A stretch of 64,000 nucleotides of DNA, taken from Streptomyces corallincola (GTDB lineage: Bacteria; Actinomycetota; Actinomycetes; Streptomycetales; Streptomycetaceae). The stretch is from positions 1-64,000 of the forward strand of contig NZ_JAHRXF010000018.1 of the NCBI RefSeq assembly GCF_019104725.1. Direction: 5' to 3'. The translations under genes and the position numbers were made by a program. The notes beneath the pieces are model-generated. The model made no database searches and was not told the origin of the DNA. It saw only the letters and a list, made by a program, of their open reading frames with translations. Numbering within the stretch: the first letter of the stretch is position 1; every line of letters begins with the position of its first letter. Below, piece by piece: positions 1 through 64,000 of this stretch.

Positions 1-2
1 CC

Positions 3-257
3 CCGGTGGTCCTCCTGAACCGCGCGGTGGCCGTGGGCGAAGCCGACGGCCCCCAAGCCGGCCTGAAAGCCCTCTCCCCCCCCGCCCCCCCCCCCCCCCG
101 CCACACCGCCGCCTCCGCCTACCTCCACGAACGCGCGGGCGACCTCGACCTGGCGGCCAGGCTCTACGCCGAAGCAGCCCACCAGGCGACCAACATCCCG
201 GAACGCAACCACCTGACCCGCCAGGCGGCACGACTGAACGCCCGCGAACGGGACTGA
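3..257 (+). CDS. ECF-type RNA polymerase sigma factor, C-terminal fragment (5' end outside window)
   Basis: The reading frame is open from the left edge of the window and stops at 257. The visible 84 residues match the C-terminal TPR-like region of large ECF sigma factors (the DUF6596/ECF42 type). Typical elements are 'LLNRAVAV.E..GP.AGL' at the start and the 'LHERAGDLDLAARLYAEAA' helix pair followed by 'PERNHLTRQAARL' at the end. Such proteins direct RNA polymerase to stress or adaptation promoters, and the C-terminal extension is thought to regulate the sigma domains. An unusual feature is a tract of nearly 30 bases, almost pure C, at about 75-100. It encodes SPPAPPPP where relatives carry a short helix, so the local reading frame could be affected by slippage or a sequencing error. 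The sigma domains themselves lie outside the window, so the family call rests on the tail alone. Confidence 0.65.
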   Translation, partial: PVVLLNRAVAVGEADGPQAGLKALSPPAPPPPRHTAASAYLHERAGDLDLAARLYAEAAHQATNIPERNHLTRQAARLNARERD

Positions 258-583
258 CAACGACCGTCCACCACCCGCTCCACGCCAGAACAGGACCACG
301 CGTCCACAACGCGGAGAACCGCCGCACTTCCCGGATGTCGGAGTGGACGGCGTGCTCACGGTGCGGCGGAGCCCCGGTCCCGAAGGGGCGGACATCGCAC
401 CCGAGGCGGCCTTGCGCTGGCCGCCGTGCGAGTGCGGCAGCCCGAGGTGTCCCGATGACAAGGCGCTGCCGGGCGGGACGACAGCGGGGCTGAGCGGCAA
501 GGTCGCCGAGGCCAACGCGAGGAGCCGCAGGGGCGGGTTGTGATCACGCTGCCCCGGCCGACCGGGTGTTCATGGACGAGGGG
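258..583. other. Intergenic stretch without a supported gene
   Basis: This is non-coding as far as I can see. A 66-codon open frame at 343-543 contains a 'CECGSPRCPD' patch but has no convincing ribosome binding site and no family I recognise. The stretch lies downstream of both the sigma factor and the tRNA terminator. Confidence 0.4.
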
Positions 584-620
584 GCCGGAAAACAGAAGAA
601 CCCCAGATCGACTGGGGTTC
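584..620 (-). terminator. Intrinsic terminator of the tRNA-Leu gene
   Basis: A perfect 8-bp stem, GAACCCCA (598-605) with TGGGGTTC (613-620), encloses a 7-nt loop. On the minus strand it is followed by a T-rich run (TTCTTCTGTTTTCC). It starts 5 nt after the encoded CCA end of the tRNA. Confidence 0.8.
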
Positions 621-624
621 CCGC

Positions 625-712
625 TGGTGTCCGAGGGGGGACTTGAACCCCCACGCCCGATAAAGGGCACTAGCACCTCAAGCTAGCGCGTCTGCCATTC
701 CGCCACCCGGAC
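625..712 (-). tRNA. tRNA-Leu (anticodon GAG)
   Basis: The minus strand folds as a class II tRNA. The 5' acceptor strand is GTCCGGG (712-706), and it pairs with CTCGGAC near 629-635. There is an A discriminator at 628 and an encoded CCA at 625-627. The D-arm contains the leucine-type TGGCGGAATGGCAGACGC. The anticodon stem CTAGC/GCTAG encloses the loop TTGAGGT, giving anticodon GAG (677-679), which reads CUC and CUU. A long variable arm and the T-loop GGTTCAAGTCC are present. In a GC-rich genome CUC is a very common leucine codon, so this is a major leucine tRNA. Confidence 0.95.
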
Positions 713-758
713 CGGTGGTGTCGGCTCGCGGGGTGTTGTCCCTGCGGCGACGTGGACA

Positions 759-787
759 ACCATACCAAGGTTTCGGAGTGCGTTTCA
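759..787 (-). promoter_or_regulatory. Candidate promoter of the tRNA-Leu gene
   Basis: On the minus strand TGAAAC (787-782) and TATGGT (764-759) are separated by exactly 17 bp. This gives a vegetative-type -35/-10 pair about 47 nt upstream of the tRNA 5' end. The -35 matches only partly; the -10 is good. Confidence 0.4.
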
Positions 788-1169
788 CCTGCGTACAGGG
801 GGTGGGGGCCCGCCGGGAGGGGTGGGCGGCGAGCCCCGACCACGGAGGGCTACGGGGCGCTCACCACGGGCTTGTCGGAGCCTCGGGGAGGTGTTCGCCA
901 GGGGGCGGTGATGGCGACGCAGACCCGGCGTACCGCGGGCATGTAGGCGGTCGAGGCGTTTGGGGACGGCGGCGACGAAGGTGTTCCTCGTTCAAGTGGT
1001 CCCGGATCCCCAAGGTGCTCAGGCCCTCCTGATCCAGGGTGTGCCGCCCGCTGGACAGAGGGACCGTGTGCCCCTCGTGGGCGGCCGGGTGCGGGTCGGG
1101 GGCGGACACGCACGGGCGCTCGGAACCACGGTCCATGACCGGTGCTCCGGGCGCCCGTGCCGACGGGTG
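788..1169. other. Intergenic stretch without a supported gene
   Basis: Several open frames overlap here on both strands, but none shows a family signature or a good ribosome binding site. The stretch separates the tRNA promoter from the 3' end of the small MFS subunit gene. Confidence 0.4.
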
Positions 1170-1298
1170 TCAGCCCGTGAACAACTGGGTTGCCTTCTGG
1201 ACGAGTTGGTACACGCCGTAGACCAGGGGGGCTCCCACCCACACCCAGGAGAGGACGATCAGACCTCGGCGGTCAGGCGGGCTGCTGTCGCTGGGCAT
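1170..1298 (-). CDS. MFS transporter small subunit (42 aa)
   Basis: This is a 42-residue single-span membrane peptide: MPSDSSPPDRRG, then a hydrophobic segment of about 18 residues (LIVLSWVWVGAPLVYGVY), then a short tail ending QLFTG. Peptides of this kind occur in Streptomyces directly after OFA-family oxalate/formate transporters and are annotated as an MFS transporter small subunit. The ATG at 1298 lies 26 bp inside the end of the upstream OFA gene in another frame. It is preceded by GAGGGAGG, so translation is probably coupled. It is inferred to stabilise or modulate the large subunit; no function is demonstrated by sequence. It is too short for most gene finders. Confidence 0.78.
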   Translation of the reverse strand: MPSDSSPPDRRGLIVLSWVWVGAPLVYGVYQLVQKATQLFTG

Positions 1299-2604
1299 CG
1301 GCGGCCTCCCTCGGGGCAGGGACGTGGTGATGGCGGGCGTTGACGGGGCGGACGAACTCGTTGGCTATGAAGCCGACGACGAGCAGGCCGATCATGATGG
1401 AGAAGGACAGGGTGTACAGCGACGAGCCGTGTTTGCCCGCCGACTCCTGCCGGTCGGCTATCCAGTTGACGATGAGCGGGCCGAGCACCCCGGCGGTGGA
1501 CCAGGCGGTCAGCAGCCGACCGTGGATGGCGCCGACCTGGTAGGTGCCGAACAGGTCCTTCAGATAGGCGGGGATGGTGGCGAAACCGCCGCCGTAGAAG
1601 GAGAGGATGACCAGCGCGCAGAGCACGAACAGGGGCTTGGCGGTGTCTCCGAACAGGGCGATCAGCAGGTACATCAGGGCGCCGACGCCGAGGTAGACGC
1701 GGTAGATGTTCTTGCGGCCGATGAGGTCGGAGGCGGACGACCAGCCGATCCGGCCCGCCATGTTGGCGGCGGAGAGCAGCGCGACGAACCCGGCGGCGGC
1801 CGAGACCGAGACGGGCGTCGAGGTGTCCGCGAAGAAGTCCGTGATCATCGGGGCGGCCTTCTCCAGGATGCCGATGCCCGCGGTGACGTTCATGCAGAGC
1901 ACGATCCACAGGCACCAGAACTGCGGGGTGCGTACCGCGCTGCGCGCCGAGACCTGCACCCCCTCGAAGGCGCTCGGCGCGTCCGCGACCGGCTTCGCGG
2001 TGCGCGGCACCCGGACCAGGAACACACCGAGCGACATGAACACCGCGTAGGCGAGGCCGTGCACGAGGAAGGCGAGCGCGATCCCGCTGTGCCCGGTGCC
2101 GAAGGAGTCGAGCATCTGCGCCGACCAGGGCGAGGCGATCAGCGCGCCGCCACCGAAGCCCATGATGGCGATGCCGGTGGCCATGCCGGGACGGTCCGGG
2201 AACCACTTGATGAGGGTGGACACCGGGGAGATGTAGCCGATGCCGAGGCCGATGCCGCCGACGAAGCCGTAGCCGAGGACGATCAGCCAGAACTGCTGGG
2301 TCTGGGCGCCGAGCGCGGAGATCAGGAAGCCGGACGAGAAGCAGATCAGGGCGACGGTCATCGCCCAGCGCGGCCCGTTGCGTTCCACGAAGGTGCCGCC
2401 GAACGCGGCGGACAGGCCGAGCATCACGATGGCGAGCTGGAAGGGCAACGCGCTCTGCGTGCCGTCGAGATGGAGCGCGGACTCCAGCGGCGGCTTGAAC
2501 ACGCTCCAGGCGTAGGCCTGACCGATGGACAGATGGACGGAGAGCGCGGCCGGCGGCACGAGCCAGCGGCTCCAGCCGGGGGGTGCGACAGGGGGACTGC
2601 TCAT
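1273..2604 (-). CDS. OFA-family MFS transporter (oxalate/formate antiporter-like)
   Basis: The product is 443 residues with about 12 predicted membrane spans. It belongs to the oxalate:formate antiporter (OFA) branch of the major facilitator superfamily. The N-terminal 'SVHLSIGQAYAWSVF' and the following 'FVERNGPRW' loop, 'GGIGLGIGYISPVSTLIKWFPDRPGMATG' region (helices 4-5) and 'DLIGRKNIYRVYLG' motif are characteristic. The start MSSPPVAPPG at 2604 was chosen because upstream codons are arginine/proline noise; the open frame itself runs to 3066. The stop overlaps the 42-aa small-subunit gene. It lies divergent from a formate dehydrogenase remnant and fdhD, so formate or oxalate exchange is the natural guess. 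Substrate specificity within the OFA family varies. Confidence 0.88.
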   Translation of the reverse strand: MSSPPVAPPGWSRWLVPPAALSVHLSIGQAYAWSVFKPPLESALHLDGTQSALPFQLAIVMLGLSAAFGGTFVERNGPRWAMTVALICFSSGFLISALGAQTQQFWLIVLGYGFVGGIGLGIGYISPVSTLIKWFPDRPGMATGIAIMGFGGGALIASPWSAQMLDSFGTGHSGIALAFLVHGLAYAVFMSLGVFLVRVPRTAKPVADAPSAFEGVQVSARSAVRTPQFWCLWIVLCMNVTAGIGILEKAAPMITDFFADTSTPVSVSAAAGFVALLSAANMAGRIGWSSASDLIGRKNIYRVYLGVGALMYLLIALFGDTAKPLFVLCALVILSFYGGGFATIPAYLKDLFGTYQVGAIHGRLLTAWSTAGVLGPLIVNWIADRQESAGKHGSSLYTLSFSIMIGLLVVGFIANEFVRPVNARHHHVPAPREAADAQRQQPA

Positions 2605-2786
2605 GGGGCGGGAGGGTAGGACGCGGCCCGGCGAAAGAGAAGGTGCGCGGCAGACCGTATGCGACGAACGGTAGGCCGAAAGCGGCCAACGGTCGGAGCC
2701 CGGACCCCGCCGACTCCCGCTCCCCTCGGTACGCGCCGGTGGAGGCGATCGGCGTCGCGTGGTACCCCCGGTTGGAGGCGGAGGCG

Positions 2787-3084
2787 GACAGCGAGCTGCA
2801 CCTCCGCGACTACGCCAAGCGCGTCCCCCGCCTCGCCGCGAGCGGCCGGTGCTCTGTCCTTCAGGAGCGTGTTCGCCACGCGTGCGGCCGGGACCCGGGC
2901 GGAGTCCCGGCGGACGGAGACGACCCCGGTGTGCGCATACTGCGGTGTGGGCCGCTCGCTCTCGCTCCCCGTGCAGGACAATGAGAACGTGAAGGTCACC
3001 TCGCCGCACGACGGCCGGGTGACTCACGGCAATCTCCGCATCAAGGGCCGTTTCGGCCACCAGCACGTACAGAACCGGGGCTGA
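2787..3084 (+). pseudogene. Decayed 2Fe-2S/4Fe-4S subunit of formate dehydrogenase (FdhA-like remnant)
   Basis: Two blocks in different frames match the iron-sulfur protein that normally precedes fdhD in streptomycetes. Frame A (2787-2822) encodes a DSELHLRDYAKR block, where intact proteins have NELYVRDYAKC. Frame B (2848-3084) starts with a GALSF-type block and continues with CAYCGVGR (about 2935-2955), NVKVTSPHDGRVTHGN and RIKGRFGHQHVQNRG to the stop. About 60 codons and the reading frame are lost between the blocks, together with the usual ferredoxin N-terminus. Three cluster-ligand cysteines are now arginine (CGC codons at 2820, 2953 and 3037), each one T-to-C transition away from TGC. 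The gene cannot build its Fe-S clusters. It ends 7 bp before the fdhD start. Confidence 0.8.
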
Positions 3085-3091
3085 TCAGATC

Positions 3092-3940
3092 ATGGGACGC
3101 GTCACGGAACGTCGGAAGGTCCTCCGGATTCGGGAGGGCGCGCTCAGCACCCGCCCGGACACCCTGGTGGCCGAGGAGCCACTGGAGATCCGGCTCAACG
3201 GGAAACCCCTGGCGATCACCATGCGCACGCCGGGCGACGACTTCGCGCTGGCGGCGGGGTTCCTGGTGAGCGAGGGCGTGCTGGCGAAGGCGTCCGATCT
3301 GCAGAACATCGTGTACTGCGCGGGTGCGACGGTGGACGGCTCGAACACGTACAACATCGTGGACGTGAAGACCGGCCCCGGTGTGGAGCTGCCCGACTTC
3401 ACGCTGGAGCGGAACGTGTACACCTCGTCGTCGTGCGGGCTGTGCGGCAAGGCCAGCCTGGACGCGGTGCGCACCACGGCCCGCTGGCCGATCGCGGACA
3501 ACCCCCCGGTCCGGGTCTCCCCCGAGCTGCTGGCCGAGCTGCCGGACCGGCTGCGGGAGGCGCAGCGGGTGTTCGACCGGACCGGCGGCCTGCACGCGGC
3601 GGCGCTGTTCACCGAGGACGGCGAGCTGCTGGACATCCGGGAGGACGTGGGGCGGCACAACGCGGTGGACAAGCTGGTCGGCCGCGCGCTCCAGGACGAC
3701 CGGCTGCCGTTGTCGCGGGTGATCCTGCTGGTGTCGGGCCGGGCGTCGTTCGAGCTGGCGCAGAAGGCCGTGATGGCCGGGATCCCGGTGCTGGCGGCGG
3801 TGTCGGCGCCGTCATCGCTCGCGGTGGACCTGGCGGCCGAGACCGGGCTGACGCTGGTGGGTTTCCTGCGCGGCAGCTCGATGAACGTGTACGCGGGCGA
3901 GGACCGCATGGCCCTGCGGCCGGCCCCCGCTCAGGGCTGA
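3092..3940 (+). CDS. fdhD: Formate dehydrogenase accessory sulfurtransferase FdhD
   Basis: This 282-residue FdhD protein passes sulfur from a cysteine desulfurase to the molybdenum cofactor, which formate dehydrogenases need for activity. The signatures are 'EEPLEIRLNGKPLAITMRTPGDDFALAAGFLVSEG', the redox-active CxxC loop Cys115-Gly-Leu-Cys118 in 'SSSCGLCGKASL', 'DVGRHNAVDKLVG', and the 'VSGRASFELAQKA' and 'GFLRGSSMNVYAG' segments. Length and motifs are complete, so the gene looks functional. This contrasts with the ruined iron-sulfur subunit gene 7 bp upstream. No formate dehydrogenase catalytic gene is visible in the window. FdhD may therefore serve another molybdo-enzyme elsewhere, or be a survivor awaiting decay. 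Confidence 0.95.
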   Translation: MGRVTERRKVLRIREGALSTRPDTLVAEEPLEIRLNGKPLAITMRTPGDDFALAAGFLVSEGVLAKASDLQNIVYCAGATVDGSNTYNIVDVKTGPGVELPDFTLERNVYTSSSCGLCGKASLDAVRTTARWPIADNPPVRVSPELLAELPDRLREAQRVFDRTGGLHAAALFTEDGELLDIREDVGRHNAVDKLVGRALQDDRLPLSRVILLVSGRASFELAQKAVMAGIPVLAAVSAPSSLAVDLAAETGLTLVGFLRGSSMNVYAGEDRMALRPAPAQG

Positions 3941-3945
3941 CGCCC

Positions 3946-3982
3946 CCGCCGTCCGGGCCGCCGCCACCAGCCGCGACGGCGG
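3946..3982 (+). terminator. Candidate bidirectional terminator between fdhD and the isochorismatase-like gene
   Basis: The arms CCGCCGTC (3946-3953) and GACGGCGG (3975-3982) form an 8-bp stem with a long GC-rich loop between two convergent genes. There is no T-tract. Confidence 0.35.
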
Positions 3983-4030
3983 CCGGTACGACCGCTCGGC
4001 GGCGCGGGGCGGTCGGCTCGGTACGACGGG

Positions 4031-4558
4031 TCAGCGCGCGGCGAACCGTACGTCGGCGGCGCTGACGACCGTGCCGAGGCGCGGGAAGTCGAGGCGGACG
4101 GACGCGTCGTGCTCAGCGTGGGTGAGGGCCGCCATCGCGTCCTCGACGAAGACGAGGTCGTAGCCGAGGTCGTCGGCGGCGCGGGCGGTGGACTCCACGC
4201 CCAGGTTGGTGGCGATACCGCCGAACACCAGGGTGCGGATGGAGCGGGCCCGCAGCAGCTCGTCCAGGCCGGTGCCCTGGAAGCCGCCGATGGTCTGCTT
4301 GACGATCTCGGCGTCCCCGTCCCGGAGCAGCCCGGCCACCAGCCCGCTGCCGGGCGGCTGCTCGGGCGCGCCGCGCCGTTCGACGCGGATCAGGACGACG
4401 AGGGCGCCCGCGGCGCGGAAGGCGGTGGCCAGGTCCTCGGCGGCGGCCAGCACATCGGTGCCCTTGCGGGGTTCGAGGGGCAGCGCGACGACGCGGTCCA
4501 TCAGATCGACGAGGACGAGGGCGGTGCGCTGCGGATCGAGCACGGGAGCTGCGGTCAT
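4031..4558 (-). CDS. Isochorismatase-family hydrolase lacking the catalytic cysteine
   Basis: The 175-residue isochorismatase-fold protein has 'ALVLVDLMD' with the first triad residue Asp18 and 'EIVKQTIGGFQGT' with the triad lysine Lys87. The third triad position, normally cysteine in 'GxxTNxCVExTAR', is glycine here (Gly120 in 'GGIATNLGVESTARAADDLGY'). A subset of this superfamily carries the same TNLGVEST substitution, so it may be a distinct non-cysteine group rather than a dead gene. It should not be assumed to be a nicotinamidase or isochorismatase. The gene is convergent with fdhD, and a separate start at 4558 is supported by the family N-terminus. Cytosolic, function unknown. Confidence 0.8.
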   Translation of the reverse strand: MTAAPVLDPQRTALVLVDLMDRVVALPLEPRKGTDVLAAAEDLATAFRAAGALVVLIRVERRGAPEQPPGSGLVAGLLRDGDAEIVKQTIGGFQGTGLDELLRARSIRTLVFGGIATNLGVESTARAADDLGYDLVFVEDAMAALTHAEHDASVRLDFPRLGTVVSAADVRFAAR

Positions 4559-4603
4559 GACGGAACGTTAGCCTTCGCCAGCCGTCCGTGCCGGAAATCC
4601 GGA

Positions 4604-5668
4604 TCAACAGGCCTGTGAACTGCTCACGTTCGACGGGGTCGCGGGTGGCACCGGGGCCGTGCCGGAAGCCTCGGCCTCCGCCGCCGCGAGCGCCACCGCC
4701 TCGGGGTCGCGGGAGCGGCGCTTGGCGAGCACCGCGCAGACCATGAGCTGCATCTGGTGGAACAGCATCAGCGGCAGCACGGCCAGCGAGGCGTGCGCGC
4801 CGAACAGGACGCTCGCCATCGGCAGCCCGGAGGCGAGGGACTTCTTGGACCCGGCGAACTGGATGGCGATGCGGTCGCCCCGGTCGAACCCGGCCGCCCG
4901 TCCGCCGTACCAGGTGACGGCGAGCATCACGGCCAGCAGCACCGCCTCCACGACCAGCAGTCCGCCGAGGCGGGGCAGGCTGATCTGGCCCCAGATGCCC
5001 TGCGCCATGCCCTCGCTGAACGCGGTGTAGACGACGAGCAGGATCGAGCCTCGGTCCACCAGGCCGAGCACCTTCTTGTGCCGGGTGAGGAAGCCGCCGA
5101 CCCAGCGGCGCAGCAGTTGCCCGGCGAGGAACGGCGCCAGCAGCTGGAGCACGATCTTCACGAAGGAGTCGCCGGAGAAGCCGCCCCCGTCGTTGCCGAG
5201 CAGCGCGGCGGCGAGCAGCGGGGTCAGCACGATGCCGATGATCGAGGAGAACGACCCGGCGCAGATCGCGGCGGGCACGTTGCCGCGCGCGATCGAGGTG
5301 AACGCGATGGAGGACTGGATGGTGGACGGCACCAGGGTCAGGAACAGCAGGCCCTGGTAGAGCGGCTGGTCCAGCAGGACCGGGACCAGTCCGCGCGCGG
5401 CCAGTCCGAGCACCGGGAAGAGGACGAAGGTGCTGGCCAGCACGGTGATGTGGAGCCGCCAGTGGCGCAGCCCGTCCATCGCCTCGCGGGTGGAGAGCCG
5501 GGCGCCGTAGAGGAAGAAGAGGAAGGCGATGGCGGCCGTGGACGCACCGGAGGCGACGGAGGCGCCCGCACCGCGGGCCGGGAGCAGCGCGGCGAGGCCG
5601 ACCGTGGCGAGCAGCAGCACGATGTAGGGGTCGATCGGCATCCAGCTCGGCCAGCGCAGGCGTTTCAC
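4604..5668 (-). CDS. Bile acid:sodium symporter family (BASS/YfeH-type) transporter
   Basis: This 354-residue integral membrane protein has about ten hydrophobic spans and belongs to the SBF-like YfeH/PSE branch of the BASS family. The pattern includes 'FLFFLYGARLSTREAMDGLRHWRLH', 'LVPSTIQSSIAFTSIARGNVPAAIC' and 'IQFAGSKKSLASGLPMASVLF'. The start used is the GTG at 5668 (VKRLRWPSW) after a GGAG, because residues upstream are not conserved-looking. Members transport organic anions by sodium symport, but the substrate here is not deducible. It is transcribed divergently from a LysR regulator across a 159-bp gap with dyad operators. That is the classic arrangement in which the LysR protein controls its neighbour. 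Confidence 0.88.
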   Translation of the reverse strand: MKRLRWPSWMPIDPYIVLLLATVGLAALLPARGAGASVASGASTAAIAFLFFLYGARLSTREAMDGLRHWRLHITVLASTFVLFPVLGLAARGLVPVLLDQPLYQGLLFLTLVPSTIQSSIAFTSIARGNVPAAICAGSFSSIIGIVLTPLLAAALLGNDGGGFSGDSFVKIVLQLLAPFLAGQLLRRWVGGFLTRHKKVLGLVDRGSILLVVYTAFSEGMAQGIWGQISLPRLGGLLVVEAVLLAVMLAVTWYGGRAAGFDRGDRIAIQFAGSKKSLASGLPMASVLFGAHASLAVLPLMLFHQMQLMVCAVLAKRRSRDPEAVALAAAEAEASGTAPVPPATPSNVSSSQAC

Positions 5669-5764
5669 AGGGCTCCAGTCACGGTGCGTTCGGTACGGGC
5701 GGCGCGCGCGGCACCGGCCGGAGCCCGTAGGGCCCCGCTCCATGATCCTCCCGCCGACCTTGAT

Positions 5765-5775
5765 CGGGAATCCCG
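5765..5775. promoter_or_regulatory. Palindrome in the transporter/lysR divergent promoter region
   Basis: CGGGA-A-TCCCG is a perfect 11-bp palindrome located between the two divergent starts. It is 17 bp upstream of a second dyad at 5792-5810 and could be an accessory regulator site. Confidence 0.35.
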
Positions 5776-5791
5776 TACACCCTTCTGACTG

Positions 5792-5810
5792 TCATCACGG
5801 TTCATGATGA
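5792..5810. promoter_or_regulatory. Candidate LysR operator
   Basis: TCATCA-N7-TGATGA is a perfect inverted repeat directly upstream of the leaderless lysR -10 and in the shared region with the divergent transporter. LysR regulators typically bind dyads of this spacing (a T-N11-A core) next to their own gene. Confidence 0.6.
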
Positions 5811-5815
5811 CCGGT

Positions 5816-5821
5816 TAGGCT
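5816..5821 (+). promoter_or_regulatory. Leaderless -10 element of the lysR gene
   Basis: TAGGCT ends 6 nt before the GTG start at 5828. This spacing puts the transcription start at or next to the first codon, so the mRNA probably lacks a 5' leader. There is no Shine-Dalgarno sequence, which fits. Confidence 0.55.
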
Positions 5822-5827
5822 GGACGG

Positions 5828-6703
5828 GTGTACGACCCCACCCATCTGCGCACGTTCCTGGCGGTGGCGCAGACGCTGAGCTTCACCCAGGCCGCCGACC
5901 GGCTGGGGCTGCGCCAGTCCACGGTCAGCCAGCATGTGCGGCGGCTGGAGGGGGCGACCGGACGACCGCTGTTCACGCGTGACACGCACTCGGTGGAGCT
6001 GACCGAGGACGGCGAGGCCATGCTCGGTTTCGCACGGCGCCTGCTGGACGTGCACGAGCAGGCGGCGGCGTTCTTCACCGGCACCCGGGTGCGCGGGCGG
6101 CTGCGGTTCGGGGCGTCGGAGGACTTCGTGCTGACCCGGCTGCCGGAGATCCTGGAGCGCTTCCGGCACGACCACCCCGGAGTCGATCTGGAGCTGACGG
6201 TGGAGCTGTCCGGCACCCTGCACGAGCGGCTGGCCGCCGGGAAGCTGGATCTCGTCCTGGCCAAGCGGCGCCCCGAGGACCGGTCCGGCGAGTTGGTCTG
6301 GCGGGACGACCTGGTGTGGATCGGCTCCGCGCACCTGCGGCTCGACCCGGCCCGCCCGGTCCCCCTGATCGTGTATCCGGCACCGGGCCTCACCCGCGCC
6401 CGCGCCCTGGAGGCGCTGGAGGGACAGGGCCGCGAGTGGCGCGTGGTCTGCACCAGCGGCAGCCTCAACGGCCTCGTCGCCGCCGCCCGTGCCGGACTCG
6501 GGGTGATGGCCCACGCCCGCCGCCTGATCCCACCGGGCCTGGTCCGGGTCCCGGAGCGGGCGGGGCTGCCGGAGGTCGGCAAGGTGGACTTCGTCGTCGT
6601 ACGCGGACGCCCCGGCGCGGCGGACGGAGCGGCCGACGCCCTGGCGGCGGCCATCCTCTCCGGCGCGGACCGCCTGCACAGAGATCGCCGCACACCCCAC
6701 TGA
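5828..6703 (+). CDS. LysR-family transcriptional regulator
   Basis: The 291-residue LysR regulator has an N-terminal winged helix-turn-helix at about residues 3-62 ('HLRTFLAVAQTLSFTQAADRLGLRQSTVSQHVRRLEGATGRPLF'). A coiled linker follows, then a periplasmic-binding-protein-like effector domain at about 90-285. The GTG start at 5828 was chosen because 'VYDPTHLRTFL' begins exactly at the HTH and a TAGGCT -10 lies 6 nt upstream, indicating a leaderless transcript. It is divergent from a BASS-family transporter. By the usual LysR logic it senses the transported anion or a metabolite and regulates both genes through the TCATCA-N7-TGATGA dyad. The ligand is unknown. Confidence 0.92.
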   Translation: MYDPTHLRTFLAVAQTLSFTQAADRLGLRQSTVSQHVRRLEGATGRPLFTRDTHSVELTEDGEAMLGFARRLLDVHEQAAAFFTGTRVRGRLRFGASEDFVLTRLPEILERFRHDHPGVDLELTVELSGTLHERLAAGKLDLVLAKRRPEDRSGELVWRDDLVWIGSAHLRLDPARPVPLIVYPAPGLTRARALEALEGQGREWRVVCTSGSLNGLVAAARAGLGVMAHARRLIPPGLVRVPERAGLPEVGKVDFVVVRGRPGAADGAADALAAAILSGADRLHRDRRTPH

Positions 6704-7051
6704 CGCGACGGAACACTCCCCCCGGGGAAGATGCGCGTGACCGGCCGCAGCGCACCCGCACCCGCACCCGCACCCGGCGACCGACCGAAGCCGCCGAACC
6801 CGCCGAACCCGCGGAGCCGCGGGCAGGGCCGGTAAGCGGGCCGTACAGATTCAGTGGAGATCGACGCCTGCCGTCACACCACCCACGCACCCCCGTGTCC
6901 GACCCTTCCCCATGTGCACGCATTTTCCGGCGCCCACCGGTACGGAAGCGTGCGATTTGCCAGGCTTCCACGCCTCCCGCGCCCGCCACGGGTGTGAGGT
7001 AGCTTTCACCGCGCTGTGTCGAGCATCACGGCGTGACCGAGGAGCGAGGGT
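6704..7051. other. Intergenic stretch with short repeats upstream of the acyl-CoA ligase
   Basis: No gene is supported. The stretch holds four tandem CGCACC units (6751-6774), a CCGAAC repeat, and an inverted repeat GGAAGC (6944-6949) / GCTTCC (6964-6969) with arms 20 bp apart. The dyad is about 85 bp before the ligase start and could be an operator. Confidence 0.4.
6751..6774 (+). repeat. CGCACC hexamer repeated four times
   Basis: Four perfect copies of a 6-bp unit occur in the intergenic region. No coding role is apparent. Confidence 0.7.
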
Positions 7052-8878
7052 TTGCGCGAATACACCACCCCTCCGTCGGCATCGGCGCCGCCCGCGGGCG
7101 GCCTGGCCGACGTCGTGTTCGAGTATGCGCGGACGGACCCGCACCACGTCGCGCTGGGCCGCAAGGACGACTCGGGCGAGTGGCGGGACGTGACGTCCGC
7201 CGAGTTCCGTGACGAGGTCCTGGCGCTGGCCAAGGGGCTGCTGGCACGCGGCGTCCAGTTCGGCGACCGGATCGCGGTGATGTCCCGCACCCGCTACGAG
7301 TGGACTCTGTTCGACTTCGCGCTGTGGACCATCGGCGCCCAGGTCGTGCCGGTCTATCCGACCTCCTCGGCCGAGCAGTGCTTCTGGATGCTGTACGACG
7401 CCGAGGTGACGGCGGCGGTCGTGGAGCACGAGGACCACGCGATGACCATCGCCACGGTCATCGGCCGTCTCCCCCGGCTGCGGGAGCTGTGGCAGCTGGA
7501 CGAGGGCTGTGTGCAGGAGCTGTACGAGGCGGGCGCGCACCTGGACGACGAGGTGGTGCACCGGCACCGCCGGGCGGTGACCCCGGAGTCGGTCGCCACG
7601 GTGATCTACACCTCGGGCACCACCGGGCGCCCCAAGGGCTGTGTGATCTCGCACGGCAACTTCATGTTCGAGGCGGACACCGTGATCGAGCGGTGGGAGC
7701 CGGTGTTCCACTCCCGCCGGGGCGACGAGGCGTCCACCCTGCTGTTCCTACCGCTGGCGCACGTCTTCGGGCGGATGGTGCAGGTGGCGGCGATCCGGGG
7801 CCGGGTGCGGTTCGGCCACCAGCCGCAGATGCACGCGGCGGCCCTGCTGCCGGACCTGGCCGCGTTCCGGCCGACCTTCATCCTGGCCGTGCCGTACATC
7901 TTCGAGAAGGTGTTCAACGCGGCCCGGCGCAGGGCGGAGAAGGAGGGCAGGTCGGGGCCGTTCGAGAAGGCCGTGGACGTGGCCGTGCGGTACGCGGAGG
8001 CCGTGGAGGCGAAGGCGTGGGGCACCGGCCCGGGCCCGTCCGCGGCGCTGCGCATGCAGCACCAGTTCTTCGACGCCGTGGTCTACGGCAAGATCCGCGC
8101 GGCGATGGGCGGCCGTATCCGCAACGCCATGTCGGGCGGCTCGGGCATGGACCGGCGGCTCGGCCTGTTCTTCGCGGGCGCGGGCGTGCAGATCTACGAG
8201 GGGTACGGGCTGACCGAGTCCACGGCGGCGGCGACCGCCAACCCGCCGACCCGCACCCGGTACGGCACGGTCGGGCAGGCGGTGCCCGGTATGACCGTGC
8301 ACATAGCGGACGACGGCGAGATCTGGCTGCGCGGCCCGAACGTCTTCCAGGGCTATCTGAACAACCAGAAGGCCACCGACGGCGCCCTGCACGACGGCTG
8401 GCTGGCCACCGGCGACCTGGGCGCGCTGGACGAGGACGGCTATCTGACCATCACCGGCCGCAAGAAGGAGATCCTGGTGACCTCCGGCGGCAAGAGCGTC
8501 TCGCCGGGGGTGCTGGAGGAGCGGGTGCGGGACCATCCGCTGGTCAACCAGTGCATCGTGGTCGGCAACGACCGGCCCTACGTGGCCGCGCTGGTCACCC
8601 TGGACCAAGAGGCCGTGGACCACTGGCTCCAGATGCGCGGCAAGCCCCGGCTGACCGCCGAACAGCTGGTGCGGGACACCGATCTGGAGACGGAGGTGCG
8701 GCGCGCGGTGGTGGCCGCCAACACGCTGGTCTCCCAGGCGGAGTCGATCCGTACCTTCCGGGTGCTGGCCCGGCCGTTCACCGAGGAGCACGGCCTGCTC
8801 ACCCCGTCGCTGAAGCTGAAGCGCCGGGCGATCGAGAAGGCGTACGACGTGGAGGTGGACGCGCTGTACCGGGGCTGA
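7052..8878 (+). CDS. fadD: Long-chain fatty acid-CoA ligase (AMP-dependent synthetase)
   Basis: This 608-residue ANL-superfamily enzyme activates fatty acids with ATP to acyl-adenylate and then acyl-CoA. The P-loop-like motif 'YTSGTTGRPKGC' is at about 186-197, the A5 motif 'GYGLTEST' near 385, 'TGDLG' near 453 and the hinge 'GRKKEILVTSGGKSVSP' near 468-484. The catalytic lysine region lies toward the C-terminus. The overall length and the 'FRPTFILAVPYIFEKV' segment match bacterial long-chain acyl-CoA synthetases. The TTG start at 7052 follows GGAGCGAGGG and was chosen on that basis. It stands alone, and the next gene is an aldo/keto reductase on the same strand. It likely feeds beta-oxidation or lipid synthesis. 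Confidence 0.92.
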   Translation: MREYTTPPSASAPPAGGLADVVFEYARTDPHHVALGRKDDSGEWRDVTSAEFRDEVLALAKGLLARGVQFGDRIAVMSRTRYEWTLFDFALWTIGAQVVPVYPTSSAEQCFWMLYDAEVTAAVVEHEDHAMTIATVIGRLPRLRELWQLDEGCVQELYEAGAHLDDEVVHRHRRAVTPESVATVIYTSGTTGRPKGCVISHGNFMFEADTVIERWEPVFHSRRGDEASTLLFLPLAHVFGRMVQVAAIRGRVRFGHQPQMHAAALLPDLAAFRPTFILAVPYIFEKVFNAARRRAEKEGRSGPFEKAVDVAVRYAEAVEAKAWGTGPGPSAALRMQHQFFDAVVYGKIRAAMGGRIRNAMSGGSGMDRRLGLFFAGAGVQIYEGYGLTESTAAATANPPTRTRYGTVGQAVPGMTVHIADDGEIWLRGPNVFQGYLNNQKATDGALHDGWLATGDLGALDEDGYLTITGRKKEILVTSGGKSVSPGVLEERVRDHPLVNQCIVVGNDRPYVAALVTLDQEAVDHWLQMRGKPRLTAEQLVRDTDLETEVRRAVVAANTLVSQAESIRTFRVLARPFTEEHGLLTPSLKLKRRAIEKAYDVEVDALYRG

Positions 8879-8968
8879 CCGGGAAGCGTGCCGGGGAATG
8901 CGGCGGGGCATCCGATCGTTGACCATGTGCAGTACCCACTCGTCCACGAACGAAGGATCAACGAGCTC

Positions 8969-9805
8969 GTGAGCAGCAAGGTCCCCCCGATCATCCTGAA
9001 CAACGGCGTCGAGATGCCCCAACTGGGTTACGGCGTGTGGCAGGTGCCGGACGACGAGGCCGAGCGCGCCGTCGCCACCGCGCTGGAGGCCGGCTACCGC
9101 AGCATCGACACCGCCGCCATCTACGGCAACGAGGAGGGCACCGGCAAGGCCATCGCCGCCTCCGGACTGCCCCGTGAGGACGTCTTCGTCACCACCAAGC
9201 TCTGGAACAGCGACCAGGGGTACGACTCGACGCTCCGCGCGTTCGACACCTCGCTGGCCAAGCTGGGCCTGGACTACGTGGATCTCTACCTGATCCACTG
9301 GCCGCTCCCCTCGAAGGACCTGTACGTGGACACGTACAAGGCGTTCGAGAAGCTGTACTCCGACGGCCGGGTCAAGGCCATCGGTGTCTCCAACTTCCTG
9401 CCCGAGCACCTGCGGCGGCTCATCGGGGAGACCTCGGTCATCCCGGCGGTCAACCAGATCGAGCTGCACCCGCACCTCCAGCAGCACGTGTCCCGCGAGT
9501 TCCACGCGGAGCAGGGCATCGCCACCGAGGCGTGGTCGCCGCTGGGCCAGGGCAAGGGCCTGCTGGACGTACCCGCGATCGTCGCCATCGCGCAGAAGCA
9601 CGGCCGCACCCCGGCCCAGGTGGTGCTGCGCTGGCACCTCCAGCTCGGCAACGTGGTGATCCCGAAGTCCGTGACGCCGTCGCGGATCAAGGAGAACATC
9701 GAGGTGTTCGACTTCAGCCTCGACGACGAGGACCTGGCCGCGATCAGCGCCCTCAACGAGGACCGCCGGATCGGCCCGGACCCGGCCGCCTTCGACATGT
9801 CCTGA
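8969..9805 (+). CDS. Aldo/keto reductase (AKR5-like 2,5-diketo-D-gluconate reductase family)
   Basis: The 278-residue NADPH-dependent aldo/keto reductase has the complete catalytic tetrad: Asp47 and Tyr52 in 'GYRSIDTAAIYGNEEGTG', Lys77 in 'FVTTKLWN' and His110 in 'DLYLIHWP'. The C-terminal 'VVIPKSVTPSRIKENIEVFDFSL' is the NADP-binding signature. The GTG start at 8969 (VSSKVPPIILNNG) was chosen because family members begin just before 'NNGVEMPQLGYG' and a GAAGGA lies upstream; an earlier in-frame ATG at 8888 would add 27 unlike residues. Substrate range in this family is broad, so the physiological aldehyde or ketone is unknown. Confidence 0.92.
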   Translation: MSSKVPPIILNNGVEMPQLGYGVWQVPDDEAERAVATALEAGYRSIDTAAIYGNEEGTGKAIAASGLPREDVFVTTKLWNSDQGYDSTLRAFDTSLAKLGLDYVDLYLIHWPLPSKDLYVDTYKAFEKLYSDGRVKAIGVSNFLPEHLRRLIGETSVIPAVNQIELHPHLQQHVSREFHAEQGIATEAWSPLGQGKGLLDVPAIVAIAQKHGRTPAQVVLRWHLQLGNVVIPKSVTPSRIKENIEVFDFSLDDEDLAAISALNEDRRIGPDPAAFDMS

Positions 9806-10030
9806 AGCAGCGCTCCGAAGCCGTGCCCCGAAGCCGTGTCCTGACGCCACGCGCCGAGGCCACGTGCTGAATCCGTTCCCGGACGCGCGTCCGGGTGCGG
9901 TTTCCCGGCCGTCCGTTCCGCCGTACCGGCGGGGCGGGCGGCCGTTCGGCTGTTCCGGGGCGCCGGGCGGATTGGCGCGCGGGGGTTGACGGGGACATGC
10001 GGCAGGGGCCACCTTGTACGGCACCCGGTA

Positions 10031-10043
10031 AGGAAACTTTCCT
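10031..10043. promoter_or_regulatory. Palindromic operator of the chitosanase gene (CsnR-type candidate)
   Basis: AGGAAA-C-TTTCCT is a perfect 13-bp palindrome ending 20 bp before the GTG start. A TTGACG -35-like element at 9986-9991 lies upstream, which places the palindrome near the transcription start. From memory, Streptomyces chitosanase genes carry a similar palindrome bound by the ROK-family repressor CsnR. I infer the same control here. Confidence 0.65.
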
Positions 10044-10063
10044 AATAGAAGGGTCCCCCCACA

Positions 10064-10762
10064 GTGCGCTTACGGACACTGACCCTCGCCGCCGCCTCCG
10101 GGGCCGCTCTGCTCGCGGCCGGAGTGCTGCCCGCCCACGCCACCTCCCCCCACCGCACGCCCGCCTCCGCCCAGGAGGGCTCGGTCAGCGCCGCCGCCCT
10201 GCTGGCCAAGGTGACCTCCTGCCAGCAGATCTCCAACGGCCTGTACCGCACCGACGAGGAGACGGCGCCGTCCGTCCCGGTCTGCGGGAAGAACGGCGCG
10301 GTCTTCTGGAAGGCCGACATGGACATCGACTGCGACGGGCAGCGCACCGCCAACTGCAACGAGAGCCGCGACCCCTGGTACCAGGACGACACGGCGTTCC
10401 ACCAGTCCGACGGGCGCCCGCTGAGCGCCGAGTCGCTGCCGTACGTGGTGGTCCCCAGCTCCAGTTCGATCTGGAACTACGCGGGGGCCGGCATCCGGGG
10501 CGGCGGGGTCGTCGCGGTGATCTACAACAACCAGGTGGAGTACGCCGTCGTCGGTGACACCGGCCCCACCGGCATCATCGGCGAGGCGTCCTACGCCACC
10601 GCGCGGGCCCTCGGCATCGACCCCGACCCGGCGACCGGCGGGGCCGAGTCGGGCGTGACGTACATCCTGTTCAAGAACTCCTCGGTCTCCCCCATCGAGA
10701 ACCACGGCGCGGCCGTCTCGCAGGGCGACCAGCTCGCCCGGCAGTTCCTCGCCGCCAACTGA
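10064..10762 (+). CDS. Secreted chitosanase, glycoside hydrolase family 75
   Basis: The 232-residue exported protein has a signal peptide over about residues 1-26 (RLRT, then 'LAAASGAALLAAGVLPAHA'). The mature part fits GH75 endo-chitosanases: 'GLYRTDEET..VPVCGKNGAVFWKADMDIDCDG', 'DPWYQDDTAF', 'LPYVVVP', and the C-terminal 'VVGDTGPTGIIGEASYATARALGI' and 'VTYILF' segments. The acidic DMDIDCDG motif contains the likely catalytic aspartate. GH75 enzymes cleave glucosamine polymers such as fungal or arthropod chitosan outside the cell. The GTG start at 10064 is set by the signal peptide. The AGGAAACTTTCCT palindrome just upstream implies induction by chitosan oligomers. A strong hairpin follows the gene. 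Confidence 0.93.
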   Translation: MRLRTLTLAAASGAALLAAGVLPAHATSPHRTPASAQEGSVSAAALLAKVTSCQQISNGLYRTDEETAPSVPVCGKNGAVFWKADMDIDCDGQRTANCNESRDPWYQDDTAFHQSDGRPLSAESLPYVVVPSSSSIWNYAGAGIRGGGVVAVIYNNQVEYAVVGDTGPTGIIGEASYATARALGIDPDPATGGAESGVTYILFKNSSVSPIENHGAAVSQGDQLARQFLAAN

Positions 10763-10793
10763 CCCCCCTCCCCGGTCGTCACCCGACCGCACC

Positions 10794-10829
10794 GGCCCCG
10801 CTGCCCCGCCGACACGCGGCAGCGGGGCC
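10794..10829 (+). terminator. Bidirectional terminator between chitosanase and methyltransferase genes
   Basis: A perfect 12-bp stem, GGCCCCGCTGCC (10794-10805) with GGCAGCGGGGCC (10818-10829), encloses a 12-nt loop between two convergent genes. Confidence 0.75.
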
Positions 10830-10867
10830 GCTGTCGTGTCCGCCCGACCAGGTGGCCCCGGCGCCGG

Positions 10868-11803
10868 TCAGACGGGCCGTACGCCGGTGTGGACCGTGTG
10901 GGCGGCGAGGACGAAGACGTCGGGGCGGCGGTGGACGCCCGCCGGGTCGGCGGGGTCGAGGAGCCGGTCCAGGGTGGCCAGGTCGTCGGCGTCCAGGTCC
11001 TCGGCGGCGGTGTCGCGCAGCCGGGTCAGGGTGGTGGCGATGTGGGCGCGGGCGTGGTCGCTCACCGGGGCGGGCAGGTCCAGCAGGAAGGTGCGGCTGC
11101 GGGTGTGCCGCAGTCCGGCGGCGGTGAGCAGCGCGGGCCAGTCCTCGGTCACCGGGACCGAGCCGGGCAGCCCGGCCCGCATCCGCTCGAACCACTCCTG
11201 CTCCAGCGCGTCCAGCCGGGCCTGGAGACCGGGGCGTCCGAAGCCGAGGTCACGGGGCAGGAAGCGGGCGGGGAGTCCGCCCTCCAGAACCGCGAGGGTG
11301 CCGCCGGGCGCGAGCCGTTCCGCGAACGCGGTGAGCGCGGCCTGCTGGTCCCCGAGGTGGTGCACACTCCGGCTCGCCCACAGCAGGTCCGCCGGGTACG
11401 CCAGGGACTTCAGCACGTCGGGGAGATCACCGGTGAGCGTGTCGAAGCGGTCGGCGAGCCCCTGCCGGGCCGCCCGCTCCGCCGCCCGCTCCAGCAGCGG
11501 ACCGGTGCCGTCCACGGCGACGACCCTCGCGCCGGGGAACGCCTCCGCGAACACGCACGCCACCACACCGGGACCGCTTCCCGCGTCCACGATCAGACCG
11601 GGCTCGGTCACCTCCTGCGCCAGCCAGGCCGTGACCCGCTCGTAGAGGGGCGCGAACAGTTCGGCCTGGGACTCCAGCATCGGGGCCATCTCGGACCAGT
11701 CGATGTCGTGCGCGTGCCCCTCGCCGTGCGCGTGCGTCCCGTGCGGGCGCGGGCGGTGACCGGCGTGGTCCGGGTGGTCGGGGTGGTGCTCGTCGTGCGC
11801 CAT
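10868..11803 (-). CDS. SAM-dependent class I methyltransferase with histidine-rich N-terminus
   Basis: The 311-residue protein has a Rossmann-type methyltransferase core: motif I 'IVDAGSGPG' at about 71-79, motif II 'VVAVDGTGPLLERA', 'LLWASRSVHHLGDQQAAL' and motif 'LAPGGTLAVLEGG'. The first 32 residues are very histidine/aspartate-rich ('AHDEHHPDHPDHAGH', 'THAHGEGHAHD'), which suggests metal binding, perhaps Zn, Ni or Cu. The ATG at 11803 follows GAGAGG; the open frame extends further but without a start signal. The substrate is unknown. It is convergent with the chitosanase and separated by a hairpin. Confidence 0.85.
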   Translation of the reverse strand: MAHDEHHPDHPDHAGHRPRPHGTHAHGEGHAHDIDWSEMAPMLESQAELFAPLYERVTAWLAQEVTEPGLIVDAGSGPGVVACVFAEAFPGARVVAVDGTGPLLERAAERAARQGLADRFDTLTGDLPDVLKSLAYPADLLWASRSVHHLGDQQAALTAFAERLAPGGTLAVLEGGLPARFLPRDLGFGRPGLQARLDALEQEWFERMRAGLPGSVPVTEDWPALLTAAGLRHTRSRTFLLDLPAPVSDHARAHIATTLTRLRDTAAEDLDADDLATLDRLLDPADPAGVHRRPDVFVLAAHTVHTGVRPV

Positions 11804-11992
11804 GAGGTCAGCCTCTCGTCGGTGTGCCGCCAGCGTGCGACGGCACACCGCGCGAGAGCCAGTCCTGTTGCCGGTACGGCAAACGGCCCGGCGGAAACAG
11901 CACGTGCAACCGGCACGGGCGGGCCCGGTCACCGGCGGGCCCGGTCACAGGCGGTCGGACGGGCACGGGTGGTCGGACGGACCCGGGGCGGG

Positions 11993-12787
11993 TCAGTTGC
12001 GCCCGGCCATCACGCCTCCGTCCACGTCCCACACCGCGCCGGTGACCCAGTCGGTGCGGTCGGACAGCAGGAAGGCGACGGTGGCGGCCACGTCGTCGGG
12101 GGTGCCGGTGCGGCCGAGGGGGTGGAAGGGGGCGAAGCCGTCGAGCGCGGATTCCAGGTCGGCCGCCGGGATGAACTCCTCGTAGATCGGGGTGCGGACG
12201 ACGGCCGGGGCGACCGCGTTGACGCGGATGCCGTGCTGGGCGAGTTCCATCGCCAGGTGCTGGGTGAGGGAGTGCAGTCCGGCCTTGGCCATCGAGTACG
12301 CCGACGAGGGCGTGGCGGCGACGGCCTGGTGCGCCCACATGGAGCCGATGGTGACGACGGAGCCCTTCGCGCCACGGGCGATCACGTTGGCGGCGAAGGT
12401 CTGGGTGAGCAGGAAGAAGGCCCGGTTGAGGGCCTGGTAGCGGTCGTAGTCGGCCGCCGTGTGCTCCAGGAAGGGCTTCGGGGCGAAGACACCGGCGGCG
12501 TTGACGAGGAGGTCCGCGTCGGCGTGTTCCTCGGTGAGGAGGGCGCGCAGACGGTCAACGGCCTCCGGATCGGCCAGGTCCGCCGCCAGGCCGACGGCCG
12601 GGCCGTGCGGGGCGAGGGCCGCCGCCGCCTCCTCGGCACGCGCCCGCGTACGCCCGGTGACGACCGCGCCGCCCCCGGCGTCCAGTAGGTGCCGGGCCAC
12701 GGCGTGGCCGATGCCGCTGGTACCGCCGATGACGACGACCTTCCGCCCGCTGAGGTCGAGAGCGGGGCTGGGGCTGGGGCCGGACAT
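11993..12787 (-). CDS. SDR-family NAD(P)-dependent oxidoreductase
   Basis: This 264-residue classical short-chain dehydrogenase has the cofactor motif 'GGTSGIG' at 21-27 and 'NAAG' at 96-99. Catalytic Ser149 lies in 'TIGSM', with the Tyr164-x3-Lys168 pair in 'SAYSMAKAG', and there is a C-terminal 'VDGGVMAG'. An arginine in 'VTGRTRAR' after beta-2 favours NADP. The ATG at 12787 follows CAGGAG. It lies between two methyltransferase genes on the same strand but with gaps of over 100 bp, so no strict operon is indicated. The substrate is unknown. Confidence 0.92.
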
Positions 12788-12896
12788 GGTGTGCTCCTGT
12801 TCCGCCGATGGCTCACCCGGACACCGGGTGACAACGGAAGGGCACACGTGACGGCGGCGCCCCGGGGTTCAGGCGCTCGCTCCCCCGTCCGCCCCG

Positions 12897-13648
12897 TCAG
12901 CCGTCGCCCTTGCGGAACGCCCGGAGCCGGAACACCGGGTCGGCACGCGGGCGGTCCTGGTCCGGGAGTGCGGCGAGGCGGGCGGCGAACTCCTCGGTGC
13001 GCGCCTCACCGGGCGGGAGCAGGGTGAACCAGCCCCGGTTCAGGTCGGCGACGGTGCTGCGGGGACTGCGGCCCTGAACTCGGCCCGTCCGGTGAGGGTG
13101 AGGCCCTGTTCGGCGGCGAGGGCGGTGACGGCCCCGGCGTCGTCCGGGGCGGTCCGGCGGGGGCGGGGCAGCAGCACGGTGTCGATGTCGCTGCCGACGT
13201 CGTGCGCGGCGGACTTGTCCACGGTGACGACCAGGGTGCCGCCGGGCCGCAGCACCCGCGCGCACTCCGCGAGGACGGCACGGACCCCGGCCGGGCGGGG
13301 CAACAGATGCAGCAGCCAGACACCGGTGACGGCGTCGAACGTCCGGTCGGGGAACGGGAGTCGGCGGCTGTCCGCGAGCAGCACGGCACCGGGCAGCCGG
13401 GCGGCGGCGCGGGCCGCCATGCCGGTGGAGCGGTCCACCCCGGTCACCCGCAGCGCGGGCAGCGCCCCGGCGAGCAGGCGGGTGACGATGCCGGTGCCGC
13501 AGCCGGTGTCCAGCAGTCGGCCGGGGCGGTCGGCCGGGGCGTGCACGGCCGGCAGCAGACCCAGGACGGCGTCGGCAGCCGCCCGCGCCCGCGCCGCGCC
13601 GCCGCGCAGGGTGTCGTAGGCGTCGGCTTCCTTGTCGTAGTCCAGCAC
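12897..13648 (-). pseudogene. Class I SAM-dependent methyltransferase, apparently frameshifted
   Basis: The N-terminal part (13648 to about 13075) reads as a methyltransferase: MLDYDKEADAYD, 'LLDTGCGTGIVTRLLAGALP', 'PFPDRTFDAVTGVWLLHLLP' and 'LRPGGTLVVTVDKSAAHDVGSDID'. This frame then runs into the unlike residues AAVPAAPSPT and stops at 13040. The next frame, open through to 12897, continues with a family-like C-terminus (QGRSPRSTVADLNRGWFTLLPPG and 'LAALPDQDRPRADP', ending RAFRKGDG). A net loss of one base (3n+1) near 13065-13080 would explain this. If it is real, the protein is truncated after the catalytic core and possibly inactive. A sequencing error is the alternative. The start is 4 bp after the pterin dehydratase stop, so the two are probably cotranscribed. 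Confidence 0.68.
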
Positions 13649-13652
13649 GCTC

Positions 13653-13958
13653 TCAGTGTGGCAAGTGGGCGGGGGCGATGTCCGCCACTCGGCGTGCGAG
13701 GGCGAAGTCCCGTGCGGTGAGGGCGCCGCCCGCGCTGTGCGTGTGCACAGAGAGGCGGACGGTGTCGTAGCTGAGGGTCAGGTCGCCGTGGTGGTCCAAC
13801 TCGTCCTGGATGACGGCGACATGGGCGACCAGGGCAGCGGCCGCCCGGTGCGAGGCCGCCCGGTAGGCGCGGGTCAGGCGGCCCTCCTCCACGGTCCAGC
13901 CGGGCAGCGCGGCAAGCAGGTCCGCGATCTCCTCCGGGGCGAGCGGTGCGTCGGCCAT
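13653..13958 (-). CDS. 4a-hydroxytetrahydrobiopterin dehydratase (pterin-4a-carbinolamine dehydratase)
   Basis: The 101-residue PCD/DCoH-fold enzyme dehydrates pterin-4a-carbinolamine to regenerate the pterin cofactor of aromatic amino acid hydroxylases. The motif is 'DHHGDLTLSYDTVRLSVHTHSAGGALTARDFALA', containing the paired histidines and the THxxxGLT-like loop; HHG replaces the more common HHP. 'LPGWTVEEGRLTRAY' forms the usual N-terminal strand. No hydroxylase is nearby. The following methyltransferase starts 4 bp downstream, so the two form a small transcription unit. Confidence 0.9.
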   Translation of the reverse strand: MADAPLAPEEIADLLAALPGWTVEEGRLTRAYRAASHRAAAALVAHVAVIQDELDHHGDLTLSYDTVRLSVHTHSAGGALTARDFALARRVADIAPAHLPH

Positions 13959-14143
13959 GACGGTTCCTGCCTCTCCTCACACGTCCTCGCGTCGCAGGTC
14001 CTCGCGTCACACACACGTCCTCGCGCGCGAGGGGTGCGCCGGTGCGGGGTCGCGTACGCGGGGTCCTCGTGCGCCGGGTACCCCCGTCCCAGCCTCCCAC
14101 GGTCGGGTGAACCGTGACCGCCCGCACCGGGTGCCCGCGCCGG

Positions 14144-14177
14144 ACGGGCCGGTACGGGGTGTGAACGGGCCGGTACG
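14144..14177 (+). promoter_or_regulatory. Two direct repeats upstream of an HTH regulator gene
   Basis: ACGGGCCGGTACG occurs twice without mismatch (14144-14156 and 14165-14177), 21 bp apart, i.e. two helical turns. The downstream copy overlaps the expected -35 of the leaderless promoter at 14196. This looks like a tandem binding site, possibly for autoregulation. Confidence 0.5.
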
Positions 14178-14195
14178 CGGCGGGGTCGGCTCGGC

Positions 14196-14201
14196 TACGG
14201 T
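14196..14201 (+). promoter_or_regulatory. Leaderless -10 element of the MmyB-like regulator gene
   Basis: TACGGT ends 7 nt before the ATG at 14209. There is no ribosome binding site, which indicates a leaderless mRNA. Confidence 0.5.
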
Positions 14202-14208
14202 CAGGGGC

Positions 14209-15081
14209 ATGAGCCCCGTCGCCACCGGCACCGCCGCCGCCTCCCCCGCCGCCCGCACCGGACGCGCCGCACCCGCGCGGGGCGCCGCAGGGAAGGCGGA
14301 GGGCGGGGTCGGGCCGCTGCTGCGGGCCTGGCGGGAGCGGCGGCGGATGCCGCAGCTGGAACTGGCGCTGCGCGCCGACTCCTCGGCCCGGCACATCAGC
14401 TTCGTGGAGACCGGGCGGTCCCGGCCGAGCGAGGAGATGGTGCTGCGGCTGGCCGAGCACCTGGAGGTACCGGTCCGCGAGCGCAACGCCCTGCTGCTGG
14501 CGGCCGGTTACGCGCCCCGCTTCCCGGAGACCCCGCTGCACGACCCGGCGCTGGAAGCGCTGCGCGACGGCATGGAACGCCTCATCCAGGGCTACGAGCC
14601 GTACCCGGCGCTGGTGGTGGACGCCGGGTACACGGTGGTCGCCGCCAACCGGGGCATCGCCCTGCTGCTGGAGGGCGTACCGGAGCGGCTGTCGGCGGAC
14701 GGGCCGAACGCGATGCGGCTCACCCTGCACCCGGAGGGGCTGGCGCCCCGCATCCGCAACCTGCGTCAGTGGCGCGGGCATCTGCTGGCGCAGATGGAGC
14801 GGGACATCGCGCTGCACCGCTCGGACCGGCTGCGCGCGCTGTACGACGAGGTCGTCGCGTACCCAGTGCCCGAGGGCCCGGCGGACGAGGAACCCGCCGG
14901 GCCGGTGGCGTACTTCGCGCTGCCGCTGCGGATCGAGCACGCGGGCCGGGTGCTGTCGTTCGTGTCGTCGATCTCCACCTTCAACACCCCGATGGACGTC
15001 ACGGTGTCCGAGCTGGCCATCGAGACGTTCCTCCCGGCCGACCCGGCGACCGCCAAGTACCTGCACACGCTGGCCGGTTGA
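14209..15081 (+). CDS. HTH transcriptional regulator with MmyB-like ligand-binding domain
   Basis: The 290-residue regulator has an N-terminal XRE-type helix-turn-helix at about residues 37-95 ('LLRAWRERRRMPQLELALRADSSARHISFVETGRSRPSEEMVLRLAEHLEVP'). It also has the PAS-like MmyB domain ('YPALVVDAGYTVVAANRGIALLLEGV' and 'VSELAIETFLPAD'). MmyB-type domains bind fatty-acid-like ligands in a related solved structure. The ATG at 14209 fits a leaderless promoter; the frame is open upstream but encodes low-complexity residues. Such genes in Streptomyces often sit beside an SDR they regulate. Here the nearest SDR is about 1.4 kb away on the other strand, so the target is uncertain. Confidence 0.88.
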   Translation: MSPVATGTAAASPAARTGRAAPARGAAGKAEGGVGPLLRAWRERRRMPQLELALRADSSARHISFVETGRSRPSEEMVLRLAEHLEVPVRERNALLLAAGYAPRFPETPLHDPALEALRDGMERLIQGYEPYPALVVDAGYTVVAANRGIALLLEGVPERLSADGPNAMRLTLHPEGLAPRIRNLRQWRGHLLAQMERDIALHRSDRLRALYDEVVAYPVPEGPADEEPAGPVAYFALPLRIEHAGRVLSFVSSISTFNTPMDVTVSELAIETFLPADPATAKYLHTLAG

Positions 15082-15186
15082 GATGCGGACACCGGCGAGG
15101 ACACGATCCGGCCAGGACGGGTGTGCGAGCGGGCCGGGACATGACAGACTGCGAGGATCTGTAACGGTACGCAGGGGAGGCGTGGC

Positions 15187-16050
15187 GTGAGTGAGCGTCG
15201 GACGGCACCCACCGTGGGTCAGGTGGTGCTCGGCAGGCGGTTGCAGGAGCTGCGGGAGGCGGCGGGTCTCGGCCGTGACGAGGCGGCGCGGGTGCTCCGG
15301 GTCACGGCGGCGACCGTGCGGCGGATGGAGACGGCCGAGGTCGCCCTGAAGATCCCGTACGTGCAGGTGCTGCTCACCACCTACGGGGTGCCCGCCGACG
15401 AGGCCGCCGTGTTCGTGCGGCTGGCGGAGGAGGCGAACCAGCCGGGCTGGTGGCAGCGGTTCCACGACGCCCTGCCGGACTGGTTCAGCCTGTACGTCAG
15501 CCTGGAGGGCTCGGCCCGCGTCATCCGCTCCTACGAGCCGCACTTCGTGCCCGGCCTGCTCCAGACCGAGGCGTACGCGCGGACCGTGATGGAGGCGGGC
15601 ACGGTCGGGCGGCTCGGTCCCGAGGTGGTGGACCGGCACGTGTCGCTGCGGATGGAGCGGCAGCGGCTGCTGGACGGCGACAACCCGCCCCACCTGTGGG
15701 TGATCATCGACGAGACGGTGCTGCGGCGGCCGATCAGCGGGCGGCCCGAGGTGATGCGCGACCAGCTGGACCGGCTGCTGGAGTACGCCGAGCGGGACCG
15801 GGTCACCCTGCAGATCGCGGAGTTCGCGGCGGGCCCGCATCCGGGGACGTACGCGCCGTTCACGCTGTTCCGGTTCGCCGAGCCGGAGTTGCCGGACATG
15901 GTGTTCACCGAGTACCTGACCGGCGCGCTGTATCTGGACGCCCGGCGCGAGGTGGCCACGCACCTGGAGGTGCTGGACCACATGACGGCGCTGGCCGCGT
16001 CCGCGCAGCGCACCCGGAAGCTGCTGCTGGAGTTCCGCGAGCGGCTCTGA
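15187..16050 (+). CDS. XRE-family regulator with DUF5753 (Scr1-type) domain
   Basis: The 287-residue protein has an N-terminal helix-turn-helix at about 12-70 ('GRRLQELREAAGLGRDEAARVLRVTAATVRRMETAEVALKI'). The C-terminal DUF5753 domain shows the usual 'YEPHFVPGLLQTEAYAR' and 'MVFTEYLTGALYLD' signatures. Proteins of this abundant Streptomyces family normally pair with a small DUF397 gene immediately downstream and act like antitoxin-type or developmental regulators. No DUF397 partner is present here: the next gene is convergent osmC. The GTG at 15187 follows GGGGAGG. Confidence 0.9.
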   Translation: MSERRTAPTVGQVVLGRRLQELREAAGLGRDEAARVLRVTAATVRRMETAEVALKIPYVQVLLTTYGVPADEAAVFVRLAEEANQPGWWQRFHDALPDWFSLYVSLEGSARVIRSYEPHFVPGLLQTEAYARTVMEAGTVGRLGPEVVDRHVSLRMERQRLLDGDNPPHLWVIIDETVLRRPISGRPEVMRDQLDRLLEYAERDRVTLQIAEFAAGPHPGTYAPFTLFRFAEPELPDMVFTEYLTGALYLDARREVATHLEVLDHMTALAASAQRTRKLLLEFRERL

Positions 16051-16053
16051 GCC

Positions 16054-16097
16054 CCCGGCGCCCGCGTCCCGGCGGGTGCCGGGGCGCGGGCGCCGGG
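16054..16097 (+). terminator. Bidirectional terminator between the XRE regulator and osmC
   Basis: A 13-bp perfect stem, CCCGGCGCCCGCG (16054-16066) with CGCGGGCGCCGGG (16085-16097), lies between two convergent genes. Confidence 0.7.
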
Positions 16098-16111
16098 CGC
16101 GCGACGGGGTG

Positions 16112-16537
16112 TCAGGCCAGCTCGGCCGTGAGCGTGATCGTCGTACCGGCGAGCGCCTGGCTGACCGGGCAGTTCTTCTTGGCGTCCTCGGCGGCGGCCT
16201 GGAAGCCCGGCTCGTCGAGGCCGGGGACCTCGGCACGCACGGTCAGGTGGATGCCGGTGATGCCGGTGCCCGGCTGGAAGGTGACGTCGGCCTTGGTCTC
16301 CACCCGGGTGGGCGGGGTACCGGCGCCGGCCAGGCCGTGCGAGAGGGCCATCGAGTAGCAGCTGGAGTGCGCGGCGGCGATCAGCTCCTCGGGGCTGGTC
16401 TTCCCGTTCGCCTGCTCGGCGCGCGAGGGCCACGACACCGGCTGCTCGCCGATGCCGGAGGAGTCGAACGTGACGACTCCGTTGCCCTTGAGCAGGTCGC
16501 CTTCCCAGACGGTGTGCGCGGTGCGCGTGGTGGCCAC
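16112..16537 (-). CDS. osmC: OsmC-family peroxiredoxin
   Basis: The 141-residue OsmC/Ohr-fold thiol peroxidase reduces organic hydroperoxides. It carries both catalytic cysteines: Cys60 in 'AAAHSSCYSMAL' and Cys123 in 'AKKNCPVSQALAG'. Glu50 lies in 'TSPEELIAAAH'. The GTG start at 16537 is preceded by AAAGGAA and gives the usual family length. OsmC proteins respond to osmotic, stationary-phase or peroxide stress. Convergent with a DUF5753 regulator. Confidence 0.93.
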   Translation of the reverse strand: MATTRTAHTVWEGDLLKGNGVVTFDSSGIGEQPVSWPSRAEQANGKTSPEELIAAAHSSCYSMALSHGLAGAGTPPTRVETKADVTFQPGTGITGIHLTVRAEVPGLDEPGFQAAAEDAKKNCPVSQALAGTTITLTAELA

Positions 16538-16657
16538 GGTGGTTCCTTTCGCGTGTGGTCCCGTGTGCGGGTCCCGGTACCCCATCCGATCACATCCGCA
16601 CCCCCGGCGGTCCCAGGACCGGGCCGCCGCAGGGCGAGTTGGGGCTTGCGGCGGCCG

Positions 16658-18943
16658 TCAGGCGGCGTGCTCGCGCTCCGGCTCGGGCTCCTCGGGGCCG
16701 TCCGGCCCCTCCGGTTCCCCCGCTTCCTCCGGTTCCTCCGGTTCCTCCGGTTGCTCGCGGGCGGCGGGCTCCGCCGTGCGGCTGCCGGGTACGCGGACCC
16801 GCGGGCCGTCGCTCTCGCGCAGCCAGCGGCGCAGCAGGTGGTGCACCTGCTCGGCGCCGACCAGTTCCTCCCCGGGCGCGACCGGCGGGGAGAGCGTCAG
16901 CGGGGAGAGCAGGAACGGGTGGGACTGGGCGCCGCCGAGGCCGCCGTGCGAGCCGATCTGCTCCTCGAACGCGAGGACTTCGCCGTCCTCGGGCTCGTAC
17001 GCGGAGTTCACCATGATGTCGGCGGTGTGCGGGAAGCCGTGCGTGCGGCGCACCGCGTCGGCGGCGCCGGGCCCGAACCGCTCCAGCGGTCCGGGGTTCT
17101 CGTCCAGGTCCGCGAGGGGGATCTCGGTGCCGTGCGGCCCGAGGACGACCCCGCCGTGCCGTTCGCTGCGCACCAGCAGGAAGCCGATGCCGGGGTGGTC
17201 GGCGAGGGTGGTGAGCAGCGCCGGGTGCCGGGCGTCGATCTCCTCCCGGCTCATCCGGTGCGGGACGTCCGGGAAGGAGACCAGACCGAGGTTGCCGGAG
17301 GCCAGCACGACGGGTTCGGTGCCGTGCGCGGGGCGTTCGCGCGGGGTGGCGCCGTCGGCGGGGTCGGGGCGGCCCAGGGCGGCGCGTACGGCGTTGCGGG
17401 CCTCGGCGCCGCTGCGGGTGCGCTCCGCGCGGCGGGGCACGTGCAGTCCGCAGCCCGCCCGGACGAGGTCGGCGAGGGTGAGGCCGTAGCGGGCGTGGAA
17501 GGTCTCGCCGGGGCTCTGTCCGTGGTCGGAGAGGACGACCAGCCGGTAGGGGCGGGGCGCGTGTTCGGCGGCCCGCTCGATCAGCGCGAGGGACCGGTCC
17601 AGGCGCTGGAGGACCTTGGCCGCGTCGGCGCCGCACGGCCCGGAGTGGTGGGCGACCTCGTCGTAGGCGACGAGGTCGGCGTAGACGGCGGTGCGTCCGG
17701 CGAGCAGGTCGCCCATCACCGCGGCCACCACCACGTCCCGTTCGACGACGGTGGCGAAGGCGCGGACCAGCGGGTAGAGGCCGCCGCGTCCGACGCGGGG
17801 GCGCTGCCCGCGGGCGCGGGCGGTCAGCGACTCACCGATCTCGCGGGCGACTTCGGCGCCGAACGACAGAGCGGTGCGCACCGCGTTGGCGGGGTCGGAG
17901 AAGTAGGCGAAGTACCCGGCGCGGGAGCGGGTGCCGCGGCCCCGGCGGCGGGCGGCGATGGACAGCACGAGCGCCTGCTCGGCCGCGCCGCCGCCGAAGA
18001 GGTTGCCCCGGCTGGCGCCGTCCAGGGCGAGGAGTCCGTCGTCGCCGGTGCGCTCCACGGCCCGGCGCTGCAGTTCGGCGGCGCTGGTGGGCCGGTTGCA
18101 CACGACGACCTCGCCGCGCTCCTTCTCGTACCAGCGGAACGCGGGGATGTCGTACGTGCTGCCGTGCAGGATGCCGAGCTGGCTGGCGCCGGTCTGGCTG
18201 GACCAGTCGGTGCGCCAGGCGGTGAGGGTGTGGGTGGCGGGGCCCTCCGGTGCCGGTGCGGGCGGGGCGGGGTTCCGCGCCGGTACCCGGACGCCGTCGG
18301 GCGGCTGGCCCGGCACCCCGAGCGGCAGGCCCCCCGGTGCCGCCCCGAGCCACCGGGCCACGGTCGGCATCCGTCCGGCGCGGACGGCGTCCACCAGCAC
18401 GTCGTGGCCGACGCCGTCGAGCTGGACGCAGACCAGGCCGGGCGTGGTCGCGCAGGGCGGCCCGGTTCTGCGGCGGCGCAGCGCGAGGCGGGCCAGGCGG
18501 CGCCGGTAGGCGTCGTCGTCGCGGACGGCGAGCGCGCCGCCGGTCGCGGAGGCGACGGCGGACATCACGGCGGCCACGACGACGGCGGTCTCGGGCGCGA
18601 CCTCGGCGCGTCCGGAGGGGTTGACGCGCAGCGCGAGCAGCAGCAGCGACCCGTTGAGGAAGAAGACCAGCACCCCGAGGACCAGCGCGGGCACCAGGAG
18701 CAGCAGCCGCACCAGCAGCGGCCAGACCAGCGCCGACAGCAGGGCGAACGCCCCGGCGCCGCAGGCTGCGGTGACCGCTGTCCGGGTGGCGCTGTCGCCC
18801 CCGGCCGACTGGAGCCGGAAGTCGGGCAGCAGCCCGGCGAGCACCAGCAGGGTGACCGTGGAGACCGCCCACACGGTGAGACCCCGTCCGACCCGGACGG
18901 CGATCCGCCGCCAGCGCACGCCCCGCACGACCGCCCACCTCAT
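16658..18943 (-). CDS. Membrane protein: holin-like N-terminus fused to an alkaline phosphatase/phosphodiesterase domain
   Basis: The 761-residue protein has about four hydrophobic helices in residues 1-130 resembling the phage-holin-like (PF04020-type) domain ('GLTVWAVSTVTLLVLAGLLPDFRL' and 'LLLLVPALVLGVLVFFLNGSLLLLAL'). A type I phosphodiesterase/alkaline-phosphatase-superfamily domain follows at about 155-700. Its likely metal and nucleophile sites are 'LVCVQLDGVGHD', 'VVLSDHGQSPGETF' and the TD/H sites in 'GFPHTADIMVNS'. The tail (about 720-761) is a Glu/Pro-rich low-complexity stretch ending EREHAA. This architecture recurs in Streptomyces, where it is annotated as a phage holin family or alkaline phosphatase family protein. 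The topology implies a membrane-anchored hydrolase, possibly on cell-envelope polymers; the substrate is unknown. Confidence 0.82.
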   Translation of the reverse strand: MRWAVVRGVRWRRIAVRVGRGLTVWAVSTVTLLVLAGLLPDFRLQSAGGDSATRTAVTAACGAGAFALLSALVWPLLVRLLLLVPALVLGVLVFFLNGSLLLLALRVNPSGRAEVAPETAVVVAAVMSAVASATGGALAVRDDDAYRRRLARLALRRRRTGPPCATTPGLVCVQLDGVGHDVLVDAVRAGRMPTVARWLGAAPGGLPLGVPGQPPDGVRVPARNPAPPAPAPEGPATHTLTAWRTDWSSQTGASQLGILHGSTYDIPAFRWYEKERGEVVVCNRPTSAAELQRRAVERTGDDGLLALDGASRGNLFGGGAAEQALVLSIAARRRGRGTRSRAGYFAYFSDPANAVRTALSFGAEVAREIGESLTARARGQRPRVGRGGLYPLVRAFATVVERDVVVAAVMGDLLAGRTAVYADLVAYDEVAHHSGPCGADAAKVLQRLDRSLALIERAAEHAPRPYRLVVLSDHGQSPGETFHARYGLTLADLVRAGCGLHVPRRAERTRSGAEARNAVRAALGRPDPADGATPRERPAHGTEPVVLASGNLGLVSFPDVPHRMSREEIDARHPALLTTLADHPGIGFLLVRSERHGGVVLGPHGTEIPLADLDENPGPLERFGPGAADAVRRTHGFPHTADIMVNSAYEPEDGEVLAFEEQIGSHGGLGGAQSHPFLLSPLTLSPPVAPGEELVGAEQVHHLLRRWLRESDGPRVRVPGSRTAEPAAREQPEEPEEPEEAGEPEGPDGPEEPEPEREHAA

Positions 18944-19006
18944 GTCCCTGCCCGCTCGGGCGGCGGGCCGTCCCCACCCTGCCACACCCGCCGCGCCCGG
19001 CGGAGG

Positions 19007-19438
19007 TCAGCGGCCGTCGTAACCGGCGGTCGGCATGGACAGCCTGCGGTGCACACACGCCTTCATCCGGGCGTCGTAGACGGGTTCGGGGTGGCCGGCC
19101 AGCTCCACCCGGACCCCGCGCCGGGCGCACTCGGCGGTGAAGTCCTCCACCGAGGACAGGGCGCGGCGCAGCACCCGCGGACTGGGCGCGACGAACAGGT
19201 CGAGGCCCGGCCGGACCCCGTCCCAGAGCGCGGCGTGGTCGAACCGCAGCCCGTGCACGAGGAGTTCACGGGCGACGACGTACCCGTGCTCGGCGGCCCA
19301 GCGGGCGCACATGGCGTGCTGGCCGCGGGAGTCCACGAGGAAGGGGTCGCGTTCCAGTTCCTCCAGCGGGGTCAGGCCCGCGATCGCGGTGACCCGTGGC
19401 GTCGCGGGTCCGCCGCCGGTGTCTGGCAGTTGTCCCAT
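19007..19438 (-). CDS. Conserved hypothetical protein, faint resemblance to a serine-recombinase fold
   Basis: The 143-residue protein has no family I can name with certainty. The order 'QHAMCARWAAEHGYVVARELLVHGLR', then 'PGLDLFVAPSPRVLRRALSSVEDFTAECARRGVRVELAG', resembles the helix/strand layout of small resolvase catalytic domains. There is no N-terminal catalytic serine motif (YxRVS), so it would not recombine DNA. The C-terminal 'VHRRLSMPTAGYDGR' looks conserved. It may bind DNA or be a structural relic. The ATG at 19438 is the only good start. Divergent from an MBL-fold hydrolase. Confidence 0.6.
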   Translation of the reverse strand: MGQLPDTGGGPATPRVTAIAGLTPLEELERDPFLVDSRGQHAMCARWAAEHGYVVARELLVHGLRFDHAALWDGVRPGLDLFVAPSPRVLRRALSSVEDFTAECARRGVRVELAGHPEPVYDARMKACVHRRLSMPTAGYDGR

Positions 19439-19521
19439 CGCGTCCCCTCACCTCCGGGTTCGCCGCCGACCCTACCCCCGCGCGTAGGCTTCGTGGGAGT
19501 CGAGCGGAGGAGGCGGGGTCG

Positions 19522-20295
19522 GTGCCGGTGGAGATCACGTGGTGGGGCCATGCGACCTGCGGGCTGCGGGACTCGGGCACGCGGGTGCTCACCGATCCGC
19601 TGTTCGCGCGGAGGCTGGCCCATCTGCGGCGCCGCCGGGGCGGGTTGCCGCCCGCCGGGGACCGGCGGGCGGACCTGGCGCTGGTCTCGCATCTGCACGC
19701 CGACCATCTGCACCTGCCGTCGCTGGCCGAGCTCGCGCCGGGCACCCGGCTGCTGGTGCCGCGCGGTGCGCCGCGCGCGGTGCCGGGCCTGCGCCGGTTG
19801 CGGGACCTCAGGGTGACCGAGGTGGTGCCGGGCGACACGGTCCGGGTCGGTGAGCTGCGGGTGCGGGTGGTGTCCGCGCTGCACGACGGTCGGCGGCTGC
19901 CGGTCGGCCCGCACCGCTCCCCCGCGCTCGGGTACGTCGTGGAGGGCGAGGCGCGCACCTACTTCGCCGGGGACACCGGCCTGTTCGACACGATGGCCGA
20001 CGAGGTCGGCCCGGTGGACGTGGCGCTGCTCCCGGTCGGCGGCTGGGGGCCGTACCTCGGCGAGGGGCACCTGGACGCGGGCCGGGCGGCGCGGGCGCTG
20101 GCGCGGCTGGCCCCGCGCGCGGCGGTGCCGGTGCACTACGGCACGTACTGGCCGATCGGGATGGACGCGGTCCGCCCGCACGAATTCCACACGCCCGGCG
20201 ACGAGTTCGTGCGGCTGTCGGCCGAGGCGGCGCCCGAGGTGGCCGTGCACCGGCTGGGGCACGGGGAGAGCTTCCGGCTGGAGGTCGCCCGGTGA
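19522..20295 (+). CDS. MBL-fold metallo-hydrolase
   Basis: The 257-residue metallo-beta-lactamase-fold protein has the metal motif His57-x-His59-x-Asp61-His62 in 'LVSHLHADHLHLPSL', 'YFAGDTGLFDTM' and the C-terminal 'PVHYGTYWPIGMD'. These features match the UlaG/YfnA-like hydrolase group, which acts on lactones or phospho-compounds. The GTG at 19522 is preceded by GGAGGAGG, and a TAGGCT promoter element lies near 19486. The stop overlaps the DedA start by 4 bp (GTGA), so the two are translationally coupled. A second, longer MBL-fold gene lies 1 kb downstream on the other strand. Confidence 0.88.
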   Translation: MPVEITWWGHATCGLRDSGTRVLTDPLFARRLAHLRRRRGGLPPAGDRRADLALVSHLHADHLHLPSLAELAPGTRLLVPRGAPRAVPGLRRLRDLRVTEVVPGDTVRVGELRVRVVSALHDGRRLPVGPHRSPALGYVVEGEARTYFAGDTGLFDTMADEVGPVDVALLPVGGWGPYLGEGHLDAGRAARALARLAPRAAVPVHYGTYWPIGMDAVRPHEFHTPGDEFVRLSAEAAPEVAVHRLGHGESFRLEVAR

Positions 20296-21026
20296 GACCG
20301 ACGGCCGCCGTCGTCCTGCTCGCCGCGCTGCCCGTGCCGGTGACCCCGGCCGAGGCGACGCAGCAGGCTCTCGGCTACCCCTCGCTGTTCCTGCTGGTGC
20401 TGATCGGGGCGCTGGTGCCGGTGGTGCCGACGGGGGCGCTGGTGAGTTCGGCGGCGGTGGTGGCGTTCCACCAGACCTCGCCGTTCGCCCTGCTGCTGGT
20501 GTTCGTCACCGCCTCGCTCGCCGCGTTCCTCGGGGACGCGGCGCTGTACTGGCTGGGGCGGCGCGGCCTGCACTCCAGGAACGGGTCCCGCTGGCTGGCC
20601 GCGATCCGGTCCCGGGCGCCGGAGGAACGGCTGGCGCAGGCCCAGGTGAAGCTGGCCGACCACGGGGTGGCGGTGCTGGTGCTGTCCCGGCTGATACCGG
20701 CGGGCCGGATACCCGTGATGCTGGCCTGTCTGCTCGCCGAGTGGCCGCTGCGCCGCTTCTGCCGGGGCAACCTGCCCGCGTGCCTGGCCTGGACGCTGAC
20801 GTACCAGGTGATCGGCATCCTGGGCGGCTCGCTGTTCCAGGAGCCCTGGGAGGGCGTGGTCGCGGCGATCCTGCTCACCCTCGCGGTCGGCGCGGTACCG
20901 GCGCTGGTGCGCCGGGTCAGGGCCGCGGTGCGGGGCGGGGAGCGGGACACGGAGCGTACGGGGGAAGCGGGGCGTACGGGGGCCGGTGAGGCGGGACACG
21001 CCGGTGGAGCGGCGGGCGGGAAGTAG
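20292..21026 (+). CDS. DedA-family membrane protein
   Basis: This 244-residue membrane protein of the DedA/SNARE-associated (VTT) family has 'VPTGALVSSAAVVAF', 'AAFLGDAALYWLGRRG', 'VLSRLIPAGRIPVMLACLLAEWPLRRF' and 'RGNLPACLAWTLTYQVIGILGGSLF'. The conserved Arg/Pro of the re-entrant loop is recognisable (RLIPAGR). DedA proteins flip or transport lipids such as undecaprenyl phosphate, or affect proton motive force. The C-terminal 30 residues are a charged Gly/Arg/Glu tail. The GTG start overlaps the MBL-fold gene by 4 bp. Confidence 0.88.
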   Translation: MRPTAAVVLLAALPVPVTPAEATQQALGYPSLFLLVLIGALVPVVPTGALVSSAAVVAFHQTSPFALLLVFVTASLAAFLGDAALYWLGRRGLHSRNGSRWLAAIRSRAPEERLAQAQVKLADHGVAVLVLSRLIPAGRIPVMLACLLAEWPLRRFCRGNLPACLAWTLTYQVIGILGGSLFQEPWEGVVAAILLTLAVGAVPALVRRVRAAVRGGERDTERTGEAGRTGAGEAGHAGGAAGGK

Positions 21027-21137
21027 CCGAGAGGGACGGTGCGTTCACGGCGCGGTGCCGCGGTGCCCGCGCGTGAACGGCTCCGATTCCCCAACTCTCG
21101 TGCCTACGGGGCCACTTGGTCTGCCCCGGACCTCCTG

Positions 21138-22328
21138 CTACTCCAGCACCCGCGACGACCCGACCGGCAGGTCCCACAGGTCTGCCCGGTCGAGCCCCTC
21201 CTTCTCCCAGGCCGTGCGGACCCGGGTGAGGGGTTCGAGGACGGGTTCGGCGGAGAGGACGAAGGTGCCCCAGTGCATGGGCGCCATCCGGCGGGCGCCG
21301 AGGTCCAGAGTGGCCCGTACGGCTTCCTCGGGGTCGCAGTGGACGTCGCGGAGCCACCAGCGCGGGTTGTAGGCGCCGATGGGCATCAGGGCCACGTCGA
21401 TGCCGGGGTAGCGGCGGCCGATGCGGGAGAACCAGTGGCCGTACCCGGTGTCCCCGGCGAAGTACAGGCGCCGTCCGTCGGTGTCGGTGAGCACCCAGCC
21501 GCCCCACAGACTGCGGCAGGTGTCGGTGAGGGTGCGCTTGGACCAGTGGTGCGCGGGCACGAAGTCGAAGCGCACACCGGACAGTTGGGCACCCTCCCAC
21601 CAGTCCAGCTCGGTGACGTGGGTGAACCGGCGCCGCCGGAACCAGCGTCCGAGCCCGGCGGGCACGAACACCGGGGTTTCGCGCGGGAGTCGGCGCAGGG
21701 TGGGCGCGTCCAGGTGGTCGTAGTGGTTGTGGCTGATGACCACCGCGTCCACCGGCGGCAGGCTGTCCCAGGGCACGCCGACCGGAGTGACCCGGGCCGG
21801 GGTGCCGAGGATGCGCCGGGACCACACCGGGTCGGTGAGGACGGTGAGGCCGCCGATCCGGACGACCCAACTGGCGTGCCCCGCCCAGGTGATGGAGAGG
21901 GCATCGGTACCGGTGCGGGGCAGCGGCCGGGGCTCGTACGGCAGCAGCGGCACGTCCGCGAGGCCCTCGGGACCGGGGCGTACGGCACCCTCGCGGGCGA
22001 AGCGGGCCATCGACTTCAGGTCGGGCAGCGGCGCGGTCAGCCGGTCGTGGAAGGCACGCGGCCACACCCGGTGCTCGCCCAGCGGGCGGGGTTCGGCGAG
22101 CGGGGGGTGGGGCGCGGGCGGCGGCGGGGCGGGGGCGTCCGGGGCCTCCGCGTGGGGGGCGGAGACGGGGGTGTCCGGGGCCGCCGTGTCGAGGGGCACG
22201 GAGTCGAGAGGCACGGAGTCGAGAGGCACGGAGTCGAGAGGCACGGAGTCGAGGGGCGCGCCGGTTTCGCCGCCGACCGGGCTCGGGGCCGTGGTGGCGG
22301 GCTCGGGCTCGTGCGTCTGCTGCGTCAT
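21138..22328 (-). CDS. MBL-fold hydrolase, NAPE-PLD-like, with N-terminal LDSVP repeats
   Basis: The 396-residue protein is close to the N-acyl-phosphatidylethanolamine phospholipase D-like/UlaG group: 'ITWAGHASWVVRIGGLTVLTDPVWS', the metal motif His200-x-His202-x-Asp204-His205 in 'VISHNHYDHLDAPTL', 'FVPAHHWSKR', 'LYFAGDTGYGHWF', 'VALMPIGAYNPRW' and 'MHWGTFVLS'. Residues 1-100 are a low-complexity leader containing four LDSVP copies at 26-45, encoded by perfect 15-bp DNA repeats. The leader probably does not fold and may vary in length between strains. It starts 12 bp after the aminotransferase-like gene, and the pair likely forms an operon. Confidence 0.88.
   Translation of the reverse strand: MTQQTHEPEPATTAPSPVGGETGAPLDSVPLDSVPLDSVPLDSVPLDTAAPDTPVSAPHAEAPDAPAPPPPAPHPPLAEPRPLGEHRVWPRAFHDRLTAPLPDLKSMARFAREGAVRPGPEGLADVPLLPYEPRPLPRTGTDALSITWAGHASWVVRIGGLTVLTDPVWSRRILGTPARVTPVGVPWDSLPPVDAVVISHNHYDHLDAPTLRRLPRETPVFVPAGLGRWFRRRRFTHVTELDWWEGAQLSGVRFDFVPAHHWSKRTLTDTCRSLWGGWVLTDTDGRRLYFAGDTGYGHWFSRIGRRYPGIDVALMPIGAYNPRWWLRDVHCDPEEAVRATLDLGARRMAPMHWGTFVLSAEPVLEPLTRVRTAWEKEGLDRADLWDLPVGSSRVLE
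22189..22248 (-). repeat. 15-bp tandem repeat inside the MBL-fold gene
   Basis: There are four consecutive units of TCGAGAGGCACGGAG. The first has one substitution, and a degenerate fifth copy follows. They encode LDSVP repeats. In-frame units allow length change by slippage without frameshift. Confidence 0.9.
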
Positions 22329-22340
22329 CGGGGAGGCTCC

Positions 22341-23582
22341 CTATCGCCGGGCTTCGTCGCGAAGGTCGTCGAGCGCGGACGTCAGGGACGCCAACGCACC
22401 GCGTACATGGGGTAGTTCCAGCGGATTCGATGAGGTGAGGCTCAGCACCCGCTCCCGGTCGCCGGTGCCGGTCAGGGGCGCGGTGGTGAGCCGTACCCGC
22501 AGCGCGCCGAGGTCGTCCCCGAAGCGGTGGCCGCCCGCGACGGGGACGCCGAGCAGCCCGGTGAGCAGGTCCTCCAGCTCCTGGGCGTCGCCCGCGCCGC
22601 GCCGGGCGAGGGGGGCGCGCAGCGGTTCGAGGTCGGCGTACAGGTGCCGTCCGGCGCGCGGGAGCAGGGCGAGCGCCCCGGCGTCCACGACCGCGCGGTG
22701 CAGGGCTCCGGCGAGCCGCGCGTGCAGGCGTACGGCGGACTCGCGGCGGTGGACGACGGGCCGGGGCTCGTCGAGGGCGTACGCGGCGGCGGCCGTGACG
22801 GGCGCGGCGATCCGGGCTCCGAGCGCGGTGAGCACATCGAGGACGCGGGCGTGCAGGGCCGCGCCCTCGGGTCCCTCGGGGAACCGGGCGACGGCGGCGG
22901 GCCAGCCGGGCGGCAGCGCGGCACCGGCGAGGTCGGTGACGACGGTGACCCGGCCGGGCAGCATCCCGGCCGGGCCGACCGGGGCCGTGTCGTGCGGGCG
23001 GTGCACGGTGTCCCGCCAGGTCTCGTCGCTGATCAGGTGCAGTCCCTCGGCGGCGGCCACCTCGGCGGTCTCGTGCAGCAGCTCGGGCGGGGCGACGGTG
23101 GCGGTGGGGTCGTCGGCGGGCGACAGCACCAGCAGCCGGGGCCGCCCGCCCTCGGCGCGCACCCGCCGTACCGTCTCCAGCAGGGCGTACGGGTCGGGTA
23201 CGCCGCCGCTCTCGGGCGGGGTCGGTACGTGGAAGGCGGGGCGGCCCAGCAGCCGGGCGCACGGCGTCCACCAGGCGGGCGAGGGGCGCGGGAGCAGGAT
23301 GTCGCCGTCGTCCCCGGCGAGCGCGGCGGTGACGGCGAGCAGCAGCGGGGCGGCGCCGGGCGCGGCGGCCACCCGGCCGGGGTGCGTGGGCAGCCCGCGC
23401 CGGGTCCAGTGGCCGCAGGCGGCCTCCAGCAGTACCGGGGTGCCGCCGACCGGCGTGGGGTCGGCGCGGTGGGCCGCCGCCGCGAGCACGGCGGCGAGTT
23501 CGGGCAGCACGGGCAGTCCGTCGCCGGGCAGCGGCGGGCCGTAGCGGACGGGGCCGTGCCCCTCCTCGCCCGTCCGCCGCAT
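22341..23582 (-). CDS. Aminotransferase-fold (class I/II) protein without any lysine
   Basis: The 413-residue protein follows the fold-type I aminotransferase plan. It has a small N-terminal domain, 'AAAPGAAPLLLAVTAALAGDDGDILLPRPSPAWW', 'LLVLSPADDPTATVAPPE' (in place of the usual NPTG), 'EGLHLISDETWRDTVH' (the PLP-ring aspartate) and 'RHLYADLEPL'. The segment 'VVTDLAGAALPPGWPAAV' replaces the expected S-x-S-K-x-x-x-x-P-G-x-R, so the lysine that binds PLP is missing. In fact the whole protein contains no lysine. The NPTG asparagine is also gone. It is unlikely to be a transaminase and may bind a ligand or act as a regulator or scaffold. The ATG at 23582 is used, since the frame upstream looks non-coding. 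It precedes the MBL-fold gene by 12 bp. Confidence 0.8.
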   Translation of the reverse strand: MRRTGEEGHGPVRYGPPLPGDGLPVLPELAAVLAAAAHRADPTPVGGTPVLLEAACGHWTRRGLPTHPGRVAAAPGAAPLLLAVTAALAGDDGDILLPRPSPAWWTPCARLLGRPAFHVPTPPESGGVPDPYALLETVRRVRAEGGRPRLLVLSPADDPTATVAPPELLHETAEVAAAEGLHLISDETWRDTVHRPHDTAPVGPAGMLPGRVTVVTDLAGAALPPGWPAAVARFPEGPEGAALHARVLDVLTALGARIAAPVTAAAAYALDEPRPVVHRRESAVRLHARLAGALHRAVVDAGALALLPRAGRHLYADLEPLRAPLARRGAGDAQELEDLLTGLLGVPVAGGHRFGDDLGALRVRLTTAPLTGTGDRERVLSLTSSNPLELPHVRGALASLTSALDDLRDEARR

Positions 23583-23796
23583 CTCCGCCTCCGCGCAGTC
23601 CGTGGTGCCGTCCCGTGGTCCCGCCCTCACCCGCCCCGGCGTCCGGATGCCCGGCCCCTGTGACGCGCGGGCCGGGTGTCCGCCGCTGATGCCCCCGGGA
23701 AGGTGTGTACCCGGCCCGCGCCGTTGCATGGCCGGTGAGTGCGGCGGGCGGGGGGCGGGGTTCCGTACCGCACGGTGGGTCCCGTCCGCCGGGCGG

Positions 23797-24444
23797 TCAG
23801 CGGGCGGCGGGCCTCCGGCGGCCGAGCAGCCGGTGGGCGGCGCCCGCGCAGGCGGCGACGATCAGGGCGCCGCCCGCGGCCAGCGCGGGCACGGACGGCG
23901 TGTGCGCCCCGCCCTGACCGGCCTGTACGCCGCCCTGCACGGTGCCGGGACCACAGTCGTCGCCGCCGTCCCAGCTGTCGCCGCCGCTGTCCCGGTCCTG
24001 GCGGCAGTCCTGCCCGGTGTGTCCCGTACCGGACTCCTGGCCCGTGCCGGAGGGCTGCCACTGGCCGCCGCCGGGGGTCTGGGGTGCCGCCGGTTCGGGG
24101 CGGCGGGTCGGGGTGGGGGCGGGGACCCGGCCCGTACCGGAGGGTTCGGCCACCGGGCCGGGTTCGCGCGCCGCGCCCGGCTCGTCGGCGAGCGGCGGGC
24201 CCACGTCGCAGGACCCGGCGTCGCCGTTCCCCGGCGGAGGCACCGGTACGGGGACGTCCCCGGCGTCGGCGGCCGGGGCGGCGGGGTCGTCGCAGACGCG
24301 GGCGGGCGCGGCCGCGGTCTCCGCCGCGGGCGTCCACGCGGACGCGGTACTGACCGGCCCCGCCACGACGAGCGCCGTCCCGGCCAGGACGGCGGCGGAC
24401 AGGGCGCGGGCGGCGGGGCGCTGGGGCCGGGCGGTGCGGCGCAT
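23797..24444 (-). CDS. Secreted, C-terminally membrane-anchored low-complexity protein
   Basis: The 215-residue protein has a signal peptide at about residues 1-36 (basic start, then 'AAVLAGTALVVAGPVSTASA'). The Pro/Glu/Ala/Gly-rich middle contains four cysteines in short 'VCDDPAAP', 'GSCDVGP', 'DCRQDRDS' and 'DDCGPG' contexts. The C-terminus is a single membrane helix 'VPALAAGGALIVAACAGAA' followed by RLLGRRRPAAR. The helix plus basic tail resembles wall- or membrane-anchored proteins, but there is no clear LAxTG sortase motif. I do not recognise a family. It is divergent from the PfpI gene. It could be a spore- or hypha-surface protein; this is inference only. Confidence 0.68.
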   Translation of the reverse strand: MRRTARPQRPAARALSAAVLAGTALVVAGPVSTASAWTPAAETAAAPARVCDDPAAPAADAGDVPVPVPPPGNGDAGSCDVGPPLADEPGAAREPGPVAEPSGTGRVPAPTPTRRPEPAAPQTPGGGQWQPSGTGQESGTGHTGQDCRQDRDSGGDSWDGGDDCGPGTVQGGVQAGQGGAHTPSVPALAAGGALIVAACAGAAHRLLGRRRPAAR

Positions 24445-24747
24445 GGGGCGGGCTCCTCGGCGAGACGGCGTTGGGGCGGTGCGCGAGGCGGGGCTCAGGT
24501 CCTCGGGACCGGCGGGGCTCCGCCGTGCCCGGACGCCGTACGCGCCGCGTGCCGTGCGGAGCGGGGACGCTTCCGTCGCGTCCCCGGTGCCATGAGAGCC
24601 CGCCGGGCGGCGGGGCGCGCGCGGCCGTGCCCCATTCGCGGGACGCGAACGGCCGGGCGGGTGACTCATGGCACGGCGCTCGGAGGTTTTCCGGCGGCCC
24701 GGCCGGGTCACCCGCCGGGCCGCTGACGACGAGAGAGGTGAGGTTTC
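24445..24747. other. Divergent intergenic region, no clear element
   Basis: This 303-bp gap lies between the secreted protein gene and the PfpI gene. The PfpI ribosome binding site (AGAGAGGTGAGG) is visible at the right end. I see no other convincing operator or gene. Confidence 0.5.
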
Positions 24748-25290
24748 ATGCGTATCGCGTTCCTGGTGGCCCCCGAGGGCGTCGAGCAGGTGGAGCTGAC
24801 CGAGCCGTGGCAGGCGGCGGTGAACGCGGGCCACGAACCGGTGCTGGTCTCGACGGACGCCGGTGAGATCCAGGCGTTCGACCACCTGGACAAGGCGGAC
24901 ACCTTCACCGTGGACGAGGTCGTCGGCGAGACGTCGGCCGCGTCGTTCGGCGCGCTGGTGCTGCCGGGCGGGGTGGCCAACCCGGACTTCCTCCGCACCG
25001 ACGAGAAGGCCGTGGCGTTCGCGCGGGAGTTCTTCGACCGGGGTCTGCCGGTCGCGGCGATCTGTCACGCGGCCTGGACGCTGGTGGAGGCGGACGTGCT
25101 GCGCGGGCGGACGCTGACCTCCTGGCCGAGCGTGCGCACCGACATCGTCAACGCGGGCGGCACCTGGGTGGACGCGGAGGTCGAGGTCTGCGAGGGCGGG
25201 CCGAACACCCTGGTCACCAGCCGCAGGCCGGACGATCTGAAGGCGTTCTGCGCCACGTTCGTCCGGGTGTTCTCCGAGGCGGGCGCCTGA
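24748..25290 (+). CDS. PfpI/DJ-1 family type 1 glutamine amidotransferase-like protein
   Basis: The 180-residue DJ-1/PfpI superfamily protein has the nucleophile elbow Cys106 in 'LPVAAICHAAWTLVEADVL', an N-terminal acidic residue (Glu13 region, 'GVEQVELTEPW'), 'FDHLDKADTFTVDEVV' and 'VLPGGVANPDFLR'. Such proteins (YhbO, PfpI) are linked to stress protection and glyoxal or protein-glycation repair, and some are proteases as oligomers. The ATG at 24748 follows AGAGAGGTGAGG. The gene ends at a very strong hairpin. Confidence 0.92.
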   Translation: MRIAFLVAPEGVEQVELTEPWQAAVNAGHEPVLVSTDAGEIQAFDHLDKADTFTVDEVVGETSAASFGALVLPGGVANPDFLRTDEKAVAFAREFFDRGLPVAAICHAAWTLVEADVLRGRTLTSWPSVRTDIVNAGGTWVDAEVEVCEGGPNTLVTSRRPDDLKAFCATFVRVFSEAGA

Positions 25291-25322
25291 GCCGCCGACG
25301 CCCGGACCCGCGGCGCGGCGCG

Positions 25323-25364
25323 CGTGCGGGCCGGACCGCCCCTGGGGTCGGTCCGGCCCGCACG
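25323..25364 (+). terminator. Strong bidirectional terminator between PfpI and DUF6158 genes
   Basis: A perfect 16-bp stem, CGTGCGGGCCGGACCG (25323-25338) with CGGTCCGGCCCGCACG (25349-25364), encloses a 10-nt loop between convergent genes. There is no T-tract, as is common in Streptomyces. Confidence 0.85.
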
Positions 25365-25371
25365 GGTGCGC

Positions 25372-25635
25372 TCAGGTGGCCATACGGTCCACCGGGCCCG
25401 GTGCCGTCTCCCCGCAGACCCGTTCGCGGGCGCCCTCGCGGGTGCGGCCGGCGCTGACCAGGCGGCGCGGGTTGCGCCGCAGGTACTCGCCCTCCAGCTG
25501 GGCCATGCGTTCGTTGTGGACGCGCAGCGCGTCGTTGGAGCCGTACAGGAGGGTGTCGTGGCGCGTGCGGTGGATGGTCGCCAGCTCTTTCATGAGCTGC
25601 TGGTCGTCCAGGCGACTGGGGCTGACTCCGGTCAT
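25372..25635 (-). CDS. DUF6158 family protein
   Basis: This 87-residue small cytosolic protein begins MTGVSPSRLDDQQLMKEL, followed by 'ATIHRTRHDTLLYGSNDALRVHNERMAQLEGEYLRRNP'. This helical core matches the actinobacterial DUF6158 family. The C-terminal 25 residues are divergent. Its function is unknown. A GAGGAG lies 12 bp before the ATG. It is convergent with PfpI and 131 bp downstream of the ABC-F gene end. Confidence 0.85.
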   Translation of the reverse strand: MTGVSPSRLDDQQLMKELATIHRTRHDTLLYGSNDALRVHNERMAQLEGEYLRRNPRRLVSAGRTREGARERVCGETAPGPVDRMAT

Positions 25636-25766
25636 GGTGGCACCCCGCTCCTCGTGGCTCCGCGTGTCCGGGCTCCTGGGACCACTGTACGAACAACCGG
25701 CGGACGCGGCCTGTCCACCCGGACCGCGCCCGCCGTACCGCGTGCCCGGGGCCCGACCTGCGGGCC

Positions 25767-27395
25767 CTACCGGGCGCGCTCGACCCGGCGCTCGTCCCAG
25801 ACGGGTTCGGTGGTCTCGCGGACGCGGCCGTCGCTGCCGAAGACCAGGAAGCGGTCGAAGGAGCGGGCGAACCAGCGGTCGTGGGTGACGGAGAGGACCG
25901 TGCCGTCGAACGCCTCAAGTCCCTCCTGGAGCGCTTCGGCGGACTCCAGGTCGAGGTTGTCGGTGGGCTCGTCGAGGAGCAGCGCGGTGACGCCCTGGAG
26001 TTCCAGCAGCAGGATCTGGAAGCGGGCCTGCTGGCCGCCGGAGAGCCGGTCGAAGGACTGCTCGGCCTGGCCGGTCAGCTCGTAGCGGCGCAGCCGGGAC
26101 ATCGCGGCGCCCCGGTCCTGCGCGTGTTCCTTCCACAGGATGTCCAGCAGCGTACGGCCGTTGAGCTCGGGGTGCGCGTGGGTCTGCGCGAAGTGTCCGG
26201 CGACGACGCGCGCGCCGAGCTTGAACTCGCCGGTGTGCGCGACCTGTTCGCCCGCGAGGAGACGCAGGAAGTGCGATTTCCCCGACCCGTTGGAGCCGAG
26301 CACGGCGACCCGTTCGCCGTAGAACACCTCCAGGTCGAACGGGCGCATCAGACCGGTGAGTTCGAGGTGCGCGCAGGTGACGGCGCGGATGCCGGTACGG
26401 CCGCCCTTGAGGCGCATGGTGATGTCCTGCTCGCGCGGCGGCTCGGGCGGCGGCCCCACCTCCTCGAACTTGCGCAGCCTGGTCTGCGCGGCGGCGTACC
26501 GGGAGGCCATCTCGTGGCTGACGGCGGCGGCCTGCCGAAGGTTGATCACCAGCTTCTTCAGCTGGGCGTGCTTCTCGTCCCAGCGGCGCCGCAACTCCTC
26601 GAAGCGGGCGAAGCGTTCACGCCGGGCCTCGTGGTACGTGGCGAATCCGGCGCCGTGCACCCAGGCGTCGGCGCCGGCCGGGCCGGGCTCCACGGAGACG
26701 ATCTTCTCGGCGGCGCGGGCGAGGAGTTCACGGTCGTGGGAGACGAACAGGACGGTCTTACGGGTCTCCTTGAGCTGCTGCTCCAGCCACCGCTTGCCGG
26801 GTACGTCGAGATAGTTGTCGGGCTCGTCGAGGAGCAGGACCTCGTCGGTGCCGCGCAGCAGCGCCTCCAGCACGAGACGCTTCTGCTCGCCGCCGGAGAG
26901 GGTGCCGACCTCGCGCCACTGGGCGGTGTCGTACGGCATGCCGAGCGCGGCCGTGGTGCACATGTCCCACAGGGTCTCGGCCTCGTAGCCGCGCACCTCG
27001 GCCCAGTCGGACAGGGCCTGCGCGTAGGCGATCTGGGCGGCCTCGTCGTCCACGGTGAGGATGGCGTGCTCGGCGCGGTCCACGGCCGCCGCCGCTTCCC
27101 TGATCCGGGGCTGGGCGACGGAGACGAGCAGGTCGCGCACGGTGGACTCGTCGCGCACGGAGCCGACGAACTGGCGCATCACACCGAGTCCGCCGCTGAC
27201 GGTGACCGTGCCGCCGTGCGGTTTCAGCTCGCCGGAGATCAGCCGGAGCAACGTGGTCTTGCCCGCGCCGTTGGGGCCGACCAGCGCGACGGCCGCGCCC
27301 TCACCGACCCGGAAGGAGACGTCGCCGAGCAGCGTCCTCCCGTCGGGGAGGTGGTATTCCAGGTGCGCGGCTTCGAGATGTCCCATGTCCGGCAT
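25767..27395 (-). CDS. ABC-F family ATPase (duplicated ATP-binding cassettes)
   Basis: The 542-residue soluble protein has two ABC cassettes and no membrane domain. Walker A sites are 'GPNGAGKTT' at about 40-48 and 'GSNGSGKSH' near 365. Signatures are 'LSGGEQKRLVLEALL' and 'LSGGQQARFQILLL', with Walker B 'LLLDEPDNYLDVPGKRW' and 'LLLDEPTDNLDL'. A charged linker of about 80 residues between the cassettes ('RRERFARFEELRRRWDEKHAQLKKL') is the P-site tRNA-interacting domain. ABC-F proteins act on the ribosome in translation control or antibiotic protection. The start could be 27395 or 27386, since neither has a clear Shine-Dalgarno sequence. Confidence 0.92.
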   Translation of the reverse strand: MPDMGHLEAAHLEYHLPDGRTLLGDVSFRVGEGAAVALVGPNGAGKTTLLRLISGELKPHGGTVTVSGGLGVMRQFVGSVRDESTVRDLLVSVAQPRIREAAAAVDRAEHAILTVDDEAAQIAYAQALSDWAEVRGYEAETLWDMCTTAALGMPYDTAQWREVGTLSGGEQKRLVLEALLRGTDEVLLLDEPDNYLDVPGKRWLEQQLKETRKTVLFVSHDRELLARAAEKIVSVEPGPAGADAWVHGAGFATYHEARRERFARFEELRRRWDEKHAQLKKLVINLRQAAAVSHEMASRYAAAQTRLRKFEEVGPPPEPPREQDITMRLKGGRTGIRAVTCAHLELTGLMRPFDLEVFYGERVAVLGSNGSGKSHFLRLLAGEQVAHTGEFKLGARVVAGHFAQTHAHPELNGRTLLDILWKEHAQDRGAAMSRLRRYELTGQAEQSFDRLSGGQQARFQILLLELQGVTALLLDEPTDNLDLESAEALQEGLEAFDGTVLSVTHDRWFARSFDRFLVFGSDGRVRETTEPVWDERRVERAR

Positions 27396-27466
27396 TCTGT
27401 GCGGCGCACGGAGGCGGGGGCAAACCGTTATGCGGGAGCCGCTCCCGGGGCCCGTACGGCGGCTCC

Positions 27467-28123
27467 TCAGCGCTCCGGGTCCACCGGCTCGCCCGCCGGG
27501 CCGCCCTCACCGGCCGGGACGACGGTGGCTCCGGCCCAGGTGTGGACCGTGAAGCCGGTGTCCGGGTCGCCGTCCAGGACGACGACGCCGGTGTTCTCCA
27601 GCGGCCGGGCGGCGGCGAAGGGCACACCGACGTTGGTGGCGCGGGCGGCGGTCCAGACGCGGATCGCGGCGCCGTGGCTGACCATGACGACGCTCTTGGC
27701 ACCGCTGTCGGCCGCCTCGCGGATCACCGCGTCGTACCGGCCGAGGAAGTCGGCGCCGCTCTCCGCGCCGGGCAGCCGGGCGTCGAGGTCGCCGTCCGCC
27801 CAGGCGAACCCCGTCCGCAGATAGCGGGCGCCGTCGGGTCCGGCGCCGGGCCGCATCTCCAGGTCGCCCGCGTCGATCTCCCGGATGCCGTCGCGGACGG
27901 TGACGGCGAGACCGCGCGCGGCGGCGAGCGGGGCGGCGGTGAGGTGGGTGCGGGTCAGGGTGGAGACGTAGAGGGCGTCGATCGTCTCGTCCGCGAGGAC
28001 GGCGGGCAGCGCCGCGGCCTGTTCGGTGCCGAGCGGGGTGAGACCCGGCCCCGGAACGGCGGTGTCGAGCAGCGCCTCCAGGTTGGAGGGGGTCTGGCCG
28101 TGGCGGACGAGGATCAGGCGCAT
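27467..28123 (-). CDS. Histidine phosphatase family protein (phosphoglycerate-mutase-like)
   Basis: The 218-residue phosphohistidine phosphatase has the N-terminal 'LILVRHGQTPSNLE' with Arg7-His8-Gly9 as the catalytic phospho-acceptor. The second arginine is in 'VSTLTRTHLTAAPLA', the acid in 'IREIDAGDLE' and the second histidine in 'VVMVSHGAAIRVW'. The broad family acts on small phospho-metabolites; the exact substrate is unknown. The ATG at 28123 is fixed by the catalytic motif. It is 84 bp divergent from the PAP2-kinase gene. Confidence 0.92.
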   Translation of the reverse strand: MRLILVRHGQTPSNLEALLDTAVPGPGLTPLGTEQAAALPAVLADETIDALYVSTLTRTHLTAAPLAAARGLAVTVRDGIREIDAGDLEMRPGAGPDGARYLRTGFAWADGDLDARLPGAESGADFLGRYDAVIREAADSGAKSVVMVSHGAAIRVWTAARATNVGVPFAAARPLENTGVVVLDGDPDTGFTVHTWAGATVVPAGEGGPAGEPVDPER

Positions 28124-28207
28124 CCGGGGTCTCCTGGCGTCGGCCGGGGCCGCCGCTCGGCGTACACGGCGCACAAGAACCGGCTGGTTCAGGGTAACCG
28201 GACCCGC

Positions 28208-29695
28208 ATGAGAGCAGATGTGGACCTGACCGCCGTCCCGAAGTCCGGCCGGACCGCCCTGCGCGGGCTGCTGGACGCGGACGCCCGGCTGTTCGAGGCC
28301 GCCGCCGCCTGGCACTGGCCGGGCGCCGAGGGGGTGCTGCCGAGGCTGAGCCGGAGCGCCAACCACGGGGTGCTGTGGTTCGCGGTGGCGGCCGGGATCG
28401 CGGCGAGCCGCAGCCCGCGCGCCCGCCGGGCCGCGACGCGCGGGATCGCCTCGCTGAGCCTGGCCTCGCTGACCATCAACACGCTCGGCAAGCGCTCGGT
28501 GCGCCGCGCCCGGCCGGTCCTGGACCCGGTGCCGACCGCGCGGCAGCTGAAGCGGCAGCCGATCACCACGTCGTTCCCGTCCGGGCACGCGGCCTCCGCC
28601 GCCGCGTTCGCGGCGGGCGTGGCACTGGAGTCGCCCGGCTGGGGCGCGGTGGTGGCGCCGGTGGCGTTCTCGGTGGCCGCGTCCCGTGTCTACACCGGGG
28701 TGCACTTCCCGAGCGACGTACTGGCGGGCGCGGCGCTCGGTGTGGGCGCGGCATACGCGGTACGCGGGCTGGTGCCGACGCGGAGCCAGGTGGCGCCGCC
28801 GCCCCGGCCGCGCACCGAGGCGCCCGCGCTGGCCGACGGGGCGGGCCTGGTCATGGTCGCCAACAAGGCGTCGGGCACCTCGGACCGGGTGCGGGTGCTG
28901 CGGGAGGCGCTGCCGGGCGCGGAGATCCTGGAGTGCGACCCCGAGGACGTGGGCGCGGAGCTGGAGAAGGCGGCGGCGCGTGCGCGGGTGCTCGGGGTGT
29001 GCGGCGGTGACGGCACGGTGAACAGCGCGGCGGCGGTCGCGCTGCGCCGGGGCCTGCCGCTGGCGGTGCTGCCCGGCGGCACGCTGAACCACTTCGCGTA
29101 CGACCTGGGCATCGAGGACGAGCGGAAGCTCGCGGACGCGGTGCGGGCGGGCGAGGCGGTCCGGGTGGACCTGGGCCGGTTCCGGGCCGGGGACCGCGAG
29201 GGCATCTTCCTGAACACGCTGAGCCTCGGGGTGTACCCGGATCTGGTGCGTGAGCGGGAGCACTGGTCGCCCCGGATCGGCAGCTGGCCGGCCGGGGTGC
29301 TCGGCGCGTACAAGGTGCTGCGGGCCCGGCGCCATCCGCTGCGGGTCGAACTGGGCGGCCAGGAGCGGCCGTTGTGGATGCTGTTCGTCGGCAACGGCGT
29401 CTACCACCGGATGGGGCTGGCCCCCGGACGGCGCGCGGACCTCGCGGACGGACTGCTGGACGTACGGGTGGTGCACGGCGGACGGCGGCCCGCGCTGCGG
29501 CTGCTGGGCGCGGCGGCGGCCGGTCCGCTGACCCGCTCGCCCGCGCACGCGGCGGAGCAGGTGAACCGGCTCCGCCTGACCGGCCTGGCCCCGGGCACCC
29601 CCCTCGCCTACGACGGCGAGGTCACCGAGATCGGCGGGGACGTGCTGATCGAGAAGCTCCCCGAGGCGCTGACGGTGTACCGCCCGCTGTCCTGA
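28208..29695 (+). CDS. Bifunctional PAP2 phosphatase/diacylglycerol kinase family protein
   Basis: The 495-residue fusion has residues 1-190 as a membrane PAP2 lipid phosphatase: K95-R96...R102-P103 in 'KRSVRRARP', the phosphatase motif 'PSGH' at 124-127, and 'SRVYTGVHFPSD' at 159-170. Residues about 210-495 form a DAG-kinase/sphingosine-kinase catalytic domain, with 'VCGGDGTVNSAAAVALRRGLPLAVLPGGTLNHFA' near 262-295 and 'FVGNGVYHRMGLAPGRRADL'. The combination can remove a phosphate from a lipid and re-phosphorylate diacylglycerol or an undecaprenol-type lipid at the membrane. This architecture recurs in actinobacteria. The ATG at 28208 starts right before the conserved part. Confidence 0.9.
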   Translation: MRADVDLTAVPKSGRTALRGLLDADARLFEAAAAWHWPGAEGVLPRLSRSANHGVLWFAVAAGIAASRSPRARRAATRGIASLSLASLTINTLGKRSVRRARPVLDPVPTARQLKRQPITTSFPSGHAASAAAFAAGVALESPGWGAVVAPVAFSVAASRVYTGVHFPSDVLAGAALGVGAAYAVRGLVPTRSQVAPPPRPRTEAPALADGAGLVMVANKASGTSDRVRVLREALPGAEILECDPEDVGAELEKAAARARVLGVCGGDGTVNSAAAVALRRGLPLAVLPGGTLNHFAYDLGIEDERKLADAVRAGEAVRVDLGRFRAGDREGIFLNTLSLGVYPDLVREREHWSPRIGSWPAGVLGAYKVLRARRHPLRVELGGQERPLWMLFVGNGVYHRMGLAPGRRADLADGLLDVRVVHGGRRPALRLLGAAAAGPLTRSPAHAAEQVNRLRLTGLAPGTPLAYDGEVTEIGGDVLIEKLPEALTVYRPLS

Positions 29696-29814
29696 CGTCC
29701 CTCCCGCGCCGCCCCGCCGCACGTCGTCCGCATGGTGACACACGGGTCTCATCATGCGGCACGGGCGCGTAGCGTACGGAGCGCGGGGCGAGGACGACGT
29801 GAAGGGGCAGAGCC

Positions 29815-30636
29815 ATGCCAAAGGCGCGGGAGACGGCCGTCTACACGCACGGGCACCACGAGTCGGTGCTGCGGTCGCACACCTGGCGGACCGCCGCCAA
29901 CTCGGCCGCCCACCTGCTCGGGGTGCTCCGCCCGCACATGCGCGTCCTCGACGTGGGCTGCGGTCCGGGCACCATCACCGCCGACCTCGCGGAACGCGTC
30001 CCGGACGGGCACGTCACCGCCGTGGACCACGCGCCCGGCATCCTGGACCGGGCCCGTGCGACGGTGGCGGCACGCGGGCTGACCAACGTGGACTTCGCGG
30101 TCGCGGACGTGCACGCGCTGGACTTCCCCGACGACACGTTCTGCGTCGTCCACGCCCATCAGCTCCTCCAGCACGTCGGTGACCCGGTGCGCGCGCTCTC
30201 CGAGATGCTCCGGGTGACCAGGCCCGGTGGATACGTGGCGGTGCGCGACGCCGACTACGCGGCGATGACCTGGTATCCGGCGGTGCCCGGTCTGGACGAC
30301 TGGCGGGACCTGTACGAACGGGTCGCGCGGGCCAACGGCGGCGAACCGGACGCGGGCCGCCGCCTGAGGTCCTGGGCGCTGGCGGCGGGCGCGCGGGACA
30401 TCACCGCCACCTCCAGCACCTGGACCTACGCCACCGACGAGGAACGCGCCTGGTGGAGCGGGCTGTGGGCGGACCGCACCCTGGCCTCCGCCTACGCCGA
30501 CCGGGCCGTGGCGGGCGGCCACGCCACGCCCGAGCGGCTGCGCGCGGTGTCGGAGGCGTGGCGGGAGTGGGGTGCGCGGGAGGACGGGTGGTTCGCGGTG
30601 CTGCACGGCGAGATCCTGTGCCGCAAGCCCGCGTGA
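29815..30636 (+). CDS. Class I SAM-dependent methyltransferase (UbiE-like)
   Basis: The 273-residue methyltransferase_11/25 type protein has motif I 'MRVLDVGCGPGTITADLAERVP' at about 42-62, motif II 'GHVTAVDHAPGILDRA', 'VDFAVADVHALDFPDDTFCVVHAHQLLQHV' and 'VTRPGGYVAVRDADY'. The overall length and C-terminal half ('YERVARANGGEPDAGRRLRSWALAAG') match a common Streptomyces group with unknown substrate. The ATG at 29815 follows GGGGCAGAG. Convergent with the gvp operon end with only 24 bp between stops. Confidence 0.9.
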   Translation: MPKARETAVYTHGHHESVLRSHTWRTAANSAAHLLGVLRPHMRVLDVGCGPGTITADLAERVPDGHVTAVDHAPGILDRARATVAARGLTNVDFAVADVHALDFPDDTFCVVHAHQLLQHVGDPVRALSEMLRVTRPGGYVAVRDADYAAMTWYPAVPGLDDWRDLYERVARANGGEPDAGRRLRSWALAAGARDITATSSTWTYATDEERAWWSGLWADRTLASAYADRAVAGGHATPERLRAVSEAWREWGAREDGWFAVLHGEILCRKPA

Positions 30637-30660
30637 GGCACCCGCGCGGGAGGCGGCCGG

Positions 30661-31059
30661 TCACTCCCGGGGCAGCAGCGGACCCAGCGGGCCAAGGTCC
30701 AGGTTGAGGTCCTCGGGGCGCAGGCCGTAGCGGTCGCGCAGCTCGGCCATGCGGTCCTCCAGCAGCATCAGGGTGAGCCCGACGCGCTCCTCCTGGTCCT
30801 CGGTCAGCTCCCCGGTGTCGAAGCGGCGCACCGCCTGCCGTTCCATGAGCTGGCGGAGCAGCTCGACCACGGTGAGGACGAGTGCGACGAGGTCCCGCTC
30901 GACGGTGTCCGGCTCCAGATCGAGTGCGCGGGTACGGCCGGGGCGCCGGGAGCCCGTCCGCGCGGACGCCGGGTCGCCGCCCGGCACACCGAGCGCGGAG
31001 AACAGTTCGGAGTCGGCCCGGCGCGCGGCGGTCCCGTCCGCCCCGCGGCCGCCGCTCAT
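30661..31059 (-). CDS. gvpK: Gas vesicle protein GvpK
   Basis: The 132-residue GvpK is the last gene of the gvp operon. The core 'LDLEPDTVERDLVALVLTVVELLRQLMERQAVRRFDTGELTEDQEERVGLTLMLLEDRMAELRDRYGLRPEDLNLDLGPLGPLL' is the family signature; the first 45 residues are a variable Arg/Gly leader. GvpK is an accessory protein needed for vesicle assembly rather than a shell component. The ATG overlaps the gvpS stop by 4 bp, so translation is coupled. Confidence 0.95.
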   Translation of the reverse strand: MSGGRGADGTAARRADSELFSALGVPGGDPASARTGSRRPGRTRALDLEPDTVERDLVALVLTVVELLRQLMERQAVRRFDTGELTEDQEERVGLTLMLLEDRMAELRDRYGLRPEDLNLDLGPLGPLLPRE

Positions 31060-31277
31060 CGCCCCTCCTCCCCCGGCGGGAGCCCGCGCACACGGGGCGG
31101 TTCGAAGGGGGAGGACACGTTCTCGTTGACGGAGCTGATCAGCGCCTTCAGGTCGATGCGTACGAGGTCCACGTCCGCGATGCGCAGAGTGATGTCGCCG
31201 GTGATGACGACCCCGCCCGCGAGCAGCCGGTCCAGCAGGTCCACGAGCGCGATCTCTCGGCGCTCCACGACGGTCAC
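31056..31277 (-). CDS. gvpS: GvpA/J-like small gas vesicle protein GvpS
   Basis: This 73-residue GvpA-fold protein has 'ALVDLLDRLLAGGVVITGDITLRIADVDLVRIDLKALISSV', matching the amphipathic shell-protein motif. In Streptomyces this third GvpA paralogue is called GvpS. It probably nucleates or caps the vesicle. The GTG at 31277 follows GGAGGAGC and overlaps the gvpL stop by 4 bp (GTGA). The 3' end overlaps the gvpK start. It is too short for naive ORF calling. Confidence 0.93.
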   Translation of the reverse strand: MTVVERREIALVDLLDRLLAGGVVITGDITLRIADVDLVRIDLKALISSVNENVSSPFEPPRVRGLPPGEEGR

Positions 31278-32056
31278 CGCTCCTCCCCCGCGCTCCCGGC
31301 GGGCGCCTCGCCCGCGAACGAGTACGCGGCCCACGGCCCGGTCAGTTCCACGCGCAGGCCCGGCGTCTCGTCCTTGCTCCGGTCCACGAGTTCCACGAAC
31401 GCCTCGGATTGCGAACGGCCCACCAGATAGGCCGCGTTGAGCACGTTGCGGCCCGACTCCCCGGAGAGCCGCGCGTTCTGCGGCGGATGCAGCCGGGCGT
31501 CCTCCGCGAAGTGGGCGAGCCGGTCGTGCAGGACGGTGGCGAACGTCTCGGCGGTGTGCCACCGCTCCTCGCCCCGGTGGGCGCTCTCGCGCCGCCCGCG
31601 CAGATAGTCCCGGCCGCTGGCGGGCCTCGCGGCGACCGGCGCCGCCGCCTCGGCGGGTTCGCGGTCGAGATAGACCTTGACACCCCACTCGACCCGGCCG
31701 TCCAGCCGGTCGAGAAGACGCCGGAAGTCGTCCTCGCGGGCCTCGATCATGGCCCGCACTCCGCTGTCGTCACGGAAGACGGTGGCGAGGCGGAGCGGTA
31801 CGGGGGTGGTGACGCAGGTCAGCGCGTCGATCACACCCTGGTGGGCGCGGGCGGTGGCCGCGAGCCAGTCCAGGTCCTCCAGGTTGCCCCGCAGCGCGCC
31901 CTCGGCGAAGTCGTGCTCCGGGACGGTGCTGACCACCGCGACCAGACCGTGGTGGTGCAGCAGCGCGGCCGGGGCACCCCCGACACCGGCCAACTCGGCC
32001 TGAAGGGGCGCCCCGAGGGGCCGGCTGACGGCGTACACGTAGCGCAGACCGCTCAC
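31274..32056 (-). CDS. gvpL: Gas vesicle protein GvpL/GvpF family
   Basis: The 260-residue GvpF/L protein has 'RYVYAVSRPLG', 'LVAVVSTVPEHDF', 'ATARAHQGVIDALTCVTTPVPLRLATVFRDDSGVRAMIEAREDDFRRLLDRLDGRVEWGVKVYLD' and 'NAAYLVGRSQSEAFVELVDRSKDETPGLRVELTGPWAAYSF'. It is the second GvpF/L paralogue of the operon (with gvpF at 34825-35595). Family members bind GvpA and help assembly. The GTG start overlaps the gvpJ stop by 4 bp, and the stop overlaps gvpS. Confidence 0.94.
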   Translation of the reverse strand: MSGLRYVYAVSRPLGAPLQAELAGVGGAPAALLHHHGLVAVVSTVPEHDFAEGALRGNLEDLDWLAATARAHQGVIDALTCVTTPVPLRLATVFRDDSGVRAMIEAREDDFRRLLDRLDGRVEWGVKVYLDREPAEAAAPVAARPASGRDYLRGRRESAHRGEERWHTAETFATVLHDRLAHFAEDARLHPPQNARLSGESGRNVLNAAYLVGRSQSEAFVELVDRSKDETPGLRVELTGPWAAYSFAGEAPAGSAGEER

Positions 32057-32403
32057 GGGACCTCCTTGCGCGAGCGCGACCGGCCGGGCTCCAGCCCCTG
32101 AAGCTCCTCAAGGCGGGCCAGCCGCTCCCGCAACTCGGTGTTCTCCCGGACGAGTTGGTCCCGGCGGGCACCGGAGGAGAGCGCCGGGTCGGTCTCCCAC
32201 CAGTCGATGCCCATCTCCTTGGCCTTGTCCACCGAGGCGACGATCAACCGGAGCTTGATGGTGAGCAGTTCGATGTCGAGGAGGTTGATCCGGATGTCAC
32301 CGGCGATCACGATGCCCTTGTCGAGCACGCGCTCCAGGATGTCGGCGAGGTTGGCACCCGAGCCCTGCCCGTAGGGCTCGGGGAACCGGGGGGCCGTGGT
32401 CAT
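32053..32403 (-). CDS. gvpJ: Gas vesicle protein GvpJ (GvpA-like)
   Basis: The 116-residue GvpA-family protein has the core 'LADILERVLDKGIVIAGDIRINLLDIELLTIKLRLIVASVDKAKEMGIDWW' and a charged C-terminal coil ('ENTELRERLARLEELQGLEPG'). It is the GvpJ paralogue that forms or initiates the conical ends. The ATG overlaps the gvpZ stop and the stop overlaps the gvpL start by 4 bp each. Confidence 0.94.
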   Translation of the reverse strand: MTTAPRFPEPYGQGSGANLADILERVLDKGIVIAGDIRINLLDIELLTIKLRLIVASVDKAKEMGIDWWETDPALSSGARRDQLVRENTELRERLARLEELQGLEPGRSRSRKEVP

Positions 32404-33545
32404 CGACGACTCCCGCCACCGGCGGGCTCGGGCTCCTCGTCGTACTCCTCCTCGTACTCCGCGGCGTCCTCGTCGTCGTCCTCCGGCTCGCCCTCCTCGT
32501 AGCCGTCCTCACCGGAGTCGCCGTAGTCCTCCTCGTCCTCGTACTCGTCCTCGTCGCCTTCCTCCTCCTCGGCGTCCCCGTCGTCGTAGGCGTCCTCGTA
32601 CTCCTCGTCGTCGGCGTCCTCCGATTCCTCGTCCTCGTACTCCTCGGTGTCCTCCGAGCCCTCCTCCGACTCCTCCTGCTCGGCCTCTTCGTCCGCGACC
32701 GCGTCCTCGTGGCTGCGCACGACCTCGCCGTCCTCGATCTCGCCGCGCCAGCTGTCCTTGGCCTCGCCGCGGAGGCTGATGAAGCGGACGTAGTTCTTCA
32801 GGTCCAGCCGGAGGCGGCGGCCCTGGGCGCGCCAGATGTTGCCGGTCTTCTCGAACAGGCCGCTCGGGTAGTACTCGACGACGAGGAGGACCCGTGTGAG
32901 GTTGTCGCCCAGCGAGTGGAAGGTGACGACGCCCTTGGTGCTGCCCTTGGCGCCCTCGGACGTCCACTGGATGCGCTGGTCGGGGACCTGCGTGGTGGTG
33001 GTCGCCTTCCAACTGCGGCTGGACCAGAACACCTTGGCCTGCCAGTCGGAGTGGGTGTCGTCGGCCCGATTGGCACTCTTGACGCCCTTGGCGAAGGTGC
33101 TGAAGTCCTGGTACTGCGTCCACTGGTCGTAGGCGGTGCGCAGGGGCACCCCCACGTCCACCGACTCGACGATGACGGTGGGCTTGTTGCCGCCGCTCTT
33201 GCCCTTGCCGCCCTTGCCGAGTCCGCCGAAGGCGCTCTTCACCTTGTCCTTGACGCGGCCGGCGCCCAGTTCGAGCGCGGACCGCACCGGGCCCTTGCCC
33301 TCGGCGAGCTTGCGGCCACCGTCGAGAGCCAGTTTGGCCGTGCCGCCGCCTTCCTCCGCCATGCCGGTCAGCTTCTGCGTGGCCTGGCCGAGTTTGCCCC
33401 CCAGCCCTCCCAGCATCCGCTGTGCCTGTGCCGCGAGATAGTCCTGCCCCTCCGCCTTCAGGCGGTCGGCGGCCTCGCTGTGCACGAGCGTGGACAGCGG
33501 GTTGCCCGTGACCTTGCCGTTCTCCTGCGCGGAACTGTCCGTCAT
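32400..33545 (-). CDS. gvpZ: GvpZ: SRPBCC-domain gas vesicle cluster protein with acidic tail
   Basis: The 381-residue protein has an amphipathic/Gly-Lys-rich N-terminus (1-120). A START-like SRPBCC domain follows at about 122-262 ('TVIVESVDVGVPLRTAYDQWTQYQDFSTFAKGVKSANRADDTHSDWQAKVFWSSRSWKA'). The last 100 residues, from about 284, are almost all Glu, Asp, Tyr, Ser and Gly. The acidic block is likely disordered. In Streptomyces gvp operons this gene is named gvpZ; it is absent from haloarchaeal and cyanobacterial clusters. Its role may be packing or hydrophobic-surface handling during assembly, which is inference. It overlaps gvpY by 4 bp. Confidence 0.88.
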   Translation of the reverse strand: MTDSSAQENGKVTGNPLSTLVHSEAADRLKAEGQDYLAAQAQRMLGGLGGKLGQATQKLTGMAEEGGGTAKLALDGGRKLAEGKGPVRSALELGAGRVKDKVKSAFGGLGKGGKGKSGGNKPTVIVESVDVGVPLRTAYDQWTQYQDFSTFAKGVKSANRADDTHSDWQAKVFWSSRSWKATTTTQVPDQRIQWTSEGAKGSTKGVVTFHSLGDNLTRVLLVVEYYPSGLFEKTGNIWRAQGRRLRLDLKNYVRFISLRGEAKDSWRGEIEDGEVVRSHEDAVADEEAEQEESEEGSEDTEEYEDEESEDADDEEYEDAYDDGDAEEEEGDEDEYEDEEDYGDSGEDGYEEGEPEDDDEDAAEYEEEYDEEPEPAGGGSRR

Positions 33546-34543
33546 CGGTCGTCATCACCCTTCGACCGCCGGGAGCGGCCCGCCCGTGAGCCACCGGCTC
33601 CGGCCGCCTTCTTCGCGGCGGTCTTCTTGGCCGGGGCGGCCTTCTTCCGGGCGGGCGCGGTCTTCTTCGCGGGGGCGGACTTCTTCGCCGTCGCGGTCTT
33701 CTTCGCGGGCGCGGACTTCTTGGCCGTCCTGGCCGGTGTGTTCTTGGCGGGCGCGGACTTCTTCGCGGCTGCCTTCTTGGCGGGGGCGGACTTCTTCGCG
33801 GGCGCGCTCTTCCTGGCGGGGGCGGCGCTCTTCTTCGCGGGGGTCCTGTCGGCGGGTGCCTTCTTCGCCGGAGCCCTCCGGGTGGTCTTCCGCCGGGGAG
33901 GCCGCGCGTCCGGCTCCTCCTCCGGTTCCGGCTCCTCGTCCTCCTCGGGTTCCTCTTCCTCCTCCTCGCCCTCCTCGTCGTCCTCGTCCTCGGGCTCCTC
34001 CTCGTCCTCGAACTCCTCGTCCCTGTCCTCGAACTCCCCGTCCTCGGGCTCCTCTTCCTCCTCGCCCGCTTCCTCCTCCTCGTCCTCGAACTCCTCGTCC
34101 TCCTCCGGCTCTTCCTCGTCCTCCTGCGCCTCGTCGTCGAACTCCTCGCCCTCGACGCCGTATTCGTCCTCGTCCTCGTCGTCGGGCGGCCCGTCCTTCC
34201 CGGCGCCCGCGCCGCCGGTGGCCGGCACCCCGGCCAACTGGTCGCGGACCTTGACGGTACGAGAGTGCAGCCGGTCGGCGAGCGCGTTGATCTGGCGCTC
34301 CGCCAGCCCACCGGAGGCGGCCTTGCCGACACCCGTCAGATCGCTGCGCAACTGGTCCCCGATCTCCTTGAACTGGGGGTTGTCACGCAACTGCTGCTGG
34401 AGAAGGTCTCCGATGGCCTTCGGGGTGATGTTCAGTTTCTTGCCCGCCACCGCCGAGCCGACCGCGAGGGCCACCTTCAGCTTCTTTGTGCGTCCGAGCA
34501 GATATCCGGCCCCGATGGCGAGGCCCAGTGCGGTGCGATTCAT
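33542..34543 (-). CDS. gvpY: GvpY: gas vesicle cluster protein with acidic block and histone-H1-like basic tail
   Basis: The 333-residue protein has residues 1-115 as a small helical domain ('ALGLAIGAGYLLGRTKKLKVALAVGSAVAGKKLNITP'). Residues 121-211 are about 80 percent Asp/Glu. Residues 216-333 are repeats of AKKSAPAKK type, resembling histone H1 or HU tails. The juxtaposition makes a polyampholyte that could fold back on itself or bind acidic or basic partners such as GvpZ. It is often misannotated as DNA primase. The ATG at 34543 overlaps the gvpG stop. Function unproven. Confidence 0.88.
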   Translation of the reverse strand: MNRTALGLAIGAGYLLGRTKKLKVALAVGSAVAGKKLNITPKAIGDLLQQQLRDNPQFKEIGDQLRSDLTGVGKAASGGLAERQINALADRLHSRTVKVRDQLAGVPATGGAGAGKDGPPDDEDEDEYGVEGEEFDDEAQEDEEEPEEDEEFEDEEEEAGEEEEEPEDGEFEDRDEEFEDEEEPEDEDDEEGEEEEEEPEEDEEPEPEEEPDARPPRRKTTRRAPAKKAPADRTPAKKSAAPARKSAPAKKSAPAKKAAAKKSAPAKNTPARTAKKSAPAKKTATAKKSAPAKKTAPARKKAAPAKKTAAKKAAGAGGSRAGRSRRSKGDDDR

Positions 34544-34806
34544 GGTGATGCCGTCCCGTCGCCGGTCGTGTGGGTCGAACGCATGGCGGTCTCCAGCCGG
34601 TCGAGCAGTTCGTCCTCCGCACGGTCGAACTCCTCCTCGGTGATCTCGCCCGCCTCCAACCGTCTCTCCAGTGCCCCGAGTTCGGCCCGCACGGTGGCGG
34701 GGTCGTAATAGACGCGCTCCGCCTCGTGGAGCACCTGACCGAGCACCCAGGCACCGCCGCGCACCGGCGCGAACGGCAGCAGCAGCACCTCGCCGATCAG
34801 TCCCAT
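34540..34806 (-). CDS. gvpG: Gas vesicle protein GvpG
   Basis: The 88-residue GvpG has MGLIGEVLLLPFAPVRGG, then 'VLGQVLHEAERVYYDPATVRAELGALERRLEAGEITEEEFDRAEDELLDRLE', the standard GvpG signature with its C-terminal coiled coil. It is a minor assembly protein. It starts 18 bp after gvpF ends and overlaps gvpY by 4 bp (ATGA). Confidence 0.95.
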   Translation of the reverse strand: MGLIGEVLLLPFAPVRGGAWVLGQVLHEAERVYYDPATVRAELGALERRLEAGEITEEEFDRAEDELLDRLETAMRSTHTTGDGTASP

Positions 34807-34824
34807 GTCGTTCTCCTCTCGCCG

Positions 34825-35595
34825 CTACGGCGTCCCCGTGTCGGCGCGGGCCGTGCTGCCCGCGGGCTCCGCCGGGCCGGGCTCCACGAAGCTGTACGGC
34901 GGGAGCGGGCCGTGCACGCTCACGTCGAGGTGCGGGTGGGTCTCGCGGGCCCGCTCGACCAGGGCGACGAAGTGCTCGGCCTCGTCGCGGGCGACCAGGA
35001 ACGACACGTTGAGCAGCCACCCGGTGGACTCGGGGCCGACCCCGACCGCTGCCGCACCCGGCTCCAGCAGCCCGCGCAGCTCCAGCGCGTCCTCGGCCTC
35101 CTTGGCCTTGACCGCACCGGCGACGAGCTCGCCGAGCCGGATCTTGTCCGGGTAACTCCCGCCGCCCGCCTGCCGGTTTGCCTCGGCCAGCGCGCGGAGG
35201 TCTCCGCGCTCGGCCATCACGCGGTGCAGGACGGCCTCTTCGATGTGGCTCGCCTTGACGTTGTACTCGACCTTGCCGTCCAGCTCGGCCAGCCGTTCCG
35301 CGTAGTGTGCGGCGCGCTCGTCGAGGACGTGAGTGACGGCCGCGTCGTCGGGGGCGACGTTGCCGAACCGCATCGGCAGCACACAGCCGCCCGCGCCGGT
35401 CTCGGCCAGGACGTTCTGGTGGGCGAGCAGGTCACGGCGCTTGGGCCGCAGGCCCTCCGGGGCGTCGCTGACCACGGCGGTCAGCTCGCCGGACGTCAGC
35501 AGGCGTACCGGCCGCGGCGGCTCACCGACCCCGGACATGCCCTCGGGGAGCGCCGGATGCGAGCGGGAGGTGATCCCGTAGACGTACGTGCTCAC
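34825..35595 (-). CDS. gvpF: Gas vesicle protein GvpF
   Basis: The 256-residue GvpF/L-family protein has '[15 protein letters not shown]', '[47 protein letters not shown]', '[26 protein letters not shown]' and '[42 protein letters not shown]'. GvpF interacts with GvpA and localises to the gas-facing side in cyanobacteria. The GTG start (35595) overlaps the gvpA stop by 4 bp. The frame stays open further upstream only by chance. Confidence 0.95.
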
Positions 35596-36035
35596 TGTTC
35601 CGGCTCCTTCCTGCGGCGCGTGGCGGTCTTGCGGGCGCGCGGCCGGGTTTCCCGCTCGCCGTCGCGCTCGCCGTCCTCGTCGCCGCGGGCCTGCTGGAAC
35701 GCGTCGGAGATGGTCTCCGCCGCGCCGGACAGGGCGCCCTTGGTCTTGCCGTGCGCGCCGGACTCGGTCATCTTGCCGACGATGTCGGGCAGGCCGGGGT
35801 CCTTGTGCGGGCCGGATTCCAGGTCGAGGCGGTTGCACGCCTCGGCGAAGCGCAGATAGGTATCGACGCTGGCCACCACGACCCGGACGTCGATCTTCAG
35901 GATCTCGATACCGACCAGGGACACCCGTATGAACGCGTCGATGACGAGTCCCCTGTCGAGTATGAGCTCCAGAACGTCGTAGAGACTGCCTCCGCCGCCT
36001 CCGCCGCCGCTCTGCTGTGCCGGGACTACGGTCAT
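35592..36035 (-). CDS. gvpA: Gas vesicle major shell protein GvpA (long actinobacterial form)
   Basis: The 147-residue GvpA-family protein has its shell core at about residues 17-72 ('[55 protein letters not shown]'). It is preceded by a polyglycine run and followed by a charged, probably unstructured tail of 75 residues ending in a basic [13 protein letters not shown]. Canonical GvpA is about 70 residues, so half of this protein is extra. It may make lower-buoyancy or modified vesicles, or act in other assemblies. The ATG follows AGAGG. It is 97 bp after gvpO. Confidence 0.95.
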
Positions 36036-36132
36036 GCCGGACGTTCCTCTCGTGCGGGGTCGGACGGTTCGGTTGTGCGGGCGGGTGCCGGTACGGGGCG
36101 GGGACCGGGGGTGGAGCCGGGGGGTCCGGGGT

Positions 36133-36597
36133 TCAGCGACCGCCGGGGCCGCGTGTGTCGGCCCGGCCCCGTTCGTAGCGGCGGACCCGCCGGTAGCCGG
36201 TGAGCTGTCCGTCGGCGTCGAGCGCCACCTCGTAGCTCGCCATCAGGCTCATCGTGTCGGGCACCCGCTCCAGCTCCATGACCTCCACCTCCAGCGCCCA
36301 GCCGTCGCCGGTCTGCTCGAAGGAGGACACCGACTCCGGTCGCATGCCGGTGAGTTCGGCGAGCTGGGCGCGGGCGTCGCGCAGGATCTCCGTCGGCTTG
36401 GGACGGGCGGTCCGGCGCTTGGGCCGGGGGCGGGCGGGCTCGCGGTGCCCGGTGTCACGGCTCTCGGAACCGTCACGTCGGGCGCCCGTGCCGCGTCCGC
36501 CCCGAGGGCTGTCACGCGGACTGTCGCGCCGACCGGCCGGTGGTTTCTCGGGCTCCCGCGAACGCTGCGACTGCGATATATCTCGTATGTTCGACAT
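36133..36597 (-). CDS. gvpO: Gas vesicle protein GvpO
   Basis: The 154-residue GvpO is the first gene of the operon. The conserved C-terminal half ('[78 protein letters not shown]') follows an Arg/Pro-rich disordered N-terminus. The ATG at 36597 (MSNIRDISQ) with GGAGAGG 9 bp upstream was preferred to the earlier ATG at 36639. Its role in assembly is unknown; it occurs in actinobacterial and haloarchaeal clusters. The operon promoter must lie between 36598 and the transketolase terminator. Confidence 0.93.
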
Positions 36598-36695
36598 GTC
36601 CCACCTCTCCGTGCGGGTGGCCAGGTGACCTGAGGCCAAACCTCCGGATGTGCCGTGTCGGGGGACGGCGGAGGGGGCGTACGACGGCGCGAACG

Positions 36696-36739
36696 GAAAG
36701 GGCCCCGGCGCGACCGGCCGATGCCGGTGCCCGAGGCCC
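36696..36739 (-). terminator. Terminator downstream of transketolase
   Basis: On the minus strand GGGCCTCGG (36739-36731) pairs with CCGGGGCCC (36708-36700), 9 bp with one G-U. CTTTCC follows. It sits 60 bp after the transketolase stop and upstream of the gvp operon, insulating one from the other. Confidence 0.6.
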
Positions 36740-36799
36740 CAGGACGTGTCTTCGGACCCCCTCCGCCGCGCGGGCGGAGCGGGGTGCCGCGTGCCGTCC

Positions 36800-38647
36800 T
36801 CAGCGCACGACCGCCTCCTCCACCAGCAGCTTCGCCGCCGTGGCGATGCCTATGGCGTCGATACCGGCCGCGTGCAGCTGCTCGTCGGGGGCGGCGGAGC
36901 CGGGCATGGTGCGGACGGCGAGCCGGACCAGGCGCGGCACCGGGCGGCCGTCGCCGAACGCCTCCGCGACGGCGTCCCCGAGGCCGCCCTCGGAGTGGTG
37001 GTCCTCGACGGTGATCAGGCAGCCGGTCTCCTCGGCGGCCCGGTGCAGCGTCGCGGTGTCCACGGGCTTCACCGAGTACAGGTCGATGACCCGTACGTCG
37101 ATGCCGTCCAGGGCGAGCCGGTCGGCGGCGGCCAGCGCCTCGTGCACGGTGACCCCGGCGGCGACGACCGTCAGCCGGTCCCGGTCGCCGGAGCGCAGCA
37201 CCTTGCTGCCGCCGACGGGGAACTCCTCGTCGGGGCCGTAGACGACGGGGGTGTCGCCGCGCGAGGTGCGCAGATAGCGGATGCCGTCGAGGTCGCCCAT
37301 CTCCACGACCAGCCGGGCGGTCTGGTTGGCGTCGCACGGATAGAGCACGGTGGAGCCGTGCACGGACCGGAACATCGCCAGGTCCTCCAGGCCCATCTGC
37401 GAGGGGCCGTCCTGCCCGATGGCGGTGCCCGCGTGCGAACCGACGAGGTTGATGCCGCTGCCGCTGACGGCGGCCATCCGCACGAAATCGTGGGCGCGGG
37501 TGAGGAACGCGGCGAAGGACACCGCGAACGGCACCCGGCCGCGCGCGGCCATCCCGACGGCACAGGCGACGAGCTGCTGTTCCGCGATGTAGCACTCGAA
37601 GTACCGGTCCGGATGCTCCTCGGCGAACATCTCGGTACGGGTGGAGTCCCCGACCTCGCCGTCCAGCGCCACGACGTCGCCGCGTGCGGTGCCGAGCGCG
37701 GCGAGCGCCTTGCCGAAGGCGTCCCGCGTGGCGACCTCCTCGCCGGTGTCCCAGCGGGGCAGGTGCAGCGCCTCGGCGGTCGCGGAGTGCGGTACGGCGG
37801 TGGCGGGCGGCTCGTGCACGCTGACGCGGGCGTCGCCGGGGCCGCCGAGTTCGGCGATGGCCTCGTCCGCCCTGGGCAGCGGTTTGCCGTGCATGCCCTC
37901 ACGGTCCTCGACGGCGGCGACGCCCTTCCCCTTGAGGGTGCGGGCGATGACGGCGGTGGGGCGGCCGGTGGTGGCGGTGGCCTCCGCCAGGGCGCGGTCG
38001 ATGGCGTCCACGTCGTGGCCGTCGATCTGTACGGTGTGCCAGCCGAAGGCGGCGAAGCGGCGGGCGTAGGCGTCCAGGTCGTGACCGTGCCGAGTGGGAC
38101 CGCGCTGACCGAGCCGGTTCACGTCCACCAGCGTGGTCAGGTTGTCCAGCTTCTCGTACCCGGCCTGCTCGGCCGCCTCCCACACCGAGCCCTCCGCCAT
38201 CTCGCTGTCCCCACACAGCACCCACACCCGCGCGTCTCCCCGGTCCAGCCGCTTCGCGGCCAGCGCCAGGCCCACCCCGACGGGCAGCCCCTGGCCGAGC
38301 GACCCGGTGGCGGTGTCCACCCAGGGAAGCCGACGCGGTGTGGGGTGCCCCTCCAGACGGCTCCCCAGCCTGCGGAACGTGAGCAGTTCGGCGTCCTCGA
38401 CGGCCCCCGCCGCCTTGTACGCGGAGTACAGCAGGGGCGAGGCGTGCCCCTTGGACAGCACGAACCGGTCGTTGGCCGGGTGGTCCGGCCGCTCGAAGTC
38501 GTACCGCAGATGGTTGGCGAACAGGACCGCCACGAGGTCGGCGGCCGACATCGAGGACGTGGGATGCCCCGATCCCGCGGCATCGGCGGCCCGCACACTG
38601 TCCACGCGCAGCTGTCGTCCGAGTTCCACGAGCTGGTCGGTGTTCAT
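36800..38647 (-). CDS. tkt: Transketolase (human-like, TPP-dependent)
   Basis: The 615-residue protein combines TPP and PYR domains in one chain: 'RQLRVDSVRAADAAGSGHPTSSMSAADLVAVLF', 'VLSKGHASPLLYSAY', 'LGQGLPVGVGLALAAK', 'CGDSEMAEGSVWEAAEQAGYEKLDNLTTLVDVN', 'YFECYIAEQQLVACAVGMA' (the catalytic glutamate) and 'SHAGTAIGQDGPSQMGLEDLAMFRS'. It is the shorter type that resembles mammalian transketolase rather than the 690-residue bacterial TktA. It moves two-carbon units between sugar phosphates in the pentose-phosphate pathway. A similar gene lies beside the gvp cluster in S. coelicolor (from memory), so the linkage looks conserved. Confidence 0.92.
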   Translation of the reverse strand: MNTDQLVELGRQLRVDSVRAADAAGSGHPTSSMSAADLVAVLFANHLRYDFERPDHPANDRFVLSKGHASPLLYSAYKAAGAVEDAELLTFRRLGSRLEGHPTPRRLPWVDTATGSLGQGLPVGVGLALAAKRLDRGDARVWVLCGDSEMAEGSVWEAAEQAGYEKLDNLTTLVDVNRLGQRGPTRHGHDLDAYARRFAAFGWHTVQIDGHDVDAIDRALAEATATTGRPTAVIARTLKGKGVAAVEDREGMHGKPLPRADEAIAELGGPGDARVSVHEPPATAVPHSATAEALHLPRWDTGEEVATRDAFGKALAALGTARGDVVALDGEVGDSTRTEMFAEEHPDRYFECYIAEQQLVACAVGMAARGRVPFAVSFAAFLTRAHDFVRMAAVSGSGINLVGSHAGTAIGQDGPSQMGLEDLAMFRSVHGSTVLYPCDANQTARLVVEMGDLDGIRYLRTSRGDTPVVYGPDEEFPVGGSKVLRSGDRDRLTVVAAGVTVHEALAAADRLALDGIDVRVIDLYSVKPVDTATLHRAAEETGCLITVEDHHSEGGLGDAVAEAFGDGRPVPRLVRLAVRTMPGSAAPDEQLHAAGIDAIGIATAAKLLVEEAVVR

Positions 38648-38994
38648 GGGTCTCCTTCGTTGGGGGGAGCCGGTCCGGGTCCGGGCGCCCGTGCTCGCCC
38701 GCGTGCGCCGCCGCGCGTACGGTCACCGGAGCGGCAGCACGCCCCGCACGGCGAGGCATTCCGCGTAACCAGGCGGATGCCACCCAAACGCGGACCGGCG
38801 GGCGCGGTGGGTCACGGTGGGCGCGGGTTCGCCGGGAGGGCGGGCAGACCGGGCGCGGGCCGGGACGACCAGCGATGCCGCGTGCGGTGCCCGGCCGTGC
38901 GCGCCGGGACGGGCTGTACCGAGGCCGTCCGGGAGCCGCACCGGGCACATGGGTGCCCTGTGCGGGCGCGGCGACCCCAACTAGGCTCGCCCGC
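38648..38994. other. Intergenic region with an imperfect inverted repeat
   Basis: No gene is supported. GGCATTCCGC (38755-38764) and GCGGATGCC (38773-38781) form an imperfect inverted repeat with an 8-bp spacer, upstream of both divergent genes. It is a possible regulator site or hairpin. Confidence 0.4.
38982..38987 (+). promoter_or_regulatory. Leaderless -10 element of the VOC-family gene
   Basis: TAGGCT ends 7 nt before the ATG at 38995, and no ribosome binding site is present. This is the leaderless pattern. Confidence 0.55.
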
Positions 38995-39360
38995 ATGGAG
39001 ATTCTGGGCACCTCGCTGCGCGTCTGCGTCACGGACCTCGACACCGCCGTCCCGTTCTACGAGCGTCTCGCGGGCGCCGCTGCGCTGCGTTTCGAGCGCG
39101 GGGGCGTGACGGTCGCCGCGATTGGGCCGTTCCTTCTGATGAGCGGGCCGCCGGAGGAGCTGGAGCTGCTGCGGAAGGTGACGGCGACCGTCGCGGTGAA
39201 GGACGTGGACGAGGCGCACCGGCTGCTGACCGAGCTGGGCGGGCACATCCTGGCGGGCCCGGTGCCGTCGCCGGTGGGCCGTACGCTGCTGGCCATGCAC
39301 CCGGACGGTTCGATCTACGAGTACGTCGATCACCTCGGCACCGGCGGCCAAGTGGCCTGA
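38995..39360 (+). CDS. VOC family (glyoxalase/bleomycin-resistance fold) protein
   Basis: The 121-residue protein has the paired beta-alpha-beta-beta-beta modules of the vicinal oxygen chelate fold: 'GTSLRVCVTDLDTAVPFYERLAG', 'FLLMSGPPEELELLRKVTATVAVKDVDEAHRLLTELGGHILAGPVPSPVGRTLLAMHPDGSIYEYVDH'. The C-terminal 'EYVDH' retains a likely metal glutamate. The function cannot be told from sequence: it may be a lyase, dioxygenase or resistance protein. The start at 38995 fits the leaderless promoter and the family N-terminus. The GNAT gene downstream is convergent. Confidence 0.85.
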   Translation: MEILGTSLRVCVTDLDTAVPFYERLAGAAALRFERGGVTVAAIGPFLLMSGPPEELELLRKVTATVAVKDVDEAHRLLTELGGHILAGPVPSPVGRTLLAMHPDGSIYEYVDHLGTGGQVA

Positions 39361-39375
39361 AAGCGACGGGCGTTG

Positions 39376-39927
39376 TCAGGCTTCCGTACGCATCTCGGCG
39401 GTGAGCGCCCAGCGTTCGTGATCGCGCCAGGCACCGTCGATGAACAGCATGGCGGGTGAGAAGCCCTCCAGGCGGAACCCGGCGCCGCGCGCCAGCGCGA
39501 TCGAAGCGGCGTTCGCGGGCTGCACGTTGATCTCCAGCCGGTGCAGCCCGAGCGGCCCGAAGGCGTGCCCGAGGACCAGGCCGAGCCCCTCCCGCATCAG
39601 CCCGCGTCCGGCGGCGTGCGCGAACGCGCCGTAGCCGAGGGCGCCGCACTGGAAGGCGCCCCGGACGATGTTGTTGATGTTGATGAACCCGGCGATGCCC
39701 CCGCCGTCCCGCTCGCAGACCAGGAACCCCGCCCGCGCCGGGTCCTCGATCAGCGGGCGGGCGTAGGCGGCGTACGCCTCCTCGGTGCCCGGCGGGAACA
39801 GCCACGGCCGGTGCAGCCCGACGCTCTCGCGGGCCCGCGCGGTGAACTCGGGGCCGTCGTCCGGGGTGAACGGCCGGATGGCCGTGCGGGGGCCTTCGGC
39901 GAGGTGGGGGGCGGTGGCGTGGGACAT
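39376..39927 (-). CDS. GNAT N-acetyltransferase (RimJ/RimL-like)
   Basis: The 183-residue acetyltransferase_3-type protein has 'IRPFTPDDGPEFTARARES', 'GFININNIVRGAFQCGALGYGAFAHAAGRGLMREGLGLVLGHAFGPLGLHRLEINVQPANAASIALARGAGFRLEG' with the acetyl-CoA loop (GRGLMREGL in place of GkGya), and a C-terminal 'DHERWALTAEM'. It resembles ribosomal-protein alanine N-acetyltransferases, but substrates vary. Confidence 0.88.
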   Translation of the reverse strand: MSHATAPHLAEGPRTAIRPFTPDDGPEFTARARESVGLHRPWLFPPGTEEAYAAYARPLIEDPARAGFLVCERDGGGIAGFININNIVRGAFQCGALGYGAFAHAAGRGLMREGLGLVLGHAFGPLGLHRLEINVQPANAASIALARGAGFRLEGFSPAMLFIDGAWRDHERWALTAEMRTEA

Positions 39928-40000
39928 CCGGCCAGCCTATCCACCGCGCCGGAAGACTCCCCCCGCCGCCTCGGTCCCGGTCGGCACGGAGCCGCCCCGG

Positions 40001-40924
40001 TCAGCGCAGCGCCGGTTCGTCCAGGGTCAACGTGCCCGCCTCCGCGTCGAGTTCGGCCGCGACCCCGAACGGCACCGTCGTCGCCCCGTCACCGTGTCCG
40101 AAGCCGAAGTCCTCCGCGACCGGTACGCCGAGGGGCGCGAGCCGGTCGAGGAGCATGGGCCGGAGCCGTTCGTAGGGGTCGCACTGCGCCCAGGAGCCGA
40201 GCAGCACACCGTGCGCGCCCTCCAGCCAGCCGGAGCGCAGGAGTTGGGTGAGATACCGGTCGAGACGGTACGTCTCCTCGCCGACGTCCTCCAGGCAGAC
40301 CAGGCCGCCGCGCGCGGAGGTCCGGGCGTCGGGGGTGCCGATGTCGGCGGCGAGCAGGGAGAGGCAGCCGCCGAGAGTGACACCGCGGGCCCGGCCGGGG
40401 ACGAGGGCCCGCCCGCCGGAGGTGAGGGTGCGGACGGTCTCCGGGGCGAACAGGGTGGCCCGCAGACCCGCCTGTGCCCGCTCGTTCTTCACGAAGTCCA
40501 GCCCCGCGGCCATCGGTCCGTGCAGGGTGGCGAGGCCGAGCCGGACGGCGAACGCCTCGTGCAGCGCGGTCACGTCGCTGAAGCCGACCAGCACCTTGGG
40601 CCCGGCGGCGCGCAGCGCGTCCCAGTCCAGCAGCCCGGTGATCCGCTGGGCGCCGTAGCCGCCGCGCGCGCAGATCACGGCGTCCACGGACGGGTCGCAC
40701 CACGCCTGCTGGAGATCGGCCGCGCGGTCGGCGTCCGTGCCCGCGAGGTAGCGGAACTCCGGGTGGCGGCCGAGGACATGGGGTGCGGCGAAGGCGTCGA
40801 GCCCCCAGCTCCGCAGCACGTCGAGTCCGGCGGCGAGGCGTTCACCGGGCACCGGCCCGCTGGGCGCGACGACGGCGACACGGGCGCCGGGAGCGAGCCT
40901 GCGCGGGCGTCGCAGCTCTCTCAC
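40001..40924 (-). CDS. S66-family LD-carboxypeptidase / MccF-like peptidase
   Basis: The 307-residue serine peptidase of family S66 has the nucleophile elbow Ser116 in 'VLVGFSDVTALHEAF', the acid in 'CLEDVGEETYRLDR' and the histidine in 'FGHGDGATTVPFG'. 'ICARGGYGAQRI' and 'GATLHGPMAAG'-like segments are typical. The family cleaves the L-D peptide bond of murein tetrapeptides, or deacylates microcin-C-type nucleotide peptides. The GTG at 40924 overlaps the stop of the upstream prolyl oligopeptidase by 4 bp. It is the last gene of a four-peptidase operon. Confidence 0.9.
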   Translation of the reverse strand: MRELRRPRRLAPGARVAVVAPSGPVPGERLAAGLDVLRSWGLDAFAAPHVLGRHPEFRYLAGTDADRAADLQQAWCDPSVDAVICARGGYGAQRITGLLDWDALRAAGPKVLVGFSDVTALHEAFAVRLGLATLHGPMAAGLDFVKNERAQAGLRATLFAPETVRTLTSGGRALVPGRARGVTLGGCLSLLAADIGTPDARTSARGGLVCLEDVGEETYRLDRYLTQLLRSGWLEGAHGVLLGSWAQCDPYERLRPMLLDRLAPLGVPVAEDFGFGHGDGATTVPFGVAAELDAEAGTLTLDEPALR

Positions 40925-42978
40925 GGTCGCAGCTCCAGTTCCGGCAGGCCCGGTACGTCCAGGCCGAACACCTGGGCGTAGAGGGAGAGTTCGGCCTCCA
41001 GGGCGCGGATCATCGTGTCGGCGCGACGGAAGCCGTGGCCCTCGCCCTCGAAGGTGAGGTACCGGTGCGGGACCCCGCGTCCGGCGATCCGGCCGAGGAA
41101 CCGCTCGCACTGGGCGGGCGGACAGATCACGTCGTCCAAGCCCTGGAGCAGCACGAACGGCGCGGTGAGCCGGTCGGCGTGGGTGACGGGCGACCGTTCG
41201 GCGTAGCGGTCGGGGACCGTCTCGCGCGGGCCGATCAGGGACTCCAGGTAGCGGGACTCGAAGTCGTGGGTGTCGCCGGGGCCCCAGGCGGTGAGGTCGA
41301 GCACCGGGTAGATGATCGTGCCGCAGGCGTAGACGTCGGTGGTGGTCAGGGAGGCGGCGGTGGTCCAGCCGCCCGCGCTGCCGCCCCGGATGGCGAGCCG
41401 GGCGGGGTCGGCGGTGCCTTCGTCGGCGAGGGCGCGGGCGACGGCCGCGCAGTCCTCGACGTCCACCACGCCCCACTGCCCGCGCAGCCGCTCCCGGTAG
41501 GCGCGGCCGTAGCCGGTGGAGCCGCCGTAGTTGACCTCGGCGACACCGATGCCGCGCGAGGTGAAGTAGGCGATCTCCAGATCGAGGACGGCGGGGATGC
41601 GGCTGGTGGGGCCGCCGTGCGCCCAGATGACGTAGGGCGGGAGTTCGCCGTCGGGGGCGGTGCGGTGCGGGTGGTGGGGCGGGTAGACCTGGGCGTGCAC
41701 CTCGCGGCCGTCGGGGCCGGTGAAGACCCGGACGCGGGGGCGCGGGTAGTACGCGGGGTCCACGGGGTCGTGGTGGCGGGAGCCGATCGCGCGGGCGCGT
41801 CCGCTGCGGATGTCCAGCTCGACGACCTCGGGGGCGGTGTGGTGTCCGGCGCCGACGGCGGCGACCCGGCCGCCGTGCGCGGCGAGGGTGCCCGCGAACT
41901 CGGTCCAGGGCCCGGCGGCGTCCACCAGGTCGCCGGACTCGGGGTCGAGTATGCCGAGGCTGGTCGCGCCCCGGCCGTGGACGACGGCGACGAGACCGTT
42001 GTCCAGCGGGGCGAACCAGTTCAGGCCGAGCTTCCACAGCGGACCGGCGAACTCCTCCTCGCGGGGGTGGAGCGGGGTGCCGTCGCGGTAGAGGTTCCAC
42101 CAGCCGCTACGGTCGCTCGTGTACAGAAGACCGCCGTCGGAGGACCATTCGACCTGCGCGACGGACTCGTCCGGCCCCCCGGCCACCGTGTGGACGGTGT
42201 GCACCGTGCCGTCGGCCCCGATCTCACCGACCAGCAGTTCGGTGCCGTCCCACGGCATCCGGGGATGGTCCCAGGCCAGCCAGGCGGCCCGCCGCCCGTC
42301 CGGCGACACCCGCAGCCCGGTGACGAACCGGTGCCGCCCGTCGGTGAGTTCACGCACCGCCGCACGGTCCCCGGCCGCCGACCCGTCCAACGGCACGGCC
42401 ACGTGCAGCCGCCGTACGTCGTCCGGGCCGTCCCCGGTGAACTCCTCCAGCACACAGCGGACTTCGCCGCCCCCGAGGTCGATCCGCGGCTCCGCCCAGC
42501 GCAGGGCGCCTCCGGCCGCCGACACCGGGGCGGCCGGGGTCAGCGGCACCGGGTCGGTACCGGGGCGCCAGGAGTACAGCCGCTGGTCCGCGAAGTGGGT
42601 GAACACCACCAGGGGCCCACCGTCACCGTCCGTACCACCGTCACCGTCCGCCCCACCGGGCCCGGCGCCCGCGTCCGGCACGCCGTCCCAGGGCCGCCCG
42701 CCGTACTCGTGGACGCGGTTGCGGACGTTCCACGGTGCGGGCAGGACCGTTTCCTCGGTGCCGTCGCCCCGGCGGCGTACCAGCGCCCGGCGACCGGCCT
42801 CGGCGGGCCGGGGTTCGGTCCACCAGACCTCGTCCCCGACGAACCCGACCCACTCGGGCTGCCCGTCGTGCGCGGCGGCCAGTGCCGCGTCGATCGGGGA
42901 CGGCCAGGAGCCGTACGCCTGCTTCTCGGTGTCCGTCACGTCCGCGTCCTCCACGTCCGCCACCCTGTGCTCCCCCAT
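40921..42978 (-). CDS. S9-family prolyl oligopeptidase-like peptidase
   Basis: The 685-residue protein has a beta-propeller-type N-terminal half (e.g. 'DGTEETVLPAPWNVRNRVHEYGGRPW'). The C-terminal alpha/beta-hydrolase domain has catalytic Ser in 'AIRGGSAGGWTTAASLT', Asp in 'LLQGLDDVICPP' and His in 'TFEGEGHGFRR'. It cleaves peptides after proline or releases dipeptides; the exact specificity is unknown. No signal peptide is visible, so it is cytosolic. It starts 3 bp upstream of the M20 stop region and overlaps the S66 gene, so it is part of a coupled operon. Confidence 0.9.
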   Translation of the reverse strand: MGEHRVADVEDADVTDTEKQAYGSWPSPIDAALAAAHDGQPEWVGFVGDEVWWTEPRPAEAGRRALVRRRGDGTEETVLPAPWNVRNRVHEYGGRPWDGVPDAGAGPGGADGDGGTDGDGGPLVVFTHFADQRLYSWRPGTDPVPLTPAAPVSAAGGALRWAEPRIDLGGGEVRCVLEEFTGDGPDDVRRLHVAVPLDGSAAGDRAAVRELTDGRHRFVTGLRVSPDGRRAAWLAWDHPRMPWDGTELLVGEIGADGTVHTVHTVAGGPDESVAQVEWSSDGGLLYTSDRSGWWNLYRDGTPLHPREEEFAGPLWKLGLNWFAPLDNGLVAVVHGRGATSLGILDPESGDLVDAAGPWTEFAGTLAAHGGRVAAVGAGHHTAPEVVELDIRSGRARAIGSRHHDPVDPAYYPRPRVRVFTGPDGREVHAQVYPPHHPHRTAPDGELPPYVIWAHGGPTSRIPAVLDLEIAYFTSRGIGVAEVNYGGSTGYGRAYRERLRGQWGVVDVEDCAAVARALADEGTADPARLAIRGGSAGGWTTAASLTTTDVYACGTIIYPVLDLTAWGPGDTHDFESRYLESLIGPRETVPDRYAERSPVTHADRLTAPFVLLQGLDDVICPPAQCERFLGRIAGRGVPHRYLTFEGEGHGFRRADTMIRALEAELSLYAQVFGLDVPGLPELELRP

Positions 42979-42981
42979 GTC

Positions 42982-44286
42982 TCACACCGTCCGCAGGAAC
43001 CGGTCCAGCACCCGGACGCCGAAGTGCAGCGCCTCGACGGGCACGCGCTCGTCCACGCCGTGGAACAGCGCCTGGTAGTCGAACTCCTCGGGCAGCTTCA
43101 GCGGCGCGAACCCGTACCCGGTGATGCCGAGCCGCGAGAACTGCTTGGCGTCGGTGCCGCCCGACATGCAGTACGGCACGACGTGTCCCTCGGGCGCGAA
43201 CTCCCGTACGGCGGCGCCCATCGCGGCGAACGTGGGCGAGTCCACCGGCGCCTCCAGCGCGGTCTCCCGGTGCAGGAACTCCCAGTCCACGTCCGGCCCG
43301 GTGAGCCGGTCCAGGGTGGTCCGGAACTCGTCCTCGGCACCCGGCAGGAAGCGTCCGTCCACGAAGGCGACGGCCTCGCCGGGGATGACGTTGACCTTGT
43401 AACCGGCGTCCAGCATCGTCGGGTTGGAGCTGTTGCGGATGGTCGCCTCGACCAGCTTGGCGGCCGGGCCGAGCTTGGCCAGCAGCCCGTCCACGTCGTC
43501 GAAGTCCGGCTCCAGGCCGTACAGCGCGGCCAGTTCGGTGAGCGCGGCCCGCACGGTCGGGGTGAGCCGCAGCGGCCACTCGTGCTCGCCGATCCGGGTC
43601 ACGGCGGCGGCGAGCCGGGTCACCGCGTTCTCGGCGTTGACCTTGGAACCGTGCCCGGCCCGGCCGCGCGCGGTGAGCTTCGTCCAGCCGGTGCCGCGCT
43701 CCCCCGCCGCGATCGGGTAGATCTGCCGCCCCGAGCCGTCGTGGAAGGTGAACGCCCCGGACTCGCTCACGCCCTCGGTGACCCCGTCGAACAGCTCGGG
43801 GTGCCGGTCCGCGAGGAACCCGGAGCCGTCCTCGGCGCTGGCCTCCTCGTCGGCGGTGAACGCGATCACCACGTCCCGGCGCGGCCGGACCCCCTCACGC
43901 GCCCACAGCCGGGCCACGGCCAGGATCATCGCGTCCATGTTCTTCATGTCCACGGCACCGCGCCCCCAGACCACGCCGTCGCGGATCTCCCCGGAGAACG
44001 GGTGCACGCTCCAGTCGGCGGCCTCGGCCGGGACGACGTCCAGGTGACCGTGGACGAGGAGGGCGTCGGCGGACGGGTCGGTGCCGGGGATGCGCGCCAC
44101 GACGTTGGTACGGCCCGGCGTGCGCTCCAGCATCAGCGGCTCAAGCCCGGCACCGGCCAGCCGCTCGGCCGCGTACTCGGCGGCCGGACGCTCCTGGCAG
44201 TCGCCGCCGCCCCGGTTGGTGGTGTCGATCCGGATCAGGTCGGACGTGAACGCGACGACCTCGTCCAGTGCCTGCTGGTCAGCCAT
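42982..44286 (-). CDS. M20/M25/M40-family metallopeptidase
   Basis: The 434-residue zinc peptidase has 'LLVHGHLDVVP' (metal histidine and catalytic aspartate), 'GRGAVDMKNMDAM', 'IAFTADEEASAEDGSGFL' (catalytic Glu and metal Glu), 'GRAGHGSKVNAENAV' of the dimerisation domain and the C-terminal 'LFHGVDERVPVE' metal histidine. It resembles the peptidase T/ArgE/DapE group and hydrolyses small peptides or N-acyl amino acids. The first 8 bp overlap the M55 gene. Cytosolic. Confidence 0.92.
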   Translation of the reverse strand: MADQQALDEVVAFTSDLIRIDTTNRGGGDCQERPAAEYAAERLAGAGLEPLMLERTPGRTNVVARIPGTDPSADALLVHGHLDVVPAEAADWSVHPFSGEIRDGVVWGRGAVDMKNMDAMILAVARLWAREGVRPRRDVVIAFTADEEASAEDGSGFLADRHPELFDGVTEGVSESGAFTFHDGSGRQIYPIAAGERGTGWTKLTARGRAGHGSKVNAENAVTRLAAAVTRIGEHEWPLRLTPTVRAALTELAALYGLEPDFDDVDGLLAKLGPAAKLVEATIRNSSNPTMLDAGYKVNVIPGEAVAFVDGRFLPGAEDEFRTTLDRLTGPDVDWEFLHRETALEAPVDSPTFAAMGAAVREFAPEGHVVPYCMSGGTDAKQFSRLGITGYGFAPLKLPEEFDYQALFHGVDERVPVEALHFGVRVLDRFLRTV

Positions 44287-45112
44287 ACTGCTCCTCCACC
44301 GCGGCCGAGACGATCGTCGTGACCGCCTTGAAGGTGCGGATTCCCTCGTACATGGTGTCGCTGGTGTACGCGACCTTGCGTTCCCCGACGCGCGCGACGC
44401 CGGGCACGACGGTGGCGGCCATCGCCAGGTGCTCGGCGTCGAACTCGACGGCCACGGTGAACGGGCCTGCCTGGAGCGGCTGCTGACGGACCGCCAGCTG
44501 GGTGGCGTCCTTCGCGGCGGCCCGGATCTCGGCGGCGGTACGGGCCGGGGTGCGGCAGACCGCCGCGTACCGCGAGACGTGGTCCTTGACCGCGACCTTC
44601 CGCGCCTCGGGCGCGTAACCGAGCGCGTCCTCGCAGGCCAGGTCGTCGCCGGTGACCAGGACGACGGGTACGCCGTACTCCGCGACGACGTGCGCGTTGA
44701 GCAGGCCCTCGCTGGCGCGTACGTCGTTCACCCAGACGCCGGTGATCTGGTTGGCGAGGTAGGTGTGGGCGAGGACGCCCTCCATACCGGCGCCCGTGTG
44801 GTAGCCGACGAAGGCGATGCCGTCGATGTCGCCGTGCTGTACGCCCTCGACCATCGACAGTGCCTTGTGGCGGCCGGTGAGCATCTCGACCCGGTCGTCC
44901 AGACGCTCCAGCAGCAGGTTGCGCATCGTCCAGTGGGCCTCGTTGACCAGGACCTCGTCCGCGCCGCCGTCGAAGAAGCCGAGTGCGGCGGCGTTCACGT
45001 CCGAGGTGAACATCGCGCGGCAGCGTTCCCATTGCGGGGTGCCCGGCAGCACATCGGCGGGCCAGGTGACGCCGGTCGCGCCCTCCATGTCGGCGCTGAT
45101 GAGGATCTTCAT
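44279..45112 (-). CDS. M55-family D-aminopeptidase (DppA-like)
   Basis: The 277-residue protein has the N-terminal motif 'ILISADMEGATGVTWPAD' (Asp8 and Glu10 as zinc ligands), 'VLVNEAHWTMRNLLLE', 'AFVGYHTGAGMEGVLAHTY' and 'VTGDDLACEDA'. DppA is a zinc D-aminopeptidase that cuts D-Ala-D-Ala and D-Ala-Gly-Gly. It heads an operon with M20, S9 and S66 peptidases. The start at 45112 (MKILISAD) was chosen because the upstream MPR adds nothing and the motif begins there. Confidence 0.93.
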   Translation of the reverse strand: MKILISADMEGATGVTWPADVLPGTPQWERCRAMFTSDVNAAALGFFDGGADEVLVNEAHWTMRNLLLERLDDRVEMLTGRHKALSMVEGVQHGDIDGIAFVGYHTGAGMEGVLAHTYLANQITGVWVNDVRASEGLLNAHVVAEYGVPVVLVTGDDLACEDALGYAPEARKVAVKDHVSRYAAVCRTPARTAAEIRAAAKDATQLAVRQQPLQAGPFTVAVEFDAEHLAMAATVVPGVARVGERKVAYTSDTMYEGIRTFKAVTTIVSAAVEEQYG

Positions 45113-45241
45113 GCGGGGCACGTTACGCGGTATGCCTTCCGCGAGTCACGAGGGGCGGGGGTGAGGCGGCGCCGGCCTTTCGCCGCGGGCCCACCACGGC
45201 CGCTCACGCGGTTCCCCGCACCCCTCGACCCCGCCCGCCGG

Positions 45242-45273
45242 GCCGGGGTGCCCCCGCGAGGGGGCGCCCCGGC
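45242..45273 (-). terminator. Strong hairpin downstream of a methyltransferase
   Basis: A 14-bp stem (one G-U), GCCGGGGTGCCCCC (45242-45255) with GGGGGCGCCCCGGC (45260-45273), encloses the tetraloop GCGA. It is 12 bp after the stop of the minus-strand methyltransferase gene. There is no T-tract. Confidence 0.75.
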
Positions 45274-45285
45274 TCGTCAGGGGGG

Positions 45286-46005
45286 CTACTCGCGGGCCAG
45301 GACGTACCAGTGGGCCGGGAGATCGATCCGGGTGCCGTCGGTGTGGTGTTCGGTCTGGGGGAGGGTGGTGTCGCCGTCGGCGAGGACCGTCAGACCGGCT
45401 TCGGCCAGGAGGCGGGTGATCTCGCCGTCGGGGGCGGCGGCGGGCTTGAGGCCGTGGTCGAAGACGCGGCGGAGCTTGGGCGGGGGGCCGTCGGGGCCGG
45501 AGGCGGCACGGGCGAGGACGTCACGGGAGGCGGGGGTCAGTTCGACCACGAAGGCGCGGCCGTCCGCGCCGATCAGCTCGGCCACCGCAGCGGCGACCAG
45601 TGGCCGGGCGGGCGGTTCGCTCTGGTGGATGACGGCCCGCATGTAGACGTGGGTGTCACCGAGCCGGGTGTGCAGCGCGCGGACCGCGTCGAGGTCGGTC
45701 AGGTCGAGCTGTTCGAACTCCACGCCGGTGCCCTCGGCGGCGCTCCGGGCGTGTTCGACGGCCGCGTGCGAGAGGTCCACGCCGACCGCGCGGGCGAACC
45801 GGGTGGCGAGGTAGCGGGTCTGGGTGCCGTTGCCGCAGCCGAGGTCCACGACGGTGCGCGCGGGGTCGGCGTGCGGGAGCAGCAGGGCGCTGTGCGGTGC
45901 GGCGGTGAGGGAGGGATCGGCGTCCCAGATGGCCTCACCGGTCGCGTCGGAGGTGGAACTCCAGTAACTCTCCCACGCGGCACGGTAGTTGTCGGACACG
46001 TTCAT
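45286..46005 (-). CDS. Class I SAM-dependent methyltransferase
   Basis: The 239-residue methyltransferase has 'TVVDLGCGNGTQTRYLATRFARAVGVDLSHAAVEHARSAAEGTGVEFEQLDLTD' (motifs I-II) and 'THVYMRAVIHQSEPPARPLVAAAVAELIGADGRAFVVEL'. Its substrate is unknown; it lacks obvious operon partners. The ATG at 46005 follows GGGGAG. A strong hairpin ends the unit. Confidence 0.9.
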   Translation of the reverse strand: MNVSDNYRAAWESYWSSTSDATGEAIWDADPSLTAAPHSALLLPHADPARTVVDLGCGNGTQTRYLATRFARAVGVDLSHAAVEHARSAAEGTGVEFEQLDLTDLDAVRALHTRLGDTHVYMRAVIHQSEPPARPLVAAAVAELIGADGRAFVVELTPASRDVLARAASGPDGPPPKLRRVFDHGLKPAAAPDGEITRLLAEAGLTVLADGDTTLPQTEHHTDGTRIDLPAHWYVLARE

Positions 46006-46162
46006 ACGGTCTCCCCAGGGTCGGTTCCGTGATCCGGATACCGTGCTGACGGGTCGTCAGGCAAGGGGTGGGCGCATATCGCCGGGTGAACAGCGGCTCC
46101 CGGCGCGCGGTGGGGGCGCGCGAAACACCTCGGGCGCCTCTCGGCGGGCGGACGCGCGGGGG

Positions 46163-48703
46163 CTATGAGGCGCCGGGCACGTTCTGTTCGAACCACACCG
46201 TCTTGCGGTGTCCGCTCGTCGTGGCGCCCCACTCGCGGGCGAGGCGGCTGACGACGCGGAGTCCACGGCCGGCCTCGTCGTCGGGGCGGGGTTCGCGCAT
46301 GTCGGGCAGCGCGGGCTCGCCGTCGGTGACTTCGAACAGCAGGGCGTCGGTGCGTACGACGCGCAGTCCGACGGGGCCGGAGCCGTGCCGTACGGCGTTG
46401 GTGACGACCTCGCTGACCAGCAGCTCCGCCGTCTCGACGGCCTGCGGGAGCCCCCATTCGCGCAGCCGGTCGCGGACCAGGCGGCGGGCGCGGGCCACTT
46501 CGCGCGGGTCGGCGTCGAGGGTCCACTCGGCGACGTGGTCGGCGGGGACGCCGTTGAGCCGGGCCATCAGCAGGGCGACGTCGTCCTTGCGTCCGCCACG
46601 GGTGTTGAGGGCGCGGATGATGGTGTCGCAGGCGGCGTCCATCGAGGCGGCCGGGTGGGCGGCGGACTCGCAGAGCGCGGCGATGCCGTCCCCGATGTCG
46701 GAGCCGCGCACCTCGACCAGCCCGTCCGTGCAGAGCACCAGCCGGTCGCCGGGCGCGACCCGGACCACGGTGGACTCGAACGGCACCCCGCCGACGCCGA
46801 TGGGCGCCCCGGTGGGCAGATCGAGCAGTTCGCTGCGGCCGTCCTCGGCGCGGACCAGCACCGGCGGGATGTGTCCCGCGTTGGCGATGCGGAGTTCGCC
46901 CCGGATCGGGTCGTAGACGGCGTAGAGGCAGGTGGCGAGGTAGTTCTCACCGAGGCGCCGGGCCAGGTCGTCCAGATTGCGCAGGAGTTGGGCGGGCGGG
47001 GTCTCCAGCGCGGCCATCGTCTGGACGGCGGTGCGCAACTGGCCCATCATCGCCGCCGAGTTGAGCCCGTGACCCATGACGTCACCGACGACGAGGGCGG
47101 TACGGGAGCCGGGCAGTTTGACGGTGTCGAACCAGTCGCCGCCGATCCGGCCGAGCAGGGTGCCGGGGAGATAGCGGGTGGCGATGTCGCAGCCCGGCAT
47201 GCGTGGCGCGACCTGCGGCAGCATGCTGTCCTGGAGGGTCTCGGCGACGTTCTCCTGGTAGGTGTACATGCGCGCGTTGTCGAGCACCAGGCCCGCGCGG
47301 GCGGCGAGTTCGGCGCCGGTGGTGCGGTCCATGTCGTCGAACGGCGGCCGGTCGGGGCGGCGCATCAGCACCATGAAGCCGAGGACGACGTTACGGGCCT
47401 TGAGCGGGACGATCAGCAGGGAGCGGCCGTTGATCAGCGGGCGCAGGTCGCGCTTCTCGAACTCGCCGGAGATCCGGTCCCCGAGTTCGTCGCCGACCCT
47501 GGGGATCAGCACGGGCTCGCCGGTGACCATGCACTGGTGGAACGGGGTGTGTTCGGGGAACGCGAACGCCTCCCCGACGGGCACGGTGTCGTCCCAGCGG
47601 CCGGGTTCGTCGTTGTGCTCGACCCAGACGCGGTGCATCAGGGTGGTGGCGTCGGGCGGGCCGTCCGGGAAGCCCTCCCCGGCGAGCACGGCGGACCGCA
47701 GATGGGTACCGGCGAAGTCGGTGAAGCGGGGCACGGCGGCGCTGGTGACCTCGCGGATGGTCTCACCGAGGTCCAGCGAGGAGCCGATGCGGGAGCTGAC
47801 CTCGTTCAGGAACTCCAGGCGCTCGCGGACGGCCGCGTACTCCAGGTCGTACTCGGCGCCGGACGGGACGACGGGCGCGGCACCGCGCTGCCGGGGCGGC
47901 TCGGCGGTGAGCGGGAGTCGGCCGGGCCGCCGGGGCACACCCCAGTGCGGGGTGACGGGCACCCGCTCGTACTGGCTGAACTCCAGTATGGGATAGCCCA
48001 GTTCGAGTACCTGGGAGACGATCCGGCCGCTGAGTCCGGGGCCCATGCTGGGCAGGATCTCGGGAAGCCTGCGCTCCAGGGCTTCGGGGTCCGGGAGTTC
48101 GGTGTACCGGGCGAAGCCGGGCGAGATGCGTTCGTCGGTGCCGTCCTCCGGGCCGCGTTCACGCCGCAGCCGGGTCGCGTCGGCGGCGAGGACCAGCAGC
48201 CGGGAGGGGTCGGGACCGACCAACGGGTAGGCCCACCAGAGCACTTCGACCCGCTCGGCACCCTCCGCCGGGCCGCCGGTGCCCCGGCCCGCCGGGTCGG
48301 CCGGTTCCGCCGGGTCGAACCGGGCGCAGCCGGAGACGGGGTACGCGGAGTGGCCGCCGAGGAGGGCGGCGAGGCCGGACCCGGGCCCACCGGCGTCGAG
48401 CCCGACCCCGCCGAGACCGCCGTCCGCCGCGAGCAGGTCGTCGGCCACGGCGCCGCCGCGGGCGTCCGGCGCCGGTGTGCCGTGGGTGTCGTCGGAGAGG
48501 GCGCCGGAGACCGGGAGGAGGTCGGCGGCCGGACGGCCCACGGCGTCCTGCCGGGCCACGCCGAAGAGGCGGTGCGCGCCGCTGCTCCAGTGGGACACCC
48601 GGGCGTCGCGGTCCACGACGACCACGGCCAGTGGGATACGGCCCGCGTCGGCGCCGGGGGCGCCGCCTCCGGGAGGCGTGTCCCGCTCGCTGCCACGGTC
48701 CAT
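46163..48703 (-). CDS. PAS/GAF sensor SpoIIE-type PP2C phosphatase with HATPase domain
   Basis: The 846-residue regulator starts with a PAS domain at about 25-75 ('RIPLAVVVVDRDARVSHWSSGAHRLFG'), followed by a second PAS-like or linker region. A GAF domain at about 290-430 has 'LEFLNEVSSRIGSSLDLGETIREVTSAAVPRF'. The SpoIIE PP2C domain at about 460-670 has 'DIATRYLPGTLLGRIGGDWFDTVKLPGSRTALVVGDVMGHG' and 'RLVLCTDGLVEVRGSDIGDG'. A RsbW-like HATPase_c at about 700-840 has 'LVSEVVTNAVRHGSGPVGLRVV' and 'EAGRGLRVVSRLAREWG'. The combination dephosphorylates anti-anti-sigma factors and may also bind them as an anti-sigma kinase. It is expected to control a stress sigma factor. The ATG at 48703 is preferred to the upstream frame. 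Confidence 0.92.
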   Translation of the reverse strand: MDRGSERDTPPGGGAPGADAGRIPLAVVVVDRDARVSHWSSGAHRLFGVARQDAVGRPAADLLPVSGALSDDTHGTPAPDARGGAVADDLLAADGGLGGVGLDAGGPGSGLAALLGGHSAYPVSGCARFDPAEPADPAGRGTGGPAEGAERVEVLWWAYPLVGPDPSRLLVLAADATRLRRERGPEDGTDERISPGFARYTELPDPEALERRLPEILPSMGPGLSGRIVSQVLELGYPILEFSQYERVPVTPHWGVPRRPGRLPLTAEPPRQRGAAPVVPSGAEYDLEYAAVRERLEFLNEVSSRIGSSLDLGETIREVTSAAVPRFTDFAGTHLRSAVLAGEGFPDGPPDATTLMHRVWVEHNDEPGRWDDTVPVGEAFAFPEHTPFHQCMVTGEPVLIPRVGDELGDRISGEFEKRDLRPLINGRSLLIVPLKARNVVLGFMVLMRRPDRPPFDDMDRTTGAELAARAGLVLDNARMYTYQENVAETLQDSMLPQVAPRMPGCDIATRYLPGTLLGRIGGDWFDTVKLPGSRTALVVGDVMGHGLNSAAMMGQLRTAVQTMAALETPPAQLLRNLDDLARRLGENYLATCLYAVYDPIRGELRIANAGHIPPVLVRAEDGRSELLDLPTGAPIGVGGVPFESTVVRVAPGDRLVLCTDGLVEVRGSDIGDGIAALCESAAHPAASMDAACDTIIRALNTRGGRKDDVALLMARLNGVPADHVAEWTLDADPREVARARRLVRDRLREWGLPQAVETAELLVSEVVTNAVRHGSGPVGLRVVRTDALLFEVTDGEPALPDMREPRPDDEAGRGLRVVSRLAREWGATTSGHRKTVWFEQNVPGAS

Positions 48704-48834
48704 GAACCAGGCCCTCTCTCCCGCGGCTCTCCGCAAACGATCTGTGCCGCCGCTCCCTACCGTACGGGCGGGACCGTCCGCGATGTGGGGCAATCACGGA
48801 ATTGCCCGCGCCGCCCGCCACTCCTCTTACCGCG

Positions 48835-48860
48835 CCCCGGTGCACGCCCGCGCACCGGGG
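48835..48860 (-). terminator. Terminator downstream of the MFS-prealbumin fusion gene
   Basis: A 9-bp perfect stem, CCCCGGTGC (48835-48843) with GCACCGGGG (48852-48860), encloses an 8-nt loop. It begins 32 bp after the minus-strand stop. Confidence 0.6.
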
Positions 48861-48891
48861 CCGCCGAAGGGGCCGCCGGGCCCCTCGTGGC

Positions 48892-51513
48892 TCAGTCCTC
48901 GTGGCCGAGCTGGAGATCCCGCTCGGTGCGTCCGCCGCCCGCGACCTGGAGCACGGTGGCGACCGGCGGGTACCCGGCGGCGATCACCGTGTACTCGCCG
49001 GAGGACAGGTCCACGAAGCGGAACGTGCCGTCGGCTCCGGTGGTGAGGGTGTCCACGACGTTCCCGGCGGCGTCCAGCAGGGTGACCCGCGCGTCCTCGA
49101 CGGGACGTCCGCCGCCCGCCCGCACGGTGCCCTTCAGCGAGGCGCCGCCCGCGAGTTCGATGTCCTGGCGGGTCTCGCGGGACGCCTGGACGGTGACCGG
49201 GAGCGCGGCGGGCCGGTGGGCGGGGGCACCGGCGGCGAGGGTGTACTCCCCGGCGACGAGTTCGCTGATGACGTAGCCGCCCTCGTGGCCGCTGCGGACG
49301 GCGGCGACGACCTCGCCCTGCACATTGGTGAGGGTGACGGTGGCGTCGCGCACGGGGGTCCCGTCGGCGGCCCGCACACTGCCCGCGAGCCGTCCGGCGC
49401 CGCCGAGCACCACGTCGAGTTCGACGGGCCGGTCCCCGACGGTGACGGTGACGGCCTGCGGCTGGTGCCCGCCCGCCGCCGCGATCAGTACGTACGACCC
49501 GGCACCGGGGGTGGTGAGGGCGTAGCGGCCGTCGTCGCCGCTGGCGCCCCGGCCGATCTGCCGTCCGGAGACGTCGATCAGGGTGAGGGCGGCGCGCGGC
49601 ACTGCGGTCCCGTCGGGATGCTGCACCCCACCGCGCACGGGGACACCGGCGGCGGTGGCGGCCGGAGCGGCGGCGAGCGGGGTACGGGGCTGGGCCGGAA
49701 CGGCGGACGCGGGAACGGTCCGGGCGGCCGGGGCGGCCCGGGTCACGGGCACGGTGGGCGGTGCGGAGCCGCCGGGTGCCGCCGGGTCCGCACCGGCCAC
49801 CGTGCCCTCCCCGGGCATGTTCTCGACGTTCTCGGCATGCTCGGCGCTCGCGCCGTTCTCGGCGGTCTCGGCGGTCTCGGCGTGGTGGGACACCAGCGGT
49901 TTCTCCTTGAGGAAGAAGGCGATCAACAGGCCGAGGAGCAGCACCGGAACGAGGTAGAGGAAGATCCGGGGCATCGCGTCGGCATAGGCGCGGATGTAGG
50001 CGTCGCGCAGCGCGGGCGGCAGCGCGTGCACCAGTTGCGGGGTCAGGGACTCGGGGTCGGGCAGCGCGCCGCCGCCCGTGCGCGCCGGGAGTTCGGCGCG
50101 CAGCGCGTCGGTGAGGCGCCCGGCGAAGAGGGTGCCGAAGACGGCGGCGCCGACGCTGCCGCCGATCTGCCGGAAGTAGTTGTTGGCGCTGGTCGCGGTG
50201 CCGAGGTCGGCCGGGCGCACCGAGTTCTGCACCGCGAGCACGAGCACCGGCATGACCAGGCCGATCCCGGCGCCGAGGACCGCCATCCAGACGCTGTACT
50301 GGAGCCGGGGCGTGTCGGTTTCGAGCCGGGACAGCAGCCACATGCCGAGCGCGGACAGCGCGCCGCCCGCGATCGGGTAGAGCTTGTAGCGGCCGGTGTG
50401 GCTGATGAGCTGGCCGCTGACGATGGAGGCGACGACGATGCCCGCCATCATCGGCAGCATGAGCAGCCCGGACTCGGTGGCGCTCGCCCCGTCCACCATC
50501 TGGAGGAAGGTCGGCAGATAGCTCGCCGCGCCGAACAGGGCGATGCCGACGACGAGTCCGGCGAGCGCGGTGACGTTGAAGACGGAGTCGCGGAACAGGC
50601 GCAGCGGGATGACGGGTTCGGCCGCGCGGTGCTCGGCGTACACGAACAGCCCGGCCGCCGCGACGGCCCCGAGGGCGAGACCGATGATCTCCCGCGAACC
50701 CCAGGCGTACTCGGTGCCGCCCCAACTGGTCAGCAGGACCAGGCAGGTTGACGCGGTGGCGAGCAGGAGTGCGCCGGGTACGTCGAGGCGGGCGCGTCCG
50801 GTGGGCTTCGGCAGTTTCAGGACGACGCTGATCACGGCGAGGGTGAGCAGCCCGAAGGGGACGTTCACGTAGAAGCACCAGCGCCACGAAAGATGATCGG
50901 TGAAGTAGCCGCCGAGCAGGGGTCCGGCGACGGAGGCGAGGCCGAACGCGGCGCCGATCAGACCCATGTACCGGCCGCGCCGCCGGGGCGGCACGATGTC
51001 CGCGATGATCGCCTGTACGCCGATCATCAGACCGCCCGCGCCGATGCCCTGGACGGCGCGGAAGGCGATGAGCTGGTCCATGCTCTGCGCGCGCCCGGCG
51101 AGCGCGGAGCCCACGACGAAGACCAGGATGGCGAACTGGAAGACGCCCTTGCGGCCGAGCAGGTCACCGAGCTTGCCGTACAGCGGCAGGCCGATGGTGG
51201 AGGTCAGCAGGTACGCGGTGATCGCCCAGGACATCCGGTCCAGGCCGTGCAGCTCACCGACGATCTTGGGCAGCGCGGTGGCGATGATCATCTGCTCCAG
51301 CGCGGCGAGGAGCAGGGCGAGCATCAGCCCGGCGAAGATCAGCCGCACGCGGCGCGGGTCGGGCACGTCGGACACGCCCGCCCCGCCGGGGGGTGCGGCC
51401 GTCTCCGCCGTCTCCCCCGGCGCCGTCGGGTCCGGGCCGCCCGCCGGTGCCGTTCCGGGCGGTCCGGCCGACGGGTCCGCCGACTCGTGCTGCACCAGTG
51501 TCGTCCCGCCCAC
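48892..51513 (-). CDS. MFS (DHA2/EmrB-QacA) drug exporter fused to three prealbumin-like repeats
   Basis: The 873-residue fusion has residues about 45-540 as a 14-span EmrB/QacA-type antiporter: '[22 protein letters not shown]', '[27 protein letters not shown]', '[23 protein letters not shown]' and '[29 protein letters not shown]'. A Pro/Ala-rich linker follows. Residues about 630-873 are three tandem carboxypeptidase-regulatory (prealbumin-like) domains of about 80 residues each. Their signatures include '[38 protein letters not shown]', '[26 protein letters not shown]' and '[26 protein letters not shown]'. With 14 spans both termini are inside, so these domains are predicted cytosolic, which is unusual. 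The GTG at 51513 follows GAGGGGAGC. Confidence 0.9.
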
Positions 51514-51687
51514 GTACCGCTCCCCTCGTCGCACCTGTTCGCACATTTCCCGCGCGAGGCGACAACTGCGAACAAGTACGGCGAGTTACGGCACAGAAGC
51601 GGTCCGGGCCCGGACTCACTCGAACCGGTGAGGGTCAACTCCCTTGTGCGGGACTGCACTTGGCGTGCCGCCCGTGACAGGAGGCGG

Positions 51688-52131
51688 CTACTTCTCCACG
51701 TGGGCCGCGAGGTTGGCGAGGATCGCGTCGTAGATCCGGCCGAGCCCCTTGGGCGCGAAGGTGCGCTCGAAGAAGCCGCCGACGCCACCGGCGCCGTCCC
51801 AGACGGTGGTGACGACGACGCGGGAGGCGCCCTCCCCGGCCGGGGTGACACGCCAGGTGGTGACCATCGAGGAGTTGCGGTCCTTCTCGACCAGTTCGCC
51901 CTCGACGGGCTCCGTCACGTCGAGCAGGCAGTCGCGGACCCGCTTGCTGGTGGCCTGGAGCTTCCAGTGCACGACGGTCCCCTCACCGTCGCCGCCCTCG
52001 CGGACCTCGTACTCGCTGAAGTGCTCGGGGAGCAGCTCCCGCCGGGTGCCGCGGTAGTCGGCGACCGCGTCGAACACCTTCTCCGCGTCCGCTGTGACGA
52101 CCCGCTCCGTAGTGGCCTCGACCTGCGCCAT
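51688..52131 (-). CDS. SRPBCC (polyketide cyclase/START-like) family protein
   Basis: The 147-residue helix-grip protein has 'ATTERVVTADAEKVFDAVADYRGTRRELLPEHFSEYEVREGGDGEGTVVHWKL' and 'RVTPAGEGASRVVVTTVWDGAGGVGGFFERTFAPKGLGRIYDAILANLAAHVE'. It binds a hydrophobic small molecule. The ATG at 52131 follows AAGGAG. It is divergent from the radical SAM gene with 135 bp between them, but the LexA box lies on the other side of the gap. Confidence 0.88.
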   Translation of the reverse strand: MAQVEATTERVVTADAEKVFDAVADYRGTRRELLPEHFSEYEVREGGDGEGTVVHWKLQATSKRVRDCLLDVTEPVEGELVEKDRNSSMVTTWRVTPAGEGASRVVVTTVWDGAGGVGGFFERTFAPKGLGRIYDAILANLAAHVEK

Positions 52132-52221
52132 CGCTCTCCTTAAGGACCTGCGCTCCAAGGGCTGTACGGCAAGCCAACCACCCCGGCGACCGGGCCCTCA
52201 AATCGGGTCGCACGATCATGC

Positions 52222-52233
52222 GAACGTATGTTC
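52222..52233. promoter_or_regulatory. LexA/SOS box upstream of the radical SAM gene
   Basis: GAAC-GTAT-GTTC within CGAACGTATGTTCT matches the Gram-positive/actinobacterial SOS box (CGAACRNRYGTTYG) in all core positions. It is 33 bp before the ATG and overlaps a TATTCT -10 candidate at 52235-52240. Confidence 0.75.
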
Positions 52234-52266
52234 TATTCTGAAGTCGAGCGACACCGAGGAGGCGTC

Positions 52267-53343
52267 ATGCGCTGGGAGAACCTCGCCGTGCAAGCCGGGG
52301 AACCGGACGACGACGACGGCGGACACGGCCGGGCCGCCGACGCCGCGCTGTTCGGCGCGGACGCCGTGACGACCCGGACGTTCGACACCCCCGAGTTCAA
52401 AGGGATCACCTTCCACGAGGTGCGGGCCCGGTCGGTGCTGAACCGGGTGCCGGGGGCGTCGCGGATGCCGTTCGAGTGGACGGTGAACCCGTACCGGGGG
52501 TGTTCGCACGCCTGCGTGTACTGCTTCGCGCGCAAGACGCACAGCTACCTGGACCTGGACACCGGGATCGGTTTCGACACGCAGATCGTGGTGAAGGTGA
52601 ACGCGCCGGAGGTGCTGCGCCGCCAGCTCGCCTCGCGCCGCTGGCAGGGGGAGCACGTGGCGATGGGCACCAACGTGGACTGCTATCAGCGGGCGGAGGG
52701 CCGCTACCGCTTGATGCCGGGGATCATCGGCGCCCTCACCGAGCGCGCGAACCCGTTCTCCATCCTGACCAAGGGCACGCTGATCCTGCGGGACACGGAG
52801 TTGCTCCAGCGGGCGGCCGAGGTGACGGACGTGGGTGTGTCGGTCTCGGTCGGCTTCACCGACCCGGAGCTGTGGCGCACGGTGGAACCCGGTACTCCGG
52901 CTCCGGAGCGGCGGCTGGACGTGGTGCGCGCGCTGGGCGAGCGGGGTATCGGGTGCGGGGTGCTGATGGCGCCGGTCGTGCCGTTCCTCGGCGATCATCC
53001 GGACGCGCTGCGCGAGACGGTCCGGGCGATCGCCGCGTCCGGGGCTACCTCGGTGACCCCGCTGGTGCTGCATCTGCGGCCCGGCGCGCGCGAGTGGTTC
53101 ATGTCCTGGCTCGCCGCCCACCACCCGTATCTGGTCCGCCGCTACGAGCGGCTCTACGCGGAGGGCGCGTACGCACCGCGCTGGTACCAGCGCCGGATCA
53201 CCCGCCAGGTGCACGAGCTGGCACGGGAGTACGGCATCGGCCCGTCACGGCCCGGCGAGGCGCGACGGCCGCGCCAGGCACCCGTGGACGGGCCGGAGGA
53301 GGACGGCACGGCGACTGAGCCCACGCAGCTGACGCTGATGTAA
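52267..53343 (+). CDS. Rv2578c-family radical SAM protein
   Basis: The 358-residue radical SAM enzyme has the cluster motif Cys-x3-Cys-x2-Cys in 'NPYRGCSHACVYCFARKTHSYLDLDTG'. It continues with 'VKVNAPEVLRRQLASRRWQGEHVAMGTNVDCYQRAEG' and 'ERANPFSILTKGTLILRDTELL'. It is homologous to the spore-photoproduct-lyase-like family that includes mycobacterial Rv2578c. A perfect LexA box lies upstream; from memory, Rv2578c is also LexA-controlled. A role in DNA repair is likely but its reaction is unknown. The ATG at 52267 follows GAGGAGG. A GC-rich hairpin ends the gene. Confidence 0.92.
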   Translation: MRWENLAVQAGEPDDDDGGHGRAADAALFGADAVTTRTFDTPEFKGITFHEVRARSVLNRVPGASRMPFEWTVNPYRGCSHACVYCFARKTHSYLDLDTGIGFDTQIVVKVNAPEVLRRQLASRRWQGEHVAMGTNVDCYQRAEGRYRLMPGIIGALTERANPFSILTKGTLILRDTELLQRAAEVTDVGVSVSVGFTDPELWRTVEPGTPAPERRLDVVRALGERGIGCGVLMAPVVPFLGDHPDALRETVRAIAASGATSVTPLVLHLRPGAREWFMSWLAAHHPYLVRRYERLYAEGAYAPRWYQRRITRQVHELAREYGIGPSRPGEARRPRQAPVDGPEEDGTATEPTQLTLM

Positions 53344-53481
53344 CGGCGGGCCCGGTCCTCCCCGCACCCGTCCCCTGGCCGCCCCGCACCGCATGACATC
53401 CCCACCCACCCCTGGCCACCCCCGCACCCCGTCGCACCCCCCACCCCCGGCCCCTCGTGGCGGGCCGACCCCGACGGGACC

Positions 53482-53503
53482 CGGGCCCTCCCCGGAGGGC
53501 CCG
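53482..53503 (+). terminator. Terminator downstream of the radical SAM gene
   Basis: A 9-bp perfect stem, CGGGCCCTC (53482-53490) with GAGGGCCCG (53495-53503), has a CCCG tetraloop. It lies 139 bp after the stop, upstream of the next gene. Confidence 0.55.
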
Positions 53504-53638
53504 CGTTGGAGGGCAACCCTCGGACCATCCGGGTCAACTATCGGCCAATCAGGTTCTTCCGGGTTCCCGCGTAGGGACGATGCGGCGTGGACCGTGACCC
53601 GCGCGGTTCACGCCACCCTCCGTCCCAGGGGAGCACTC

Positions 53639-55228
53639 ATGAGAACTCGCGCAGCCGTGCTGTGCGCGACCGCCGCCGTGCTGGCGGGCTCGGTCACCGC
53701 GCTGCCGGCCCGCCCGGCCGCCGCGGCGCCCGCGAACCCGTCCGCCACAGCCGCTGCGGCCGACCCGGTCGCCTGGAAGAAGTGCGCCACCGACGACTCC
53801 CCGACCCTCCAGTGCGGCTCCCTGCGCGTCCCGCTGGACCACGCGGACCCGTCCGGCCGCCAGATCACCCTGGCCCTGTCCCGCGTCCCGCACACCGCGA
53901 AGACGTCCGAGGGTCCGCTGCTGGTGAACCCCGGCGGACCGGGCGGCAGCGGACTGACGCTCGCCGGTTTCGTGGCCTCCGCGCTGCCCGCGACGGTGTC
54001 CTCCCGGTACGACGTGATCGGCTTCGACCCGCGCGGGGTGGGTCGCAGCACCCCGGCCCTGGACTGCGCGCCGGGCCACTTCGAGCCGGTCCGCCCGGAC
54101 AGTGTCCCGGCCACCCCCGAGACCGAGCGCGCCAACCTGGACCGCGCCCGCGCCTTCGCCGCCGCCTGCGGCGAGGCCCACGCGGACGTGCTGCCGTACC
54201 TCACCACCGAGCAGTCGGCGCGGGACATGGACAGCGTCCGCGCGGCCCTCGGCGCCGACCGGATCAGCTACTTCGGCTACTCCTACGGCACCTACCTCGG
54301 CGCGGTCTACGCGAAGCTGTTCCCGCGCCGGGTGCACCGCCTGGTGCTGGACTCCGTGGTGGACCCGACCGGTGTCTGGTACGAGGACAACATCGGCCAG
54401 GACTACGCGTTCAACGAGCGGCACCGCGCGCTGATGGCGTGGATCGCCCGCAACGACGGCGCGTACGGGCTCGGCACGGACCCGGCGAAGGTCGAGGACG
54501 CCTGGTACGCGATGCGGTCGGCGCTGGCGAAGCGACCGGCCGGGGGTGTGGTCGGCGCCTCGGAGCTGGAGGACACCTACCTCCCCGGCGGCTACTACGA
54601 CGGCTACTGGCCGTACCTGGCCTCGGCGTTCGCGGCGTACGTCCACGACGGCGAGACCGAGCCGCTGGTGGAGGCGTACCGGAACTACGGTGCGGTGGAC
54701 GGGTCCGGCGACAACGGCTACAGCGTCTACACCGCCGTGCAGTGCCGGGACGCGTCCTGGCCGCGTGCCTGGGACCGCTGGCGCACCGACACCTGGGGTG
54801 TCTACGCCAAGGCACCCTTCATGGCCTGGAACAACACCTGGTACAACGCACCCTGCGCGTTCTGGCCGGTGAGTTCGCGTACCCCGGTGGACGTGTCCAA
54901 CACCGAACTCCCCCCGGCGCTGCTGTTCCAGGCGACCGACGACGCGGCGACCCCGTACCAGGGCGGTGTCAACGTCCACCGGATGCTGGCCGGTTCGCGT
55001 CTCGTGGTCGAGGAGGGCGGCGGCAACCACGGCATCACCCTCAGCGGCAACACCTGCCTGGACCGCCATCTCGCCGCCTATCTCCTGGACGGCACTCTGC
55101 CAGGCGGGCGGGGCACGGCCGACGCGGTCTGCCCCCACTCCCCCGCCCCGGCCCCCCTCACCGCCAAGGCGGCCTCCACCACCTCGCGCGGCTCCGCCCT
55201 CCACCACCTGCTGGGCTTCCGCCGCTGA
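53639..55228 (+). CDS. Secreted tripeptidyl aminopeptidase (alpha/beta hydrolase, Tap/SlpD-E type)
   Basis: The 529-residue exported serine peptidase has a signal peptide at about 1-31 (RTRAAVLC, then 'ATAAVLAGSVTALPARPAAA'). 'GPLLVNPGGPGGSGLTLAGF' is the oxyanion region and 'VIGFDPRGVGRSTPA' follows. Catalytic Ser lies in 'ISYFGYSYGTYLGAVYA' (about 214), Asp in 'ALLFQATDDAATPYQGG' and His in 'VEEGGGNHGITLSGN'. It also has the C-terminal disulfide TAP-like domain ('TAVQCRDASWPRAW'). Such enzymes remove N-terminal tripeptides from extracellular proteins to feed the mycelium. The ATG at 53639 follows AGGGGAG. The neighbouring genes are unrelated. Confidence 0.92.
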   Translation: MRTRAAVLCATAAVLAGSVTALPARPAAAAPANPSATAAAADPVAWKKCATDDSPTLQCGSLRVPLDHADPSGRQITLALSRVPHTAKTSEGPLLVNPGGPGGSGLTLAGFVASALPATVSSRYDVIGFDPRGVGRSTPALDCAPGHFEPVRPDSVPATPETERANLDRARAFAAACGEAHADVLPYLTTEQSARDMDSVRAALGADRISYFGYSYGTYLGAVYAKLFPRRVHRLVLDSVVDPTGVWYEDNIGQDYAFNERHRALMAWIARNDGAYGLGTDPAKVEDAWYAMRSALAKRPAGGVVGASELEDTYLPGGYYDGYWPYLASAFAAYVHDGETEPLVEAYRNYGAVDGSGDNGYSVYTAVQCRDASWPRAWDRWRTDTWGVYAKAPFMAWNNTWYNAPCAFWPVSSRTPVDVSNTELPPALLFQATDDAATPYQGGVNVHRMLAGSRLVVEEGGGNHGITLSGNTCLDRHLAAYLLDGTLPGGRGTADAVCPHSPAPAPLTAKAASTTSRGSALHHLLGFRR

Positions 55229-55319
55229 CCCGGCCGCACGGGGAGAACGCGCGCGGTGAGAACGCGCGCTGGGAGAAATGCGGAGGAGATCGCGGTGGCC
55301 GGATGCCTGGAGTCCGGTC

Positions 55320-55835
55320 ATGAGTGAACAGCCGCTTCTCGTCCGCCCGATGACCGTCTCCGACTGCGCCCCCGTCGCCGCGCTGCGCGTGCGGGGGTGG
55401 CGGTTCGCCTACCGGGGGCTGATGCCGCGGGCGTTCCTGGACGCGCTGGAGCCGGAGTGGCACGCCGAGCGGACGCGGGAACGGCTGGCCCGTGGCGGGG
55501 ACGGCGTCGATCTGGTGGCCGAGCGGGACGGCCGGGTCGTCGGATGGGTGAGCTGGGGGCCGTACCGGGACGGTGAAGCGACCACCGGGGACAGCGAGTT
55601 GTACGCCCTCTACGCCGAGCCCGACTGTGTCGGGACCGGGGTCGGGCGGACGCTGCTGGAGACGGTGCTGCGGGACTGGGGCGGGCGGGGGCGGATGCTG
55701 CTCTGGGTGGTCGAGGGGAACACACGGGCCCGGCGGTTCTACGAGCGGGCCGGGTTCCGGGCGGACGGGGCGCGGGAGCCGTACGAGGCGGGCGGGGTGG
55801 AGGTGCCCGAGGTGCGGTACGCGCTCGGTGGCTGA
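55320..55835 (+). CDS. GNAT family N-acetyltransferase
   Basis: The 171-residue acetyltransferase_1 fold protein has 'LLVRPMTVSDCAPVAALRVRGWRFAYRGLMPRAFLD', 'ELYALYAEPDCVGTGVGRTLLETVLRD' (the acetyl-CoA Q/RxxGxG/A loop region as GTGVGR) and 'LLWVVEGNTRARRFYERAGFRADG'. The ATG at 55320 was chosen because GGAG lies 8 bp upstream; an in-frame ATG at 55278 would add 14 residues with a poor context. Substrate unknown. Confidence 0.88.
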   Translation: MSEQPLLVRPMTVSDCAPVAALRVRGWRFAYRGLMPRAFLDALEPEWHAERTRERLARGGDGVDLVAERDGRVVGWVSWGPYRDGEATTGDSELYALYAEPDCVGTGVGRTLLETVLRDWGGRGRMLLWVVEGNTRARRFYERAGFRADGAREPYEAGGVEVPEVRYALGG

Positions 55836-55843
55836 CCGTCCAC

Positions 55844-56425
55844 TCAGCCGCGCCGCTGGGCCGGGATGCGGGACAGGGCACGGACCGCCGCCTCGGCCAG
55901 GGTGGGGTGGGCCAGAGCCTCGGTGAGGACCCGCCGGGCCCGGTCGTCACCGAGGGTGCCCAAGCCCTCCACGCAGGCCAACGCCACTCTGCGGTACGGG
56001 TCGTGGGGGCGGAGTCTGCGTTCCAGGGTGGTGATGAGCGCGGGGACGGACTCAGGGGCGCCGAGTTCCGCGAGCAGCCGTACCGGCTGGAGGGCGTAGG
56101 CGACGCGGAGTTCATTGGTGGCGAGGGTGGCGGCGGCGCGGGCGGTGCGGGGGTCGTTCAGGCGGGCAAGGGCTTCCGCGGCGGCGGCGCAGCGGGGCGG
56201 GTCGCGGTGGTTGAGCAGCAGCACCAGGGACTCGAACGCGCGCCGGTCCCCGGCGAGTCCGAGCCGGTACGCGGCCAACTCCCGCGCCCAGAGCGGCTGC
56301 CCGGGCGCGGTGAGTACGTCGGCCAGCTCGTCCAGGTCCCCGGTGGCCGCCAACACGTCGTAGGCGGCGGCTCCCTGGGACTCGTGCCGTAGGCGTTCCG
56401 TCACGGAGCGCGACTCTTCGTTCAC
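55844..56425 (-). CDS. HEAT-repeat domain protein
   Basis: The 193-residue helical-repeat protein has several HEAT/PBS-lyase-type units: 'ELAAYRLGLAGDRRAFESLVLLLNHRDPPRCAAAAEALARLNDPRTARAAATL', 'AVALQPVRLLAELGAPESVPALITTLERR' and 'LACVEGLGTLGDDRARRVLTEALAHPTLAEAAVRALSRIPAQRRG'. It probably mediates protein-protein contacts. The GTG at 56425 was chosen because TACCCT lies exactly 6 nt upstream (leaderless). Confidence 0.8.
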   Translation of the reverse strand: MNEESRSVTERLRHESQGAAAYDVLAATGDLDELADVLTAPGQPLWARELAAYRLGLAGDRRAFESLVLLLNHRDPPRCAAAAEALARLNDPRTARAAATLATNELRVAYALQPVRLLAELGAPESVPALITTLERRLRPHDPYRRVALACVEGLGTLGDDRARRVLTEALAHPTLAEAAVRALSRIPAQRRG

Positions 56426-56431
56426 GACCAC

Positions 56432-56437
56432 AGGGTA
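56432..56437 (-). promoter_or_regulatory. Leaderless -10 element of the HEAT-repeat gene
   Basis: On the minus strand TACCCT is followed by 6 nt and then the GTG at 56425-56423. Confidence 0.45.
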
Positions 56438-56520
56438 GGCCGCGCGCCCCCGTGCCGGGCACGCCTGTGGAAAACCTCGCCCCGTCGCCGTACCGGATTC
56501 GGCACCCTCCGCCCCTGGCG

Positions 56521-56554
56521 CGCTCGTTACTGGCGAGTTAAGCTCATACGAGCG
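56521..56554. promoter_or_regulatory. Nested dyad upstream of the dehydrogenase gene
   Basis: The outer arms CGCTCG (56521-56526) and CGAGCG (56549-56554) are perfect. Between them TTACTGGCGAGTTAA (56527-56541) is a near-palindrome broken by one extra base. This looks like a TetR-family-type operator overlapping the candidate -10. Confidence 0.4.
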
Positions 56555-56852
56555 AGCCCACCCGGCTCGTGCTCCACAGCCGACGACGGTCTGGTGACGC
56601 GGCCGTCCGAAGCCTCGCAGGTCCGGTGCCCTGGTACCGGTGTACGAGTGGTGCGATCCGGCTCCGGGACAGGGCCGGCCCGCCGCACCGCTCGCGGGCG
56701 CCCCGCGCCCCCGGCTCCGACCGCACACGCACCGGCGCGCACGACAGGCCGCCCACGCGGCTCCGCGCGCCTTCGCGCCCCCTCCACGCCGAGTGCGCCT
56801 CCTCGCGCACCGGCGCGTCCCCCGTCGTCACCCTCATTCCTGGAGTCCCGCG

Positions 56853-58697
56853 ATGGACGCTCCCCTGTCCCCCAGCTCCCCCTCCCACCACGCGCCCTCC
56901 GGCCCCACCCCTTCCGGCACCACCCCGCTGCGTACGGTCGCCGTCGTCGGCCTGGGCACGATGGGCACCGGCATCACCGAGGTGCTGGTGAAGGCGGGCC
57001 GTACGGTGATCGGCATCGACACCGACCCGGCGCAGACCGCCCGCTGCGCCGCCGCGCTGGAGACCGCCACCGCGCGGGCCGTCGAGCGCGGCCGGATCAC
57101 CGACGCCGAACGCGCCGAGGCGCTGACCCGGCTGCGCACGGCCACCGACCTCGGCGCGGCGGCCGGAGCCAATCTGGTGATCGAGGTGACCCCGGAGTCG
57201 TACGAGGTCAAGCAGCGGGTGTTCCGCGAACTCGACGGTGTGGTGCGGCCGGACACGATCCTGGCGACCGGCACCAACGCGCTGTCCGTGACGAGGCTCG
57301 CGGCCGACTCCGCGCACCCCGAACGCGTCCTCGGTCTGCACTTCTTCAACCCGGCACCCGCGATGAAGCTGGTCGAGGTGGTCTCCTCGGTGCTGACCGC
57401 CCCGGCCGCCGTCGCCGCCGTCACGGACTTGGCGATCGAGCTGGGCAAGGAACCGGTGGCGGTCGGGGACCGGCCGGGATTCGTCGCGGACGGGCTGCTG
57501 TTCGGCTATCTCAACCAGGCCGCCGCGATGTACGAGGCCCGCTACGCCTCCCGCGAGGACATCGACGCGGCGATGAGGCTGGGCTGCGGCCTGCCGATGG
57601 GCCCGCTCGCGCTGCTGGACCTGATCGGCGTGGACACCGCGCGCACCGTGCTGGAGGCGATGTACGCCGAGTCCCGCGACCGGCTGCACGCCCCCGCGCC
57701 GATCCTGAAGCAGCTCGGCGCGGCCGGGCTGACCGGCCGCAAGTCGGGCCGGGGCTTCTACACGTACGAGGCACCGGGCAGCGCCACCGTCGTCCCGGAC
57801 GCGCTCACCCCGACCCCGGACAGCGCCGGCACCCCCGGCCGCCCGGTCCGCTCGGTCGGCGTGGCCGGGTCGGGCACGATGGCGTCGGGCATCGCGGAGG
57901 TCTTCGCCAAGGCGGGGTACGACGTGGTGCTGGCCGCCCGCGGCGCGGTGAAGGCGGAGGCGGCGAAGGCCAGGATCGCGGCGTCCCTGGACCGCTCGGT
58001 GGCCAGGGGACGGCTGACCGGGGAGACGGCGCGGGAGGTGCTGGCGCGGATCTCCCCGGCCGACTCCTACGACGCGTTCGCGGACGTGGACCTGGCGGTG
58101 GAGGCGGTCGCGGAGGACCTGGAGGTCAAGCGGGAGCTGTTCGCGGCGCTGGACAAGGTGTGCAGGCCGGGCGCGGTGCTGGCCACCACCACCTCCTCGC
58201 TGCCGGTGATCGCCTGCGCCCGCGCGACCTCGCGCCCCGCCGACGTGATCGGGATGCACTTCTTCAACCCGGCCCCGGCGATGAAGCTGGTCGAGGTGGT
58301 GCGCACCGTGCTGACCGCCGACGACGTGCACGCCACCGCCCGGGAGGTGTGCGCGCGGGTCCGCAAGCACCCGGTGGACTGCGGCGACCGGGCCGGGTTC
58401 ATCGTGAACGCGCTGCTGTTCCCGTATCTGAACAACGCGGTGAAGATGGTCCAGGAGCACTACGCGTCACTGGACGACATCGACGCGGCGATGAAGCTGG
58501 GCGGCGGCTATCCGATGGGCCCCTTCGAACTGCTCGACGTGGTGGGCCTGGACGTGTCGCTGGCGATCGAGAAGGTGCTGCACCGCGAGTTCCGCGACCC
58601 CGGCCTCGCCCCGGCGCCGCTGCTGGAGCATCTGGTGGCCGCGGGCTGCCTGGGCCGCAAGACCGGCCGGGGCTTCCGCGAGTATGCCCGCCCCTGA
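56853..58697 (+). CDS. Duplicated 3-hydroxyacyl-CoA dehydrogenase (3-hydroxybutyryl-CoA dehydrogenase type)
   Basis: The 614-residue protein is a head-to-tail fusion of two complete 3-hydroxyacyl-CoA dehydrogenase modules. The NAD sites are 'VVGLGTMGTGI' (about 31-41) and 'VAGSGTMASGI' (about 347-357). The second module keeps TTTSSLPVI, 'GMHFFNPAPAMKLVEV' and 'GFIVNALLFPYLN', that is the catalytic Ser/His/Glu/Asn set. In the first, the Ser motif is TGTNALSV and the Asn position is Asp213 ('GFVADGLLFGYLN'), although His163 and Glu175 remain. Only the second half is clearly competent. It oxidises or reduces 3-hydroxyacyl-CoA. Its place next to ccr suggests (S)-3-hydroxybutyryl-CoA feeding crotonyl-CoA. 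The ATG follows TCCTGGAG. Confidence 0.92.
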   Translation: MDAPLSPSSPSHHAPSGPTPSGTTPLRTVAVVGLGTMGTGITEVLVKAGRTVIGIDTDPAQTARCAAALETATARAVERGRITDAERAEALTRLRTATDLGAAAGANLVIEVTPESYEVKQRVFRELDGVVRPDTILATGTNALSVTRLAADSAHPERVLGLHFFNPAPAMKLVEVVSSVLTAPAAVAAVTDLAIELGKEPVAVGDRPGFVADGLLFGYLNQAAAMYEARYASREDIDAAMRLGCGLPMGPLALLDLIGVDTARTVLEAMYAESRDRLHAPAPILKQLGAAGLTGRKSGRGFYTYEAPGSATVVPDALTPTPDSAGTPGRPVRSVGVAGSGTMASGIAEVFAKAGYDVVLAARGAVKAEAAKARIAASLDRSVARGRLTGETAREVLARISPADSYDAFADVDLAVEAVAEDLEVKRELFAALDKVCRPGAVLATTTSSLPVIACARATSRPADVIGMHFFNPAPAMKLVEVVRTVLTADDVHATAREVCARVRKHPVDCGDRAGFIVNALLFPYLNNAVKMVQEHYASLDDIDAAMKLGGGYPMGPFELLDVVGLDVSLAIEKVLHREFRDPGLAPAPLLEHLVAAGCLGRKTGRGFREYARP

Positions 58698-58844
58698 GGG
58701 CCCGACGCCCGGTCCGGCGGCCCCGCCGACCGGTGCGGGCTGCTCCGGCCGGGCGGCTTCCCGCCGTCCGGCCGGGGCGGCGGGCGGCGGGAGGGCGCCC
58801 GTGGCCGGGGGCGCCGGACCGCGCACCGGGCCGGGCGCATGCAG

Positions 58845-58850
58845 TACGTT
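58845..58850 (+). promoter_or_regulatory. Leaderless -10 element of the tetR gene
   Basis: TACGTT ends 6 nt before the ATG at 58857, and no ribosome binding site is visible. The same hexamer forms the -10 of the downstream ccr promoter. Confidence 0.55.
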
Positions 58851-58856
58851 CAGGAC

Positions 58857-59690
58857 ATGCCCCAGCCTGCCAAGTCAGCCCGTGCCAGCGCCCCGACCGA
58901 CGTCCCGGAGAGCGCCGCGGGCAGTCGCGCCGCCGCCCAGCGGCTGAAAATGCGCCGGGAACTGGCCGCCGCCGCGATGGAGCTGTTCGCCACCAAGGGG
59001 TACGAGGCGACGACGGTGGACGAGATCGCCGCCGCCGCCGGGGTGGCGCGGCGCACCTTCTTCCGTCACTTCCGCTCCAAGGAGGAGGCGATCTTCCCGG
59101 ACCACGACGACACCCTGGTCCGGGCGGAGGCGGTGCTCAACGCGGCGCCCGCGCACGAGCATCCGCTCGACACGGTGTGCCGGGGCATCAAGGAGGTCAT
59201 GCGGATGTACGCGGGCCACCCGGACATCTCGGTGGCCCGGTACAAGCTGACCCGTGAGGTGCCGACGCTGCGCGAGGCGGAGATCGCCTCGGTGGCCCGC
59301 TACGAGCGGCTGTTCACCCGCTACCTGCTCGGCCACTTCGACGAGCACGCGCACGCCGACGACGCCAACGACGACCCGCTGCTCGCCGAGGTCGCCGCCT
59401 CGGCGGTGGTCACCGCCCACAACCACGTGCTGCGCCGCTGGCTGCGGGCGGGCGGACAGGGCGACGTGGAGGCGCAGTTGGACCACGCGTTCGCCATCGT
59501 GCGCAAGACGTTCGGCACCGGCATCGGCGCCGGACGCGCCACCGCCCCGCGCACGGGCGGCGGCACCGGTCCGGACTCCGCGCCCGCGACGGTGTCCGCG
59601 CACGGCGAGGTGCTGGTCACGGTGGCCCGGACCGATGCCCCGCTGGACGAGGTGATGCGGACCATCACGGAGGCGCTGAAGGAGCGCTGA
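58857..59690 (+). CDS. TetR-family transcriptional regulator (CcrR-like)
   Basis: The 277-residue protein has its TetR helix-turn-helix at about residues 31-80 ('RRELAAAAMELFATKGYEATTVDEIAAAAGVARRTFFRHFRSKEEAIFPDHDD'). An all-helical ligand domain follows. A C-terminal extension of about 60 residues is rich in Gly/Thr/Pro and ends 'VTVARTDAPLDEVMRTITEALKER'. It sits between the dehydrogenase and ccr, as does the ethylmalonyl-pathway regulator CcrR in other bacteria. Predicted targets are the palindrome at 59885-59899 and possibly its own leaderless promoter. The ATG at 58857 was preferred to 58839 because of the -10 spacing. Confidence 0.9.
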   Translation: MPQPAKSARASAPTDVPESAAGSRAAAQRLKMRRELAAAAMELFATKGYEATTVDEIAAAAGVARRTFFRHFRSKEEAIFPDHDDTLVRAEAVLNAAPAHEHPLDTVCRGIKEVMRMYAGHPDISVARYKLTREVPTLREAEIASVARYERLFTRYLLGHFDEHAHADDANDDPLLAEVAASAVVTAHNHVLRRWLRAGGQGDVEAQLDHAFAIVRKTFGTGIGAGRATAPRTGGGTGPDSAPATVSAHGEVLVTVARTDAPLDEVMRTITEALKER

Positions 59691-59741
59691 CCGGGTCGGC
59701 GCTGCCCGGCTCCCCCGCGCGGCGCTCTCTCCGCTGGGCTG

Positions 59742-59768
59742 ACGGCCACCCCTCGGGGTGGCCGTTTT
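59742..59768 (+). terminator. Rho-independent terminator of the tetR gene
   Basis: A 10-bp perfect stem, ACGGCCACCC (59742-59751) with GGGTGGCCGT (59756-59765), has a CTCG tetraloop followed by TTTT. It separates the regulator from ccr. Confidence 0.85.
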
Positions 59769-59860
59769 GCCATGTCAGGGGCGCTTTTCCACCCGCTCGG
59801 CGACCCCGTCTGATCGATCATCGCTCATTTGTTACGTAAAGATTTCATCTGAGATCAATA

Positions 59861-59884
59861 GGTGGCACTCAGTGCCTTGCCACC
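59861..59884. promoter_or_regulatory. Upstream nested inverted repeat of the ccr promoter
   Basis: The outer arms GGTGGC (59861-59866) and GCCACC (59879-59884) enclose GGCAC-TCA-GTGCC (59864-59876). It overlaps the -35 element of ccr. Confidence 0.5.
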
Positions 59885-59905
59885 TGACACGCGGTGTCAT
59901 ACGTT
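59877..59905 (+). promoter_or_regulatory. ccr promoter with a perfect palindrome in the spacer
   Basis: TTGCCA (-35, 59877-59882) and TACGTT (-10, 59900-59905) are spaced by 17 bp. The palindrome TGACAC-GCG-GTGTCA (59885-59899) fills the spacer almost exactly. A regulator bound there would touch both hexamers' inner faces. The transcript would begin near 59912 with a leader of about 196 nt before ccr. Confidence 0.65.
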
Positions 59906-60107
59906 GAAGGAGTCCGGGCGGCCGGAGCACCGCATCCCAGGTGCGCCGACTGTCCCCGCGGGCCCTGTCGCCCGTGCGCCCGGACGCCTGCGTCACAGGC
60001 AACCTCCCGCGCCGCACAGCGCCACCGAGAACCCAGCACCCGACACCGCACCGCCGACCCATCGAGGCGTCCCCCCAGCGGGACCGCTCACCGCCGGAGG
60101 CAACACC

Positions 60108-61451
60108 GTGACCGTGAAGGACATCCTGGAAGCGATCCAGTCGCAGGACGCCACGTCCGCCGACTTCGCCGCCCTGCCGCTGCCCGAGTCGTACCGCGCG
60201 ATCACCGTGCACAAGGACGAGACGGAGATGTTCGCGGGCCTGGAGACCCGCGACAAGGACCCGCGCAGGTCCACCCACCTCGACGAGGTGCCGCTGCCCG
60301 AACTCGGGCCCGGCGAGGCCCTGGTGGCCGTCATGGCCTCCTCGGTCAACTACAACTCCGTGTGGACCTCGATCTTCGAGCCGATGTCCACCTTCGGCTT
60401 CCTGGAGCGCTACGGCCGCACCAACGAACTGGCCGCGCGGCACGACCTGCCGTACCACATCATCGGCTCCGACCTCGCGGGCGTCGTGCTGCGCACCGGA
60501 CCCGGCGTCAACGCCTGGAAGCCCGGTGACGAGGTCGTCGCGCACTGCCTCTCGGTGGAGCTGGAGTCCTCCGACGGGCACAACGACACGATGCTCGACC
60601 CCGAGCAGCGCATCTGGGGCTTCGAGACCAACTTCGGCGGGCTGGCCGAGATAGCCCTCGTCAAGTCCAACCAGCTGATGCCGAAGCCGGACCACCTCAG
60701 CTGGGAGGAGGCCGCCGCGCCCGGCCTGGTCAACTCCACCGCCTACCGGCAGCTCGTCTCCCGCAACGGCGCCCAGATGAAGCAGGGCGACAACGTCCTG
60801 ATCTGGGGCGCGAGCGGCGGACTCGGCTCGTACGCCACCCAGTTCGCGCTGGCCGGGGGCGCCACCCCGATCTGTGTCGTCTCCAGCGAGGAGAAGGCGC
60901 GGATCGCCCGGAGCATGGGCGCCGAGCTGGTCATCGACCGCAACGCCGAGGACTACCGGTTCTGGAAGGACGAGCACACCCAGGACCCCAAGGAGTGGAA
61001 GCGGTTCGGCAAGCGCATCCGCGAACTCACCGGCGGCGAGGACGTGGACATCGTCTTCGAGCACCCCGGCCGCGAGACCTTCGGCGCCTCCGTGTACGTC
61101 ACGCGCAAGGGCGGCACCGTCGTGACCTGCGCCTCCACCTCCGGCTACCACCACGAGTACGACAACCGGTACCTGTGGATGTCGCTCAAGAGGATCGTCG
61201 GCTCGCACTTCGCCAACTACCGCGAGGCGTGGGAGGCCAACCGCCTGATCGCCAAGGGGAAGATCCACCCCACGCTGTCCAAGGTGTACGCCCTTAAGGA
61301 CACCGGGCAGGCCGCGCACGACGTGCACCGCAACGCCCACCAGGGCAAGGTCGGCGTGCTGTGCCTGGCCCCCGAGGAAGGGCTCGGTGTGCGCGACCAC
61401 GCGATGCGCGCCACGCACCTCGACGCCATCAACCGCTTCCGGAACGTCTGA
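60108..61451 (+). CDS. ccr: Crotonyl-CoA carboxylase/reductase
   Basis: The 447-residue member of the MDR superfamily reductively carboxylates crotonyl-CoA to (2S)-ethylmalonyl-CoA with NADPH and CO2. It is the key step of the ethylmalonyl-CoA pathway and a source of polyketide extender units. Signatures are 'VMASSVNYNSVWTSIFEPMSTFGFLERYGRTNELAARHDLPYHIIGSDLAGVVLRTGPGVNAWKPGDEV', 'FGGLAEIALVKSNQLMPKPDHLSWEEAAAPGLVNSTAYRQL', 'VLIWGASGGLGSYATQFAL' and 'CASTSGYHHEYDNRYLWMSLKRIVGSHFANYREAWEANRLI'. The conserved N81/H365-type CO2-binding context is intact by eye. The GTG at 60108 follows GGAGG; the upstream open frame is the untranslated leader. It is transcribed with the mutase 9 bp downstream. 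Confidence 0.97.
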   Translation: MTVKDILEAIQSQDATSADFAALPLPESYRAITVHKDETEMFAGLETRDKDPRRSTHLDEVPLPELGPGEALVAVMASSVNYNSVWTSIFEPMSTFGFLERYGRTNELAARHDLPYHIIGSDLAGVVLRTGPGVNAWKPGDEVVAHCLSVELESSDGHNDTMLDPEQRIWGFETNFGGLAEIALVKSNQLMPKPDHLSWEEAAAPGLVNSTAYRQLVSRNGAQMKQGDNVLIWGASGGLGSYATQFALAGGATPICVVSSEEKARIARSMGAELVIDRNAEDYRFWKDEHTQDPKEWKRFGKRIRELTGGEDVDIVFEHPGRETFGASVYVTRKGGTVVTCASTSGYHHEYDNRYLWMSLKRIVGSHFANYREAWEANRLIAKGKIHPTLSKVYALKDTGQAAHDVHRNAHQGKVGVLCLAPEEGLGVRDHAMRATHLDAINRFRNV

Positions 61452-61460
61452 GAGACGGGC

Positions 61461-63488
61461 ATGACAGAGCGTCAGAAGGACCGCCCGTGGCTCATGCGGA
61501 CGTACGCGGGCCACTCCACGGCCGAGGCGTCCAACGAGCTGTACCGGCAGGGCCTCGCCAAGGGCCAGACGGGTCTGTCGGTGGCGTTCGACCTGCCGAC
61601 CCAGACCGGCTACGACCCCGATCACGTCCTCGCCCGCGGCGAGGTCGGCCGGGTCGGGGTGCCCGTCTCCCATCTCGGTGACATGCGGCGGCTGTTCCAG
61701 GACATCCCGCTGGAGCGGATGAACACCTCGATGACGATCAACGCCACCGCCATGTGGCTGCTGGCGCTCTACCAGGTCGTCGCCGAGGAGCAGGGCGCGG
61801 ACGTCGCCGGGCTCCAGGGCACCACGCAGAACGACATCGTCAAGGAGTACCTGTCGCGCGGGACGCACGTCTTCCCGCCCGGCCCCTCGCTGCGACTGAC
61901 CACCGACATGATCGCGTACACGGTGGCGCACCTGCCGAAGTGGAACCCGATCAACATCTGCAGCTACCACCTCCAGGAGGCCGGGGCCACACCGGTGCAG
62001 GAGATCGCGTACGCGATGTCCACCGCCATCGCCGTGCTGGACGCCGTCCGCGACGGCGGGCAGGTGACCGAGGAACGGATGGGGGACGTGGTCGCGCGGA
62101 TCTCGTTCTTCGTCAACGCGGGCGTCCGCTTCGTCGAGGAGATGTGCAAGATGCGCGCCTTCGGCCGCATCTGGGACCGGATCACCCGCGAGCGGTACGG
62201 CATCGAGGACCCCCGGCAGCGCCGGTTCCGCTACGGCGTGCAGGTCAACTCCCTCGGCCTGACCGAAGCCCAGCCGGAGAACAACGTCCAGCGGATCGTG
62301 CTGGAGATGCTGGCCGTCACGCTCTCCAAGGACGCCCGCGCCCGCGCGGTGCAACTCCCCGCCTGGAACGAGGCGTTGGGGCTGCCCCGGCCCTGGGACC
62401 AGCAGTGGTCGCTGCGCATCCAGCAGGTCCTGGCGCACGAGAGCGACCTGCTGGAGTACGAGGACATCTTCGCCGGGTCGCACGTGATCGAGGCGAAGGT
62501 GGAGACGCTGGTGGAGGAGTCCCTCGCGGAGATCGGGCGCATCGAGGAGATGGGCGGCGCGATGGCCGCCGTCGAGTCCGGCTACCTCAAGTCGCGGCTG
62601 GTCGCCTCGCACGCCGAGCGGCGGGCCCGGATCGAGGGCGGCGCCGAGAAGATCGTCGGCGTCAACATCTACGAGACCAGCGAGCCCAGCCCGCTCACCG
62701 CCGACCTGGACACCGCGATCCAGACGGTGGACCCGGCGGTCGAGGCCCACGCGGTGGAGGCGATCGGCCACTGGCGGGACACCCGCTACCAGCCGCCGTT
62801 CAACCACCCGCGTCCCTGCAAGGCGCTGGAGCGGCTGAAACAGGCCGCGCGCGGCACCGCCAACCTGATGGAGGCCACGCTCGACTGCGCCCGCGCCGGG
62901 GTGACCACCGGCGAGTGGGCGGGCGCGCTGCGCGAGGTGTTCGGGGAGTACCGGGCGCCCACCGGGGTGTCCTCCGCGCCGGTCGCGGTCCCCGCCGAGT
63001 CCGGCTCGGCGCTCGCGGAGGTACGGGCACGGGTGGCCGCCACGGCGCGTGAAATGGGCGTCGGCAAGCTGCGGTTCCTGGTCGGCAAGCCGGGCCTGGA
63101 CGGGCACTCCAACGGCGCCGAGCAGATCGCGGTGCGTGCCCGCGACGCCGGGTTCGAGGTGGTCTACCAGGGCATCCGGCTCACCCCGGAGCAGATCGTG
63201 GACGCCGCCCTCGCGGAGGACGTGCACGCGGTCGGCCTGTCCATCCTGTCCGGCTCGCACGCGCAACTGGTTCCGGACGTGCTGGACCGGCTGCGCGAGG
63301 CGGGCGCCGCCGACATCCCGGTGATCGCCGGGGGGATCATCCCGAACGCGGACGCCGCGCGGCTCAGGGCGGCCGGTGTGGCGGCCGTGTTCACCCCGAA
63401 GGACTTCGACATCACCGGGATCATCGGCCGTATCGTCGATGAGATCCGCACCGCCAACAAGCTCGAACCCCTGGAGGTCCCCGCATGA
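61461..63488 (+). CDS. ecm: B12-dependent ethylmalonyl-CoA mutase (MeaA/Ecm)
   Basis: The 675-residue single-chain acyl-CoA mutase has its catalytic TIM barrel at about 1-500: 'RTYAGHSTAEASNELYRQGLAKGQTGLSVAFDLPTQTGYDPDH', 'MNTSMTINATAMWLLALYQ', 'GTTQNDIVKEYLSRGTHVFPPGPSLRLTTDMIAYT' and 'RFRYGVQVNSLGLTEAQPENN'. The C-terminal B12 domain has the DxHxxG motif in 'GLDGHSNGAEQIAVRARDAGFEVVYQGI' and 'GLSILSGSHAQLVPDVLDRL'. It converts (2R)-ethylmalonyl-CoA to methylsuccinyl-CoA. A fused single chain, rather than the two-subunit form, matches MeaA. It overlaps the lyase start by 4 bp (ATGA). Confidence 0.95.
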   Translation: MTERQKDRPWLMRTYAGHSTAEASNELYRQGLAKGQTGLSVAFDLPTQTGYDPDHVLARGEVGRVGVPVSHLGDMRRLFQDIPLERMNTSMTINATAMWLLALYQVVAEEQGADVAGLQGTTQNDIVKEYLSRGTHVFPPGPSLRLTTDMIAYTVAHLPKWNPINICSYHLQEAGATPVQEIAYAMSTAIAVLDAVRDGGQVTEERMGDVVARISFFVNAGVRFVEEMCKMRAFGRIWDRITRERYGIEDPRQRRFRYGVQVNSLGLTEAQPENNVQRIVLEMLAVTLSKDARARAVQLPAWNEALGLPRPWDQQWSLRIQQVLAHESDLLEYEDIFAGSHVIEAKVETLVEESLAEIGRIEEMGGAMAAVESGYLKSRLVASHAERRARIEGGAEKIVGVNIYETSEPSPLTADLDTAIQTVDPAVEAHAVEAIGHWRDTRYQPPFNHPRPCKALERLKQAARGTANLMEATLDCARAGVTTGEWAGALREVFGEYRAPTGVSSAPVAVPAESGSALAEVRARVAATAREMGVGKLRFLVGKPGLDGHSNGAEQIAVRARDAGFEVVYQGIRLTPEQIVDAALAEDVHAVGLSILSGSHAQLVPDVLDRLREAGAADIPVIAGGIIPNADAARLRAAGVAAVFTPKDFDITGIIGRIVDEIRTANKLEPLEVPA

Positions 63489-64000
63489 GCCGCCCGTCCA
63501 CCGACACCGCCCCGGCCGTCGATCGTCTGCGTCCCCGGCGCTCCTGTCTGGCGGTACCCGGAAGCAACCCGCGTTTCCTGGAGAAGGCTCAGGGCCTCCC
63601 CGCCGACCAGGTGTTCCTGGACCTGGAGGACGCGTGCGCGCCGCTGGCCAAGCCCGAGGCGCGGCACACCATCGTCAAGTTCCTCAACGAGGGCGACTGG
63701 ACGGGCAAGACACGGGTGGTGCGGGTCAACGACTGGACGACCGAGTGGACGTACCGCGACGTCGTGACGGTGGTCGAGGGCGCGGGCCCGAACCTGGACT
63801 GCGTCATGCTGCCCAAGGTGCAGGACGCCCAGCAGGTGGTCGCCCTCGACCTGCTCCTGACCCAGATCGAGAAGACGATGGGCTTCGAGGTCGGGCGGAT
63901 CGGCATCGAGGCGCAGATCGAGAACGCGCGCGGGCTGAACAACGTCAACGCCATCGCGGAGGCGTCGCCCCGGCTGGAGACGATCGTCTTCGGCCCGGCC
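63485..64000 (+). CDS. CoA ester lyase, beta-methylmalyl/malyl-CoA lyase type (3' end outside window)
   Basis: The first 172 residues of a CitE/HpcH-fold lyase have 'RPRRSCLAVPGSNPRFLEKAQGLPADQVFLDLEDACAPLAKPEARHTIV', 'RVVRVNDWTTEWTYRDV', 'VEGAGPNLDCVMLPKVQDAQQVVALDLLLTQIE' and 'GRIGIEAQIENARGLNNVNAIAEASPRLETIVFGPA'. The arginine and acidic magnesium sites are visible. In the ethylmalonyl-CoA pathway it cleaves (2R,3S)-beta-methylmalyl-CoA to propionyl-CoA and glyoxylate. The frame is open at the window end. The start overlaps the mutase stop by 4 bp. Confidence 0.93.
   Translation, partial: MSRPSTDTAPAVDRLRPRRSCLAVPGSNPRFLEKAQGLPADQVFLDLEDACAPLAKPEARHTIVKFLNEGDWTGKTRVVRVNDWTTEWTYRDVVTVVEGAGPNLDCVMLPKVQDAQQVVALDLLLTQIEKTMGFEVGRIGIEAQIENARGLNNVNAIAEASPRLETIVFGPA

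Follow-up and report, generated by a model that had tools for sequence, protein, structure and literature searches.

An eroded formate dehydrogenase Fe-S subunit gene in Streptomyces corallincola that probably holds the promoter of fdhD

The locus and its intact counterparts

The window, that is, the whole stretch of 64,000 nucleotides of Streptomyces corallincola DNA analysed here, lies on contig C22 of a draft genome (6.39 Mb, 111 contigs, 90% complete). A transporter gene and fdhD face away from each other in it, with 487 bases between the start codon of the former (2604) and that of the latter (3092), and two blocks of an Fe-S subunit gene are found in this interval. The features are as follows.

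1273 to 2604, minus strand: MFS transporter (oxalate/formate antiporter or SfMCT-like), an open frame matching PF07690 (E 5.8e-30)
2637 to 2702, no strand: retained ancestral stretch of the transporter-operon interval, aligned with the same place in G033
2703 to 2773, no strand: unassigned junction, about 5.3 kb missing by comparison with G033
2774 to 2831, plus strand: pseudogene block 1, codons 136-155 of the Fe-S subunit gene, by alignment to the intact locus L180
2820 to 2822, plus strand: Cys to Arg (CGC), first Cys of CILC, by alignment and from 45 intact operons
2829 to 2831, plus strand: Cys to Arg (CGC), second Cys of CILC, by alignment and from intact operons
2842 to 3084, plus strand: pseudogene block 2, codons 207-286 and stop, with a Molybdop_Fe4S4 domain (PF04879, E 1.2e-10)
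2953 to 2955, plus strand: Cys244 to Arg (CGC), by codon comparison with intact operons
3037 to 3039, plus strand: Cys272 to Arg (CGC), by codon comparison with intact operons
3092 to 3940, plus strand: fdhD, open and under purifying selection (NF001943, 402 bits)

The transporter, whose start codon was picked by eye, scored 307.9 bits against the NCBIfam SfMCT model, slightly below the cut-off of 320; it is the divergent neighbour of a lost operon. Relatives of the locus were found via fdhD, and 80 of them were named (79 titled Streptomyces and one 'Actinobacteria bacterium'). At the thresholds chosen, these and the window comprise 45 intact operons and 36 non-intact loci; among the latter, L207 and L226 are cut off by contig edges, and split matches are the sole reason why L202 and L213 are counted here. 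The transporter match, absent in 5 of the 45 intact operons, ends 5.7-6.3 kb before fdhD, or 4.8-4.9 kb in L208 and L250, which are without the first operon gene. The intact interval holds a 2-dehydropantoate 2-reductase-like gene (43/45), a formate dehydrogenase catalytic subunit, a NuoE-NuoF fusion and an Fe-S protein, which has 286 residues in L035 and whose gene ends seven bases before fdhD. Compared with G033, the window has lost at the junction the genes for the reductase-like protein, the catalytic subunit and the NuoEF-like protein, together with roughly the first 135 codons of the Fe-S gene. Catalytic and NADH subunits are thus no longer encoded at this locus, where the transporter and fdhD remain.

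In the host genome, which is 90% complete, the best match to the catalytic partner was a 31% relative, and no second copy of the Fe-S remnant was found. There are two Complex1_51K matches, of which that on C17, about 1.5 kb from a molybdopterin-oxidoreductase match, probably belongs to Complex I; that on C54 had no molybdopterin-oxidoreductase match nearby. A large molybdopterin oxidoreductase with one TGA within the match was also seen in this genome (G000:C25:15973-17538; L052, L053).

The formate dehydrogenase alpha subunit is split in L035 (3730-9311) and other intact operons: in L035, TIGR01591 positions 1-50 (the 4Fe-4S domain) form the C-terminus of the HoxU-like Fe-S protein, and positions 52-672 are a separate gene two genes upstream. 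Searches of titles and abstract beginnings, with incomplete coverage of the literature, found no papers on this split subunit or on the Streptomyces operon. A GntR/FadR-like regulator gene, named by eye, lies near the operon (L035:70-747), and the palindrome-like CATACTGTAGACAATAT / ATACTGTAGACAGTAT precedes the operon (L035:3636-3652) and also occurs upstream in decayed loci such as L114 and L148; it is possible that this palindrome is the operator of the operon.

The initial annotation described two homologous blocks in different frames with about 60 codons missing between them. The blocks could be aligned to the intact gene as described and their frames differ (2820 mod 3 is 0; 2971 mod 3 is 1), and the gap amounts by alignment to about 51-53 codons. 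Block 1 aligned to the intact gene of L180 with a local score of 28 (best of 200 shuffles, 18); six relatives gave scores of 23-28, in every case above what their own shuffles reached (maxima 18-23). Block 2, in which 2842-3081 corresponds to codons 207-286 and 3082-3084 to the stop, showed 77% identity to an intact protein over 77 residues (E 8e-33). A single intact frame with both the 2Fe-2S and the 4Fe-4S parts was not present in the window, only codons ~136-155 and 207-286. The arginines reported at 2820, 2953 and 3037 were borne out, each being CGC where the intact relatives have TGC in 45/45, and a fourth, absent from that annotation, was found at 2829, so that the CILC of the relatives reads RVPR. 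Both CILC cysteines are present in 45/45 intact operons (first, TGC in 45; second, TGC in 40 and TGT in 5). The condition set for rejecting the initial annotation, that relatives share these arginines in an open frame, did not hold, each of the 45 intact operons having Cys at the four positions. VCAYC in the window preserves two cysteines of the same motif, and the tail HQHVQNRG is present as described. The window copy shares its position beside fdhD, the PF04879 domain and the tail HVQNRG with the Fe-S subunits of Streptomyces NAD-linked formate dehydrogenases, which combine 2Fe-2S, 4Fe-4S and Molybdop_Fe4S4 parts and are HoxU/NuoG-like towards the N-terminus.

Compared with the intact consensus over 79 codons, the window differs at 12, 13 and 15 first, second and third codon positions, whereas the intact copies differ on average at 1.9, 1.8 and 10.4; against five single intact relatives, the window has 11-14, 12-13 and 17-20 differences. 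The even spread against the consensus is what neutral decay predicts. For fdhD, the comparison with L180 gave 17, 12 and 88 differences over 275 codons. From these counts it follows that the stump drifts and that fdhD is under purifying selection. Given the frameshift, the lost codons, the lost Cys ligands and the even codon-position differences, we concluded from the sequence that the window copy is a pseudogene of the Fe-S subunit of a split NAD-linked formate dehydrogenase, in agreement with the initial annotation.

Repeated decay in Streptomyces and drift towards GC

The 80-residue remnant matched 41 of 100 genomes, and 235 of 392 in a search of the genus, the weak matches among these including other molybdoenzymes. 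The DNA from 2604 to 3940, which includes fdhD, had matches in 392/392 genomes; three of these (G178, G240 and G311) are weak and possibly hit something other than fdhD. A tree built from fdhD with 124 rows (75 decayed, 45 intact and 4 unlabelled, hence 120 labelled) required at least 27 changes of state, at least 9 of them forced by starred branches, a count that does not separate loss from regain. The labels are clustered on the tree (27 changes against a shuffled mean of 36.3). By path, the nearest rows to the window are decayed loci, for instance that of S. bungoensis (0.19), and L080, also near the window, has other breakpoints; decay in the clade of the window may thus be part shared and part separate. 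Read from these comparisons, the operon has decayed repeatedly in Streptomyces.

Two observations concern fdhD itself. A stop codon lies inside the fdhD match in G018, G035, G054, G206, G038, G042 and others, where fdhD may be decaying or frameshifted, or the match may overrun its end. In Streptomyces sp. GESEQ-35 a single contig carries two fdhD loci, L204 and L251, separated by about 25 kb; base make-up is unusual at both, and the motif described below is found only in L251.

The substitution count used 58 better preserved decayed loci, aligned at 75% identity or more over no fewer than 150 columns (L204 and L206 left out), and a looser set of 116 of 122 decayed loci was set aside because of chance alignments in GC-rich DNA. 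The cells counted are loci with shared ancestry and not independent events. Ancestral A/T had become G/C in 598 of 3277 cells and G/C had become A/T in 245 of 5774, which makes the former about four times as frequent per site and places the equilibrium near 81% GC. At all four Cys codons counted, TGC to CGC was the commonest change: TGC and CGC stood at 26 and 25 loci for codon 272, 32 and 16 for codon 244, 28 and 12 for codon 240, and 30 and 10 for codon 237. Since T is the sole A/T base of TGC and its change to C gives CGC, Cys to Arg is the expected first step; the arginines need no special cause and are not a special signal under GC-ward drift. In columns invariant among intact genes, changes were found in 138/2069 third-position cells, 545/3454 first and 435/3528 second; both GC-rich columns and constraint at the nucleotide level would produce the fewer third-position changes.

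A conserved motif and a proposed fdhD leader within the stump

Comparison of decayed and intact loci revealed a short conserved motif in block 2, followed by further elements up to fdhD. These features, all on the plus strand, are listed below.

2971 to 2983: conserved motif GTGCAGGACAATG, pattern GTGCNGGA[CG]AATG
2977 to 2982: proposed -10 hexamer GACAAT, with a predicted transcription start near 2989-2990
2994 to 3024: inverted repeat GGTCACC / GGTGACT (2994-3000 and 3018-3024) of the proposed leader, from a 17-locus alignment
3046 to 3058: short inverted repeat GGCCG TTT CGGCC of the proposed leader, from the same alignment
3077 to 3086: GGGGCTGATC, probable extended Shine-Dalgarno sequence of fdhD, identical in 17/17 aligned decayed loci

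Among columns invariant in intact genes, the cells changed in 58 decayed loci numbered 794/4280 upstream of the motif, 10/692 in the motif and 324/4771 downstream. When only A/T columns nearly invariant in intact genes were taken, the figures were 429/1355 upstream (32%) and 7/346 in the motif (2%); in the leader they were 15/213 for the first stem, 46/264 for its loop, 20/56 for the second stem, 53/510 for the last seven codons and 121/823 for the remainder.

The motif was then scored in 58 loci with heavy decay. Of these, 49 come from genomes without a remnant match (the best 50 of 80 such genomes by fdhD score, minus L134, which duplicates L110); the remaining nine include L104, L112 and L113, where a partial protein match survives. 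The best GTGCNGGA[CG]AATG site within about 270 bases had no mismatch in 35 loci, one in 10, two in 2, three in 2 and four to five in 9. A site with at most one mismatch was thus present in 45/58, and the reversed and reverse-complement controls each gave 0/58. In 11 of the 58 there was no site with two mismatches or fewer in the ~270 bp, and a shortened version, for example GGGACAATG or GAGAATG, is present in several of the loci failing the search. By the intact/non-intact division, the motif was found in 44/45 intact operons and 34/36 non-intact loci, two of the 36 being without it. Sites with at most one mismatch lie 50 to 178 bases before the fdhD start, which indicates that the sequence between can be shortened. 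In fdhD loci from outside the genus, the motif was absent in the 28 scored, the best sites having 3-5 mismatches. A long inverted repeat, TGTCCTGCACACGCG / CGCGTGTGCAGGACA, mirrors the motif upstream of fdhD in L150; the similar locus L145 showed no such repeat.

In intact genes the motif bases encode V-Q-D-N-E. Codon usage there is constrained: Asn253 is AAT in 44/45 intact operons, compared with 19 of the gene's 374 other Asn codons, and Val282, directly before the fdhD start, is GTA in 43/45, compared with 21 of 1180 elsewhere. This count is restricted to the 45 intact operons, whose rows are related, and no p-value is given; it replaced an earlier set of 48 sequences (AAT 43, GTA 45) that had included the damaged-operon genes L003 and L087.

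A start at 2989-2990 would give fdhD a leader of about 102 bases. An alignment of 17 decayed loci (125 columns) shows GGTCACC/GGTGACC, GGCCG/CGGC and the run CCAGCACGTACAGAACCGGGGCTGATCA preserved with few exceptions. The element GGGGCTGATC, which resembles an extended Shine-Dalgarno sequence, includes the stop codon of the pseudogene. Conservation thus extends in part into the leader past the motif, a feature that a promoter by itself leaves unexplained, and a leader RNA structure is possible. The conserved stretch could accordingly be an RNA leader with hairpins near the ribosome-binding site, or a regulator's operator controlling fdhD, and not only a promoter. The inverted repeats speak for such a structure, their pairs being preserved in 99.6% of 272 cells, compared with 18-47% when the partners are slid, and the A/T columns of the first stem change half as often as the loop and other leader (15/213 against 167/1087). 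However, shuffled partners paired in 99.4%, and among the 17 sequences no compensatory pair changes and no covariation beyond shuffles were found; the A/T column of the second stem changes often (20/56), though mostly from G-U to G-C; the fold z-scores were -0.8 for the window and +1.4 for L180; and the motif-to-start distance in many decayed loci is too short for all hairpins. Rfam gave no family at the gathering score in window positions 2600-3200; a hit to Guanidine-II, with 14.3 bits (E 2.5) where the gathering score is 32, was taken as chance. We regard this explanation as unlikely.

It is decidedly improbable that the stump is a plain, fairly recent neutral pseudogene with a functionless tail not yet decayed. 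The even codon-position differences of the window copy and the 243 nt of block 2 that can still be aligned would suit it, and shared ancestry, indicated by the clustering of the decayed state (27 against 36.3), adds to the likeness of decayed loci. Against it, change across 58 decayed loci is about 13-fold rarer in the motif than upstream of it, a difference also seen on A/T columns alone, the motif survives in loci with little or no other homology, and rare codons are constrained in intact genes. The initial annotation had taken the recognisable tail as a sign that decay is recent. This does not follow, because the tail is the proposed leader of fdhD and at least partly under selection for that gene, the proposed promoter core and the start region being kept where the upstream part is far more decayed. 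Its reading as a pseudogene stands, and its dating is not supported.

The ATG of the motif might instead start an upstream leader peptide, for which the nearly invariant AATG and the frame shared with fdhD in 37/79 loci could be cited. This was rejected, as there was no consistent frame over the 79 loci: in 27 loci the frame was no longer than 10 codons, in 21 it reached over 60 bases into fdhD, in 17 it was fused in frame, in 10 it ended ahead of fdhD and in 4 it overlapped the fdhD start, and GGA lies only 2-3 nt upstream of the ATG; the probability of such a peptide is very small. A sequencing or assembly artefact, conceivable in a draft of 111 contigs that is 90% complete, can practically be dismissed in view of the many substitutions, the two deletions, the missing whole operon and the same decay class in other assemblies, including the single-contig genomes G013 and G040.

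The motif at other genes and the probable role of the stump

The sequence GTGCNGGASAATG was found at 336 sites (fdhD sites included) in 99 of 101 Streptomyces genomes, and read backwards at 63 sites in 36 of them. One exact copy in the host genome had suggested that the motif is exclusive to fdhD, an idea that was withdrawn because other genes carry it. Thirty sites with their loci, the first listed per genome and not a random sample, were taken, and 29 were scored (L294 was left out). At 12 of the 29, a start codon with a long Streptomyces-like frame lies 6-7 nt after GA[CG]AAT, which is the spacing that a leaderless transcript needs between a -10 element and its start. Six of the 12 are NAD(P)H-quinone dehydrogenase genes, two by NF005883 and four by the same first residues; these are apparently leaderless, to judge from the position of the motif. 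In their loci (L292, L304, L305, L309, L310 and L315, near position 1500) the site reads GTGCGGGACAATG and a GTG start lies 7 nt past the hexamer. Three of the 12 genes start MPSALPDGEPVP and are presumably HemW; there is one each in L295, L301 and L306. The other 17 sites include several fdhD loci, four sites located 49-69 nt before a small gene, MAG[ST]SHGHTPAA, and at least one (L313) that sits within an unrelated coding frame.

In S. coelicolor, 21% of primary transcription starts are leaderless and the -10 element is TANNNT (PMC4895711, part of the source), which is reported for S. lividans as well (PMC6742748, likewise in part). HrdB sites, in the part of PMC6344877 available, have conserved A at -11 and T at -7, GG at -14/-13 above expectation and a -35 that is mostly missing or poorly conserved. 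With the hexamer placed as proposed, A stands at -11 in 47/47 loci and T at -7 in 46/47, figures that are partly circular since these 47 of the 58 loci were preselected at two motif mismatches or fewer; the motif has one G at -13. At -12 there is G, not T, in 47/47 loci, and for this reason the sequence is described as working like a -10 promoter region and is not filed as a TANNNT promoter. A -35 NTGACC was not found, only weak GG/C preferences upstream of the motif in heavily decayed loci, and a two-hexamer promoter scan of the window gave 0 sites. As far as these partial sources go (PMC4895711, PMC6344877), the motif is like TANNNT/HrdB promoters in A at -11, T at -7, a weak or absent -35 and its place 6-7 nt from leaderless-type starts at other loci; it is unlike them in G at -12, the nearly fixed upstream GTGC, the G after the hexamer and its position within the coding sequence of the upstream gene. 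The recX promoter within recA of M. tuberculosis (PMC3062782, in the part available) is likewise a downstream gene's promoter inside an upstream gene, but recA is alive, whereas the fdhD promoter would outlive its host gene, and in many species. Apart from a review, nothing on point about retained or intragenic promoters was found in the literature, as far as the partial texts showed.

Taken together, GTGCAGGACAATG is most probably the -10 region of a promoter that belongs to fdhD itself and lies within the gene before it; that it starts fdhD transcription is what we infer. It is conceivable, though somewhat doubtful, that GTGCNGGA[CG]AATG with G at -12 and no -35 forms a Streptomyces promoter class driving both fdhD, from within the preceding gene, and leaderless genes such as that for NAD(P)H-quinone dehydrogenase, and that through repeated loss of the operon the 3' end of the host gene has become a dedicated, partly structured, non-coding fdhD leader kept by selection.

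FdhD has been described as a sulfurtransferase and chaperone of bis-MGD formate dehydrogenases, and some subgroups serve FdhF-type enzymes (PMC6239281); YdeP is not named in the part of that account available. An FdhF/YdeP-type oxidoreductase (TIGR01701) scored above the cut-off in 61/61 Streptomyces genomes, that of the window included (C64). G004 has such a gene in the same orientation as fdhD and about 240 bases before it, and in L260 and L262, outside the genus, the sequence before fdhD resembles, by eye, the end of the C64 protein. An FdhF/YdeP-type enzyme is likely a second client of FdhD, which would give fdhD a reason to have its own promoter.

As a whole, we consider, with a probability of about 0.8, that the stump is the eroded Fe-S gene of a deleted operon, kept for an embedded fdhD promoter, leader and ribosome-binding site. 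On this explanation, the NAD-linked formate dehydrogenase operon would have been deleted and eroded in the lineage of the window, as in many other Streptomyces, and the stump would persist because its last ~115 bases hold the fdhD promoter with its -10 region, the leader and the ribosome-binding site. FdhD would remain needed, probably for the remaining FdhF/YdeP-type oxidoreductase; selection would hold the promoter core and, less strongly, the leader, and the upstream part would drift towards GC, turning TGC (Cys) into CGC (Arg).

A pseudogene alone is ordinary; the notable part is a promoter that appears to outlive its host gene in dozens of loci. Dozens of species at many stages of decay amount to a natural mutagenesis of one locus, and such a series separates the needs of the protein from those of the next gene's expression and exposes a promoter otherwise hidden by coding constraint. 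A well-preserved piece of a pseudogene is accordingly no clock, and a promoter in the stump would offer a reason for fdhD outliving the adjacent enzyme.
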